Shown here: in pieces, positions 1 through 22,745 of the stretch
Position numbering within the stretch: position 1 is the stretch's first letter
How the letters are laid out: each line of letters starts with the position of its first letter
Virus record (IMG/VR): IMGVR_UViG_3300037961_002050
Location: 1 to 22,745 of that record
Direction: 5' to 3' (one strand)
Length of the DNA: 22,745 bases
From: a virus
Program-made: the position numbers and the translations under genes
The notes under the pieces: model-generated
Seen by the model: the letters and a program-made list of their open reading frames with translations, nothing else
Told to the model about the DNA's origin: nothing
Database searches by the model: none

Positions 1-118
1 CATCGGCGACCTGAACGGGTTCACCTTGGAGTTCACAGCGGAGGAAGGCATCCCTGCACCGTTCTTGGACTACACGAGCGCCGTAGCCGGAAGCGTCACC
101 TTCAACGTGACACCGTAA
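1..118 (+). CDS. C-terminal end of a virion structural protein (partial)
   Basis: Only the last 38 codons are inside the window. The frame opens at base 2 and ends at TAA 116-118, followed by a second TAA. The visible tail (ending SVTFNVTP) alternates polar and hydrophobic residues with many Thr, Phe and Gly, like the beta-strand-rich ends of tail tube, decoration or capsid proteins. It is followed by a rho-independent terminator and then by more structural genes, so it probably closes a head or tail transcription unit. The reading frame is well supported; the exact function cannot be told from this fragment. Confidence 0.6.
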   Translation, partial: IGDLNGFTLEFTAEEGIPAPFLDYTSAVAGSVTFNVTP

Positions 119-158
119 TAAACACCGGGCCAAACGCCTTGGGACCGTTTATAGTTAC

Positions 159-194
159 AAAAGGAGGGGGAGGGCGTTGGCTCTCCCCTTTTTT
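159..194 (+). terminator. Rho-independent terminator between structural genes
   Basis: GGGGAGGG (167-174) pairs with CTCTCCCC (181-188), 8 bp with one G-T pair, closing a 6-base loop. Six T follow (189-194), and an A-rich stretch lies just 5' of the stem. It sits after the partial first gene and ends only 9 bases before the next ATG. It therefore either separates two transcription units or lowers read-through into the portal operon. I see no convincing promoter between it and the next gene. Confidence 0.7.
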
Positions 195-203
195 GATACT
201 ACC

Positions 204-599
204 ATGATTCACCTCACACCAAACGCCGCCTCGAACGTTGTCAGCCTTTCGCCTTACCAAGCGCGGAAGTACCTCGCCACGTTTACGCACTACCTCATCG
301 TCTTGACGAACGAGGCCACGGAAGCAACGCACAAGGCCGTCCTCAACACGTCGGTCGACAATGCAAGGGAGACGAAGTTTGACCTCCCTACGGACGCGGA
401 TGCGGCCGGTGAGGTGCTTATCACCCAGTCCGGCCTCTACACGTACACCGTGTACGGACAAAACAGCGCATCCAACACCGACCCAACGAACGCGGCGGTG
501 GTTGGCATTTGCGAAACGGGAGCCGCCCGCGTGACCGCTGAGGCCGCATGGACGACACCCTCAATTTCTATCCCTGACAACGTCGTATATTACGAGTGA
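204..599 (+). CDS. Small conserved virion-associated protein
   Basis: 131 residues, starting at ATG 204 (MIHLTPN). An in-frame TTG at 177 would lie inside the terminator hairpin, so ATG is preferred. The C-terminal half carries SGLYTYTVYGQNSASNTDP. I recognise this pattern (YTYxVYxQxSxxNTDP, then a glycine-rich ETG segment) from small structural proteins in Bacteroidota phage head-tail regions. No signal peptide, membrane helix or catalytic motif is visible. It probably forms a beta-rich particle component, for example a fibre-associated or baseplate-associated subunit. Its stop overlaps the portal start (TGATG). The assignment as a structural protein is by pattern memory and position; the specific role is unknown. 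Confidence 0.6.
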   Translation: MIHLTPNAASNVVSLSPYQARKYLATFTHYLIVLTNEATEATHKAVLNTSVDNARETKFDLPTDADAAGEVLITQSGLYTYTVYGQNSASNTDPTNAAVVGICETGAARVTAEAAWTTPSISIPDNVVYYE

Positions 600-2290
600 T
601 GGATTTACTACAACTCAAAGAATACCAAGCCAAGAGCTACGCGGAGTTTTCAAGCCGCGAGGGCTGGATGAATTACGGGGACGACAATATGTTCCCGCAG
701 TACCTCATCGACCTCTACCATTCGAGCGCGACACACAACGCGCTTTGCACGTCCATCGCTTACATGATTTTTGGCGACGGGGTGCAAGCCGACACCCTTG
801 AGGCTCGCTTGAAGTTTGAGGAGTGGGGGTTGAACGACGAGATTCGCAAGGCGTGCCTGGACCTCAAGATTCAAGGCGGCTTCGCGTTGGAGATTGCGTA
901 CAACCTCGGGCGCACCTCCATCAAAAAGGTGAAGCACTGCCCGTTTGAGCGCATCCGTTCGGGTGAGGTCAACGACGACGAGAAGGTGGAATTTTACTAC
1001 TACTCGGAGGACTGGAGCAACAAGCAAATCGAGCCCGTGAAGGTGCGGTGCTTCAACCCCGAAGACAAGAACGACTACCCTCATCAAATCTTGTACGTCA
1101 AGCCATTTTCGCCCGGGTCATACTACTACCCCAAGCCCGACTACGTTGGATCTATCAACTACATCGAGCTTGACAAGGAAATTGGCACGTACCACATCAA
1201 CAACATCAAGAACGGCCTCGCGCCTTCGTTCACCATTCACTTCAAGAACGGGGTGCCGTCACAGGAGGAGCGCCACAAGATCCGCAACGACATCGAGCGG
1301 CAACTTGGCGGTGCTACAAACGCGGGCAAATTCATTGTGACTTACAGCGACCAACCTGAGCGAAAGCCCGACTTTGAGCCGTTCCCGCTTTCCGATGCGG
1401 ACAAGCAATACCAGTTCCTTTCAACCGAAGTGTCGGACAAAATCATGGTGGGCCACCGCGTAGTGTCTTCGGCCATGTTTGGCGTCAAAACGGCGGGTCA
1501 ACTGGGGACCACTCAAGAACTTGCAATTGCATCGGAATTGTTTGACAAGCAGGTCGTCAAGCCATACCAGCGCATCTTGGCAGTTGCTATTGAGAGCATC
1601 CTCGAGGCGGCCGACACACCTGCGAAGGTGACAGTTGAAGTGGTCGAAACCGATGCCGAGATTGTTGAAGACCCGGAAGCAAATACAGAATTGAGCGCCG
1701 AGGTAATGAACCTTGCGTGCGACTACCTGATTGAGATGGGTGAGGAGGAAAACGACGACGAGTGGGAACTCATCGACGCCCGTCGGGTCGACTACGACAC
1801 CGAAGCACAGCAAGACGCCATGTGGACGTTTGCGACGGTGCCAAGTGGCAAGCCACAAGCGGCCTCTGAGGAGCAAGACAACGCTGTCATCAAGGTGCGC
1901 TACGCATATATGCCAAAGGTCACAGGCAAAAACGGCAACGAGAGCCGCGACTTTTGCAAGCGCATGGTCAACGCTGGCGACCGAGTGTGGCGCAAGGAGG
2001 ACATTGACGCCGCATCACGGCGCGGCGTGAACGGCGAATGGTCGCCAAAGGGTGAAAGCACCTACGACATTTGGCTGTATAAGGGCGGTGGGTCTTGCCA
2101 ACACTTTTGGGAACGTCGCACCTACCTACGCCGGAACAACAAAAAGGTGAGCGTCAACCGCGCTCGTGCAATCATTCGGGAGGCAGGGTTGCCACCGATG
2201 CAACAAAACGACCCCAAGGTCGCCCAGCGTCCTCGCGACATGGTCAATCGTGGATTCCTTCAACCTAAGAACTGGACAACACCGCAATAA
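599..2290 (+). CDS. Phage portal protein with C-terminal Cys/His-containing extension
   Basis: 563 residues from ATG 599, which overlaps the previous TGA; a GTG at 596 is the alternative. The N-terminal 400 residues look like a portal: GDDNMFPQYLIDLYHSS, then a TSIAYMIFGDG segment, and the typical GQLGTTQEL region where the DNA-tunnel ring is formed. The portal is the dodecameric channel at the capsid vertex for DNA entry and head-tail joining. The last ~120 residues form a separate-looking domain with Cys and His residues (DFCKRMV, IWLYKGGGSCQHFWERR), which I associate with C-terminal extensions of Bacteroidota phage portals. Its role is unknown; maturation or connector binding are guesses. 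It is followed without gap by the neck protein gene. Confidence 0.82.
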   Translation: MDLLQLKEYQAKSYAEFSSREGWMNYGDDNMFPQYLIDLYHSSATHNALCTSIAYMIFGDGVQADTLEARLKFEEWGLNDEIRKACLDLKIQGGFALEIAYNLGRTSIKKVKHCPFERIRSGEVNDDEKVEFYYYSEDWSNKQIEPVKVRCFNPEDKNDYPHQILYVKPFSPGSYYYPKPDYVGSINYIELDKEIGTYHINNIKNGLAPSFTIHFKNGVPSQEERHKIRNDIERQLGGATNAGKFIVTYSDQPERKPDFEPFPLSDADKQYQFLSTEVSDKIMVGHRVVSSAMFGVKTAGQLGTTQELAIASELFDKQVVKPYQRILAVAIESILEAADTPAKVTVEVVETDAEIVEDPEANTELSAEVMNLACDYLIEMGEEENDDEWELIDARRVDYDTEAQQDAMWTFATVPSGKPQAASEEQDNAVIKVRYAYMPKVTGKNGNESRDFCKRMVNAGDRVWRKEDIDAASRRGVNGEWSPKGESTYDIWLYKGGGSCQHFWERRTYLRRNNKKVSVNRARAIIREAGLPPMQQNDPKVAQRPRDMVNRGFLQPKNWTTPQ

Positions 2291-2854
2291 ATGGCACTCA
2301 CAGCAGAAGTTCTCTTTGTCAACCCTGACTACCTGAAGCGCATCACCCAACTCAACGGGGCGGTTGAGGAAGCGGTCATGGTTCCCGCCATCATTTTGGC
2401 GCAAGACAAGTACCTCCAACAATACCTCGGCACCGATCTCTTGAACAAGCTCAAGAGTGACGTAGCCGGTAGCGGTCCCTCGGGCGTTTATGAGACGCTT
2501 CTGGACGACTACGTCCGCAAGACAACCGCGTGGTGGTCAATGGTCGAAATGTTGCCGAATTTGTACGTCAAATTGGACAACGGAGGGTTGGTGATTCGCA
2601 CGGCAGAGAACACCACTGCCATCGGCCCGGACGACCTGCACCGCGAAATCGAGAACGCACGACAAAATGCACAGTTTTACACCACGCGCATGGTCGAATA
2701 CTTGTGTCACAACCAAACGAGCTTCCCTGAGTACACGTCGAACACTTCGCCCGACATGTTGCCACAACGCACGGCGTACTACCAAAACGGAATGACCATT
2801 AGCATTGGTCACGACGGCGTTGACCCTGATTTGGCTCGGAAGCTCTACGAATGA
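2291..2854 (+). CDS. Head-tail connector (neck) protein, DUF6712-like
   Basis: 187 residues, ATG immediately after the portal stop. It is largely helical, with YLQQYLGTDLLNKL near residue 40 and an aromatic-rich WWSMVEMLP segment near residue 80. This matches the DUF6712-type proteins that follow the portal in many Bacteroidota phages and probably play the gp6/gp15-like adaptor role below the portal. Family assignment is from remembered motifs and from position next to the portal. It shares 4 bases (ATGA) with the next tiny ORF. No other candidate neck adaptor lies between portal and lysis genes. Confidence 0.65.
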   Translation: MALTAEVLFVNPDYLKRITQLNGAVEEAVMVPAIILAQDKYLQQYLGTDLLNKLKSDVAGSGPSGVYETLLDDYVRKTTAWWSMVEMLPNLYVKLDNGGLVIRTAENTTAIGPDDLHREIENARQNAQFYTTRMVEYLCHNQTSFPEYTSNTSPDMLPQRTAYYQNGMTISIGHDGVDPDLARKLYE

Positions 2855-2937
2855 CACGCAAAGAAAATGAGGCGGCCTTGCGTGCGTGGCTTGCCAAACA
2901 AGAGAAGGACAAACAGAAGCCAAAAACACGCAAATGA
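2851..2937 (+). CDS. Hypothetical 28-residue basic peptide
   Basis: A very short ORF (MTRKENEAALRAW..., 28 residues, about one third Lys or Arg). It overlaps the upstream gene by ATGA at 2851-2854 and the downstream gene by ATGA at 2934-2937, so ribosomes could pass from gene to gene through it. This junction style is the norm in this phage and is the main reason to believe the ORF is translated. It is predicted to be helical and charged. It has no recognisable function and may serve mainly as a coupling bridge between neck and lysis genes. Confidence 0.45.
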   Translation: MTRKENEAALRAWLAKQEKDKQKPKTRK

Positions 2938-3137
2938 ACATAGACGGGTTAATAACTTTAGTGCCGGCTTTGCTGGCAATTATTGGTGTTTGGGTGAACT
3001 TCAACGCAGAGGTGGCAAAATTGAAGGGCCGCGTGTACCGTTTAGAGTCCGATCAAAACGAACTCAAGGGTATGTTGAAGGAATGCGTCGAAGGCATCCA
3101 GGAGCTCAAAATTTTGCTTGCCAAAAAAGGTTTCTGA
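2934..3137 (+). CDS. Holin-like / XhlA-like small membrane protein
   Basis: 67 residues from ATG 2934. One N-terminal hydrophobic segment (LITLVPALLAIIGVWV, residues 6-21) is followed by a ~40-residue charged heptad region (KLKGRVYRLESDQNELKGML) that should form a coiled coil. This one-helix-plus-coiled-coil shape is that of XhlA/haemolysin-type proteins that accompany endolysins. The next gene starts one base after its stop and encodes an M15 peptidase, which strengthens a lysis role. It could deliver or anchor the endolysin or permeabilise the membrane; sequence alone does not decide. An in-frame start 48 bases earlier is possible but would overlap the 28-residue ORF more deeply. Confidence 0.6.
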   Translation: MNIDGLITLVPALLAIIGVWVNFNAEVAKLKGRVYRLESDQNELKGMLKECVEGIQELKILLAKKGF

Positions 3138-3494
3138 ATGTATAAGTATTTCAAGATCTCTGAGTTCGACAGCCCCGACGAACCGGGGTCAGGCGAAATG
3201 ATGGAGCCGGCAGTCATTGAAGCGTTGGAGAACGCACGTGACCTTGCCGGTTTCCCGTTTGTAGTGACGAGTGGGGTGCGGACCATCGCACACAACCGAG
3301 CTGTCGGAGGGTCGCCCCGGTCAAGCCATCTTTTAGGCCTCGCGGTTGACCTGCGCGTAGACAACAGCGAACGCCGCTACCTCATGGTTGAGGCATTGCT
3401 CGACGCGGGTTTCAATCGCATTGGAGTGGCCGAGAACTTCATCCATGCCGACATGGACAAAAACAAAAAACCCAACGTACTTTGGACATACTAA
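3138..3494 (+). CDS. M15A-type peptidase (probable endolysin)
   Basis: 118 residues, a complete small M15A domain. The zinc ligands expected for the family are present: His64 and Asp71 in SSHLLGLAVD, and His103 in FIHAD. TSGVRT near residue 44 is the conserved loop before the active site. The family cleaves D-Ala-containing or L-Ala-D-Glu peptide bonds of peptidoglycan. Single-domain M15A proteins next to portals or tail genes in Bacteroidota phages are usually called endolysins, and the adjacent membrane protein fits. No signal peptide is visible, so export would need a holin. The final codons overlap the metallophosphoesterase gene by 13 bases. Confidence 0.85.
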   Translation: MYKYFKISEFDSPDEPGSGEMMEPAVIEALENARDLAGFPFVVTSGVRTIAHNRAVGGSPRSSHLLGLAVDLRVDNSERRYLMVEALLDAGFNRIGVAENFIHADMDKNKKPNVLWTY

Positions 3495-4327
3495 GAAAGA
3501 GCCGCACGGTTCACCACGTTGACCTCGATTTTAAAAAGAGAGGCACCGACAAGAACCTCTTGTTCATCTCGGACGTCCACTACGACAGCGTCAAATGCGA
3601 CCGGTCACTCTTGCACCGCCACCTTGAGGAGGCGCGACGCATCGGGGCCGGCGTTTTTATTTTTGGCGACCTGTTTGACCTCATGCAAGGACGCTTCGAC
3701 CCACGGGGCAACTACTCCGAACTGCGGCCTGAATACAAGTCGTGCACATACGTGGACGAAGTCATACAGGACGTGGGCGAGAAGCTGGCCGAGTACAAGG
3801 ACGTCATCCGGTTCATCTCACGCGGCAACCACGAAACCAATATCGAGAAGCGCATGATGGTTTCGCCCATTGACAGGGTGGCTCAAATCATCAACGCCGC
3901 AGGTGGAAGGGTAGAGACGGGCGGTTATGCCGGCTGGCTTGGGATGACGTGTCATCGTGGTGGCAAAAGTTGCAAGCGTTTCCTCGTACACTACCACCAC
4001 GGGTATGGCGGCAACGCGAAACGCTCAAAGGGTGTACTGAACAACGACCTCGACCTCGCGCAATTCCCTGACGCCGACTTCATTGTTCGCGGCCACGACC
4101 ACAACAAGTGGTATCACCCTGTGACGGTCGATCGCATTAACCTCAAAATGAAGCTCGAACAAAGCACGCGCTACATTATGCGCCTTGGATCGTACAAAAA
4201 ACTCGGGGACCGCTTTGCAGGTTGGGCCACCGAGAAAGGGTTCAATACGCCAACCCTTGGGGGCTGGTGGGTGCGCTTTGTGGAAAATAGGGACGAATAC
4301 CGCGTTGAAGTGAGGGACGCCTCGTAG
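3482..4327 (+). CDS. Calcineurin-like metallophosphoesterase
   Basis: 281 residues if started at TTG 3482. The ordered metal-binding motifs are complete: SDVHYD (Asp31, His33), GDLFD (Asp63, Asp66), RGNHE (Asn116, His117), VHYHH (His170, His172) and RGHDH (His205, His207). This is an intact two-metal phosphoesterase core; members cleave phosphomonoesters, phosphodiesters or DNA ends. The specific substrate cannot be inferred. The start is unusual: no ATG precedes the first motif, and the frame is open back to 3392. TTG 3482, overlapping the peptidase stop, is the simplest choice. The next 164 bases are non-coding and hold terminators and promoters, so this is the last gene of its transcription unit. 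Confidence 0.85.
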   Translation: MDILRKSRTVHHVDLDFKKRGTDKNLLFISDVHYDSVKCDRSLLHRHLEEARRIGAGVFIFGDLFDLMQGRFDPRGNYSELRPEYKSCTYVDEVIQDVGEKLAEYKDVIRFISRGNHETNIEKRMMVSPIDRVAQIINAAGGRVETGGYAGWLGMTCHRGGKSCKRFLVHYHHGYGGNAKRSKGVLNNDLDLAQFPDADFIVRGHDHNKWYHPVTVDRINLKMKLEQSTRYIMRLGSYKKLGDRFAGWATEKGFNTPTLGGWWVRFVENRDEYRVEVRDAS

Positions 4328-4335
4328 TATATTAG
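4305..4335 (+). promoter_or_regulatory. Bacteroidota-type promoter candidate P1
   Basis: TTG at 4305-4307 and TATATTAG at 4328-4335, separated by 20 bases. The Bacteroidota housekeeping promoter is TTG (-33) and TAnnTTTG (-7) about 19 bases apart. The -7 box differs at one fixed position. It lies over the last codons of the phosphoesterase gene and points at a region with no ORF, ending in a terminator within 75 bases. Confidence 0.45.
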
Positions 4336-4338
4336 ACT

Positions 4339-4410
4339 CGGCCATCAGGTGGTCGAATCATTTGTTTTTTCAGTCGAGGAGCCTCCGGAACGCCGGGGGC
4401 TTCTTTTTTT
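4339..4410 (+). ncRNA. Candidate ~70-nt small RNA
   Basis: A transcript from P1 would start near 4340 and end at the T-run finishing at 4410. It would fold as a first hairpin, CGGCCA (4339-4344) with TGGTCG (4350-4355), a U-rich single-stranded linker (TTTGTTTTTT, 4361-4370), and a terminator hairpin. This promoter-hairpin-linker-terminator order is that of a small regulatory RNA. No ORF with a plausible start fits in it. It could equally be a double terminator, because the first hairpin is also followed by U-rich sequence. It matches no RNA family I recognise. Confidence 0.35.
4379..4410 (+). terminator. Strong rho-independent terminator
   Basis: GCCTCCGG (4381-4388) pairs with CCGGGGGC (4393-4400), 8 bp with one T-G pair and an AACG tetraloop; A4380-T4401 can extend it. 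The T-rich tail TTCTTTTTTT runs to 4410. It closes the structural/lysis unit and any RNA started at P1. Confidence 0.85.
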
Positions 4411-4455
4411 GGGCAAAAAATTTTTCGGCTTTTGTTTGCGAAAAGAAATTTGCCC
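4411..4455 (+). promoter_or_regulatory. 45-bp dyad, probable operator
   Basis: Two nested inverted arms are exact. GGGCAAA (4411-4417) pairs with TTTGCCC (4449-4455), and TTTTCG (4422-4427) pairs with CGAAAA (4439-4444). They are separated by matching 4-base gaps and an 11-base centre. The right half of the dyad fills the spacer of promoter P2, and its centre contains the P2 -33 TTG. A dimeric repressor bound here would block P2. The HTH proteins encoded downstream (6591-6845, 6849-7076) are candidate binders; that link is inference. Confidence 0.55.
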
Positions 4456-4465
4456 CCCATATTAG
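4436..4465 (+). promoter_or_regulatory. Bacteroidota-type promoter candidate P2 for the early operon
   Basis: TTG at 4436-4438 (part of TTTG) and CATATTAG at 4458-4465, with a 19-base spacer. The box shares ATATTAG with P1. Predicted initiation near 4470 gives a ~20-base A-rich leader without Shine-Dalgarno before ATG 4492, as is usual in Bacteroidota. Two positions of the -7 consensus do not match. Confidence 0.45.
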
Positions 4466-4491
4466 TGATGTAAAAACAATAAATCACACCG

Positions 4492-4665
4492 ATGACCTAC
4501 GAACAATTTAAGAAAATCGCCCCAAGGGTGAAGGCCTTGCAAGCCAAGCAAGCCGCCAAGACAATCACAGCCGATGAAAGTCAGGAATTGTTTGCCATCA
4601 TGTTTGGCGAGGAGTACATGGCAAGCAACGACAAAGGTTCACGCAAGCAATACGCCGAGCAATGA
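4492..4665 (+). CDS. Hypothetical early protein, 57 residues
   Basis: First gene after P2: ATG 4492, 57 residues (MTYEQFKKIAPRVKALQAKQ...), TGA 4663-4665. It is mostly charged and helical, with an Ala/Lys-rich N-terminal half and an acidic patch (FGEEYM). It has no Cys pairs, membrane segment or recognisable motif. The A-rich upstream sequence, the promoter position and the ATGA overlap with the following gene support that it is real despite its size. Function is unknown. As the promoter-proximal gene it should be expressed early and strongly, so it is a candidate for host takeover or anti-defence, but nothing in the sequence shows this. Confidence 0.6.
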   Translation: MTYEQFKKIAPRVKALQAKQAAKTITADESQELFAIMFGEEYMASNDKGSRKQYAEQ

Positions 4666-4862
4666 GACCTACTCCTGACAACATCAAAGCCATCATTGCG
4701 CAACAAGGCTACGGCGGCATCAAGAAAGCCATTCGCGCAACCTACTGGGACTTGTACAAGGCCGGCTACAACCGCAAGGAAATGAAAGAAACCTTGAGCC
4801 GTGCGTTCGGCACCGAGGACGCATTCATTCGCAACTTCATCTACTTTCAATTCCATGATTGA
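4662..4862 (+). CDS. Hypothetical early protein, 66 residues
   Basis: ATG 4662 overlaps the previous stop by 4 bases. The 66-residue product is basic and aromatic (IKKAIRATYWDLYKAGYNRKEM), with the feel of a small three-helix protein. The segment around residues 20-50 could form a helix-turn-helix-like pair, but I cannot assign a family. The frame is closed by TGA 4860-4862, which overlaps the following zinc-ribbon ORF by 8 bases. No function is proposed. Confidence 0.6.
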   Translation: MRPTPDNIKAIIAQQGYGGIKKAIRATYWDLYKAGYNRKEMKETLSRAFGTEDAFIRNFIYFQFHD

Positions 4863-4965
4863 TTTACCAATGGGTGCCGTCAGCGATTGTTGCGGCGCGC
4901 CGTGCGACCCGGACATTCCAATTTGCACGCATTGTCTTGAATGGTGCGAGTACGAACATGAATAA
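4855..4965 (+). CDS. Zinc-ribbon microprotein, 36 residues
   Basis: A 36-residue ORF from ATG 4855 to TAA 4963-4965 with six cysteines: Cys12, Cys13 and Cys17 (SDCCGAPC), then Cys24, Cys27 and Cys31 (CTHCLEWCEY). CCGAP, then CxxC, then C-E is a pattern I know from very small zinc-ribbon proteins in Bacteroidota and their phages. One zinc site built from the CC/C and CxxC knuckles is likely. It overlaps the gene before by 8 bases and the gene after by 8 bases. The role is unknown; such ribbons typically bind protein or nucleic acid. Its small size makes it easy to miss in automatic annotation. Confidence 0.65.
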   Translation: MIDLPMGAVSDCCGAPCDPDIPICTHCLEWCEYEHE

Positions 4966-5230
4966 CCTAAAACAAATGGACAAGACCCTAAAACCCAACG
5001 GCATCAGCCACACCGTCATGCCGGAAGACCCGGCCAAGGACTACAACGCATGGATGGAGCATATTACCGCCAAATCCATTGAACGCGACGCGGACGAGTT
5101 TAAGAGGCAATTAGATTGGTTGTGGCAATGTCACTGGTTCCGCTCCCCGGAGGAGGCCGACCGCTTCAAGACACAATACGACCGAATCTGGAAAAAGTTT
5201 AAGAAAGAAATTCAAAACCACGCAAAATGA
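4958..5230 (+). CDS. Hypothetical early protein, 90 residues
   Basis: I chose ATG 4958 (MNNLKQMDKT...) because it overlaps the zinc-ribbon stop in the style of this operon. The longer frame back to 4859 would duplicate that gene in another frame. ATG 4976 is a second option. The product is helical and highly charged, with a Trp-rich segment (QLDWLWQCHWF) and a lysine-rich C-terminus (IWKKFKKEIQ). The Trp-rich part suggests a compact protein-binding helix bundle. No family recognised. Confidence 0.6.
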   Translation: MNNLKQMDKTLKPNGISHTVMPEDPAKDYNAWMEHITAKSIERDADEFKRQLDWLWQCHWFRSPEEADRFKTQYDRIWKKFKKEIQNHAK

Positions 5231-5547
5231 GCGACAAGACCTACAACGGCTGGACGAACTACGCAACGTGGCGCGTCAACCTTGAAATCATTGGCGACAA
5301 TGAGGAATACTACAACGAAATGATTGAGGAAATGAAAGGCGACGACGACGACGACATTTTGTACGCACTCAAAGACCAATTGATTGTTTGTGTCGACGAA
5401 TGTCTTGACGCTCATGACACCAATTGCCACGGCCTTGTGCGTATGTACGCAGACGCTTTTGTGGCAAACGTCAACTACCACGAAATTGCCAAACACTTGT
5501 TGGATTCCTACAAGATCGAACAAGCGCACCAAAACGAAGCAACGTGA
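5227..5547 (+). CDS. YNGWTNYATWRVNLE-type protein (DUF7249-like)
   Basis: 106 residues, ATGA overlap with the gene before. The N-terminus TYNGWTNYATWRVNLE is a hallmark I recognise from small proteins spread through phages and plasmids (I recall DUF7249). A run of five Asp is encoded by a (GAC)5 tract at 5341-5355. The remainder is acidic and helical, with Cys and His residues at 58-67 that are not arranged as an obvious metal site. The family function is not known to me. Co-location with other small early genes fits an accessory or host-interaction role. Confidence 0.65.
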   Translation: MSDKTYNGWTNYATWRVNLEIIGDNEEYYNEMIEEMKGDDDDDILYALKDQLIVCVDECLDAHDTNCHGLVRMYADAFVANVNYHEIAKHLLDSYKIEQAHQNEAT

Positions 5548-5804
5548 AGGACCACTACGAAAAGAAAAGCGGCGAGACAATTGTCAAGGACGCCCTCGAC
5601 TTGCCCTCCGTGTTCATGCCCGACAACGGGTGCATCTTCAAGCCTGACCGCATGGAGGAGATGGGGTACACGCAATACCTCGACACCCAGCACCCTGACC
5701 GCGACTACATCACGCGGTGGTGGTTTCGTGGCGAACACAACCGAGACAGAGTAATTAAAGGCATCAAGGCACAAGGCTTTGAGGTCGTAACCATCGCCCC
5801 ATGA
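5544..5804 (+). CDS. Hypothetical protein, 86 residues
   Basis: Start GTG 5544 (GTGA overlap with the previous stop) gives an 86-residue product, preferred over longer out-of-frame-overlap alternatives. It contains many aromatic and charged residues (DYITRWWFRGEHNRDRV) and ends with a predicted beta-strand (GFEVVTIAP). An alpha/beta fold is likely. I do not recognise a family. It overlaps the next gene by ATGA, so it is part of the same translationally coupled early string. Confidence 0.55.
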   Translation: MKDHYEKKSGETIVKDALDLPSVFMPDNGCIFKPDRMEEMGYTQYLDTQHPDRDYITRWWFRGEHNRDRVIKGIKAQGFEVVTIAP

Positions 5805-6361
5805 AAGTCAGAAACGAACACCTTGGAATGGACAGCGACGGTATTCCTTTTGACCCCTTTGGTATGCGTGAAGCGTATGAGAGCCTTTGCGAAGCAGTCG
5901 ACCGAATAACAAAACCAGCGCAAAGGAGCGCACAAAATTCAATCAAAATGGCACAAGCCAAAATTACGCGGATTGAACCCGCAAACCCCCCAACGTGGCA
6001 AGGAAGCCACGGACTCATGTACGCCTTTGACGTCGAACTTGACGACGGCACTAACGGCTCCGTCAATTGCAAGACGCCGAACAAGTGGAACGTCGGTGAC
6101 GACGTGGAGTACACGGCGCAAAGCACGCACCACGGCACGAAGCTACGCCTCGACAAGCCGGGATTTAACGGTCTACCGAAACCTTTTGCAGGTGGTGGAT
6201 CGAACTCAGACAACACCAAGGGCATCATTGCTTCGTGGGCCGTCGGTGTGGCAATGCAAGTTGCGGACGCAAGCGCACCGAACTACGACCAACAGGTCAT
6301 GCAGTACGCACGGCTTGCGCTTGAGGCTCGTCGTCAAATCAAAAACGAGGTCGAGCCGTGA
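5801..6361 (+). CDS. OB-fold-like, possible single-stranded DNA-binding protein
   Basis: 186 residues from ATG 5801. Residues 50-120 (from MAQAKITRIEPANPP to the GTKLRLDKPGF region) show alternating beta-strands with GLMYAFDVELDDG and VGDDVEYTA. I associate this OB-like layout with Bacteroidota phage proteins annotated as single-stranded DNA-binding. The C-terminal part (IIASWAVGVAMQVADA) is helical and resembles the tail of such proteins. The first 49 residues look like a separate small module, and a second in-frame ATG lies at 5948 behind an A-rich stretch, so translation could also start there. A DNA-binding role near the replication genes is reasonable but not proven. Confidence 0.45.
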   Translation: MKVRNEHLGMDSDGIPFDPFGMREAYESLCEAVDRITKPAQRSAQNSIKMAQAKITRIEPANPPTWQGSHGLMYAFDVELDDGTNGSVNCKTPNKWNVGDDVEYTAQSTHHGTKLRLDKPGFNGLPKPFAGGGSNSDNTKGIIASWAVGVAMQVADASAPNYDQQVMQYARLALEARRQIKNEVEP

Positions 6362-6594
6362 GCGGTTGGAACTTTAAATGGAGCACAGGCCAGCCCAAGG
6401 ACGACGGCCTTTACATGGCATGCTGGCTACAAAAAGATGAAGGCCAAGAGAGGGTTCCATTCTACGCCCTGTTGAAATATAAGGGCGGGTGGAACATTCC
6501 GGGCTGGTCCGAAGCCCCGGACTACTGGATGGAGGTGACGCCACCTTCAGAGGACTTTGAACAAATGAAAGAATACGAAAACGCAACAACATGA
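6358..6594 (+). CDS. Small Trp-rich protein, DUF551-like
   Basis: GTG 6358 (GTGA overlap) starts a 78-residue protein rich in Trp, Tyr and Gly. The layout, with WSTGQPKDDGLYMACW near the start, KGGWNIPGW in the middle and DYWMEVTPP at the end, recalls the DUF551 pattern in which a Trp-rich beta protein ends in YWMPLP-like sequence. The match is loose and the family has no firm function. It lies between the OB-like protein and a Myb/SANT-like protein. Confidence 0.5.
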   Translation: MSGWNFKWSTGQPKDDGLYMACWLQKDEGQERVPFYALLKYKGGWNIPGWSEAPDYWMEVTPPSEDFEQMKEYENATT

Positions 6595-6845
6595 ACAAGC
6601 ACAACTCCCGATGGACTGAAGCCGACGAAAAACAAATGCTTCATCTCCACGCCCAAAGCAAAAGCCCAGCCGAAATGTCTAAGGTCATGGGTCGAACCTC
6701 TAAAGCCATCGCCCTGCGATTGAGCCAAAAGAACCTCAAGCCGTACCGCAAGCCGAAGCAGTCGGCCAAGTACACCAAGTACGTAAACGTCCCGCGCAAG
6801 ACGGTCAAGTGGTTTTGGGGTGCGCTTGAAATCACAAAGTTCTGA
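6591..6845 (+). CDS. SANT/Myb-like DNA-binding protein
   Basis: 84 residues, ATGA overlap with the previous gene. Residues 7-45 (SRWTEADEKQMLHLHAQSK, then EMSKVMGRTSKAIALRL) form the three-helix SANT/Myb-like pattern with a recognition helix RTSKAIALRL. A lysine-rich basic tail follows (KPYRKPKQSAKYTKY). It should bind DNA, either as a regulator of the early or middle genes or as an architectural protein. The dyad at 4411-4455 is one possible target, by inference only. Confidence 0.6.
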   Translation: MNKHNSRWTEADEKQMLHLHAQSKSPAEMSKVMGRTSKAIALRLSQKNLKPYRKPKQSAKYTKYVNVPRKTVKWFWGALEITKF

Positions 6846-6848
6846 GGC

Positions 6849-7076
6849 ATGAAAGGCTACCTCATTAAACACTTTGGAACCTTGGACAAATGTGCCGAGG
6901 AACTTGGGGTGACTGTGGTGACGGTTCGCAATTGGATTCGCAAAAACCCGCGCGGCATATTGAAGCACGCGCCTGAAATAATTGCGACGAAAAACACTAC
7001 GTACCTACAATTGCAGGGCGAGGTGATGGTGCGCCAGGAAGAAATTGAAAAAATTGAACCAACGGCGCACACATGA
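6849..7076 (+). CDS. Cro/CI-like helix-turn-helix protein
   Basis: 75 residues from ATG 6849, 3 bases after the previous stop. Residues 9-31 (FGTLDKCAEELGVTVVTVRN) fit a lambda-Cro/YdaS-type HTH: helix 2 DKCAEELG, turn, recognition helix TVVTVRNWI. The remainder is a short dimerisation-like tail with an acidic end. Small Cro-type proteins in phages usually act as repressors. It is encoded in the operon driven by P2, whose promoter overlaps a dyad, so autoregulation is a natural hypothesis. Confidence 0.6.
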   Translation: MKGYLIKHFGTLDKCAEELGVTVVTVRNWIRKNPRGILKHAPEIIATKNTTYLQLQGEVMVRQEEIEKIEPTAHT

Positions 7077-7252
7077 GCGACAAAAAAATCGCACAAGGTT
7101 GGATTGACGGAGGGGGCTACGGCTCCCTCCCACCCAACTCGCACAAGAAAAGCAGTAAATACCACACGGGGCCGCAGAAAACGTACTACAAAGGCGTCAA
7201 AACGTGGGATCCTTGGAAGAAACGTTGGTGGGTTATTCAGACGTACCCATGA
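7073..7252 (+). CDS. Hypothetical basic protein, 59 residues
   Basis: ATG 7073 overlaps the previous stop by ATGA, and TGA 7250-7252 overlaps the methyltransferase ATG by ATGA. The 59-residue product is basic and aromatic, with a glycine-rich N-terminal stretch (GWIDGGGYGSLPP) and a Trp-rich end (WDPWKKRWWVI). It has no family I recognise. It likely bridges translation into the methyltransferase gene. Confidence 0.55.
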   Translation: MSDKKIAQGWIDGGGYGSLPPNSHKKSSKYHTGPQKTYYKGVKTWDPWKKRWWVIQTYP

Positions 7253-8133
7253 ATCACGGGTCATTATTTTCAGGAATCGGAGGTTTCGATCTTGCCGCGC
7301 AATGGGTTGGTTGGACAAACGTATTCAATTGCGAGTGGGAGGACTTTCCCCGCCGCGTACTTAAACATCATTTTCCACATGTCACGCAACACAAAGACAT
7401 CAGGGACCTCGACGCGACAACTTACGCTGGACGAGTTGATATTGTCAGCGGAGGGTTCCCCTGCCAACCATACAGCCTCGCCGGAAAGCGAAAGGGCAAA
7501 GACGACGAGCGCCACCTGTGGCCCGAGATGCTTAGGGTTGTTCGAGAATGCGCCCCGCGCTACGTCGTGGGCGAAAACGTTCGCGGGCTTGTTAGTTGGA
7601 ATGGAGGGATGGTCTTCGAGGAGGTGTGTACTGACTTGGAAGCTCTTGGGTACGCCGTTCAACCGTTCGTACTTCCGGCTTGCGGCGTCGGCGCCCCCCA
7701 CAGACGAGATAGAGTTTGGTTTGTTGCTCACACCGACCACAAGGGAGGAGGTGATGGACACGCAGAAGTTCAAGGAGCGCATGGAGAAGTACGACAACGG
7801 GACAACAGTGCCAAATTTGGCAACGCAAGTCGTCGGACTGCTACCAACGCCGACAGCCGACAACGCCAGCGACAGGACGAAAAATTACGCACAGGGAGGG
7901 ACGCCACTGCCGATGGCGATTCGCGCTCTCTTGCCAACTCCAACGGCGTACGACTGGAACACAGCGAGGAGTCCGGAGAAGTGGGACGAGTTCTCACAGG
8001 CGTTACGCACAAGCCGCTAAAGCAACTTGCTGGGACAAATTTCCAACTGTCGCCCCTGTTTGTGGAGGAGATGATGGGATTCCCGAGAAATTGGACGGCA
8101 TTACCTTTCCAAAGTGGCGACGAGAAAGCATAA
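7249..8133 (+). CDS. dcm: DNA cytosine-C5 methyltransferase, C-terminus frameshifted
   Basis: 294 residues as read from ATG 7249. Motif I FSGIGGFDL (7-15), motif IV GGFPCQPY with catalytic Cys72, motif VI ENV (109-111) and motif VIII GAPHRRDRVWF (148-158) are intact. These bind S-adenosylmethionine and form the covalent cytosine intermediate, giving 5-methylcytosine. Residues ~160-250 would be target recognition. The last ~35 codons read QLSPLFVEEMMGFP, which I associate with the overlapping +1-frame family. The expected Dcm end (ESIKAYGNAIVP, motif X) lies in frame at 8010-8219. A single missing base near 8005-8022 would restore a 323-residue enzyme. Without it the product lacks motif X and may be inactive. 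It probably supplies 5mC to the TET-like oxygenase at 11755. Confidence 0.85.
   Translation: MNHGSLFSGIGGFDLAAQWVGWTNVFNCEWEDFPRRVLKHHFPHVTQHKDIRDLDATTYAGRVDIVSGGFPCQPYSLAGKRKGKDDERHLWPEMLRVVRECAPRYVVGENVRGLVSWNGGMVFEEVCTDLEALGYAVQPFVLPACGVGAPHRRDRVWFVAHTDHKGGGDGHAEVQGAHGEVRQRDNSAKFGNASRRTATNADSRQRQRQDEKLRTGRDATADGDSRSLANSNGVRLEHSEESGEVGRVLTGVTHKPLKQLAGTNFQLSPLFVEEMMGFPRNWTALPFQSGDEKA
7292..8020 (+). other. Long +1-frame ORF inside dcm with periodic TPT motifs
   Basis: The +1 frame of dcm stays open for 242 codons (TTG 7292 to TAA 8018-8020). It contains three spaced motifs: LLLTPTT at 7721, LLPTPTA near 7838 and LLPTPTA near 7928. The same bases encode HTD, TNAD and ANSN in the dcm frame. 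Sequences with repeated LPTPTA followed by MMGFP are familiar to me from databases, usually as unnamed or methyltransferase-annotated proteins. I cannot tell whether this frame is translated or is a by-product of dcm codon constraints. It is listed as an overlapping ORF, not as a confirmed gene. Confidence 0.4.
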
Positions 8134-8219
8134 AGGCCTACGGCAACGCAATTGTACCACACGTGGCCTTGCAGATTTTTAAGGCGATTGAATCTTTGGA
8201 AAATGGAACGAGAATTTAA
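8010..8219 (+). pseudogene. Out-of-frame C-terminal segment of dcm (motif X)
   Basis: In the frame one base back from dcm, the sequence reads from about 8010 through CWDKFPTVAPVC and GGDDGIPEKLDGITFP to KWRRESIKAYGNAIVP, ending at TAA 8217-8219. The GNAIVP block is Dcm motif X, which packs against motif I to complete the cofactor site. The preceding FPTxxPVCGGDDG block is typical of this Bacteroidota methyltransferase group. Its stop overlaps the replication gene start by 17 bases, the same overlap seen at several other junctions here. This supports it as the true ancestral C-terminus, separated by a one-base change. Confidence 0.75.
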
Positions 8220-8892
8220 GGGCGTATGGATTCCAGCCGAAGTGTGGTTGGACACAAAGTTGACGTTGGTCGAAAAGGCATTGCTTGCTGAGATTGATTC
8301 GTTCACTGGTGCGGGCAAGAGCTTTCACAAGTCGAATGAAACAATACAAGTTGAATACGGCATTAGCCGTCCGACAATTTCAAAGGCCATCAAAAAACTT
8401 CAGGGCTTGGGGTACATCACATCGACATCAGACGGTCGCGTTCGTCACTTAGTCGTACAAGCAGACCGAAAAATTCTTACGGGCAGGGGGAAAGATTCTT
8501 TCGGGCAGACCGAAAAAACGTTTCGGGCAGAAGGAAAGAATAGTACCCCTACTAATACATTAGAGAGAACAAGTAAAAAAACAATCAAAGGGAGTAAGGC
8601 ACGCCCACAAAATTTGGACGAGGTTTTGGAAGCGTTCAAAGCCGTCGGCGCCGAGGAAGTAGACGCAATGCAGTTTTACGACTACTACTCGGCCAACGGT
8701 TGGACACAGGGCCGTGGCAAACCCATCAAGGACTGGAAGGCCGCCGCGCGCGGTTGGATTCGTAGAACACAACAATTCAAAGCAAATGAAAGACCTCGCA
8801 AAGGCACAACAACAACTGGCCCATCGGACGGCTCACTCATTGAGCAACATCTCCGCCGCCTCGCGGATGGATCCGGTACAGGCATGGCGTGA
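8203..8892 (+). CDS. DnaD-like replication initiation / replisome organizer protein
   Basis: 229 residues from ATG 8203 (MEREFKGVWIPAEVW). Residues 1-85 form a winged-helix domain (TLVEKALLAEIDSF; recognition helix SRPTISKAIKKL; wing GYITSTSDGRV) of the type at the front of phage replisome organizers. A low-complexity linker (88-135) follows. The C-terminal module FYDYYSANGWTQGRGKPIKDWKAAARGWIRR (158-188, quoted in parts: FYDYYSANGW, KDWKAAARGWIRR) is the conserved tail of DnaD/helix-turn-helix replication proteins. It should melt the origin and recruit helicase. The linker is encoded by four 22-bp DNA iterons, as in lambda O. Confidence 0.75.
   Translation: MEREFKGVWIPAEVWLDTKLTLVEKALLAEIDSFTGAGKSFHKSNETIQVEYGISRPTISKAIKKLQGLGYITSTSDGRVRHLVVQADRKILTGRGKDSFGQTEKTFRAEGKNSTPTNTLERTSKKTIKGSKARPQNLDEVLEAFKAVGAEEVDAMQFYDYYSANGWTQGRGKPIKDWKAAARGWIRRTQQFKANERPRKGTTTTGPSDGSLIEQHLRRLADGSGTGMA
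8455..8542 (+). repeat. Four tandem 22-bp iterons (probable origin of replication)
   Basis: Four head-to-tail copies start at 8455, 8477, 8499 and 8521, exactly 22 bases apart. The core is TTTCGGGCAGA in copies 3 and 4, TTACGGGCAG in copy 2 and GTACAAGCAGA in copy 1. Each core is followed by a GAAA-type A-rich half (for example CCGAAAAA in copies 1 and 3). Because 22 is not a multiple of 3, the encoded peptide does not repeat, so selection must act on the DNA. Two helical turns per unit fits side-by-side initiator binding. Confidence 0.75.
8531..8590 (+). other. AT-rich putative DNA unwinding element
   Basis: Directly after the iterons, 42 of 60 bases are A or T (70 percent), within an otherwise GC-richer operon. 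It is purine-rich on the + strand, with an A7 tract at 8575-8581. Iterons followed by an AT-rich stretch inside the initiator gene is the arrangement of the lambda origin. Confidence 0.5.
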
Positions 8893-9430
8893 AGGCGTTA
8901 ACGTTCAAGCCGCCTACAACAACCCTCAAACGCAAGCGGCGGTAGAAGCTACCTTGATTGCGATGGTCGCGAAGACGCTCCGGTACTTGGACTACTCCCG
9001 AACCATCACAGCCGACCAAGACATCATCGACGCTGTAGAACACTTGCGCCTTGAGTTCCCGGCCATGAAGCTCGAAGAATGGGCAATCATATTCCACCGG
9101 CTGAAGACGGGTCAATATCGTCCCGGTTACGAGCGTTTGAAGTTGCCTGAACTTGTGTCTATATTTCAGCAGTACGAAGGCGAACGCGCCGAGCGTCGCG
9201 AGGAAAATTGGGGTGAGTTAAAAAAGCACACACCAAACAACCTGAACGACGAGCAAGTGCAAGCCTTATACGCCAAATACGCACAACAACGCCGTGAAGC
9301 GATCGAAGCCGCTAAAAAGGAAACCGAAGTCAAGCACGTCCCAACGGACGAGCGAGGCCGGTGGAACTTCATCCCGTACCCGAACACGAAAGACAACGAA
9401 CCCGAGGGGGGCGATGGTCAAAAAGGTTGA
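8786..9430 (+). CDS. DUF6633-like replication accessory protein
   Basis: 214 residues from ATG 8786, overlapping the replication gene by 107 bases. ATG 8867 would cut the overlap to 26 bases and is a good alternative. The central region (TITADQDIIDAVEHLRLEFP, then LEEWAIIFHRLKTGQYRPGYERL, given in parts) matches a helical pattern I recall from DUF6633 proteins of Bacteroidota elements, with the YERL..PELVSIFQQYEGER end. These proteins sit beside DnaD-like genes, so a helicase-loader or accessory role is likely but unproven. A charged C-terminal tail follows. It overlaps the nuclease gene by 17 bases. Confidence 0.5.
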   Translation: MKDLAKAQQQLAHRTAHSLSNISAASRMDPVQAWREGVNVQAAYNNPQTQAAVEATLIAMVAKTLRYLDYSRTITADQDIIDAVEHLRLEFPAMKLEEWAIIFHRLKTGQYRPGYERLKLPELVSIFQQYEGERAERREENWGELKKHTPNNLNDEQVQALYAKYAQQRREAIEAAKKETEVKHVPTDERGRWNFIPYPNTKDNEPEGGDGQKG

Positions 9431-9797
9431 TGCGGTCTTCTCTCAATACGTGCGGCTCCGCGCGACAGACGACACAGGACACGGGGAGTGCTACACGTGC
9501 GGCTCGCGTCGGCATTGGTCAGAGGTTGATGCAGGGCACTTTATGTCTCGGGCTTGTATGTCTACCCGGTGGCACGAGGACAACGTGCAATTCCAGTGCA
9601 AGCGTTGTAATGGATTTAGGTCGGGTGAGCAATTTCTTTTTGCCCGCAACCTCGACGCTGAGTTTGGCGAAGGAAAGGCTGAGGAGTTATTCATCGAGTC
9701 CAAGCAAACGCGCAAGTGGACGCGCGCCGAGCTTGAACAAATGTATCACCACTATAAGCGCCTCGTCGATGAGCTCCGAAGCTCGAAAGGGATTTGA
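9414..9797 (+). CDS. NinG/Rap-like recombination nuclease
   Basis: 127 residues from ATG 9414. Zinc pairs CYTCG (Cys26, Cys29) and CKRCN (Cys62, Cys65) flank the conserved DAGHFMSRACMSTRWHEDN block (His42, His54), the signature of phage NinG proteins. Lambda NinG (Rap) is a structure-specific nuclease that cuts recombination junctions. The usual ~200-residue family is longer at the N-terminus, so this is a compact version. It sits among replication genes, as ninG does in lambdoid phages. It shares 29 bases with the sigma-like gene. Confidence 0.75.
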   Translation: MVKKVDAVFSQYVRLRATDDTGHGECYTCGSRRHWSEVDAGHFMSRACMSTRWHEDNVQFQCKRCNGFRSGEQFLFARNLDAEFGEGKAEELFIESKQTRKWTRAELEQMYHHYKRLVDELRSSKGI

Positions 9798-10257
9798 CGA
9801 GTGGTTCGTTGAGAACTACGACGACCTCGTCGCATCGGCTCGTGCGTTTCACCCGGACGGCTCCGATCTCGTCCACAATACCTACTTGCGAACCGTCGAC
9901 GCGCTTGAGCGCACCGGAAGGCCAATAGGCAAGTACAACGCATACTTCCGACAAGCCATGTGGACAGAGTCAACGCGAGGGGCTTTCAAATCGCTTTACA
10001 CGTACTTAGACGCCCCTCAAATAGAGTTGGCTAACCCCAGCCCCCAGCGCGACCCTTTCGAGGCCGAGAACGCGCTAATTTTGACTCGTCATTTAGCTTG
10101 GTTTGACCGAACTGTGCTTCAGCTTTACCTTGACGGCTACAACCTCCGTGAAGTAGCGAGACAATCAGGCATACCGCACACCACATTGTATCAATCTCTG
10201 CACCGAAGCAAAACAAAACTCCGCAATGTTCATCGTCAGCGCACAAACAAGGGCTAA
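9769..10257 (+). CDS. Sigma-70-family-like (ECF-type) transcription factor
   Basis: 162 residues from ATG 9769. Residues 10-60 resemble region 2 (DLVHNTYLRTVDALERTG, aromatic-rich KYNAYFRQAMW). Residues 125-155 are a clear region-4 helix-turn-helix (DGYNLREVARQSGIPHTTLY, then SKTKLRN). This layout is that of small phage-encoded sigma-like factors that could redirect host polymerase to late promoters. Core-binding residues of region 2 are only partly recognisable, so it may be a degenerate sigma or a late activator. It overlaps the next gene by 32 bases. Confidence 0.6.
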   Translation: MSSEARKGFDEWFVENYDDLVASARAFHPDGSDLVHNTYLRTVDALERTGRPIGKYNAYFRQAMWTESTRGAFKSLYTYLDAPQIELANPSPQRDPFEAENALILTRHLAWFDRTVLQLYLDGYNLREVARQSGIPHTTLYQSLHRSKTKLRNVHRQRTNKG

Positions 10258-10633
10258 CCGTCTCAACATTTGCCGCGAGTGCGAGCACTTTGTTGCATCT
10301 ACCAAAAGTTGTGGACCCCTCGTCACCGAGGCATTCACGGACTCGAAGTTGTGCGGCTGTCACATGCCAACGAAGACGCGCCTCAAGTGGGCCGAGTGTC
10401 CCTTAGGCAAGTGGGATGCGGTCATCACGGCCGAACAATTGGCAGAGGTCGAGGAGTTTCTCGACATTGTAAAAAGCAATCCCAAGTCATTGACAGATGG
10501 CGACCTTGCAGACATATACAATCGTGTGTTAGGCACGACACAACCCGCCTCCAATTGTAGCGCGTGCAACCGCAAAATGGTGCAAACCTTGAAAAAACTG
10601 ATAAATGAAAGCAAACGAAATACCGCCAAGTGA
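10226..10633 (+). CDS. Zinc-binding protein, DUF6171-like N-terminus
   Basis: 135 residues from ATG 10226. The N-terminal half holds CRECEHF (Cys16, Cys19), Cys29, CGC (Cys43, Cys45) and KWAECPLGKW (Cys58). This is the arrangement of a small phage zinc ribbon I know as DUF6171-like (CxxCEH...CGCxMxxKTRL...CPxGKW). The C-terminal half is helical (VEEFLDIVKSNPKSLTDGD) and has a second Cys pair (CSAC). Its role is unknown; it may bridge proteins or bind nucleic acid in the replication/transcription module. Confidence 0.65.
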   Translation: MFIVSAQTRANRLNICRECEHFVASTKSCGPLVTEAFTDSKLCGCHMPTKTRLKWAECPLGKWDAVITAEQLAEVEEFLDIVKSNPKSLTDGDLADIYNRVLGTTQPASNCSACNRKMVQTLKKLINESKRNTAK

Positions 10634-10961
10634 GTCCTTTTACCTTGCTGTGGGCAACCTCGCTCACGAGGGCGGCTACTTCATGAAAAATGATGAAGCC
10701 CTTAATCGTGCTCAGCGAGGCGTCGCCCGACTGGGGATTGACTGGTCTGATGTCGTTGGGCCAGTACGCCGTCGGCATTTGGTCGATGCCCGCAAAATGG
10801 TCAGCTACTTCCTACGTGAGCAGGGGTGGACGTTCAAAGAAATTGGAGAGGTGATGGACCGCGACCATGCAACGGCAATGCACCACACACGCACTTTGTT
10901 TCATTTGATGGAATACGAGAAAGAGACACGACGTCGATACATTGATTTTTGTAGCGCATGA
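10605..10961 (+). CDS. DnaA domain IV-like DNA-binding protein
   Basis: 118 residues from ATG 10605. Residues 55-98 (RRRHLVDARKMVSYFLRE, GWTFKEIGEVM, DRDHATAMHHTR) reproduce the C-terminal DNA-binding domain of DnaA, including the DHxTxxHH-type signature helix. There is no AAA+ domain, so this is DNA-binding only. It could compete with host DnaA, mark the phage origin or act as a regulator. I saw no perfect DnaA box in the window. It overlaps the gene before by 29 bases and the gene after by ATGA. Confidence 0.7.
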   Translation: MKANEIPPSESFYLAVGNLAHEGGYFMKNDEALNRAQRGVARLGIDWSDVVGPVRRRHLVDARKMVSYFLREQGWTFKEIGEVMDRDHATAMHHTRTLFHLMEYEKETRRRYIDFCSA

Positions 10962-11209
10962 CAAACAAACCTTTAACCTTCCGCAAGGCCAAACGCCTTT
11001 TGAATCAATGCGACGACTGGGTGCTGTTCACGTCGAAGAATAACAACGACGACACAGCTAACCTCGAGTGCGCCACCATGACTTCCACGTCATGGGCAAT
11101 CCTCATTGACTTCGCAACCGCAGACGAAAACTTTTACAATGCCCTTGAAACCATCCTCCACACGGCCCGTGACATACGCGAAAACGGCCAATCTGAAGAC
11201 GAATCCTAA
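10958..11209 (+). CDS. Hypothetical protein, 83 residues
   Basis: ATG 10958 (ATGA overlap) starts an 83-residue acidic protein with no recognised family. A central segment (LECATMTSTSWAILIDFAT) looks like two beta-strands and the C-terminus (NALETILHTARDIRENG) like a helix. It overlaps the ParB-like gene by about 41 bases if that gene starts at GTG 11169. Function not assigned. Confidence 0.6.
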   Translation: MTNKPLTFRKAKRLLNQCDDWVLFTSKNNNDDTANLECATMTSTSWAILIDFATADENFYNALETILHTARDIRENGQSEDES

Positions 11210-11771
11210 CAACCCGCGCGCAATTCGCAAGGATCAACTTGACAAGCTCGTCAAGAGCCTGAAGGAATTCCCTGAAATGCTCGAAGCTCGGCCTATTGTC
11301 ATCGACAAAGATGGCGTGGTGCTTGGCGGCAATATGCGTCTACAAGCGGCACAACGCGCCGGCCTCGAAGAAGTGCCTGTGTACGTGCGAGAATGGGACG
11401 AAGCCAAAGACAGTCAATTTGTTGTCAAGGACAATGTCAGTTTTGGTGAGTGGGACTGGGACATGTTGGCAAATGAATGGGAAGTAGACGACCTCAAGGA
11501 CTGGGGTTTGTACGTTCCAAAGTGGGACGACACAAACTTTGAAAGCGACATCGAGGACACAGGCGAATACGACTACCCGGAGGATCTTGTGCCAAACTCT
11601 CAGGTGCGTATGGTTCAATTGTTCATGAACAGCGAAACCGAGCCGGAATTCAAAAAGTGGGAACTGGCTTTGCGTGGCCCGCACGGTACAGACAATCTGA
11701 CCGACACCATCTACGAGGTGGTCAAGAAAGCGTATGAAGACGGATTCGAGCATTATGGCGAAGGTTCATAA
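11169..11771 (+). CDS. ParB-like (ParB/Srx fold) protein
   Basis: 200 residues from GTG 11169; the domain itself begins around 11187, and other starts (ATG 11139) are possible. Residues ~8-80 carry the ParB/Srx pattern: NPNNPRAIRKDQ, ARPIVIDKDG, VLGGNMRLQAAQRAG. The next block (FVVKDNVSFGEWDWDMLANE, WEVDDLKDWGL) is the linker seen in ParB-methyltransferase fusions, but no methyltransferase domain follows; the protein ends in a helical tail. It could bind DNA or a nucleotide and partner with a separate modifying enzyme. It overlaps the TET/JBP-like gene by 17 bases, suggesting a shared task. Confidence 0.7.
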   Translation: MTYAKTANLKTNPNNPRAIRKDQLDKLVKSLKEFPEMLEARPIVIDKDGVVLGGNMRLQAAQRAGLEEVPVYVREWDEAKDSQFVVKDNVSFGEWDWDMLANEWEVDDLKDWGLYVPKWDDTNFESDIEDTGEYDYPEDLVPNSQVRMVQLFMNSETEPEFKKWELALRGPHGTDNLTDTIYEVVKKAYEDGFEHYGEGS

Positions 11772-12651
11772 AGTCCGGCCGCGATTGACGGACGAGCAAA
11801 CCAAAAAGCTCTCCGGGACGTTGTTGACAGACAAGGACTACAACAAGCTATTTACGTCCGACGTTGATGTGTACGACGAGGAAACCGGCCAATGCATTGC
11901 GAAGTTTCGCAAGCGCGTCATACCATCAAACATTGCTGAAGCGGCCTATGAAAACCTTAAGAAGGCCGCCACGCCAACGAACAACAGAGGCACAAGCACA
12001 GGGACTTCAGATGGCAAAGGCAAAGTGTCGCACCACCGCGTGAAGAAGGATGGTACCATTTCAAACTCTACTGGCGCACATACAGCCGTCAACAGTGGCA
12101 TCATCGGTTTTTTTGACAGGAACGCGCGTTACCCATATTGTCGGCAAACGGCCTTCAACATCAATGAATTCGACAAGTTCAAGAAGGCGTACCCTATCAT
12201 CAAATTCGTAGACAGCCAGTACGAGAAACTGATGCCTGATCACTACGCCAAACAAAGGGCCGTGGCAGACAATACCTCAAGTGACTTCACAATTCACAAC
12301 ACGGCGTTCACAACGGTGACGGTCAACAAGAATTGGCAGACAGCCGTACACACTGACAAGGGTGACTTCGCCGAGGGTTTTGGCAACCTCGTTGTGCTTC
12401 GAAAAGGCAGGTACACGGGAGGCTACTTCGTATTGCCCAAATGGGGCGTGGCGTTCGATATGCAGAATTGTGATTTGCTCCTGACTGACGTTCACCAATG
12501 GCACGGCAACACACCAATACACAAAATCGACGAAGATGCAACGCGCGTCTCGCTGGTCATGTACTACCGTGAGAACATGATTCACTGCGGCACGGGAGAG
12601 GAGGAAGCGCAAATTGCCAAGCGGCGTCAAAAGGGAACACGGCTAACGTAA
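11755..12651 (+). CDS. TET/JBP-like 2-oxoglutarate/Fe(II) DNA dioxygenase
   Basis: 298 residues from ATG 11755. The C-terminal half has the double-stranded beta-helix core: AVHTDKGD gives the HxD iron ligands His199 and Asp201; LLTDVHQWHGNTP supplies the distal His (247 or 250); and Arg264 in ATRVSLVMYY fits the 2-oxoglutarate-binding Arg. The order NKNWQTAVHTDKGD, GGYFVLPKWGVAFD, HGNTP matches TET/JBP proteins, which hydroxylate the methyl group of 5mC or thymine in DNA. The N-terminal ~110 residues are extra, with a low-complexity Ser/Thr/Gly part near 75-90. The methyltransferase upstream points to 5mC as substrate; thymine remains possible. Confidence 0.8.
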   Translation: MAKVHKVRPRLTDEQTKKLSGTLLTDKDYNKLFTSDVDVYDEETGQCIAKFRKRVIPSNIAEAAYENLKKAATPTNNRGTSTGTSDGKGKVSHHRVKKDGTISNSTGAHTAVNSGIIGFFDRNARYPYCRQTAFNINEFDKFKKAYPIIKFVDSQYEKLMPDHYAKQRAVADNTSSDFTIHNTAFTTVTVNKNWQTAVHTDKGDFAEGFGNLVVLRKGRYTGGYFVLPKWGVAFDMQNCDLLLTDVHQWHGNTPIHKIDEDATRVSLVMYYRENMIHCGTGEEEAQIAKRRQKGTRLT

Positions 12652-13262
12652 TGTGTGGGGTCGTCGGGTTTTCGTGCGACGCGCCACAAGCCGCGCACTA
12701 CGAGTTGCTCAAACGCATCATGCGTGAAAGCAAGATTCGTGGGTTGCACAGCTTCGGAGTGGCGTACGTCGACGACGGCATCAAGGTCAACAAGGTCCAC
12801 GACCTCGACGAGCTTGACATACCTCAGGCCACGCGCATCATTTTCCACAACCGCTACTCGACAAGCGGGGACTACCTCGACCACGAGAACAACCAACCCT
12901 TGTCAAACAAGTCAACGGCGCTTGTATTTAACGGTGTCCTTGACATGCGTACAAAAGACGAAATGGAAGCCGCGTACAACGTCACTTTGTCGTGCGACAA
13001 TGACGGTGCGCTACTGCTCGAATTGTGCAATGACGACCCCGAGGAAATGTTGCAGTGGACGAAGGAACGCAACGCCAGTTTTGCTGGCTTGGTTTTAAGC
13101 TCGTCAAATGTGCTGACCGCCTTCCGCAATGCCAACCGTCCTTTGTGGCTGGCAACATACCAGGGCGGGCTATATTTCGCTTCGACAAGGGACATTTTCA
13201 TGAGGGCAGAACCGTCGTTGGATCCAATAGAACTCAAACCGGACACCCTCTATGCAGATTAG
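12651..13262 (+). CDS. Class II glutamine amidotransferase
   Basis: 203 residues; ATG shares one base with the previous TAA. The start MCGVVGF gives the N-terminal nucleophile Cys2 after Met removal. RGLHSFGVAY, HNRYSTSGDY (Arg68), ENNQPL, VFNGVLDM (Asn94-Gly95) and CDNDGALLLEL complete the GATase II set as in GlmS and PurF. It would release ammonia from glutamine. There is no synthetase or isomerase domain, so ammonia must go to a partner enzyme. Lying between a DNA dioxygenase and an AGPT-like transferase, it is a likely nitrogen donor for base modification; that is inference. Confidence 0.85.
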   Translation: MCGVVGFSCDAPQAAHYELLKRIMRESKIRGLHSFGVAYVDDGIKVNKVHDLDELDIPQATRIIFHNRYSTSGDYLDHENNQPLSNKSTALVFNGVLDMRTKDEMEAAYNVTLSCDNDGALLLELCNDDPEEMLQWTKERNASFAGLVLSSSNVLTAFRNANRPLWLATYQGGLYFASTRDIFMRAEPSLDPIELKPDTLYAD

Positions 13263-13656
13263 AAAAGCCATAGCCACCGACGCGGACTTCATTAAGAAGA
13301 TTCACAAGCAACACAAGGCACACATTGGTTCGTTCAACCTTTTTTGGAGTTGGGACCACTACCTTGACGGGACAAACAAAAGCAAGTTCTTTGTCATTGA
13401 AGGCGGTGGCTTCATGCGCTACTCGTATTCAAAAATGTACACGGCCTACATCTTGCATGAGATAGGCGTCGACAATGAGACGACACGCAAGGGCGTCGGC
13501 CGAGCATTATTTGAAGCCCTCCCGCGCCCCTTGATGCTCAAGTGCAATGTTGACAACGACCGGGGCAATGCGTTTTACGAAGCAATGGGGATGACCAAAA
13601 TGGGAAAGACGGCTACGAAGAAAGGCGTCGAGCAAAACGTATGGTGGATTACCTGA
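13252..13656 (+). CDS. GNAT-family N-acetyltransferase
   Basis: 134 residues from ATG 13252, overlapping the amidotransferase by 11 bases. Motif A is visible as LHEIGVDNETTRKGVGRALF (RKGVGRA is the acetyl-CoA pyrophosphate loop) and motif B as NDRGNAFYEAMGM. GNAT enzymes move an acetyl group from acetyl-CoA to an amine. In this operon the likely acceptor is an amino group placed on the modified base, as proposed for GNATs in other phage hypermodification clusters. A protein or small-molecule target cannot be ruled out. It overlaps the next gene by 16 bases. Confidence 0.8.
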   Translation: MQIRKAIATDADFIKKIHKQHKAHIGSFNLFWSWDHYLDGTNKSKFFVIEGGGFMRYSYSKMYTAYILHEIGVDNETTRKGVGRALFEALPRPLMLKCNVDNDRGNAFYEAMGMTKMGKTATKKGVEQNVWWIT

Positions 13657-14510
13657 CATACCACGTCGAGTCGTCCAAGGCGAAAGACATCGACCCAAGC
13701 AACGACGCCCTGCGGTATGTCGCAGATCGTTTCGAGCTTAATGTCGAACAACGCTACTGGCTTGCATTCCTTTTTGGCACGTGCTACTCGGCAACAAACG
13801 TCTACTACATCTACAATGAGTTCCCGGACTACGAAAATGTAGACGTCGGTCGACTTCAAAGGTGGTGGGACACGAATCGCGACCGCACATTGTTTCAAAC
13901 TGACCGCCTCCGCGTCAAGACGCAAAACAGGTTCGTCGAAACGTTTGTCAGCTACCGCGACCTGCTCAACGGCATGACGCAAGAAGAATACTTTGAGGGG
14001 CTAAAGCAACCGACGCGACAAAACACGTATGACAACGCCTTCCGTGACTTGTCAGGCATTCGCAACTTCGGGCGCTTCACAATGTTCATTTATCTTGAGA
14101 TGGTCAACGTGTTGACAGGCTTTGATCTCGAGCCAACACACCTTGACCTCGCCAATGCCGAAAGTTGTCGCAACGGCCTCGTGTATCACCTCGGAAAGAT
14201 GGAGCTCGACACACACGGGAAGAAAACAAGGTTGACAAAGAAGCAACTCGGCTACCTTCAATACGAGTTTCAAATGTTGAAGTCACACGTCGGAACTTAC
14301 GACATTGCACACCGCAACATTTGGAACATTGAAACAACCCTGTGCGCCTACAAGAAGTACCGACGCGGCAAGAGGTACGTCGGCTACTACATTGAACGTA
14401 TGCGAAAGGAAATAAACAAGATGGAAGGCAACGTGCCAACGGGCGTTGATTGGTCTGTCCTGTGGGACTTCCGACGCGAAACCTACGACCCGAAATGGCT
14501 CAACGAATAA
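13641..14510 (+). CDS. AGPT-pyrophosphorylase-like protein (HMUDK-helical type)
   Basis: 289 residues from ATG 13641, all-helical. Key stretches are VEQRYWLAFLFGTCYSATNV (35-54), GIRNFGRFTMFIYLEMV (139-155), DLANAESCRNGLVYHLG (169-185) and a basic C-terminal region (YKKYRRGKRYVGYYIERMR). I recognise these as the alpha-glutamyl/putrescinyl thymine pyrophosphorylase group, also seen as the helical domain beside hydroxymethyluracil DNA kinases. The family is proposed to replace the phosphorylated hydroxymethyl of a DNA base with an amine. Immediate overlap (16 bases) with the P-loop DNA kinase is the expected partnership. Confidence 0.7.
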   Translation: MVDYLTYHVESSKAKDIDPSNDALRYVADRFELNVEQRYWLAFLFGTCYSATNVYYIYNEFPDYENVDVGRLQRWWDTNRDRTLFQTDRLRVKTQNRFVETFVSYRDLLNGMTQEEYFEGLKQPTRQNTYDNAFRDLSGIRNFGRFTMFIYLEMVNVLTGFDLEPTHLDLANAESCRNGLVYHLGKMELDTHGKKTRLTKKQLGYLQYEFQMLKSHVGTYDIAHRNIWNIETTLCAYKKYRRGKRYVGYYIERMRKEINKMEGNVPTGVDWSVLWDFRRETYDPKWLNE

Positions 14511-15019
14511 TTGCCATTGGTGGCACGCCCGGAAGCGGGAAGACCACCCTCATGCTCAAGGTTCTCGACAACTTCAAGGGCAAACTACGCACCTTCAGTT
14601 ACAAGAACCTTCGAGGAATGCATAGCAAGGAAGACAACCTCTACATCCTCGGGGTCTATGATGGATCGACATTTAGCGGCACGGACAAACTCGCGATGAA
14701 TGTCTTTCCGCACTTCACGTCGTTTCTGTCAAAGGTGCCCGAGGCCGTAGTATTGTTTGAAGGCAACCGCCTGTTTGTGCCGAAGCTGTTCGACAACCAC
14801 GAGTGCGACATCTTAGTAGTCCGCGCCGACAGCGACCTCATTGAGCAACGGTTTGTCAATCGTGGGAGCAACCAGCCGGAACGTTTCTTGAAGGCGGTGA
14901 AAACCAAGACAGAGCGTATCATTGCAAAGTACCCTTCGACAATCCTACACAACAACAACGAGGAAGACCTCGAAAGTAACACACAACACATTTTGAGCTT
15001 GATTCATGAACAAAACTGA
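14495..15019 (+). CDS. Hydroxymethylpyrimidine DNA kinase-like P-loop protein
   Basis: 174 residues from ATG 14495. Walker A is GGTPGSGKTT (residues 9-18). YILGVYDGSTFSGTDKLAMN and VVLFEGNRLFVPKLF follow in the order I know from the 5-hydroxymethyluracil DNA kinases of phages with hypermodified thymine. The enzyme would phosphorylate the hydroxymethyl group of a base already in DNA, activating it for the AGPT-like transferase encoded just before. With a TET-like enzyme as the source of hydroxymethyl, 5hmC is the most economical substrate, though 5hmU is possible. It overlaps terS by 14 bases. Confidence 0.75.
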   Translation: MAQRIIAIGGTPGSGKTTLMLKVLDNFKGKLRTFSYKNLRGMHSKEDNLYILGVYDGSTFSGTDKLAMNVFPHFTSFLSKVPEAVVLFEGNRLFVPKLFDNHECDILVVRADSDLIEQRFVNRGSNQPERFLKAVKTKTERIIAKYPSTILHNNNEEDLESNTQHILSLIHEQN

Positions 15020-15353
15020 ACAGCATAAAAAAGCGCTGATTGATGCCCTGACCAAATCGCTGGGCATCGTGACGACAGCGTGCAAGCAAGTCGGAGTGGG
15101 GCGCACAACCTACTATCAATGGTTGCGTGAAGACCCTGAATTCAAGAAAGCCGTAGCGGACGTCAAGGAAGTAGCCCTGGACTTTGCCGAAAGCCAATTG
15201 CACAAACAAATCCAAGAGGGCAATACGACGGCGACAATTTTCTATTTGAAGACCCAAGGCAAAGCGCGTGGCTATGTCGAGCGTCAAGAGATCGAAGTGG
15301 CTGAGAAGAAGCCGCTGTCATGGTTTGGAAACGAAAACTCAACAACGACATGA
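15006..15353 (+). CDS. Terminase small subunit-like protein
   Basis: 115 residues from ATG 15006. Residues 18-45 (LGIVTTACKQVGVGRTTYYQ, WLREDPEF) form the HTH of small terminase subunits of the phBC6A51-like type. A helical stretch (AESQLHKQIQEGNTTATIFY) and a Trp-containing tail (KPLSWFGN) follow. It should bind the packaging site and activate the large subunit, encoded 176 bases downstream. A short ORF lies between them. The overlap with the kinase gene places packaging in the same transcription unit as DNA modification. Confidence 0.7.
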   Translation: MNKTEQHKKALIDALTKSLGIVTTACKQVGVGRTTYYQWLREDPEFKKAVADVKEVALDFAESQLHKQIQEGNTTATIFYLKTQGKARGYVERQEIEVAEKKPLSWFGNENSTTT

Positions 15354-15532
15354 AGTACACAATCAACACAACCGTCCGCAACATTGCGGAGAACGGCACG
15401 GAACAGGAGCGCACCTTGTACCAAGTAATTGGCACAGACAGGGAAGGCAATGCTTCGATCGTGGGCAATTACGACACAGAGGAAGGAGCTCAAGAAGTCG
15501 TCAGAGAACTTGAGGCGCTCGACGAAGATTGA
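15350..15532 (+). CDS. Hypothetical protein, 60 residues
   Basis: ATG 15350 overlaps the terS stop by ATGA; an in-frame ATG at 15320 would overlap terS more deeply. The product (60 residues) looks like a small three-stranded beta plus helix fold (TLYQVIGTDREGNASIVGNY, EEGAQEVVRELEAL). It is acidic at the C-terminus. It lies between terminase genes and its stop overlaps the terL TTG. No function assigned. Confidence 0.55.
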   Translation: MKYTINTTVRNIAENGTEQERTLYQVIGTDREGNASIVGNYDTEEGAQEVVRELEALDED

Positions 15533-16686
15533 GACAGGCGGCGACATATTACCACGTCAAAGAGTCGCCAGCCAAAATACAAGTCCACCAAGGGGGCACG
15601 CGTAGCGGCAAGACGTTCTCAATCCTTACGGCGCTCATTGAGTTGTGCCACCACAACGAGAATGCGGGGGCCGTCATCACAATCGCGCGCAAAACTTTCC
15701 CGGCAATACGTGCGTCGGTCATGCGGGACTTCTTCACCATCCTTGAACGGGAAGGCATCTACAACGTCGCGAACCACAACAAAAGCGAGGCGACATACAT
15801 CCTGTTTGGCAACCTCGTCGAGTTCATTAGCATCGACCAGCCGCAAAAGGTGCGCGGGCGCAAGCGTGACATTCTATTTGTCAACGAGGCCAACGAGCTT
15901 AACCTTGAGGACTGGCGGCAACTCATCCTGCGGACAACGGGTCGCATCTTGATTGACTACAACCCTTCCGACGAGTTCCATTGGATTTACGACGAGGTGA
16001 TTCCGCGTGAGGACGCCGACTTCTACCAAACAACATACAAGGACAACCCGCATTTGCCGGAAGCGGTCGTTCAAGAGATTGAACGCCTACAAGAGGCCGA
16101 CCCGGACTACTGGAAAGTGTACGGCCTCGGTGAGCGTGGTGTTAGCCGCGCAACAATTCTTACCCATTGGAAGGAATTCGACCAGATCCCGCCGGAGTAC
16201 AAGTTGCTGAACATTGGCCTTGACTTCGGCTACACTAACGACCCTACGGCCATTGTCAAGGTCTACACCGACGGCCACGGCTTCATCTTGGACGAGGTGT
16301 GCTACGCCACCGGCCTGACCAATTCAGCCATCTCGCAAACCTTACGCGACGCCGAGGTGGGACGAGGCATGATGATTGTGGCTGACAGCGCCGAACCAAA
16401 AAGTATAGATGAGATTCACGGCCACGGGTTCAACGTCCACCCGGCAAGAAAGGGAAGGGACTCGGTGCGTGCCGGCTTGGACTTCCTACGCTCCCGACCA
16501 TTAGGTATCACGTCGCGTAGCGTAAACGGCATTAAGGAACTCCGCAACTATAAGTGGAAGGAAGACAAGAACGGGCGTCAACTCAACGAACCGGTCGACG
16601 CTTTCAACCACTTCATTGACGCGAGCCGGTATGCCATAACGCACACGCAGACCAACCCCAACTTCGGTAAGTACGCTCTCGGGTAA
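15529..16686 (+). CDS. terL: Terminase large subunit
   Basis: 385 residues from TTG 15529, which overlaps the previous TGA. Walker A is GGTRSGKT (22-29), the Walker B region is DILFVNEANEL (~114-124) and motif III/C follows (TTGRILIDYNP). The nuclease domain begins at LNIGLDFGYTNDPTA, with catalytic Asp in LDFG and a late acidic pair in DAFNHFIDASRYA. The ATPase pumps DNA into the capsid and the nuclease cuts concatemers. The length is typical for compact Bacteroidota phage TerL. It lies ~13 kb downstream of the portal rather than next to it. Confidence 0.9.
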   Translation: MRQAATYYHVKESPAKIQVHQGGTRSGKTFSILTALIELCHHNENAGAVITIARKTFPAIRASVMRDFFTILEREGIYNVANHNKSEATYILFGNLVEFISIDQPQKVRGRKRDILFVNEANELNLEDWRQLILRTTGRILIDYNPSDEFHWIYDEVIPREDADFYQTTYKDNPHLPEAVVQEIERLQEADPDYWKVYGLGERGVSRATILTHWKEFDQIPPEYKLLNIGLDFGYTNDPTAIVKVYTDGHGFILDEVCYATGLTNSAISQTLRDAEVGRGMMIVADSAEPKSIDEIHGHGFNVHPARKGRDSVRAGLDFLRSRPLGITSRSVNGIKELRNYKWKEDKNGRQLNEPVDAFNHFIDASRYAITHTQTNPNFGKYALG

Positions 16687-16687
16687 C

Positions 16688-16716
16688 GGTTTGTACCTTA
16701 GGCGCGTAAGCAAACC
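16688..16716 (+). other. Intergenic hairpin between terL and tail genes
   Basis: GGTTTG (16688-16693) pairs with CAAACC (16711-16716), and CTTA (16697-16700) with TAAG (16707-16710), leaving a 3-base bulge and a GGCGCG loop. The same 5' arm (CGGTTT, 16687-16692) can pair instead with AAACCG (16720-16725), so two mutually exclusive folds exist just before the tail chaperone ATG at 16732. No T-run follows, so it is not a standard terminator. It could be an RNA processing or translation control site. Confidence 0.4.
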
Positions 16717-16731
16717 ACGAAACCGCGTCTT

Positions 16732-17394
16732 ATGAGTGTGAAGCTATCCCTCCCTGCTACTTTTGCTGACCTCACCTTGCGCCACCTTCAGGTGCTTGAG
16801 ACGTCCGACGACCCCATGACGTGCGTGGGCGCCGTGACGGGCACTGATTGGGAGGAGTTGAGGGAGATGCCACGGGCTTTGATTCAAGAGGCATACAACC
16901 ACCTCCAAACGCTTCGCAAAGCCGAGACACAACGCCACCTCGAAACGTTCGAGCTTAACGGCACCCGATACGGCTTCATCCCGAATTGGGATGAGTTCAC
17001 GGCGGGTGAGTGGATCGACGCCGAGCAACTTTGCGGGGACTTTTGGAAGAACGCACACAAGGTCATGGCACTGTTGTTTCGTCCTGTCAAAAGGGAGTTG
17101 GGCAAGCGCTACGAAATTGAGCCGTACACAGCTAAGGAAGACGCTGAGGCGTTCCTCGATATGCCGGCGGATCAAGTGGCTGGGGCGTTGCTTTTTTTTT
17201 CGACTACCAGAAACGCACTTCTCAGCACTTTGCAGTCCTCTTTGATTCAAGCGGCGACGAAGGTGGCGACGACTTCGGGGAGAAGTGGGGGTGGTACCCT
17301 GTCCTCCATTCTCTCGCGGGTGAGGACATTCTTCGCATCGAAGCCGTCACCAAACTCACCGTCGGTCATGTATTCACCCACCTCGCATTCTTGA
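16732..17394 (+). CDS. Tail assembly chaperone, zero-frame product (gpG-like)
   Basis: 220 residues in the zero frame from ATG 16732. The first ~156 residues contain GFIPNWDEFTAGEWIDAEQL and KVMALLFRPVKRE, then EIEPYTA and DMPADQVAGALLFF, a set I associate with gpG-like tail chaperones of Bacteroidota phages. At 17191-17200 the frame meets C followed by nine T. Beyond that the zero frame becomes Ser/Thr-rich without pattern, while the -1 frame shows a conserved domain. So the zero frame gives the short chaperone and a frameshift gives the fusion. These chaperones coat the tape measure during tail assembly. No Shine-Dalgarno is present. Confidence 0.75.
   Translation: MSVKLSLPATFADLTLRHLQVLETSDDPMTCVGAVTGTDWEELREMPRALIQEAYNHLQTLRKAETQRHLETFELNGTRYGFIPNWDEFTAGEWIDAEQLCGDFWKNAHKVMALLFRPVKRELGKRYEIEPYTAKEDAEAFLDMPADQVAGALLFFSTTRNALLSTLQSSLIQAATKVATTSGRSGGGTLSSILSRVRTFFASKPSPNSPSVMYSPTSHS
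17191..17200 (+). promoter_or_regulatory. -1 ribosomal slippery site
   Basis: C followed by T9. In the zero frame the codons are CTT TTT TTT TCG, so both P-site and A-site tRNA-Phe can re-pair after sliding back one base (T TTT TTT). The position, at the end of the gpG-like domain and before a gpT-like domain in the -1 frame, is where tail-chaperone frameshifts occur in other long-tailed phages. Confidence 0.75.
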
Positions 17395-17432
17395 AGGACT
17401 TGGAGTTCAAACGTAAGCAAGCCACCGCATGA
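17199..17432 (+). CDS. -1 frame extension of the tail chaperone (gpT-like part of the fusion)
   Basis: After slipping back at the T9 run, the ribosome reads FDYQKR..., then DDFGEKWGWYPVLHSLAGED and LTVGHVFTHLAFLKDLEFKR, to TGA 17430-17432. The KWGWYxxxxxLAxxD pattern followed by TxLAFxK is the conserved T-part of Bacteroidota phage chaperone fusions. The stop overlaps the next ATG (17429) by 4 bases, whereas the zero-frame stop at 17394 does not fit the junction pattern. The fusion from 16732 would be about 233 residues. It has no start of its own and depends on the frameshift. Confidence 0.75.
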   Translation, partial: FDYQKRTSQHFAVLFDSSGDEGGDDFGEKWGWYPVLHSLAGEDILRIEAVTKLTVGHVFTHLAFLKDLEFKRKQATA

Positions 17433-17884
17433 TAACCTACACCAACATCGTGAACCGTTTCGAGGCATTCGTCGCGGCCAACCCGTTTGTGCAGACGTTT
17501 AGCTTCGGCTCGCCCTCCGACGTCGACTTGGACAAGTTGGAGACGTACCCGATCCTTCACCTCGTGTACACGGGTGCCAGCTACGAAGGAAGCTCGAAGA
17601 CCTACTCGTTCGAGGTGTACATCTTGGACAACCCGCCCAACGACGAGTCCAAGGTGGACTTTCAAAAGGGCGCCATCACAAACGCCGAACAAATTGCCGA
17701 GGACATCTTGGCCGACATGGAGCGCGGTGGGGAGGTGTTCACCTTCGCCCATCGCTTTGATGTCGCCAGCGCCTCGACCGTCCCGCTTGAGGAGGAGGGA
17801 AGCAACGTGCTGTCCGGCGTCCTCTTGAACCTTTCCGTGACCGTTGGTTACGAACACGACTCTTGCAACTCACCACTCACATGA
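17429..17884 (+). CDS. Tail completion / minor tail protein
   Basis: 151 residues from ATG 17429, ATGA overlap on both sides. The start TYTNIVNRFEAFVAANPFVQ, then SDVDLDKLETYPILHLVYTG and FEVYILDNPPND, recalls small Bacteroidota phage proteins placed between tail chaperone and fibre genes. They look like tail-terminator or completion proteins: an alpha/beta fold with one long N-terminal helix. No membrane or catalytic features are present. Position between the chaperone and the fibre supports a tail role, but the exact joint it occupies is not known. Confidence 0.55.
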   Translation: MITYTNIVNRFEAFVAANPFVQTFSFGSPSDVDLDKLETYPILHLVYTGASYEGSSKTYSFEVYILDNPPNDESKVDFQKGAITNAEQIAEDILADMERGGEVFTFAHRFDVASASTVPLEEEGSNVLSGVLLNLSVTVGYEHDSCNSPLT

Positions 17885-20061
17885 ACAACTGGAAACTCCG
17901 GGCCGTCGTAAACGACAACCAAGACATGGACCTCTACGAGGCCAACGGCTACCTCGCCCGCTTTTACAACTCTGACGTCAGCGTCGCCTTCGTTCCGTTT
18001 GGCGACAAATTCCCGCACCCTCTACGAACCACGGCGTCGGACGACTTTGGGCCTGTCTCAAACCAAGTGCCGGGCATTTGCAACGGCACCTTCACCCACA
18101 CCGGGTCGGGCTCTGCAACCGTACCGGCGACCACGCTGTCCGGCAGTGGTGCAAACGCAACATTTCAATACACGTTTCTTGATGACGGCACGCTCTCAAC
18201 CATTGTGGCGATTTCCAGTGGCTCGGGCTATCTTGTAGGCGACAAGCTCCGCATCACCACGAGCGCCTCGCACGGTTCACAGGTCATTGAGTTCCGCTTG
18301 GTCGATGGGTCCAACGCTTGCTTGCGTTATGCCATCCTGAACCACGACCGCACGCACCCCTCCCTTCCTTTCCCGGTTCACAAGTTCCGCATCAACAACG
18401 CGAGCAACCGTGAAATTCATATTCTCGACTACAGGAGTTCGCAGGTCTTCCCAAAGCCACAGGACAAGCTCCTTGACAAGTACCCCGACGCGGCGGCGGC
18501 CTACGGCTTGCGCCTCTTGCGTTCGGCCTACCTCGGCCCTGCCATCCGCGTGCGTCGTACAAACGACAACGCCGAGAAGGACATCTACATGGACTCACAG
18601 GGCAACCTCGACACGGCTACGTTGACGGCTTTCGGTGGCTCTTTTTCGCTGAAGGTCAACAAGTGGTACGACCAGTCAGGCAACGGAAACGACGCAAGCC
18701 AAACGGCAGGCTCGGCTCAACCGACCATCTACAGCGCCGGCGCGTTGGTCACGGTCAACGGCAAGCCCGCACTGGACTTCGACGGAAGCGACGACTCGTT
18801 CAGCATTGACCACACTGACCTCAAGAACCAAGACCGCTTCGACGCATATATGCACTACCAAACCTCGGACGGCGTGTACATCATGTTTGTGGGTGACGGA
18901 GGGGGCAAGTACAGCTTTGTCCCGCAAGACACAGGGACCACAGAGACATCCTTGAGTTCGCAGTACGACATCAGCGGAACCCAACCGACGCTCTACGTCA
19001 ACGGAATCAAGCCGGGCATCGTTTATGGCACCACAAACCGCGACGACCTGCACACAATGATGGTCACCAACGCGGCTTCACACTCCAACGGGGCCATCAT
19101 GGTTCACGAGGCCGCTGGCACGCAGGGTTGGACTGACTTGAGCATCAGCACCTACAGCGGCTTCCGCTTCGACGGCAAGATGACCGAGATGGTGCTTTAC
19201 AACACCGACCAGTCGGCCAGCCGCGAAGGCATCGAGAAGGACATGGCCCTGCACTCGGGAGCCTACCAAGTGGAGGACGCGCCGTTGCTTGACGCCTACG
19301 GGGGTGCCCATGCGGCGTACTCCCTCCGCAAGCTGAACAGCGACTACACGGGGGCGGCGGTGCGTATTGCCCGCGACAGCGACTTGGCAGAACAGGACAT
19401 CGGCTTCGACGCTAACGGCAACTTAGATACAGCGGCGGCCCTTGCTTTTTGCCCTTCGCAATACGGGCGAATCAAAAAGTGGTACGACCAAAGCGGAAAC
19501 GGCAACGACACAACCCAAAGCAGTCAGGCCGGACAGCCGATTCTTGTAGAGCAAAACAACTCCGTCATCACCGTCGACGGCCAACCGGCCCTTCGTTTCT
19601 TTGGTACTGACGACATCCTCCCCTTCGACAGCACAGGCCTCGACATTGGCAACCTTTCGTCGTTCTTGGTTTGCAAGGTTGGCGTTACTTCGGGGACACA
19701 CAGACCCTTGACTTTGAGCGGACCGGCAAGCAACAACCGATGGTACGCGCCTCAAGTCGGCTCTGACAACTTTGTGTTTAATTGCGGCAACGAAAGCGTC
19801 AGCACTTCGGCAAACACGAACAACAACCTGCACACCATGATTGCTGGAGCTACGCAGGGCGACGCGGAAGCCTTCATCAATGGAACAAGCGTTGGCACCA
19901 TGACCTTGGATAGCGGCATCGACCCAGCCACCACAGGCATCGGTGGTATCTCCAACGCATTCCTGAACGGCTTCATCCAAGAGGTCGTCGTTTACTCGAG
20001 CGACCAAAGCGAGCGCCGCCTCGGTATCGAACGCAACATTTCAAACCATTACGACTTATGA
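17881..20061 (+). CDS. Large tail fibre / baseplate protein with two LamG/arabinofuranosidase-like modules
   Basis: 726 residues from ATG 17881. Residues 1-185 form a module also found in the protein at 20629-21171 (GSGYLVGDKLRITT, HGSQVIEFRLVDGSN). Two related modules follow: one near 206-310 (AAAYGLRLLRSAYLGPAIRV, KWYDQSGNGNDASQ, NGKPALDFDG) and one near 478-585 (AAYSLRKLNSDYTGAAVRIA, KWYDQSGNGNDTTQ, DGQPALRFFG). Each is trailed by a concanavalin-like sandwich. The WYDQSGNGND pattern belongs to arabinofuranosidase-B-like and LamG-type domains common on phage fibres. It probably binds or trims host surface glycans; catalytic residues are not clear. Confidence 0.75.
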   Translation: MNNWKLRAVVNDNQDMDLYEANGYLARFYNSDVSVAFVPFGDKFPHPLRTTASDDFGPVSNQVPGICNGTFTHTGSGSATVPATTLSGSGANATFQYTFLDDGTLSTIVAISSGSGYLVGDKLRITTSASHGSQVIEFRLVDGSNACLRYAILNHDRTHPSLPFPVHKFRINNASNREIHILDYRSSQVFPKPQDKLLDKYPDAAAAYGLRLLRSAYLGPAIRVRRTNDNAEKDIYMDSQGNLDTATLTAFGGSFSLKVNKWYDQSGNGNDASQTAGSAQPTIYSAGALVTVNGKPALDFDGSDDSFSIDHTDLKNQDRFDAYMHYQTSDGVYIMFVGDGGGKYSFVPQDTGTTETSLSSQYDISGTQPTLYVNGIKPGIVYGTTNRDDLHTMMVTNAASHSNGAIMVHEAAGTQGWTDLSISTYSGFRFDGKMTEMVLYNTDQSASREGIEKDMALHSGAYQVEDAPLLDAYGGAHAAYSLRKLNSDYTGAAVRIARDSDLAEQDIGFDANGNLDTAAALAFCPSQYGRIKKWYDQSGNGNDTTQSSQAGQPILVEQNNSVITVDGQPALRFFGTDDILPFDSTGLDIGNLSSFLVCKVGVTSGTHRPLTLSGPASNNRWYAPQVGSDNFVFNCGNESVSTSANTNNNLHTMIAGATQGDAEAFINGTSVGTMTLDSGIDPATTGIGGISNAFLNGFIQEVVVYSSDQSERRLGIERNISNHYDL
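18484..19629 (+). repeat. Internal duplication in the fibre gene
   Basis: The segments around 18496-18810 and 19309-19629 encode the same module order: AYxLRxLxSxYxGxAxRxxR, then GNLDTA, then KWYDQSGNGND, then NGKPAL or DGQPAL. Identity is clear at the protein level and patchy at the DNA level, so the duplication is old. It explains most of the gene's length. Confidence 0.65.
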
Positions 20062-20450
20062 GCTATATCATAATCTCAGCTAACGACGACCACACGTCGC
20101 AGGAGCGCGCCGAACTTATCACCCGCGAGCTCTACAACATCACGGCCCCTGAAGCCATGCAACACGACTACCAAGCCGACGGCACCGTCTTCGGACTCGT
20201 GGAGCACCCCGACTCGGGCGATTGGGCAATGCACATCCAAGAGGACTGGGTCATCTACTGCCACGACGACGTAGACCTCGATCGCCTCGTGGGTGCCTTC
20301 CCTGAAGTGCCCGCCGACGAGGTAGCCACCCTTCGCTCTTTGATTGAGTCAAGCGACAAGGTGACGTTCTCCCAAATCATTCCAAGCACCGCTACCGTCC
20401 GCGACCACGACTACATGGTCGATAACGGGTGGTTCACTGACGAAATTTAA
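20058..20450 (+). CDS. Hypothetical acidic tail-region protein
   Basis: 130 residues from ATG 20058, ATGA overlap with the fibre gene. It is strongly acidic (DDHTSQERAEL, CHDDVDLDRLVGAFPEV) with an alpha/beta pattern and no cysteine pairs or membrane segments. It could be a fibre-assembly chaperone, because such small acidic proteins often follow fibre genes. Nothing specific is recognisable. Ten to eleven bases separate it from the next small gene. Confidence 0.55.
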   Translation: MSYIIISANDDHTSQERAELITRELYNITAPEAMQHDYQADGTVFGLVEHPDSGDWAMHIQEDWVIYCHDDVDLDRLVGAFPEVPADEVATLRSLIESSDKVTFSQIIPSTATVRDHDYMVDNGWFTDEI

Positions 20451-20461
20451 ACCCAACAGAC

Positions 20462-20632
20462 ATGGACTTTATTCTCAACCATTGGGCCGAGTTGGCCCTC
20501 GCCATCCTCGCCGCCGCTGGAACGTACACCGGGCTCACCGAGTCAACCAAGGACGACAAGGTGGTGGACGTACTCAAACGAATTGTGAACGCCATCGTCT
20601 TGGGCCGTTCGCGCAAAGCTGACAAAAAGTGA
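20462..20632 (+). CDS. Small holin-like membrane protein, 56 residues
   Basis: ATG 20462 to TGA 20630-20632. One N-terminal hydrophobic segment (WAELALAILAAAGTYTGL, residues 8-25) is followed by a charged hinge (TESTKDDK), an amphipathic stretch and a lysine-rich C-terminus (RSRKADKK). I recognise this shape from small proteins in Bacteroidota phage tail regions that are usually called holin-like. It overlaps the GTG of the next gene (GTGA). With the XhlA-like protein at 2934 there are two holin candidates, one in each morphogenesis block. Confidence 0.55.
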   Translation: MDFILNHWAELALAILAAAGTYTGLTESTKDDKVVDVLKRIVNAIVLGRSRKADKK

Positions 20633-21171
20633 AGACCTACGACATTTTCGCGACCTTTACCGGCCAAGCGTCTGACGGGCTTCAGGACGTGAACGGCTAC
20701 ATCATGTCCAACACGTCATCCGAAGTTGGCGTAACCGTTGTGCCCTACGGCACCGAATACCCGGCACCTTTGGTGACAAGCTCGCAGCCTAACCAAAAGG
20801 ACGGCATCACTAACGGCACGTTCACAAGCGAAGCCAACGCCACAGCATCGTCACGCCCTGCCACGACCATTTCCGGACAGGGAAGTGGCGCAACGTTCGT
20901 CTACGTGTTCGATGCCAACGGCGACCTTTCAAGCATCAAAGCGGACGGGGCTGGGACTGGTTACTTGGAAGGCGACCACTTGAGCATCACTACCACGTCG
21001 GCTCACGGCTCGCAGACCATCAAGTTCCGGCTTGTCTTGGGGAGCAACAAAGCGTCGGTCACAATGGAGCTAATCCACGACGCCAAAGCGCCCGCACCGT
21101 TTGCCGTTCGCCAAGTTCAAGTCAACGGCGACACAGACAAATCTCTTTTGTTTTTGCGTGAACGCTCGTGA
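20629..21171 (+). CDS. Structural protein sharing the fibre N-terminal module
   Basis: 180 residues from GTG 20629. Nearly the whole protein aligns with residues 1-180 of the large fibre protein: NGYIMSNTSSEVGVTVVPYG against NGYLARFYNSDVSVAFVPFG, then GNGTFT or TNGTFT, GSGATFVYVF, GTGYLEGDHLSITT, HGSQTIKFRLVLGSN. It therefore represents the module alone, ending where the fibre goes on to its glycan-type domains. The module may be the attachment point to the tail or baseplate, with this short protein capping or competing for the same sites. Its start overlaps the holin-like gene. Confidence 0.6.
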   Translation: MKTYDIFATFTGQASDGLQDVNGYIMSNTSSEVGVTVVPYGTEYPAPLVTSSQPNQKDGITNGTFTSEANATASSRPATTISGQGSGATFVYVFDANGDLSSIKADGAGTGYLEGDHLSITTTSAHGSQTIKFRLVLGSNKASVTMELIHDAKAPAPFAVRQVQVNGDTDKSLLFLRERS

Positions 21172-21722
21172 CCAATTATGAGGCCATTTTGGAGGAGTTC
21201 GCAAGGGAAACAACCCTCGCGGCAAAACGCGAGCTTGGTTCGCGACGCATTGGTCGCAATCGCTCGTATGGTGTTGCGACGCGTGAACTTCAAAAGAGCC
21301 TCCGTTTCAATATTAAGGGCTCTCGTATTTCGTTCGGCTCTCCGCTTGACTATGCCGGTTTTGTTCATTGGGGCGTTAACGGCACCAATCGTTCGCGCTC
21401 TGCGCCGTATTCGTACAAGTTCCCAAACCCCAGCGAGAAGCACGTGCAAGCAATCCGGCAGTGGATGCGGGACAAGCCAGTGCGACTGCAAAAGCCGGGA
21501 GGCAAGGGCTTCGCGCGTCAAACGGAGGCGGCGTTACAATCGGCGGCGTATCTCATCGCGCGGGCGATCAAGAGGAACGGCGTCCCGGGGGTGAAATACT
21601 GGACGGAAGCCTATGACACCATGTGGCCGCGCTACGCCCAAAAGATAGCGGAAGCAAAAGCCGAAGACGTGGCCCTTGAGATAGCGGCCAACATCGGAGG
21701 CATAACCATCAAAGCGAAGTAA
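21168..21722 (+). CDS. HK97 gp10-like tail completion protein
   Basis: 184 residues from GTG 21168 (GTGA overlap). SPLDYAGFVHWGVNGTNRSR in the middle is the conserved turn of gp10/gpU-neighbour type neck-to-tail proteins, and the C-terminal half (AYLIARAIKRNGVPGVKYWT) matches the usual helical end. Such proteins sit at the head-tail or tail-end interface. The N-terminal basic helix (FARETTLAAKRELGSRRIGR) is typical. Family identification is from the YAxFVHxGxxGT-like pattern and is moderately sure. Confidence 0.6.
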   Translation: MTNYEAILEEFARETTLAAKRELGSRRIGRNRSYGVATRELQKSLRFNIKGSRISFGSPLDYAGFVHWGVNGTNRSRSAPYSYKFPNPSEKHVQAIRQWMRDKPVRLQKPGGKGFARQTEAALQSAAYLIARAIKRNGVPGVKYWTEAYDTMWPRYAQKIAEAKAEDVALEIAANIGGITIKAK

Positions 21723-21725
21723 CCA

Positions 21726-22745
21726 ATGGCCGTTGCCTTTACAAGTGAGCCGGTTGACGACCTCAACCTCAGCAACCAGCACAACATCTACGCTATGTTC
21801 GATTCGGCCGAAGTGCCGGACCGCTACATTGTGCAGGTTTACGAGAACAACTACTTCTCGGGCGACGGCACGCTCATCGCCAAAATCTACATCACCCCCA
21901 ACGAGAACAACCGGGGCGTGTTCGACTTGGGCGACCTTGTAAACAACCGCCTGTCAGCACCGGCGCGGCTTCAATACCAAAGCAACAACCGCTTTGTCAT
22001 GACGGGCTACGCTTCCGTCGAGAAGGCAACGACCACGGACATGGTGGCGCGCAAGTACACGCTCAAGGCCGGACGCATTAAGGACGGCACCGAGACGCTG
22101 GCCCAAGACACTGCCATCAAGTATCTCATGGGTGGCGCGTGGCAGTTCAAAGACGGCAAACACCCGAGCTTTGCTGATTACTATACCGACGCACTGGCTA
22201 ACACGGCCAAGGCTTGGCTGACTGACCTGCCCAACAACTCGCAGGTCATCGAGCGGTACATGGCAGACGAAGATGAGGGCCGCTTGGGCATTGTTATGAC
22301 GTCGCTTATGGGGCAAACAAGCTACCTCAACAAAGTCACCATCGAAGCCTTTGAGGCGGACGGCACAAGCATTCACAGCGAGACATGGACCAACGTCGGC
22401 TTCAGCCTTTACCACAACCAGTCGATTAGTTGGGTCGCGTGTGGACCTGCCAACGTCAAGGACTTGTTTGCGGCGGATTGGAGCGACGACTGGGACTATA
22501 TCGAAATCATCCCACGCAGTAGCGGCAACACCCAAATCGGGGCCAAATTCGTCGTACGCAGGGACTGCCGACCCATCAAGCACCAGCCCGTGCAGTTGGC
22601 TTGGACCAACACGGTCGGAGGGTGGGACAGCTTGCGGTTTGATGGACGTGCCCCCAAGACCATCCAAAAGAACGAGAAGCGGTTTCGCAAAGACCCCATC
22701 ACATGGCAAGACAGCACCCCGTCTTGGTTTACGTGGGACCGTCAA
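21726..22745 (+). CDS. Tail/baseplate structural protein (partial, runs off the window)
   Basis: An ATG at 21726, three bases after the previous stop, opens a frame that stays open for 340 codons to the last base, so the gene continues beyond the window. It starts MAVAFTSEPVDDLNLSNQHN and has FVVRRDCRPIKHQPVQLAW, then TNTVGGWDSLRFDGR near residue 300. WxNxxGGWDxxxFxGR is a pattern I recall from Bacteroidota phage baseplate or tail-tip proteins. It is beta-rich with no catalytic motif visible. A 263-codon open frame on the other strand across this gene is a shadow. Confidence 0.65.
   Translation, partial: MAVAFTSEPVDDLNLSNQHNIYAMFDSAEVPDRYIVQVYENNYFSGDGTLIAKIYITPNENNRGVFDLGDLVNNRLSAPARLQYQSNNRFVMTGYASVEKATTTDMVARKYTLKAGRIKDGTETLAQDTAIKYLMGGAWQFKDGKHPSFADYYTDALANTAKAWLTDLPNNSQVIERYMADEDEGRLGIVMTSLMGQTSYLNKVTIEAFEADGTSIHSETWTNVGFSLYHNQSISWVACGPANVKDLFAADWSDDWDYIEIIPRSSGNTQIGAKFVVRRDCRPIKHQPVQLAWTNTVGGWDSLRFDGRAPKTIQKNEKRFRKDPITWQDSTPSWFTWDRQ

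Follow-up and report, generated by a model that had tools for sequence, protein, structure and literature searches.

The 22,745-base window analyzed here, the whole stretch of DNA and an entire IMG/VR record, very probably carries an oxygenase-kinase-ADDT DNA modification cassette, where ADDT denotes an aGPT-like amino acid:DNA transferase. The best explanation overall, and in our judgment a likely one, is that these genes form a self-contained system for pyrimidine hypermodification, with thymine the most likely target, acting on phage DNA after replication. The analysis establishes the identity and order of the genes, their conserved catalytic residues, and the folds, from which we infer the substrate, the sequence of reactions, the product, and the effect. 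We consider it quite likely that the modified base is thymine, and this differs from the original prediction, which had read the same genes as a route to hypermodified cytosine.

Gene order and conservation of the cassette

We confirmed that the genes underlying the original prediction exist as described (Table 1). The cassette is ordered ParB, TET/JBP oxygenase, class II glutamine amidotransferase (GATase), GNAT, ADDT, and P-loop kinase, followed by the terminase genes. The overlaps noted earlier among the last four genes are present and reach further, since every adjacent gene pair from ParB through the terminase small subunit overlaps. The ParB-N protein is co-conserved with the cassette, while the terminase small subunit is not part of the pathway. 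The phage is marine, and its genome is probably incomplete because the record lacks an end overlap.

Table 1. Features of the window discussed in the text
Feature	Coordinates	Strand	Evidence
C5-cytosine DNA methyltransferase, 294 aa	7249..8133	+	PF00145 7e-43; phrog_363 8.8e-71
ParB-N domain protein, start approximate	11106..11771	+	PF02195 5.9e-8
TET/JBP Fe(II)/2-oxoglutarate dioxygenase, 298 aa	11755..12651	+	PF12851 2.6e-29
Class II (Ntn) glutamine amidotransferase, stand-alone	12651..13262	+	GATase_6 PF13522 1.3e-9
GNAT-family N-acetyltransferase	13252..13656	+	Acetyltransf_7 6.9e-6, 0.2 bits below cut-off
ADDT/aGPT-like amino acid:DNA transferase, 289 aa	13641..14510	+	PF18724 2e-18
P-loop kinase, probable hydroxymethyl-pyrimidine DNA kinase, 174 aa	14495..15019	+	PF18751-like
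Terminase small subunit	15006..15353	+	phrog_309 2e-12; overlaps kinase gene

The same order was seen again in dozens of viral contigs and is therefore not due to chance. Among the 86 deduplicated TET loci in our survey, 55 carried ADDT, and the kinase was present in 54 of these 55, which supports the earlier proposal of a route in DNA from oxygenase to kinase to AGPT-type transferase. Conversely, ADDT was absent from all 19 TET-glycosyltransferase loci. The nine cassette genomes that appear complete (their ends overlap) all encoded TET and ADDT, with the kinase in eight, ParB in eight, and the GATase in seven; a ParB gene also lies 5′ of TET in actinophages.

Oxygenase, transferase, and kinase

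The oxygenase displays the features that define the TET/JBP family, namely a DSBH fold, an HxD...H iron triad, and an Arg for 2-oxoglutarate. The motif residues first noticed in this protein (His199, Asp201, a distal His, and Arg264) were borne out by its PF12851 match and by alignment: H199, D201, H250, and R264 were invariant in 31 aligned sequences and in a more extensive set (132/132 TETs). Predicted with AlphaFold at a mean pLDDT of 89.4, the structure matched the fold of NgTET1 best (7.6e-13), followed by TET2, CcTET, and CMD1, and the enzyme is predicted to act, probably, by oxidizing a 5-methylpyrimidine in DNA. Its identity to actinophage TETs was 24–29%. Sequence searches of the PDB with a single TET or a single ADDT protein returned no useful match, so that profiles and folds were required.

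ADDT has both the sequence profile and the all-helical fold of the ADDT/PUGT family. PF18724 matched 26/27 family members, an ETxLC motif was found in 91/91, and the longer motif ETxLCxxK is common to ADDT and its profile matches 8z2m and 25qc. Structural comparison, which had been suggested along with the AGPT-like assignment, upheld that assignment: the only PDB entries that the model (pLDDT 95.9) matched significantly in fold were 8z2n/8z2m (TM about 0.6), the crystal structure of PaMx11 gp46 PUGT, a 5-phosphomethyl-deoxyuridine (5-PmdU) glycinyltransferase. ADDT is predicted, by resemblance to this family, probably to move a nitrogen nucleophile or amino acid onto phosphorylated hydroxymethyl-dU in DNA.

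The P-loop protein, earlier likened to hydroxymethyluracil DNA kinases, is probably a hydroxymethyl-pyrimidine DNA kinase. Its closest family was PF18751 (Ploopntkinase3), where its score of 25.9 bits falls short of the cut-off (27), and 13 of 29 kinase relatives matched PF18751 at E <= 0.001. Within the kinase family, the P-loop (87/87), EG[DNA]R (87/87), and FxGTDxL (78/87) motifs are kept, and the window kinase and actinophage kinases (profile scores 5e-58 and 2.8e-73) have the P-loop, GTD, and EGxR motifs in common. The protein is the counterpart of an annotated 5-hmU DNA kinase of Gordonia phage Wooper; a PDB sequence search with it returned generic P-loop matches alone.

Proposed pathway and source of the nitrogen

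In the pathway that we propose, TET/JBP would hydroxylate the methyl group of selected thymines to 5-hydroxymethyluracil in the manner of JBP1/2 (step 1), the kinase would phosphorylate the hydroxymethyl group (step 2), and the phosphate would be displaced by a nitrogen nucleophile through ADDT (step 3). The nitrogen would come from glutamine via the stand-alone amidotransferase, giving 5-aminomethyl-dU (step 4), and GNAT may then acetylate the amine (step 5); the modification may protect against host nucleases. TET would stand in for the dUMP hydroxymethylase that starts known thymidine hypermodification pathways, in agreement with its earlier designation as the hydroxymethyl source. The accompanying statement that the window encodes no dUMP hydroxymethylase was borne out by a PF00303 search, which found in the window no thymidylate-synthase-type hydroxymethylase of the kind that marks thymidine hypermodification. 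PF00303 matched one of 98 related records and one of 15 cultured TET phages, in neither case with ADDT beside TET, and no cassette record covered by the search encoded the enzyme; in 14 control genomes, the PF00303 search was positive in 9 and the corresponding methyltransferase (PF00145) search in 10.

PaMx11-type pathways obtain the hydroxymethyl group from dUMP hydroxymethylase before replication, whereas TET acting on DNA is the only source visible in the window. The two systems have the ADDT fold and a kinase step before the transferase in common, and the PaMx11-type lyase also occurs in sister cassettes. Kinetoplastid JBP1/JBP2 are TET/JBP enzymes that hydroxylate thymine within DNA (PMC11065753), a reaction also proposed here; JBP action leads to a glucosyltransferase and base J, whereas the window oxygenase would lead to the kinase and ADDT.

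The original prediction did not include the GATase, a likely nitrogen donor. Its class II catalytic set is present (Cys2, R68, N94-G95, and D116), and across the family 77/80 members have the N-terminal Cys, and all 80 keep both the Arg loop and the NG motif. We regard the stand-alone GATase as the probable ammonia donor, and hold tentatively the detail of the pathway in which the amidotransferase supplies the amine. We know of no hypermodified DNA base for which direct nitrogen donation by glutamine is established, and of no characterized thymidine hypermodification pathway in the accessible literature that includes a GATase. GNAT was restricted to amidotransferase-bearing cassettes (29/29 in the complete-downstream set), and it probably acts as the last step.

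A second type of cassette bears on the same position. In locus L090, the TET of which is 70% identical to that of the window, the cassette lacks a GATase and contains a protein matching the flavin-dependent lyases 8z2o/8z79 (8e-8). Over the 55 ADDT loci, GATase (n = 44) and lyase (n = 5) were mutually exclusive, with no locus carrying both. In PaMx11, PUGT gp46 and a flavin-dependent lyase lead to 5-NmdU (Wen et al. 2024, cited in PMC11946847). Sister cassettes with a PaMx11-type lyase at the place of the GATase have the known enzyme order for 5-aminomethyl-deoxyuridine, and in the window the GATase would take the role that glycine and the flavin-dependent lyase have in PaMx11 and presumably in the sister cassettes. 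The lyase-position gene of Mycobacterium phage Phelemich matched flavin lyases weakly, and gene 5 of Gordonia phage LittleMunchkin had no relevant match in the PDB.

One variant concerns steps 3–4 alone and leaves the rest of the best explanation in place: on the thymine route, ADDT would add a whole amino acid (e.g., glutamate or glutamine), and the amidotransferase, working as an amidohydrolase, would afterwards trim or remodel it. This is compatible with the naming of ADDT relatives after amino acid transfer, PUGT being a glycinyltransferase, and with the hydrolase activity possible for stand-alone class II amidotransferase domains, of which EgtC is an example. However, the lyase present where the amidotransferase is missing gives an amine in PaMx11, and we consider the variant rather unlikely.

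Target base and related phage systems

The C5-methyltransferase core is intact, as originally described with its Cys72: the PF00145 match is accompanied by all core motifs, i.e., FSGIGG, PCQ (catalytic Cys = residue 72), ENV, HRRDR, and MGFP. The gene is, however, gone from the syntenic site in the close relatives L168 and L169, the flanking genes being 410 bp apart in L169 versus 1352 bp in the window, and for this reason we judge it an accessory insertion that is unlikely to belong to the pathway. Searches with PF00145 found no full-length methyltransferase in 97 related IMG/VR viral records (four contained a small partial open frame of 220–231 aa) and no match in 15 cultured TET-phage genomes; a small PF00145-like protein occurred in two of the nine apparently complete cassette genomes. 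A hidden methyltransferase common to these nine genomes with overlapping ends was considered and rejected, as no further gene was shared widely enough.

On the cytosine route, a phage or host C5-methyltransferase would make 5mC, TET would convert it to 5hmC, the kinase would phosphorylate it, and ADDT, GATase, and GNAT would yield (acetyl)aminomethyl cytosine. The intact methyltransferase in the same genome favors this route and counts against thymine, as do the nearest TET folds, NgTET1 and TET2, both 5mC enzymes; the phage TETs characterized so far are also reported to oxidize 5mC (Burke 2021, cited in PMC12730594). The small PF00145-like proteins of two complete genomes, and the GATase, which has no counterpart in the characterized thymidine pathways considered above, likewise count against thymine. 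The TET pocket is compatible with cytosine, since NgTet1 Asp234 and TET2 Asn1387 both contact the flipped 5mC, and both residues thus occur at this position among 5mC enzymes (PMC4224472). The window TET has Asp at the equivalent position (D204, three residues past the Fe-ligand Asp), and across 132 TETs this base-adjacent position is occupied by Asp in 105 proteins and by Asn in the other 27. Nevertheless, cytosine is not supported because the methyltransferase, missing from nearly all relatives, is not part of the cassette and because the closest structurally solved ADDT and lyase relatives work in the 5-PmdU pathway of PaMx11. The PF00145 searches, motif scan, and synteny check thus demoted this route from leading explanation to an unlikely one. 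Phage cytosine TET systems have C5-methyltransferases, and often glycosyltransferases, as partners, as summarized in PMC12730594; the window shares the phage TET/JBP enzyme with these Burke-type systems, but its methyltransferase is no conserved cassette partner and neither enzyme is part of the cassette.

The TET-ADDT-kinase architecture is already known from cultured actinophages and is not unusual, contrary to an earlier remark, as phages of Gordonia (Wooper), Rhodococcus (Tonitrus), and Mycobacterium (Phelemich) all carry ParB, TET/JBP, ADDT, and P-loop kinase within a single gene cluster. PF00145 and PF00303 searches of these three genomes found neither C5-methyltransferase nor hydroxymethylase, and for Tonitrus a 2025 paper describes a thymidine hypermodification system (PMC11955845). 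What is new is the variant with GATase and GNAT, its wide occurrence in phages that have not been cultured, and the evidence pointing to thymine. If thymine is indeed the substrate, a bacterial-virus TET/JBP would oxidize thymine in DNA, as expected should eukaryotic JBP and TET derive from phages; thymidine hypermodification would have a second start, with the modification placed post-replication; and there would be hints of glutamine-fed DNA amination. It is possible, rather than likely, that true JBP-like hydroxylases of thymine exist in phages and initiate thymidine hypermodification once the DNA is finished, with this marine branch making (acetyl)aminomethyluracil with nitrogen straight from glutamine. 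Relatives can be grown on Mycobacterium smegmatis and Gordonia, which already opens the question to mass spectrometry of phage DNA.

That these are unrelated moron genes side by side by chance, with the kinase serving the terminase, is highly improbable: the kinase lies directly 5′ of the terminase genes and is named terminase small subunit in some databases (phrog_800), but the next gene of the window encodes a separate terminase small subunit, and the co-occurrence of kinase with ADDT and the exclusion of ADDT from TET-glycosyltransferase loci argue against it. The cassettes of Wooper and Phelemich likewise lie near the terminase, with the order ParB-TET-ADDT-lyase-like-kinase-terminase in Phelemich. 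At the place of the marine GATase and GNAT, actinophage cassettes have a flavin-enzyme-like or uncharacterized gene, and the sequences are distant.

Organization and structural models of the cassette

Pfam searches confirmed the identities originally predicted for the C5-methyltransferase, the TET/JBP oxygenase, the amino acid:DNA transferase (ADDT, first described as AGPT-like), and the P-loop protein, and assigned a class II glutamine amidotransferase (GATase) and a GNAT-like protein between TET and ADDT. Overlaps join the ParB and TET genes, every successive gene pair of the cassette, and the kinase and terminase small subunit genes. Most cassettes, and actinophages as well, encode a ParB-N protein ahead of TET.

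Methyltransferase and cassette genes in the window
Product	Position	Basis
C5-methyltransferase	7249-8133	Pfam
ParB-N protein, upstream of TET gene	11106-11771	
TET/JBP oxygenase	11755-12651	Pfam
GATase_6 amidotransferase	12651-13262	Pfam
GNAT-like protein	13252-13656	Pfam
ADDT, amino acid:DNA transferase	13641-14510	Pfam
P-loop protein near Ploopntkinase3	14495-15019	Pfam

The catalytic residues of TET are intact, with the iron triad and the 2-oxoglutarate arginine invariant in alignments of relatives, and its predicted model matches the folds of NgTET1, TET2, CcTET, and CMD1. All three PDB entries that matched the ADDT model (pLDDT 95.9) significantly in fold belong to PaMx11 gp46, the 5-phosphomethyl-deoxyuridine glycinyltransferase (PUGT). 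A profile search again returned PaMx11 PUGT, plus entry 25qc, with the common motif ETxLCxxK. This structural link of ADDT to PUGT is new.

Conservation across viral loci

The cassette and its gene order are conserved. IMG/VR searches with ADDT and TET as queries yielded well over a hundred relatives. Co-occurrence was scored in 86 loci with sufficient downstream sequence to judge, after removal of duplicate TETs. ADDT was present in 55 of these, 54 of which also carried the kinase. GATase occurred in 44 loci and a flavin enzyme in 5, never together; among the 55 ADDT loci, zero overlap has a probability of 1.3e-4 under independence, which is optimistic because the loci are related. Two loci had a PLP-type enzyme in place of either. 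GNAT (29 loci) was always accompanied by GATase, and a glycosyltransferase (19 loci) never by ADDT. In related records L068-L081 (e.g., L074, 6902-9649), the cassette runs from ParB through a short P-loop protein of a different kind to GATase, ADDT, and TET; here the kinase seems to be replaced by another P-loop family.

The combination of TET, kinase, and ADDT, at first thought unusual, is already known, and Iyer et al. reportedly predicted in 2013 that TET/JBP-generated hydroxymethylpyrimidines are starting points for further modification. What is new is the GATase and GNAT variant, its extent in uncultured phages, and the GATase/lyase exclusion pattern.

Thymine or cytosine as the modified base

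The original prediction ran from 5mC through 5hmC and phospho-hmC to an amino-substituted, perhaps acetylated cytosine. However, the C5-methyltransferase does not belong to the cassette and is missing from the equivalent site in two related records, L168 and L169, whose neighboring proteins are mostly 85-96% identical to those of the window (flanking genes 410 bp apart in L169 versus 1352 bp in the window). PF00145, the C5-methyltransferase family, matched 4 of 97 other viral records, every time in a small open frame (220-231 aa), and none of 15 cultured TET phages, and neither a motif scan nor phmmer found a further full-length enzyme in the long contigs. Since the 97 records include many fragments, nine contigs with overlapping ends provide a stronger test: TET and ADDT were the only genes in all nine, followed by ParB (8/9), kinase (8/9), and GATase (7/9), with a small PF00145-like protein in two. 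Thymidylate-synthase-type hydroxymethylases were not found in the searched relatives except the viral record G046 and Caulobacter phage Cr30, in neither of which ADDT adjoins TET. With neither methyltransferase nor hydroxymethylase, thymine would be the substrate requiring no extra gene; this evidence against a required methyltransferase is also new.

Sister cassettes also favor thymine. Related record L090, whose TET is 70% identical to that of the window, lacks GATase and carries a gene matching PaMx11-type flavin-dependent lyases (8e-8). Going by the title of Wen 2024 (cited in PMC11946847) and by PDB entry titles, the PaMx11 kinase, PUGT-like transferase, and lyase reportedly convert 5hmdU to 5-aminomethyl-dU, a set that the L090 cassette mirrors. 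In Mycobacterium phage Phelemich, genes for ParB, TET, ADDT (2e-21), a flavin enzyme with weak similarity to those lyases (5.7e-4), and Ploopntkinase3 (2.8e-73) stand consecutively before the terminase, and searches of its genome found neither methyltransferase nor hydroxymethylase.

We regard thymine as the probable modified base and cytosine as unlikely. In favor of cytosine, the phage TETs characterized to date act, to our knowledge, on 5mC, and window TET D204 occupies the position of NgTet1 Asp234 and TET2 Asn1387, which contact the flipped 5mC (PMC4224472). The pocket does not settle the choice between T and C. NgTET1 additionally shows minor activity on T.

On a thymine substrate, TET would convert T to 5hmU, phosphorylation would follow, nitrogen would displace the phosphate through ADDT, and GNAT may acetylate the product. 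GATase as nitrogen donor, a plausible but tentative role, is the least certain step because the enzyme could instead trim an amino-acid adduct.

Other TET branches, host, and annotation

TET adjoins a TET-associated glycosyltransferase in Nonlabens phage P12024L (L128, 16409-18037; PF20691, 4e-21) and Arthrobacter phage Prairie (L173, 7692-9376; PF20691 just below the cut-off). A profile search found no PF00145 in either genome, and both are candidates for base-J-like glycosylated 5hmU in phages. An FkbM-type methyltransferase adjoins TET in HTVC112P (L129, 7599-9195), related records L217-L220, and MED4-184 (L240, 3255-4738), which suggests a further branch with a methylated hydroxymethyl base. 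In Arthrobacter phage Ottawa (L172, 1607-3582), carboxylate-amine ligase and glutamine amidotransferase genes lie ~4-6 kb upstream of TET-kinase and perhaps represent an analogous nitrogen supply.

The window phage probably has a host in Bacteroidota, because its portal (596-2290; 33%) and large terminase (15529-16686; 29%) are distantly related to those of P12024L, and the terminase has its nearest relatives among Bacteroides phages (about 40%).

Public records call TET/JBP proteins queuine tRNA-ribosyltransferase or SNF2 repair protein (mycobacteriophage gene 2, e.g., NC_011044 [L236] 776-1744; DLP6; Cr30) and label the kinase terminase small subunit or adenylate kinase, misannotations that conceal the system.

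Follow-up and report, generated by a model that had tools for sequence, protein, structure and literature searches.

In the virus DNA studied here, a gene for a C5 DNA methyltransferase (dcm) is overlapped in the +1 frame by a second open reading frame (LPT), and both appear to break at the same place. What is this break, and what does the second frame encode? The window, that is, the whole stretch of DNA analysed, is a linear IMG/VR virus record of 22,745 bases.

One shift breaks both overlapping genes of the window

An earlier note on this DNA had claimed that dcm and the overlapping ORF are broken at one spot by shifts of the same sign and size. Translations and the PHROGs profiles agree with this: both shifts are -1 (mod 3) and lie near the 3' ends of the genes. 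In the three-frame translation, the LPT tail QLSPLFVEEMMGFPRNW is in frame 1 (inside 8044-8121), while the LPTPT cassettes are in frame 2. The dcm end, GIPEKLDG...SIKAYGNAIVP, is in frame 3 (8076-8216). The matches to phrog_363 run in frame 1 to profile position 282 and then in frame 3 at 285-318; those to phrog_1008 run in frame 2 at 23-178 and then in frame 1 at 244-282. Downstream of the shift, neither tail is interrupted before its own stop.

The catalytic core of a C5 DNA methyltransferase (PF00145) with motifs I-VIII is present in the dcm frame, from the ATG at 7249 to about 7737, and the dcm family profile aligns with M.HhaI as far as motif VIII. Beyond motif VIII, the ORF is a passenger reading of the cassettes, followed by the post-shift LPT tail and the stop codon at 8131-8133. 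The methyltransferase was expected to lack motif X if the shift is real, and it does: frame 1 stops at 8133, and motif X is out of frame in frame 3. The LPT ORF extends from an ATG at about 7379 to the stop at 8018-8020. It encodes the N-terminal part and three cassettes and is truncated before a tail that resembles motif IX. No ribosome-binding site was evident upstream of the ATG at 7379 on inspection of the sequence. This tail is most likely motif IX, in which case the window shift makes one protein lose IX and the other lose X. The coordinates of these features are given in Table 1.

The position of the shift was determined by eye. The residues SPE (7970-7978), W (7982) and AL (8000-8005) fit the cassette family in frame 2, and KPLKQLA fits it in frame 1 from 8011. 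The interval proposed earlier, 8005-8022, overlaps with ours only in part, and the true one is slightly upstream (7979-8010, most likely 8006-8010). The proposed size, one base lost or two gained, stands as a net change of -1 mod 3; a single base is not certain, and the event may be larger, as cassette 3 is short compared to its relatives. With the K of the window aligned to the N of NPLKQ, the distance from SPE to KPLKQ is 41 nt, against 51 nt in 18 and 60 nt in 3 of the 21 same-type cassettes from relatives. The event therefore need not be one base, and only its remainder, -1 mod 3, is fixed with certainty. As noted previously, there is no homopolymer or slippery heptamer at the site: 7961-8030 contains no X-XXY-YYZ, and the only runs are GGG (7983) and AAA (8019). 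We also compared the window with its syntenic relative L052. The DNA similarity stops at 7739 (87.7%) and restarts at 8040 (78.2%), leaving a gap of 300 nt in the window and 298 nt in L052.

Table 1. Coordinates of the dcm/LPT locus in the window
Feature	Coordinates	Strand	Basis
dcm-frame ORF as found (frame 1)	7249..8133	+	PF00145 E 7e-43, residues 2-171; homologue frame comparison
LPT ORF as found (frame 2, +1 to dcm)	7379..8020	+	phrog_1008 E 9e-19; ATG position in homologues
Cassette 1 (LLTPTTREEVMD...PNLATQVVG), LPT-frame reading	7724..7837	+	type present in 38/98 LPT proteins; differences mostly at LPT third positions
Exchanged cassette block, without reported DNA similarity to L052	7740..8039	+	DNA comparison with L052
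Cassette 2 (LLPTPTADNASDRTKNYAQGGTPLPMAIRA)	7838..7927	+	sequence only
Cassette 3 (LLPTPTAYDWNTARSPE...), holds the frame shift	7928..8039	+	21 such cassettes in relatives
Frame-shift interval (most likely 8006-8010)	7979..8010	+	last frame-2 and first frame-1 residues fitting the cassette family, by eye
Motif IX-like LPT tail QLSPLFVEEMMGFPRNWTALPFQSGD, now in frame 1 (dcm frame)	8044..8121	+	translations, PHROGs, homologues; motif IX by similarity
dcm C-terminus with motif X (SIKAYGNAIVP), now in frame 3, stop 8217-8219	8076..8219	+	translations, PHROGs, homologues
Next gene, replication-initiation/DnaD-like, 17-nt overlap with dcm end	8203..8892	+	phrog_270, phrog_186

Homologues keep both frames open

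Homologues were collected by two scans of viral contigs, taking the best 80 of 85 and the best 80 of at least 589 relatives from partly shared contigs. With the window, this gave 161 loci, in which we compared the frames of four marker pieces. Removal of identical regions and of copies cut at a contig end left 102 distinct complete copies, with the window counted among them. In 99 of these 102, dcm and LPT are each open in their own frame without an internal stop. The remaining three are L049, with a TGA in dcm, and two shifted copies, the window and L144. Motif X is in frame with the dcm core in 100 copies out of 102 and out of frame in the window. The comparison with intact homologues proposed in the earlier note thus shows that the arrangement of the window is not the norm of the family. 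Since 99 of the 102 copies are clean, the window shift is a lesion that breaks both overlapping genes.

The second shifted copy, L144 (about 1187-2052), has a shift of the same sign in its dcm/LPT pair at another place, by eye near the start of the last cassette. In L049 (from 2853), the TGA is at dcm codon 19, where the relatives have Trp; it may be a nonsense mutation, an error or a TGA read as Trp. Elsewhere in the window, the ORFs at 5783-6358, 6561-6842, 8663-9427, 9246-9794 and 10157-10630 match their relatives over nearly the full length in a single frame, with the coverage pooled over hits. For most of these whole neighbouring ORFs, the best match is L052.

LPT is under selection

An ATG for LPT is found 130-175 nt past the dcm ATG in 98 of the 100 unshifted copies (range searched, 120-180 nt). 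L049 and L054 were excluded from the LPT analyses, which used these 98 copies. Over the dcm core, the +1 frame is open in 98/98 copies, compared to a mean of 12.1 and a maximum of 19/98 in 200 synonymous-codon shuffles, although the first figure is partly due to selection, because the copies (98 of 100) were picked for the LPT start.

The codon-position analysis separates three parts of the gene. In the counts, only the commonest length of each cassette type was used, and pairs more than 25% apart were excluded from the difference counts. In the dcm core, both frames are constrained, and the fewest differences are found where both frames would change. In the variable region, the constraint is in the LPT frame only. 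This holds in 6 countable cassette types, one of which gave non-majority counts only and no pair counts; seven patterns were tried, and one of them matched nothing. In the type TREEVMD (35 distinct sequences), there are 2831 differences at LPT position 3 versus 739 and 362 at the other two, and the identity is 0.82 for LPT, 0.44 for dcm and 0.45 for the unused third frame. The type DxNT (17 sequences) has 220 differences at LPT position 3 versus 33 and 9, with identities of 0.75, 0.41 and 0.43, respectively. In both types, the dcm identity is no higher than that of the unused third frame, and the same pattern is seen in four smaller types, of 5 or 6 sequences each. In the tail, both frames are constrained, LPT more strongly (identity 0.81 versus 0.68 for dcm and 0.60 for the third frame). 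Thus, the codon positions show selection on LPT; in the variable region, no other frame shows it. From PF00145, the recognition region would be expected in the same chain as the C5 catalytic core. It turned out that this is not so here, where the constraint on the variable region is in the frame of LPT.

The arrangement is also present in bacteria. When bacterial genomes were scanned with the LPT profile, each of the 80 loci taken (the best 80 of 131 relatives) had LPT in frame +1 relative to dcm; 77 of them include the dcm start, and 3 were assigned from the portion of dcm that was available. However, these loci were found by similarity to nested copies, so the figure does not measure the frequency of other arrangements.

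LPT most likely corresponds to the recognition half of a C5 methyltransferase

We compared the order and frame of the motifs in twelve phage records picked from the hit lists. The Mycobacterium phages DillTech15 and prophi91-4 encode motifs I-VIII, LPTP cassettes, a tail motif (RLAAAFPEWMMGWPAGW in DillTech15) and motif X as a single protein without a change of frame. Ovechkin, Colucci and Samy have two genes, the upstream one with I-VIII and the downstream one with the cassettes, the tail motif and X. The Bacteroides phage BKO1-TP3 as well as Spikelee, Lily and ABMM1 have LPT with its tail nested in +1, and in the Lily record this ORF is annotated as "g62 internal gene". The Gordonia phage SchottB has its cassettes in +1 and, in the dcm frame, both the tail motif and X, which indicates that the division of motifs between the frames is not universal. 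In Darolandstone and Raleigh, too, the dcm frame holds X and the tail motif, and their arrangement may resemble that of SchottB; these three phages make up the loci L305, L308 and L312. In Samy (L301, 1338-2679), the second gene is annotated from 1930, while its frame is open from 1561 with an LPT-like N-terminal part, so the annotated start may be wrong.

The phrog_1008 profile matches residues 247-446 of DillTech15 (profile positions 130-326, E 3e-76). It also matches the separate second genes of Samy and Ovechkin, the internal gene of Lily, and the LPT of the intact homologue L010 (best stretch, profile 34-171). The segment covered by phrog_1008 is thus the second half of the single-chain enzymes, and LPT corresponds to the half with the recognition region. 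Judging by these motif and profile comparisons, recognition is most likely the task of the LPT subunit and catalysis that of dcm.

No family for LPT was found in Pfam, NCBIfam, PADLOC or PDB; NCBIfam and PADLOC were scanned with three LPT proteins, and the LPT profile had no match among the PDB sequences. In the Pfam scan of 66 LPT members, the commonest family was PF00846 (9 members, best E 0.00077), which we took for chance, and PF00145 was absent among the 11 families matched.

The LPT tail was compared with motif IX. A 27-column profile of the tail matches DillTech15, prophi91-4, Ovechkin, Colucci and Samy directly ahead of motif X (E 1e-5 to 8e-3 in a set of 10 proteins). The set of canonical enzymes was drawn from 59 loci, of which 17 with LPT were set aside, and contained 38 distinct enzymes with a recognisable motif X. 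In 16 of the 38, the best match of the tail profile is 5-60 residues ahead of motif X, compared to 0-5 of 38 for 20 column-shuffled controls; by eye, 3 of these 16 in-zone matches do not resemble motif IX. Single scores in canonical enzymes are non-significant (best 1.6 bits, E 0.65), and some shuffled controls reach 4.0, so it is the position of the matches, not the score, that points to motif IX. In a profile-profile comparison with hhalign, there was one match of the LPT tail to motif IX, with P 0.027 and a probability of only 1.8%. These comparisons make it most likely that LPT carries, in its tail, the motif IX of the same enzyme.

Structure predictions

The intact dcm protein of L010 was modelled with AlphaFold from an alignment of 60 sequences. 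In the model, 101 residues score 90 or more, residues 166-259 are nearly all below 50, and the motif X helix is confident. The best solved match is M.HhaI over about 165 columns, which corresponds to the large domain without the small one. For LPT alone the model is poor (pLDDT 54, pTM 0.22), so no fold supports the recognition role. This might be due to a subunit that needs its partner, or to too little diversity in the alignment.

Discussion

We consider it highly probable that the locus belongs to a nested two-frame C5 methyltransferase with a catalytic dcm subunit and an LPT recognition subunit, and that the window indel, which is not programmed frameshifting, breaks both and probably leaves the enzyme dead. 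In the proposed scheme, the dcm frame would give a catalytic subunit with motifs I-VIII and X, its middle being a passenger reading. The +1 frame, if translated, would give the LPT recognition subunit with the N-terminal part, the exchangeable "LPTP" cassettes and motif IX. The two chains would assemble into one active methyltransferase, in which the cassettes may serve as target-recognition modules that bind DNA and choose the target. Whole cassette blocks would be swapped between related phages, as between the window phage and that of L052. In the window, the indel in the last cassette, net -1 (mod 3), would then deprive dcm of motif X and LPT of motif IX. Of the expected products, the catalytic chain would carry a stray IX but lack X, and the recognition chain would lack IX. 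By its motif content, such an enzyme is probably dead.

Split C5 methyltransferases are already known. What differs here is the variable region in the nested frame, and the lesion itself is ordinary. M.EcoHK31I is a two-polypeptide C5 methyltransferase (YGGCCR), and its small subunit is said, in work by Lee from 1995, to be encoded in another frame within the gene of the large subunit. In M.AquI, the smaller subunit also carries IX and X, and Samy, Ovechkin and Colucci look like this type; in the window family, unlike M.AquI, X stays in the dcm frame (100/102 copies) and the genes are nested. In the multispecific C5 methyltransferases of Bacillus phages, the variable region is built of tandem recognition modules, each about 40 residues long. 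Their modules are in tandem, as in LPT, but in a single chain and one frame.

In the excerpt of PMC3404938, motifs I-VIII and X of M.EcoHK31I are placed on the larger subunit and IX alone on the smaller polypeptide, and the predicted recognition domain is on the larger subunit (PMC3404938). By that description, the unshifted homologues are like M.EcoHK31I, with I-VIII and X on the first chain and IX (by similarity) on the second, an arrangement broken in the window. Unlike M.EcoHK31I, as far as the excerpt describes it, the window family has its variable region constrained in the nested frame only, with exchangeable cassettes. According to passages of PMC11855218, phage methylase genes with out-of-frame HNH genes are known as well. 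There, too, a second protein is encoded in another frame, but it belongs to an inserted, probably homing, element outside the methyltransferase (PMC11855218). The PHROG 1008 label, "DNA methyltransferase", is silent on the nesting and on the part of the enzyme. A paper found under this term refers to phrog_10089 instead of 1008. No publication describing the dcm/LPT overlap was found among the listings of one open-access library.

What caused the shift in the window? An assembly or sequencing error, with an intact pair in the phage itself, and a real recent mutation, e.g., an imprecise cassette exchange that inactivated the enzyme in the window phage, are about equally probable, each a little short of an even chance. 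The first would be consistent with tails free of a second lesion and with the whole neighbouring ORFs. The site is also in a repeat-bearing block that differs between related phages, where mixed strains may be hard to assemble. It is opposed by the lack of a homopolymer at the site and by the lack of an intact version of the same phage: an exact 40-base pattern had no match in the viral contigs searched, a set that may lack very near records. A real mutation would agree with the location of the shift inside the exchanged block, with the L144 shift, by eye also in the cassette region near a cassette start, and with a cassette 3 whose two anchors are 10 nt closer together than in 18 of the 21 same-type cassettes. 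However, these are just two cases, and the block makes up about a third of the gene.

It is unlikely that LPT is an overprinted protein with another task, such as a regulator or an anti-restriction protein outside the methyltransferase. The absence of a Pfam, NCBIfam, PADLOC or PDB family for LPT would allow it, but single-chain methyltransferases carry this segment as their second half, upstream of motif X. A working new arrangement, with motif IX in the dcm chain, is very improbable: after the shift, the dcm frame contains the tail motif, like that of SchottB, but in SchottB motif X shares the frame of the tail motif, whereas in the window X is in frame 3, out of frame with I-VIII. We give still less credence to programmed -1 frameshifting restoring both proteins. 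Slipping back by one base within the interval would rejoin each tail to its own protein, and frame 3 has no stop between 7755 and 8216, but a slippery heptamer is lacking and relatives do not keep the arrangement. The earlier preference for a mutation or an assembly error over programmed frameshifting is borne out by the homologues, as 100 of the 102 copies need no shift. The preferred reading thus remains a lesion in a nested two-frame methyltransferase.

Other genes of the window were also assessed. At 11734-15016 there is a cluster resembling DNA hypermodification, with a TET/JBP oxygenase (PF12851, E 2.7e-29), a glutamine amidotransferase and an amino acid:DNA transferase (PF18724, E 2e-18). 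A GNAT acetyltransferase and a P-loop nucleotide kinase are each just below the cut-off, and the gene matching TET/JBP is labelled queuine transferase-like in another annotation search. Small genes with DnaA C-terminal-like and ParB N-terminal-like domains are at 10605-10958 and 11106-11768. We considered whether the enzyme family is tied to TET/JBP hypermodification. TET or ADDT was found in 1 of 33 dcm/LPT records, that of the window itself, and the records may be fragments; in that sample it is therefore no family trait. If the TET protein acts on 5mC made by the window enzyme, a broken methyltransferase would matter.

The frame lesion alone is of little consequence, and it is the two-frame gene behind it that is worth study. 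We find it likely that there is a widespread class of C5 methyltransferases of phages and bacteria in which the recognition half is nested in the second frame of the catalytic gene. Specificity would be changed by swapping whole cassettes of roughly 25-40 codons that have to be readable in two frames simultaneously. In the course of evolution, the recognition half may have shared the frame of the catalytic half, formed a separate gene after it, or been nested in it. If this reading of the overlap is true, phage genes annotated as a single methyltransferase are two-protein enzymes, and recoding the annotated ORF would destroy the second protein. The methylation specificity would then have to be read from a seldom-annotated frame, and the exchangeable cassettes would make a cassette-to-target code testable.

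Follow-up and report, generated by a model that had tools for sequence, protein, structure and literature searches.

The window analysed here, a viral DNA stretch of 22,745 nucleotides (positions 1 to 22,745 of IMG/VR record IMGVR_UViG_3300037961_002050), contains a Dcm gene whose +1 frame is also open over several hundred bases, and the locus raises the question of what this second frame represents. The preliminary description had put the matter as an alternative: either a true protein is encoded on top of Dcm, or the frame and its database counterparts are shadows held open by constraint. The first half of this alternative stands and the second does not. The ORF listing bears out the frame as described (7292-8020, plus strand, TTG, 242 aa), and from stop to stop it extends over 7253-8020, 255 codons without a stop. 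The three TPT motifs reported for it are all read in +1, LLLTPTT at 7721-7741 and LLPTPTA at 7838-7858 and 7928-7948, and the Dcm frame over or beside them reads AHTD from 7726, TNAD from 7843 and ANSN from 7933, as had been noted. When the Dcm protein was kept and its synonymous codons were permuted, the +1 frame was open over 7253-8017 in 0.03% of 20,000 shuffles; the openness of this frame is more than chance.

The Dcm frame, hereafter alpha, starts at ATG 7249. It is assigned over 7249..8133 (+) to methyltransferase motifs I-VIII followed by a variable hydrophilic stretch, on the basis of a PF00145 match (E 1.3e-42), the motif positions (LFSGIGGF at 7264, GGFPCQPYS at 7450, GENV at 7570 and RRDRVWFVA at 7702, all on the plus strand) and the M.HhaI-like model of an intact relative, L004. 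The +1 frame, hereafter beta, has no match in Pfam. Profile positions 22-178 of phrog_1008, described as "DNA methyltransferase", match it at E 1.2e-18, and positions 244-282 match the C-terminus of the Dcm frame weakly (E 0.0035). This was the first hint that the frames swap roles in the window. Very probably the product of the locus is a heterodimeric cytosine-5 DNA methyltransferase whose two genes are long, lie on the same strand and overlap, beta being nested in the +1 frame of alpha. Judged by sequence, motifs I-VIII and X fall to alpha, and the LPTPT modules and motif IX to beta. Of the two alternatives left open by the earlier reading the real protein is the right one; what that reading missed is that this protein carries motif IX and is the partner subunit of the enzyme itself.

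Relatives were collected as closest matches in viral sequences, using the +1 frame (77 loci), the Dcm frame (best 80 of 589 confirmed loci) and the first 115 alpha residues, upstream of motif VIII and the TPT region (best 80 of 598 confirmed loci), and in bacterial and archaeal genomes using the first 153 alpha residues (64 loci). The viral set found with the alpha N-terminus was picked regardless of the TPT region and consists of the closest 80, not a random sample. The layout was tallied with HMMs built from intact split loci, the frame of each match being free to vary. In 77 of these 80 viral loci (best 80 of 598), motif VIII, the beta N-terminus, motif IX and motif X lie in frames (0,1,1,0) relative to alpha with both frames open, a count free of any requirement for open frames. 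The alpha chain has motifs I, IV (PCQ), VI (ENV) and VIII and the SAM-binding catalytic fold (PF00145, L004 model), and it does not hold both remaining motifs, since in those 77 loci IX falls in +1 and only X stays in frame 0. The three exceptions are one locus cut by a contig end (L163) and two that are shifted (L174 and L175). Among the genome loci the same layout recurs in 46 of 64, including those of Flavobacterium, Pedobacter, Dyadobacter, Chitinophaga and Bacillus. Of the others, L275 and L278 have a frame shift, and 16 are truncated or partial loci or distant relatives with some parts unrecognised. These tallies supersede a first one by regular expressions (72 of 80 among the best 80 of 598; 24 of 64), whose misses were mostly variant motif spellings or failed anchors.

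The beta members of all 59 relatives examined match phrog_1008, and beta thus belongs to this family, whose PHROG description is silent on a nested subunit. Searched against Pfam at E 0.1, the same 59 members gave only weak matches to five unrelated families, with one to three members each. Of 195 unique split loci, 182 have 71 nt between motifs IX and X, nine have 41 or 47 nt and four have other values. The 41/47-nt spacing occurs with the nested layout in L279, L280, L281 and L285, which are from Bacilli, and also in L052, L063, L261, L273 and L288. In L174 (2495-2510), and at the same place in L175, an identical frame shift lies in a long G run ahead of motif VIII; as a result, a single ORF runs from alpha motifs I-VI into beta, and VIII and X are left in a different frame. 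The two loci are identical over 1,500 bases, and slippage or phase variation at the G run is possible.

The window copy departs from this layout, a point that the preliminary description had overlooked. Its signature is (0,1,0,2), against (0,1,1,0) in the relatives. Beta is assigned to 7379..8020 (+), 213 codons from ATG to stop, from its phrog_1008 match (E 1.2e-18), the start analysis and the purifying selection in relatives. It comprises the N-terminus MSRNTKTSGTSTRQLTLDEL, an LTWK..NRSYF stretch and the three TPT modules placed by motif position, LLLTPTT (7721..7741, +), LLPTPTA (7838..7858, +) and LLPTPTA (7928..7948, +), the last of which (TAYDWNTARSPEKWDEFSQAL) resembles a module of relative L010 by protein comparison. 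The +1 frame of the window does not hold the whole protein. Motif IX (LSPLFVEEMMGFPRNWT, 8047..8097, +), which is beta's, is here in the alpha frame, as placed by profile match, HMM frame tally and motif position. Motif X (SIKAYGNAIVPHVALQIFKAIE, 8127..8192, +), which is alpha's, is in the third frame, open to 8219 (ORF listing, HMM frame tally and motif position), and the alpha frame runs out of frame ahead of it. Frame signature and protein comparison put both frames one step off the intact relatives within 7949..8046 (+), and one small length change in this interval is read as cutting both subunits off from their last motifs, IX for beta and X for alpha. By alignment score, L049, L004, L002, L080 and L010 are the nearest intact relatives.

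The length change may be either a mutation or an assembly error, and we regard it as an even question whether the window copy is a decayed methyltransferase whose long ORFs are functionless remnants. Motifs IX and X are both one frame off in L140 and L278 as well, shifts lie further upstream in L174, L175 and L275, and the record has no other PF00145 gene, all of which would suit decay. Against it, assembly of a metagenome contig can itself introduce a single length change, and neither frame of the window has any further stop or shift. A second contig with the window stretch was not found in viral_contigs with one exact 26-base pattern.

Selection in the two frames was examined in the relatives. 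The 300 collected loci, many of which share a contig, were reduced to 254 in which both motifs lie in open frames, and to 195 unique ones among these. Open frames at both motifs were thus required of the 195, and the absence of stops among them is partly by construction; the tally of 77 in 80 viral loci (best 80 of 598) is free of this, and the near absence of +1 stops there argues against a shadow. The 182 loci with 71-nt spacing gave 3,065 candidate pairs, and DNA alignments were made of 1,500 of them; divergence was 3-28% in 1,455, and 78 pairs sharing no sequence were kept. Changes were counted in two frames with our own script following the logic of OLGenie (single changes, transition weight 2, bootstrap over pairs).

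In the 78 independent pairs, differences at alpha codon positions 1/2/3 were.124/.055/.383 in DNA belonging to alpha only and.155/.090/.429 past the stop of beta. Between motifs VIII and IX they were.324/.170/.161, and alpha's position 1 is the third position of beta. Position 1 exceeded position 3 in 71 of 77 pairs in this region, compared with one of 78 in the alpha-only part; six of the 77 did not show the flip. At motif IX the pairs with position 1 above position 3 outnumbered the reverse by 39 to 24, and past the stop of beta the figures were 3 against 33. The synonymous sites of dcm are thus strongly constrained in the overlap, which also tells against a shadow.

Between VIII and IX the ratios for beta were.27 (.17-.55; dSN/dSS) and.23 (.19-.27; dNN/dNS), and those for alpha 1.01 (.62-2.0; dNS/dSS) and.84 (.70-1.0; dNN/dSN), with few SS sites (11 changes over 31 opportunities). 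In this region beta is under purifying selection (dN/dS about 0.25), and the alpha amino acids are close to neutral (0.84-1.01) though their frame stays open. It is the Dcm frame, and not the +1 frame, that drifts freely between the two motifs, a point missed by the earlier reading. Both frames are constrained in the motif IX part (alpha.19 and.12; beta.16 and.10), and from +133 to motif VIII both ratios are low as well (alpha.13 and.15; beta.25 and.30). Shuffles predict that 5.1 of 195 beta frames would be open by chance given the alpha protein, and 1.2 of 195 alpha frames given the beta protein. Taken together, the phase flip, the two-frame ratios and the shuffle expectations indicate that both frames are translated and that the variable region is kept for beta.

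In M.EcoHK31I the gene of the small subunit lies within that of the large one, in a different frame, and M.EaeI is another two-polypeptide enzyme of this kind. The small subunit described here is likewise nested, in +1, with its own selection and start. M.EcoHK31I (YGGCCR) has been termed naturally split (PMC3439449), and a second article divides it into a large polypeptide, with motifs I-VIII, motif X and a predicted recognition domain, and a small one that contributes motif IX only (PMC3404938). The present family resembles it in that the large subunit has I-VIII and X and the small one IX (77 of 80 viral loci among the best 80 of 598, and 46 of 64 genome loci, with the window copy interrupted). 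Beta in this family mostly has two or three LxTP motifs (148 of 195 loci; range 0 to 6), and the likening to M.EcoHK31I is by published description only. The two differ in that the literature places the recognition domain in the large subunit, whereas selection here points to the small one. In enzymes of the M.AquI type, according to the same article (PMC3404938), the break follows motif VIII; one subunit is catalytic, and the other carries the recognition region and motif IX. The enzyme described here is similarly split after VIII, but motif X, which is in the small subunit of M.AquI, is in the alpha frame.

An AquI-like layout with LPTP modules is found in Streptomyces phage Samy and Mycobacterium phage Ovechkin. 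In Samy, beta has motifs IX and X in +1 and alpha ends shortly after VIII. In two actinophages, Ovechkin (gp69/gp70) and Colucci (gp82/gp83), a separate beta-like gene with LPTP modules, IX and X lies beside an alpha that ends soon past VIII. The Samy beta is matched by 570 phage records, nearly all of actinobacterial phages.

That alpha might hold the recognition domain and beta give motif IX only, as is stated for M.EcoHK31I in PMC3404938, is improbable for this family. The VIII-IX stretch of alpha is nearly neutral at the amino-acid level, and it is modelled as disordered: in the alpha model of L004, residues 161-171 and 174-256 fall below pLDDT 50. The same model aligns with M.HhaI at Z 22.1 and rmsd 2.5 over 203 of 327 residues, and shows alpha as a predicted M.HhaI-like fold without a recognition domain. 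The alpha of Samy, too, ends soon past VIII. Near-neutral alpha sequence, the alpha model and the separate beta genes place the domain better in beta, which is its most likely location. The model of beta itself, which begins at +55 of motif IV and leaves out the N-terminus before it, has a mean pLDDT of 60.9 and a pTM of 0.23; it gave no match to the PDB in Foldseek at E 0.001, and the beta profile gave none to PDB sequences at E 1.

As to the start of beta, an ATG at -83..-38 of motif IV is present in 188 of 195 loci, compared with a mean of 108 (sd 6.2, max 126) in 100 shuffles keeping alpha. Within 200 nt looking back, the ATG that comes first downstream of the last +1 stop precedes motif IV in 190 of 195 loci, and it stands at -59, -56 or -71 of the motif in 149. 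The TTG at 7292, taken earlier as the start of the +1 ORF, gives way to ATG 7379 as the likely start of beta in the window. Starts at +55 or +151 of motif IV, where an ATG occurs in 106 and 98 of the 195 loci, were considered and rejected, because constraint is present already from near -90, because the upstream ATG is so widespread, and, for +55, because synonymous divergence from +58 to +148 is equal with or without that ATG (.19 in all three groups). Relative to motif IV, differences at alpha four-fold sites, in 30-nt bins, fall from.53 at -150 through.35 at -90 to.20 at -60, are.44 just past the motif and.31 at +30, and from +60 on lie at.08-.21, except for.35 in the +240 bin. A Shine-Dalgarno-like sequence precedes just five of 190 of these ATGs, so that initiation of beta would need to be independent of one.

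The alpha four-fold sites of the relatives are unusually conserved from -90 to 0 of motif IV (about 7360-7450 in the window), where beta starts. They differ by.20-.21 from -60 to 0, against.53-.54 upstream; in the three-group comparison the values before motif IV were.17-.33 against.49-.55, and in two groups they were lower than in the following 0-55 (.33-.36). The conserved stretch may include a translation-initiation signal.

A programmed +1 ribosomal frameshift from alpha into beta, which would give a single chain with I-VIII, the recognition domain and IX, is quite improbable. Such a shift would connect the correct parts, and the altered G-run length of L174/L175 does join alpha I-VI to beta in one ORF. 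On the other side, motif X remains in the alpha frame, and alpha is held open through its near-neutral stretch (1.2 of 195 expected), which would be pointless were ribosomes to leave it; the ATG of beta occupies a narrow place in 188 of 195 loci, and two-gene versions exist. As for a shadow ORF, open in +1 only through the codon and composition constraints of Dcm and accompanied by artefactual database entries, the alpha motifs do dictate part of the +1 sequence (SPANHTASP is motif IV read in +1) and window 7598-8017 by itself stays open in 4.4% of the shuffles, but the substitution pattern has, unless the pairs were phase-misaligned, already refuted it, and with 5.1 of 195 beta frames expected open by chance, motif IX outside alpha, in +1, for 77 of 80 loci (best 80 of 598), and a similar protein encoded by a separate, non-overlapping gene in Ovechkin, it deserves next to no credence.

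For the nested two-subunit enzyme the following scheme can be proposed. The outer gene would give alpha, with SAM binding, the catalytic Pro-Cys and motifs I-VIII, then a spacer of nearly free sequence and finally the motif X helix, which would close the catalytic fold. The inner +1 gene, from its own ATG about 20 codons ahead of motif IV, presumably by internal initiation, would give beta, made of an N-terminal part, usually two or three LPTPT modules (most likely the recognition domain) and motif IX, which would orient that domain. The TPT modules may contact the DNA, and alpha and beta would join as a heterodimer acting as one enzyme. Between VIII and IX the DNA is written for beta, and alpha would be held open merely so that ribosomes get to motif X. 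A plausible route to this arrangement leads from a single chain through an AquI-like split after VIII to a second frame change between IX and X, which would have put X back in alpha.

The layout as such is known from M.EcoHK31I; what is found here would be another variant, with the recognition domain read into the small subunit. Among the nearest relatives in environmental phages the nested pair is common, and genomes of Bacteroidota and Bacilli carry it too. Long same-strand overlaps with both frames under selection are, to our knowledge, rare outside small viruses. The same nested pair has been deposited as two overlapping CDSs in two Firmicute phages, Paenibacillus phages Lily (LILY_62/LILY_63, "g62 internal gene") and Tadhana (54/55); LILY_63 is recorded as "hypothetical protein" and the Tadhana CDSs as methyltransferases. 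In several other records, such as phages C72C1, BKO1-TP3 and Lc-Nu, only one gene is annotated. A one-gene annotation omits motif IX and, as we read it, the recognition domain, and those who use the annotated "Dcm" ORF alone for expression, typing or specificity prediction would have half an enzyme. The annotated frame appears here as an evolutionary passenger across several hundred bases, and the case points to where specificity should be sought. In literature on nested or overlapping methyltransferase genes, mostly from outside subscription journals and in part available only incompletely, no description of this phage family was found.

It is conceivable, and we suggest it tentatively as somewhat short of probable, that the nested layout serves the swapping of target specificity, recognition modules being traded among phages inside a catalytic-looking gene. 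Such exchange would be feasible since the overlapped stretch of alpha is nearly without amino-acid constraint: beta modules could be inserted, lost or exchanged if their length is a multiple of three and brings no stop in either frame, with alpha and motif X staying fixed. Signs of it are the varying number of LxTP motifs per beta (0 to 6) and near-identical modules in different contexts, noticed by eye: TAFDYNTPRSQEAWDKAKEKHG is found in L010 and L011, L049 and L080 share a TTGADHKTQY module, and the window has a related one.

At 11734-15019 the window holds a likely DNA base hypermodification cluster, for which the split methyltransferase could provide the 5mC. This cluster comprises a Tet_JBP oxygenase (11734-12651, E 2.7e-29), a glutamine amidotransferase (12651-13262, E 1.3e-9), a GNAT match below cut-off (13252-13656), an amino acid:DNA transferase, ADDT (13641-14510, E 2e-18), and, last, a protein (14450-15019) that matches terminase small subunits and, weakly, P-loop nucleotide kinases. 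A general tie of the split enzyme to a TET-type hypermodification pathway was rejected: Tet_JBP was found in none of 45 chosen records of relatives, many of them fragments, by the search that detects the window's own Tet_JBP.

On the minus strand, an ORF at 7270-7863 matches phrog_38519 (E 7.9e-6) and is perhaps the antisense shadow of dcm genes in the database. Downstream of a replication-initiation-like gene (8203-8892), and on the same strand, the gene at 9361-10257 has a C-terminus like sigma-70 region 4 or a helix-turn-helix (phrog_1740, E 1.3e-6; Pfam matches below cut-off).

Follow-up and report, generated by a model that had tools for sequence, protein, structure and literature searches.

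What is a stand-alone glutamine amidotransferase doing in the middle of a viral DNA-modification operon? The gene lies in a stretch of 22,745 nucleotides, hereafter the window, covering positions 1 to 22,745 of the IMG/VR virus record IMGVR_UViG_3300037961_002050. The features that bear on the question are as follows.

7204-8133: C5-methyltransferase (Pfam DNA_methylase, 8.5e-43)
11106..11771, + strand: ParB-like protein, opens the modification operon (Pfam ParB_N, 5.9e-8)
11734..12651, + strand: TET/JBP 2OG-Fe(II) dioxygenase (TET), proposed to form a hydroxymethyl-pyrimidine (Pfam Tet_JBP, 2.7e-29)
12651..13262, + strand: stand-alone class II glutamine amidotransferase (GAT), 203 aa (C2, R68, N94, G95, D118)
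13252..13656, + strand: GNAT N-acetyltransferase, 134 aa, optional in relatives (Pfam Acetyltransf_7)
13641..14510, + strand: ADDT (amino acid:DNA transferase family), proposed aminotransferase partner of GAT (PF18724, 2e-18)
14450..15019, + strand: P-loop kinase, proposed hydroxymethyl-base kinase (Pfam Ploopntkinase3, 1.1e-5)

TET, ADDT and the P-loop kinase form a contiguous cluster that brings together a hydroxymethyl source, a kinase and a transferase. The kinase match (25.5 bits) is slightly below the Pfam cut-off of 27, and its true start is perhaps an ATG near 14495. A sequence-only reading had placed GAT and GNAT at exactly these positions, between the TET/JBP oxygenase and a transferase, and the open reading frame list agrees: the stop codon of TET and the start codon of GAT have one base in common, GAT and GNAT overlap by 11 bp, and GNAT and ADDT by 16 bp. 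The transferase gene is where that reading put it, but the family name 'AGPT-like' does not hold, as ADDT fits better: the PF18724 match reaches 67.4 bits against a curated cut-off of 26.2, while aGPT-Pplase3 matches at only 3.4e-4, under its cut-off.

Profiles and structural modelling identify the GAT as a class II (Ntn) glutamine amidotransferase with predicted glutaminase activity. Pfam assigns it to GATase_6 (E 1.3e-9, 38.6 bits against a cut-off of 27), PHROGs to phrog_4736 (named L-glutamine-D-fructose-6-phosphate aminotransferase, 1e-14) and phrog_14519 (glutamine amidotransferase, 5.5e-12), and PurF ranked first in sequence searches. All the catalytic landmarks anticipated from the sequence (Cys2, Arg68 and Asn94-Gly95) are present, with Asp118 in addition. 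By analogy with GlmS and PurF, we take Arg68 to be the glutamine-binding arginine and Asn94-Gly95 the oxyanion Asn-Gly, with Asp118 likewise in its role there. In an alignment of 114 distinct ORFs, which includes near-copies and a few cultured-phage GATs, Cys2, the N-terminal nucleophile directly behind the initiator Met, is present in all 112 rows that cover that position, and Arg68, Asn94, Gly95 and Asp118 are each conserved in 114 of 114. The AlphaFold2 model (pLDDT 95.9) has an Ntn fold and superposes on PurF (PDB 1ecb; Z 19.5, rmsd 3.2, 195 residues aligned) and the GlmS glutaminase (1xff; Z 19.2), with EgtC nearly as close (Z 18.4). There is indeed no synthase domain, the 203 residues comprising the amidotransferase part alone; class II amidotransferases include stand-alone members, and a fused synthase does not define the class. 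No GAT-ADDT fusion was found among the ORFs scanned.

A PDB sequence search with the ADDT profile returned no matches at E 1, so a comparison of folds was needed. The AlphaFold2 model of ADDT (pLDDT 95.5) matched the 5-PmdU glycinyltransferase PUGT (PaMx11 gp46; PDB 8z2m/8z2n) in Foldseek (1.9e-4) and superposed on 8z2m with a Z-score of 19.6 (rmsd 3.2, 254 residues aligned), at an identity of 14-15%. Several positions, among them Ser11, Arg30, Gln86, Lys239 and Arg253, are invariant or almost so in the ADDT clade that accompanies GAT and differ outside it. We set aside an interpretation of this signature as loss of amino-acid binding, the glycine site of PUGT being unmapped. A distant member of the family, in locus L235, gave no PF18724 match; the MAG that carries it gave no Tet_JBP match, although controls were equally silent, and one thymidylate-synthase match.

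We consider it probable that GAT and ADDT act together as one glutamine-dependent aminotransferase on DNA bases, with each protein contributing a half. The ParB-like protein would perhaps direct TET, which would hydroxylate a pyrimidine of the phage DNA at its 5-methyl group (5-hmdU if, as is probable, the base is thymine), and the P-loop kinase would phosphorylate the resulting hydroxymethyl group. GAT would split glutamine at Cys2 and hand the ammonia to ADDT, where it would displace the phosphate to leave a 5-aminomethyl base; we propose that ADDT of the GAT clade takes ammonia where its relatives take an amino acid. Where GNAT is present, it would acetylate the amine to a 5-acetylaminomethyl group. 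Ammonia transfer, direct amination, the identity of the base and acetylation are all steps that we infer.

Co-occurrence of GAT with the transferase and TET genes had been set beforehand as a test, and it revealed that GAT is tied to one clade of ADDT. In the least biased sample, which started from the kinase, took the best 80 of 252 relatives and needed no more than the presence of GAT to class a locus as readable, GAT was found in 31 of the 32 readable loci whose ADDT is of the window type (ADDTa) and in 0 of 27 other readable loci (0/16 with ADDTb, 0/7 with ADDTc and 0/4 without a recognised ADDT), 21 loci being cut by a contig end. Among 140 pooled unique full-length ADDTs, in which ADDTa is over-sampled because the queries started from the window, GAT accompanies 105 of the 106 ADDTa that are readable and none of the 22 readable ADDTs of other types, with 12 unreadable. 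The single readable GAT-less ADDTa locus, L363 (flagged unreadable by a 1500-bp rule and counted here as readable), has an N6/N4 methyltransferase in the slot. The same methyltransferase lies directly ahead of ADDT in L364, which is cut by a contig end and is probably a second view of this exception. GAT keeps its place directly ahead of ADDT even in the 24 of 109 unique loci where the kinase precedes the two and TET follows them, and it does so in a Prevotella MAG contig too. No cultured phage with both GAT and ADDT of the window type was present among the matches listed (60 of 135 records for GAT, 60 of 348 for ADDT and, in a further listing, 60 of 183).

The three ADDT classes were assigned by best-scoring HMM or query, so a tree of ADDT is the better test. 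In a tree of 68 rows, a single branch with support 89 contains all 39 rows with GAT plus one unreadable row. The 24 rows classed as lacking GAT, among them L363 and six reference rows that were assigned by hand, all fall outside it, with no loss of GAT among the readable rows within. The support value carries no star, and the tree program flags a meeting of long branches where L363 is placed. The branch divides into 33 rows that include the window and a sister branch of 7. Tree distances agree: across 70 loci (loci with a small kinase, of the L202 type, were missed by the kinase HMM), GAT and ADDT correlate at 0.94 (partial 0.94), compared with 0.45 for GAT-TET, 0.30 for ADDT-TET, 0.62 for GAT-kinase, 0.50 for ADDT-kinase and 0.77 for TET-kinase. 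The GAT-ADDT value was again 0.94 in 29 de-replicated loci. Every gene pair exceeded chance (Mantel, at most 2 of 999), and in the core clade of 43 loci TET tracks GAT (0.91) and ADDT (0.93), so the contrast stems from the wide sample, where Spearman coefficients are 0.65 for TET-GAT and 0.67 for TET-ADDT. A partnership between GAT and ADDT is thus well supported by comparative genomics, and the proposal that glutamine nitrogen is placed on the base gains support as far as that partnership, from the clade linkage, the co-evolution and the PUGT fold.

Linkage and co-evolution leave the function of GAT itself unspecified, so other roles have to be weighed. One is that ADDT loads an amino acid and that GAT, with an ATP-dependent partner, amidates the carboxylate of the adduct to yield a glycinamide-like base. 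In its favour, a subgroup of loci has genes resembling Amidoligase_2 close to GAT (adjoining it in L306, L320, L326, L338, L339 and L348; in the L328 type, the gene follows the kinase), and a phage CmoX/CmoY ligase cluster has a glutamine-hydrolysing domain, according to the accessible part of PMC12783734. In the window, however, two queries found no amidoligase-like ORF at E 1, and no ATP-dependent ligase was named among 20 proteins scanned with Pfam. Amidoligase-like matches occur in 14 of 366 loci scanned, and their rows in the ADDT tree (L321, L326, L328 and L348) sit in the 7-row sister branch rather than the 33-row branch of the window. An amidoligase-like enzyme could be the ammonia user in that subgroup; as a general account of GAT, adduct amidation seems improbable.

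Similarly doubtful is a role resembling that of EgtC, in which ADDT would attach glutamine or a gamma-glutamyl compound and GAT would trim it on the DNA to an amine or to glutamate. EgtC is an amidohydrolase rather than an ammonia donor and, like GAT, a stand-alone Ntn enzyme with a close fold, but PurF and GlmS fit at least equally (Z-scores differ by under 1 to 1.1), PurF leads the sequence searches, and an amide nitrogen is, as a matter of general chemistry, a poor nucleophile. GAT might instead be a passenger in a compact operon, or serve an unrelated function, for example with ParB or an amidoligase. The cultured phages give this idea some substance: the related class II GATs of LUZ24 and Arthrobacter phage Waltz (approx. 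28-32% identity) adjoin amidoligase, RimK-like or cyclotransferase (GGCT) genes, with no ADDT in the stretches examined, and 20 kb of Arthrobacter phage Ottawa includes genes for an amidoligase, a GAT, a TET enzyme and a kinase but none recognised as ADDT. Ottawa, where two unnamed ORFs were negative too, was accordingly rejected as a cultured example of the pair, and it is a case against an exclusive bond between GAT and ADDT. Hitch-hiking nevertheless sits poorly with catalytic residues that are invariant across deep divergence, with the absence of loss among readable rows of the GAT branch, and with a GAT that follows ADDT, not TET or the kinase, in the wide sample; we consider it very improbable. 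The travelling of GAT with ADDT across many uncultivated viruses suggests, in keeping with the aminotransferase pair that we favour, that plain ammonia from glutamine is put on DNA bases.

The window's own C5-methyltransferase raises the question of which base is modified. It could supply 5mC for conversion by TET to 5hmC, with the amine then placed on cytosine, a route that concerns the base only and overlaps with our explanation of the GAT-ADDT partnership. This gene ends approximately 3 kb ahead of the operon, though, and the solved ADDT relative is named after 5-phosphomethyl-dU. Furthermore, a phmmer search with this single query (E 1e-5) found a homologue in none of the 31 GAT loci whose upstream sequence extends to 5.5 kb or more, which favours thymine. 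The modified base is probably thymine, which would give 5-hmdU, and the cytosine route is unlikely.

GNAT appears to be an accessory. Its Acetyltransf_7 match is weak (6.9e-6, 26.8 bits against a cut-off of 27), and the family is found at the same position in many relatives. GNAT is absent from 37 of 105 GAT-ADDT pairs, which have gaps of <60 bp (gaps were taken from stop-to-stop frames, and true start codons may lie later); because it is optional, acetylation would be a late extra step, if any. The HMM undercounts GNAT: a further 18 pairs have a gap of at least 60 bp and no HMM match, and a Pfam scan of eight of these found a GNAT-like ORF in all eight, those of L276 and L294 scoring below the cut-off. 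Phage PA_LZ03, which lacks GAT, has a GNAT of this family too.

PA_LZ03 has a cluster like one of the closest known systems, in which PUGT is joined by a flavin-dependent lyase (PDB 8z2o/8z79). It shares PF18724 with the window (the PA_LZ03 relative scores 1.6e-27), and its ADDT, flavin enzyme and acetyltransferase genes are consecutive in a cluster that also has a kinase-like gene. Wen et al. 2024 reportedly deals with Nalpha-GlyT and 5-NmdU, the latter presumably 5-aminomethyl-dU. An aminomethyl product is proposed for both systems, but the nitrogen would come from glycine there and from glutamine here; and the PA_LZ03 stretch has an annotated thymidylate synthase and no TET match, whereas TET would supply the hydroxymethyl group in the window. 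In syntenic relatives, loci of the L011/L016 type, TET and the kinase flank a different ADDT and a homologue of the solved flavin-dependent lyase (9e-13, 7e-12). No such homologue was found in the window (two queries, E 1) or in GAT loci (0 of 93).

The thymine hypermodification of M6, YuA and Lydia (ADDT, PLP enzyme, radical SAM and kinase), with which we would place ViI, attaches an amino acid that is then tailored by PLP and radical SAM enzymes. The window shares its ADDT and kinase logic, as the Lydia gene table indicates, and no GAT match was found in the M6 and Lydia stretches examined. PurF and GlmS share the class II half of the window GAT, its fold and its residues. In PurF (PRPP amidotransferase), the GAT half feeds ammonia to a domain that displaces pyrophosphate; PurF and GlmS are, however, single fused chains acting on small molecules, while the window has two genes and DNA as the presumed substrate. 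To our knowledge, an enzyme that uses glutamine nitrogen to aminate an alkyl carbon in a DNA base would be the first of its kind. In the portions of the papers available, glutamine is the presumed source of an amide nitrogen that enters a DNA base, or the precursor of one, through Gat-QueC (phage 9g dG+; PMC6884629) and GAT-bearing CmoY-like ligases (PMC12783734). There, GAT forms one chain with QueC or with a ligase resembling asparagine synthetase, and both bases and chemistry differ from those proposed here. A literature search found no glutamine amidotransferase linked to TET/ADDT thymine modification; Iyer 2013 could already describe such a gene neighbourhood.

What we infer to be new is a glutamine-fed variation on thymine hypermodification as already known. 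In its broadest form, a widespread, mostly uncultivated phage lineage would have turned ADDT into an ammonia:DNA transferase, a two-gene counterpart of PurF that replaces the phosphate of 5-phosphomethyl-dU with an amine in one step, bypassing glycine and the flavin lyase, with capping enzymes built around it (GNAT, joined in some phages by an amidoligase); we regard this version as evenly poised between right and wrong. If true, glutamine-derived ammonia would be an added nitrogen source for phage DNA hypermodification, the routes met in our comparison using glycine (from PDB titles) or putrescine (from the accessible part of the source). The predicted base, 5-aminomethyl-dU with its N-acetyl form, would occur in many uncultivated viruses, and thymines carrying an amine or acetyl-amine are plausible restriction shields. 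GAT and ADDT would make a compact pair for reconstitution as a DNA-acting counterpart of PurF, and an enzymatic aminomethyl handle on DNA might find use in labelling.

The order of ParB, TET, aGPT/ADDT and kinase recurs in the five-gene hypermodification system of Rhodococcus phage Tonitrus, for which the accessible part of the description (PMC11955845) annotates neither GAT nor GNAT and for which the stretch examined gave no GAT match. The ParB-like gene precedes TET in GAT-less loci as well. PADLOC returned a methyltransferase-type match for the ParB-like protein of the window (1.5e-11) and matched its GAT and kinase weakly.

The window, a virus record of 22,745 bases, carries portal and terminase genes, the latter directly after a run of tightly overlapping modification genes. 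The coordinates and residues that the sequence-only reading had assigned to the class II glutamine amidotransferase (GAT) and the N-acetyltransferase (GNAT) agree with our ORF calls and GAT alignment, in which the catalytic residues show no variation at all. Its name for the transferase, 'AGPT-like', did not survive: the aGPT match is poor, and the protein is an amino acid:DNA transferase (ADDT; PF18724 at 67.4 bits, cut-off 26.2).

11106–15019 (+), modification run with tight gene overlaps: ParB-like, TET/JBP oxygenase, class II GAT, GNAT, transferase, P-loop kinase
7204–8133, C5-cytosine DNA methyltransferase (DNA_methylase, 8.5e-43), outside the operon

Related loci were gathered from IMG/VR and genomes using the window's TET, ADDT and GAT and alignments of GAT, ADDT, TET and kinase. 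In genomes, only 2 of 63 pattern matches encoded a relative; the GAT scan returned at least 573 confirmed relatives, 80 of which were kept. The fairest sample is the kinase-first one (best 80 of 252 loci; 59 readable, 21 cut by a contig end), because the kinase is common to several branches of the chemistry. The pairing with the transferase, noticed from a single gene order, recurs there in other viruses: among these best 80 of 252, the window's type of ADDT (ADDTa) stands with GAT in 31 of 32 readable loci and without it in one, L363. The other 27 readable loci all lack GAT (16 with ADDTb, 7 with ADDTc and 4 without a recognised ADDT). Pooled, the unique full-length ADDTs number 140 (12 unreadable; L363 counted as readable and GAT-less); GAT accompanies 105/106 readable ADDTa versus 0/22 readable ADDTb/c. 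A second locus, L364, probably also has an ADDT of the window's profile without GAT.

The slot between TET and ADDT is filled by an N6/N4 DNA methyltransferase in one locus (L363:849–1520) and by a PLP-dependent protein (PALP, below cut-off) in another (L053:8895–9968). Nine further loci (L028, L033, L037, L241–L243 and L245–L247) have TET followed by genes that look glycosyltransferase-like by eye, without kinase or ADDT; one of these genes matches a gene annotated as a glucosyltransferase that neighbours TET in phage P12024L.

In an ADDT tree of 68 rows (ADDTs clustered at 80%, plus references), one side of a branch with support 89 holds all 39 GAT-linked rows and one unreadable row, while the 24 rows scored GAT-less lie opposite, including L363, two Ackermannviridae phages, a third similar Vibrio phage, M6, Tonitrus and the PUGT-type protein. 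The position of L363 is unsure, the tree program having flagged long branches that meet there. No loss of GAT was seen inside the GAT branch among the readable rows. The branch extends to a Prevotella MAG contig (L235), whose ADDT lacks a PF18724 match of its own and was recognised by the profile built here. That contig carries a ParB-ParB-GAT-ADDT-kinase-GNAT-radical SAM cluster (L235:6486–11750), with no TET seen.

Tree distances across 70 loci with all four genes correlate at 0.94 for GAT-ADDT (partial 0.94), 0.45 for GAT-TET, 0.30 for ADDT-TET, 0.62 for GAT-kinase, 0.50 for ADDT-kinase and 0.77 for TET-kinase, every pair being above chance (Mantel ≤2/999). With one locus per 80% cluster (n=29), the values are 0.94 for GAT-ADDT, 0.52 for TET-GAT and 0.35 for TET-ADDT. 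Among 43 core loci all pairs reach 0.61–0.93, and the operon therefore moves as one block there. Gene order varies: 24 of 109 unique loci have (ParB-)small kinase-GAT-ADDT-TET, and most of the remainder have TET-GAT-(GNAT)-ADDT-kinase. Despite these changes GAT keeps its place ahead of ADDT, with nothing, or a GNAT and sometimes an amidoligase, between them.

The GAT model (pLDDT 95.9) fits the glutaminase domains of PurF and GlmS (Z about 19). For the ADDT model (pLDDT 95.5), structure search gave a single clear relative, 8z2m/8z2n, titled 5-phosphomethyl-2'-deoxyuridine glycinyltransferase gp46/PUGT of Pseudomonas phage PaMx11 (Foldseek 1.9e-4, TM 0.63; VIA Z 19.6 over 254 residues, 14% identity). 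The next-ranked matches, to a DNA glycosylase and a queuine salvage enzyme, reach only Z 8.1–9.5. By fold, then, the modelled transferase groups with an enzyme that attaches a nitrogen nucleophile to a phosphomethyl base.

The best clue to the product comes from a swap of modules. In L011, L016 and related loci, TET and kinase flank a different ADDT, matching 25qc ('Amino acid:DNA transferase domain-containing protein') and 8z2m ('Glycinyltransferase'), and a 262-aa protein whose profile matches 8z2o and 8z79 ('Flavin-dependent lyase'; 9e-13 and 7e-12). A 2024 study by Wen et al. concerns, by its title, Nalpha-GlyT and 5-NmdU. In Pseudomonas phage PA_LZ03, ADDT, flavin enzyme and acetyltransferase are consecutive; the last of them is a hit to the GNAT family of the window (2.4e-11; 6e-10 when the two proteins are compared on their own). 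These loci and gene matches suggest that a glycine-plus-lyase module and GAT+ADDT are alternatives for one operon slot, as one would predict if each led to an aminomethyl base.

Among 105 GAT-ADDT pairs, 37 have a gap below 60 bp and no GNAT, 50 carry the GNAT family, and 18 are negative by HMM with gaps of 71 to 1550 bp. Eight of these 18 were scanned and all contained a GNAT-like ORF (two below the Pfam cut-off), some with an amidoligase-like gene as well. Across 115 tabulated loci, GNAT (44) occurs only together with GAT; outside them, the PA_LZ03 GNAT lies beside its flavin enzyme. GNATs act on amines, and their presence fits a GAT+ADDT reaction that yields an amine. Amidoligase-like genes occur in 14/366 loci scanned, for example in or beside these GAT-ADDT operons:

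L320:3669–4529, Amidoligase_2-like, below the Pfam cut-off
L348:3560–4426, Amidoligase_2-like, below the Pfam cut-off
L328:6646–7686 and 7722–8513, interval pair with the only Amidoligase_2-like gene of this list above the Pfam cut-off

Downstream, loci of the L328 type carry another GATase-like gene, unlike the first (weak match, 0.005).

As to which base is modified, cytosine would suit the window itself, whose C5-methyltransferase ends about 3 kb ahead of the operon, but a single phmmer query with that enzyme found a homologue in 0/31 GAT loci whose upstream sequence spans 5.5 kb or more, and the solved relative of ADDT is named for a deoxyuridine. We favour thymine, with cytosine a less likely possibility. 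In phage PhiW-14, pyrophosphorylated hydroxymethyluracil in DNA precedes putrescine attachment (PMC5977210), and 5-aminomethyluracil is listed among natural phage bases (PMC11550810).

Everything past the GAT-ADDT linkage is what we infer, and the main doubts come from the amidoligase-bearing loci (14/366), the similar fold of EgtC, L363, probably L364, and the cultured Arthrobacter phage Ottawa (L374). Ottawa's gene set comprises GAT, TET, kinase, three ParB-like genes and an amidoligase (annotated as a carboxylate amine ligase), with no ADDT recognised in 20 kb; this phage could offer a way into laboratory work. There are precedents for glutamine nitrogen reaching DNA, in Gat-QueC (PMC6884629) and a proposed CmoY-like ligase cluster (PMC12783734). 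ParB-TET-aGPT-kinase clusters are likewise known, from Tonitrus (PMC11955845), whose ADDT falls on the GAT-less side of the tree. In the literature searched, which did not extend to key papers, no earlier work linking GAT to a clade of ADDTs was found.

Elsewhere, the window encodes a peptidase M15 (3138–3494; 7e-16), a calcineurin-like phosphoesterase (3482–4327; Metallophos 6.2e-7) whose PHROG match is a DNA repair exonuclease, a NinG-like protein (9294–9797; 3.1e-18) and a 732-aa protein with two ArabFuran-catal stretches (17863–20061; 2.3e-19), perhaps a tail or receptor-binding protein.

Follow-up and report, generated by a model that had tools for sequence, protein, structure and literature searches.

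A gene in the tail module of a virus (IMG/VR virus record IMGVR_UViG_3300037961_002050) very probably gives rise to two proteins, through programmed slippage within a run of nine or more T residues. The gene lies in a stretch of 22,745 nucleotides, positions 1 to 22,745 of that record, which is referred to here as the window. If no slippage occurs, an N-terminal domain (the N-domain) would be followed by a 64-residue tail encoded in the zero frame, giving a protein of 220 amino acids. Slippage, in effect the gain of a single U by the mRNA or a -1 shift by the ribosome, would instead join the N-domain to a 77-residue domain with a KWGWY motif (the C-domain), giving a protein of 233 amino acids. 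The parts of the gene, referred to below as the T9 gene, and the genes that flank it are as follows.

15529 to 16686, + strand: terminase large subunit (terL), directly upstream (Pfam Terminase_3, 1.8e-22, and Terminase_3C, 1e-16; PHROG terminase large subunit, 1.1e-43)
16732 to 17199, + strand: shared N-domain, 156 codons in the zero frame, present in both products (AlphaFold pLDDT 92; matches phrog_32199, of unknown function)
17192 to 17200, + strand: T9 slip run, read in frame as CTT TTT TTT T, with the in-frame heptamer T TTT TTT; at least nine T residues in 226 of 226 distinct relatives
17200 to 17394, + strand: zero-frame C-terminal tail (C-terminus A), 64 codons plus stop, dual-coding with the -1 frame; marked by stop depletion and by its substitution pattern
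17199 to 17432, + strand: -1 frame C-domain (C-terminus B), 77 amino acids with the KWGWY motif, reached only by the slip; colinear with the C-terminus of single-ORF homologues in the Duneviridae
17429 to 17884, + strand: tail terminator protein (AlphaFold pLDDT 79; fold matches to the P74-26 neck, Z 12.6, T5 p142, Z 11.5, and lambda gpU, Z 11.2)

The zero frame runs from the ATG at position 16732 to a stop codon that ends at 17394, and thus continues past the slip, as the original prediction had it. The -1 frame, entered at 17199, is open for 77 codons up to a TGA at 17430-17432, and this stop codon does overlap the ATG of the next gene at 17429 (ATGA), again as predicted. The T9 run (C-T9-C, 17191-17201) is the only run of nine or more A or T residues in the whole window; under a first-order model approximately 0.16 T runs of that length would be expected.

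Conservation of the T run and of the -1 frame relation

The first 80 relatives identified in viral contigs (and confirmed by tblastn) all had exactly C-T9, in the same register and with the same frame break. Profile searches enlarged this set to 226 sequences that are distinct around the slip site, but which are not phylogenetically independent samples. In every one of them, down to approximately 28% identity, the run consisted of T9, T10 or T12 and was never shorter. The C-domain, which had been noticed as a conserved-looking domain in the window, was always in the -1 frame wherever that frame could be read. The codons flanking the run vary (CTT, GTT, ATT or TTT before it; TGG, TCG, TAC, TTC or CTG after it) while the run keeps at least nine T residues. 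That such a run is conserved in all of these relatives rules out a chance origin.

Relatives of the gene are also found in the cultured Nonlabens phages P12024S and P12024L, with 31% identity to the gene of the window. In P12024S, the same gene, with C-T9 in the same register and with the same -1 domain, is annotated as two hypothetical genes, gp38 and gp39 (phrog_32199 and phrog_38404), and differs from its counterpart in the window in that the zero-frame tail has only 25 codons. Existing annotation therefore misses the structure of the gene, which in P12024S is carried as two separate hypothetical proteins. (Note that gp38 and gp39, at L082:13001-13695, have the appearance of a single gene containing a programmed frameshift and could be annotated anew as such.) No prophage copies were found in a scan of genome contigs. 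Some members of the family have another T9 run, approximately 120 bases upstream of the start of the N-domain (L059:2882, L050:2882 and L053:2882, among others).

Judged from the sequences of the family, the frameshift at the T9 run is real and programmed. The original prediction of a -1 shift at this run that yields a fusion protein, encoded directly upstream of the tail terminator gene, is upheld by the conservation of the run and of the -1 relation and by the finding, described below, that the -1 domain has no start of its own.

Sequencing error, phase variation and the requirement for the slip

The original prediction allowed for a T lost from a true T10 run, in which case a sequencing or assembly error would have broken one continuous gene. 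Homopolymers are error-prone and the homologues in the Duneviridae are single ORFs, both of which would fit this explanation. However, runs of at least T9, accompanied by the same -1 relation, were present in 226 distinct sequences, in independent assemblies and in the cultured phage P12024S, and the zero-frame tail is under selection (see below). Moreover, in 2.9 million viral contigs the T9 form of the commonest site gave at least 120 matches and its in-frame T10 form gave none. We thus consider error refuted for the family, and the chance that it accounts for the T9 run to be negligible. Scarcely more probable is phase variation, in which replication slippage on the run would toggle the C-domain on and off. 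Poly-T runs are mutable, and loci that vary in phase through such runs exist (PMC3711429), but the N-domain and the C-domain share a frame in none of the relatives, no in-frame T10 form of the commonest site was encountered, and runs of T10 and T12 still keep the -1 relation. Both explanations were set aside because relatives retain the -1 relation with runs of T9 to T12 and because the in-frame T10 form is absent where the T9 form is abundant.

The -1 ORF of the window contains no ATG, GTG or TTG from the upstream stop codon to 20 codons past the slip, and in a set of 50 diverged representatives an ATG for this ORF was present in one and absent from 49. The -1 domain is thus dependent on the slip. 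Were the C-domain instead an independent gene, with a start codon of its own and translated by coupling, the annotation of P12024S gp39 as an ORF in its own right would be accounted for. We regard this as very improbable given the scarcity of start codons, and given that the conserved domain begins at the slip and that a profile alignment to the single-ORF homologues runs straight through the slip; independent initiation was ruled out by the start-codon scan of the window and of the 50 representatives.

Selection on the zero-frame tail

The sequence that follows the T run in the zero frame had initially been taken for noise. Stop codons were counted in the first 55 zero-frame codons of 50 diverged relatives and compared with a null in which the -1 protein was held fixed and synonymous codons were redrawn from the codon usage of each contig. 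Only 11 zero-frame stops were observed when 135.3±7.6 were expected, and the stretch was free of stops in 46 of the 50 relatives. By comparison, this stretch contained 249 stops in its +1 frame (256±12 expected), and the two alternative frames of the N-domain contained 224 and 266 stops (225 and 277 expected, respectively).

Substitution rates, taken from 79 disjoint pairs of relatives, are shifted as well. Third positions of the -1 frame, which are second positions of the zero frame, had 0.136 changes per site compared to 0.252 at third positions of the N-domain, so that the wobble rate in the -1 frame is about half that of the N-domain. First positions of the -1 frame, which are wobble positions of the zero frame, received 34% of changes, compared to 19% in the N-domain. 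The depletion of zero-frame stops together with the altered substitution pattern argues that both alternative C-termini are under selection across the family; the zero-frame tail is, by these measures, coding sequence rather than noise. Among phage frameshift genes, it is unusual for selection to act in two frames over so long a stretch.

Single-ORF relatives and the origin of the two products

A structural relative of the N-domain in Flavobacterium phage 6H led us to phages 2A, laban6-1, Ingeline and Leef and to a Microcystis phage. In these phages, distant flavophages (Duneviridae) among them, one continuous ORF of 259-301 amino acids covers both domains. These hypothetical proteins of the Duneviridae and Helgolandviridae (Ingeline1_5, laban61_gp017, phage 2A ANB40923 and Leef1_2; phrog_25418) have the two domains in the same order as the window but differ from its gene in being encoded with no frameshift and no T9 run. 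Profile comparison of the N-domain with the single-ORF homologues gave an E value of 2.7e-8 (probability 95), and comparison of the spliced form gave 3.8e-7 (probability 93), with the alignment passing straight through the slip. (Note that in phage 6H the protein AGN89393, at L382:9960-10940, is cut to 191 amino acids, and that a 2-nt length difference separates 6H from 2A and related records; phage 2A has one ORF of 293 amino acids at this position, and the sequence of 6H reflects either an error or a real break.)

Since distant Duneviridae encode the fused protein as one ORF, the frameshift product is the widespread form, and the zero-frame tail has probably been added more recently. Tentatively, and with rather less than even confidence, we propose a widespread, unannotated, marine flavophage-like family in which polymerase slippage on a run of at least nine T residues splits what was ancestrally a single tail-module protein; the slipped product would correspond to the full-length ancestral protein, and a new C-terminus in an overlapping frame would be carried by the unslipped product, with both frames selected over 55-65 codons. 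The family offers a natural comparison between the same protein with and without the frameshift, and this makes the need for two isoforms, and for their ratio, in tail assembly directly testable. We do not claim a gene order shared with the Duneviridae, because profile comparison revealed no relation between the tail terminator and the gene that follows the Duneviridae homologue.

Slippage by RNA polymerase or by the ribosome

Slippage by RNA polymerase seems slightly likelier than -1 frameshifting by the ribosome, because a minimum of nine T residues is kept across a change of register (TTT TTT TTT C or NTT TTT TTT T) and because consistent stimulators of ribosomal frameshifting were not found. 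Such stimulators (a downstream structure and an upstream SD-like motif) are usual, but not obligatory, at ribosomal -1 sites. Among 50 representatives there was no consistent RNA structure downstream of the slip (mean z of -0.40 for 60 nt and of -0.02 for 90 nt; z below -2 in six), and an SD-like motif was present upstream in three, compared to 22% of control stretches, and is thus depleted. In the window itself, the sequence downstream of the slip showed no RNA structure (z of -0.14), and an Rfam search of the window returned no match. As would be expected for transcriptional slippage, an A/T homopolymer of approximately nine or more (T9 to T12) is conserved at the frame junction in all 226 relatives. 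In many bacterial genomes, selection against A/T runs sets in at nine nucleotides (PMC1088944), and runs of more than eight T residues (Tn, n>8) are the published range for transcriptional realignment on T runs (PMC3711429).

A ribosomal -1 frameshift on T TTT TTT, the classic mechanism of lambda gpG/gpGT, has a probability that we place a little below even. An in-frame heptamer (within NTT TTT TTT or TTT TTT TTT) is present in 226 of 226 relatives, the two Phe codons would re-pair perfectly, hydrophobic residues at the codons concerned can partly explain the first and the ninth T, and there is precedent for ribosomal frameshifting in the tail genes of dsDNA phages (PMC5009743). However, the heptamer alone would permit runs of T7 or T8, neither of which was seen in the 226 relatives, and the lack of consistent stimulators also speaks against it. 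The slippage favored here, which is deduced from sequence, resembles transcriptional slippage in Thermus dnaX (A9) and Shigella mxiE, in that a coding A/T homopolymer of approximately nine gives rise to alternative C-termini and, as with mxiE, slippage leads to an extended product. It differs from both in that the T9 gene belongs to a phage structural module and in that the two C-termini are similar in length and both selected.

Tail assembly chaperone or neck protein

The original prediction likened the gene to the gpG/gpGT strategy of long-tailed phages. We consider it somewhat better than an even chance that the two products take part in building the tail as lambda gpG/gpGT do; a role as a tail assembly chaperone (TAC) is plausible from context and analogy. 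The T9 gene and lambda gpG/gpGT have in common a single gene in the tail module, a shared N-domain and, close to the end of the gene, an entry into the -1 frame that adds a domain. This two-product -1 strategy, which is the part of the likeness that holds up, is conserved among the relatives, and two-product slippage is a hallmark of TACs. In contrast to lambda, where a compact heptamer is used, the slip run of the T9 gene has nine or more T residues, its selected zero-frame tail gives a dual-coding overlap of 55-65 codons, its sequence matches no TAC family, and distant relatives encode the fused form as a single ORF. If true, a lambda-like strategy based on polymerase slippage would be new as far as the searchable literature shows.

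The location of the gene fits less well. The genes of gpG/gpGT lie directly before the tape measure gene, and TAC genes lie between those for the major tail protein and the tape measure, whereas the T9 gene adjoins terL and the tail terminator gene, in the order terL, T9 gene, terminator. In P12024S, it lies approximately 6.6 kb before the tape-measure-like gp49, and in Ingeline two genes separate the homologue from the tape measure gene. Because it does not occupy the classical place, we have not classified the T9 gene as a gpG/gpGT member. Searches of Pfam, PHROG and solved structures placed the T9 gene in no functional family; in particular, none of 25 family members matched a TAC in Pfam or PHROG, although TAC families are very divergent. 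A Foldseek search of the N-domain against the PDB returned nothing at E<=0.001. In a second look at solved structures, the HK97 TAC (2ob9) was the only chain with a Z of at least 2, and the match to the model of the N-domain was very weak (Z of 2.1, rmsd of 4.2 over 73 residues). In BFVD, the N-domain weakly matched an entry labelled as a TAC (E of 0.095), and its other relatives were uncharacterised phage proteins.

An alternative that we hold to be a serious one, if short of an even chance, is that the gene encodes a head-tail connector or another protein of the neck module, the two isoforms of which would serve neck assembly. The positions of the gene, beside terL and the terminator gene in the window and between adaptor and neck genes in Ingeline, agree with this alternative, as does the lack of a TAC match among profiles and solved structures. 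What weighs against it, apart from the two-product slippage itself, is that the one chain at or above a Z of 2 is that of a TAC and that in Ingeline no other candidate immediately precedes the tape measure gene. (Ingeline and Leef, both of which carry homologues, are siphophages; PMC8776804.)

One 40-kb contig (G001) that also has the T9 gene contains, at L275:7575-10523, a canonical major tail protein, a TAC candidate of 94 amino acids and a tape measure gene; the TAC candidate has an A8 run near its stop codon and a second ORF behind it. A TAC block of its own in this contig would make it less likely that the T9 gene acts as a TAC. However, neither this tail protein nor this tape measure family occurs in 11 other records, and the remaining related contigs that were examined reach at most approximately 30 kb (35.7 kb for P12024S). 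For these reasons, we take the contig for a chimera, and its extra 13 kb are likely, but not proven, to be chimeric.

The tail terminator of the window has a structural relative in gp41 of P12024S. In many relatives of the window, the terminator domain forms the N-terminal part of a much longer protein of 365-783 amino acids (L023:3695-4789, L101:3692-5965 and L242:3683-6031, among others), and its relatives in BFVD include long proteins labelled as lectin-like or as having collagen repeats. These long proteins may be fusions of a terminator with an adhesin, located at the neck.
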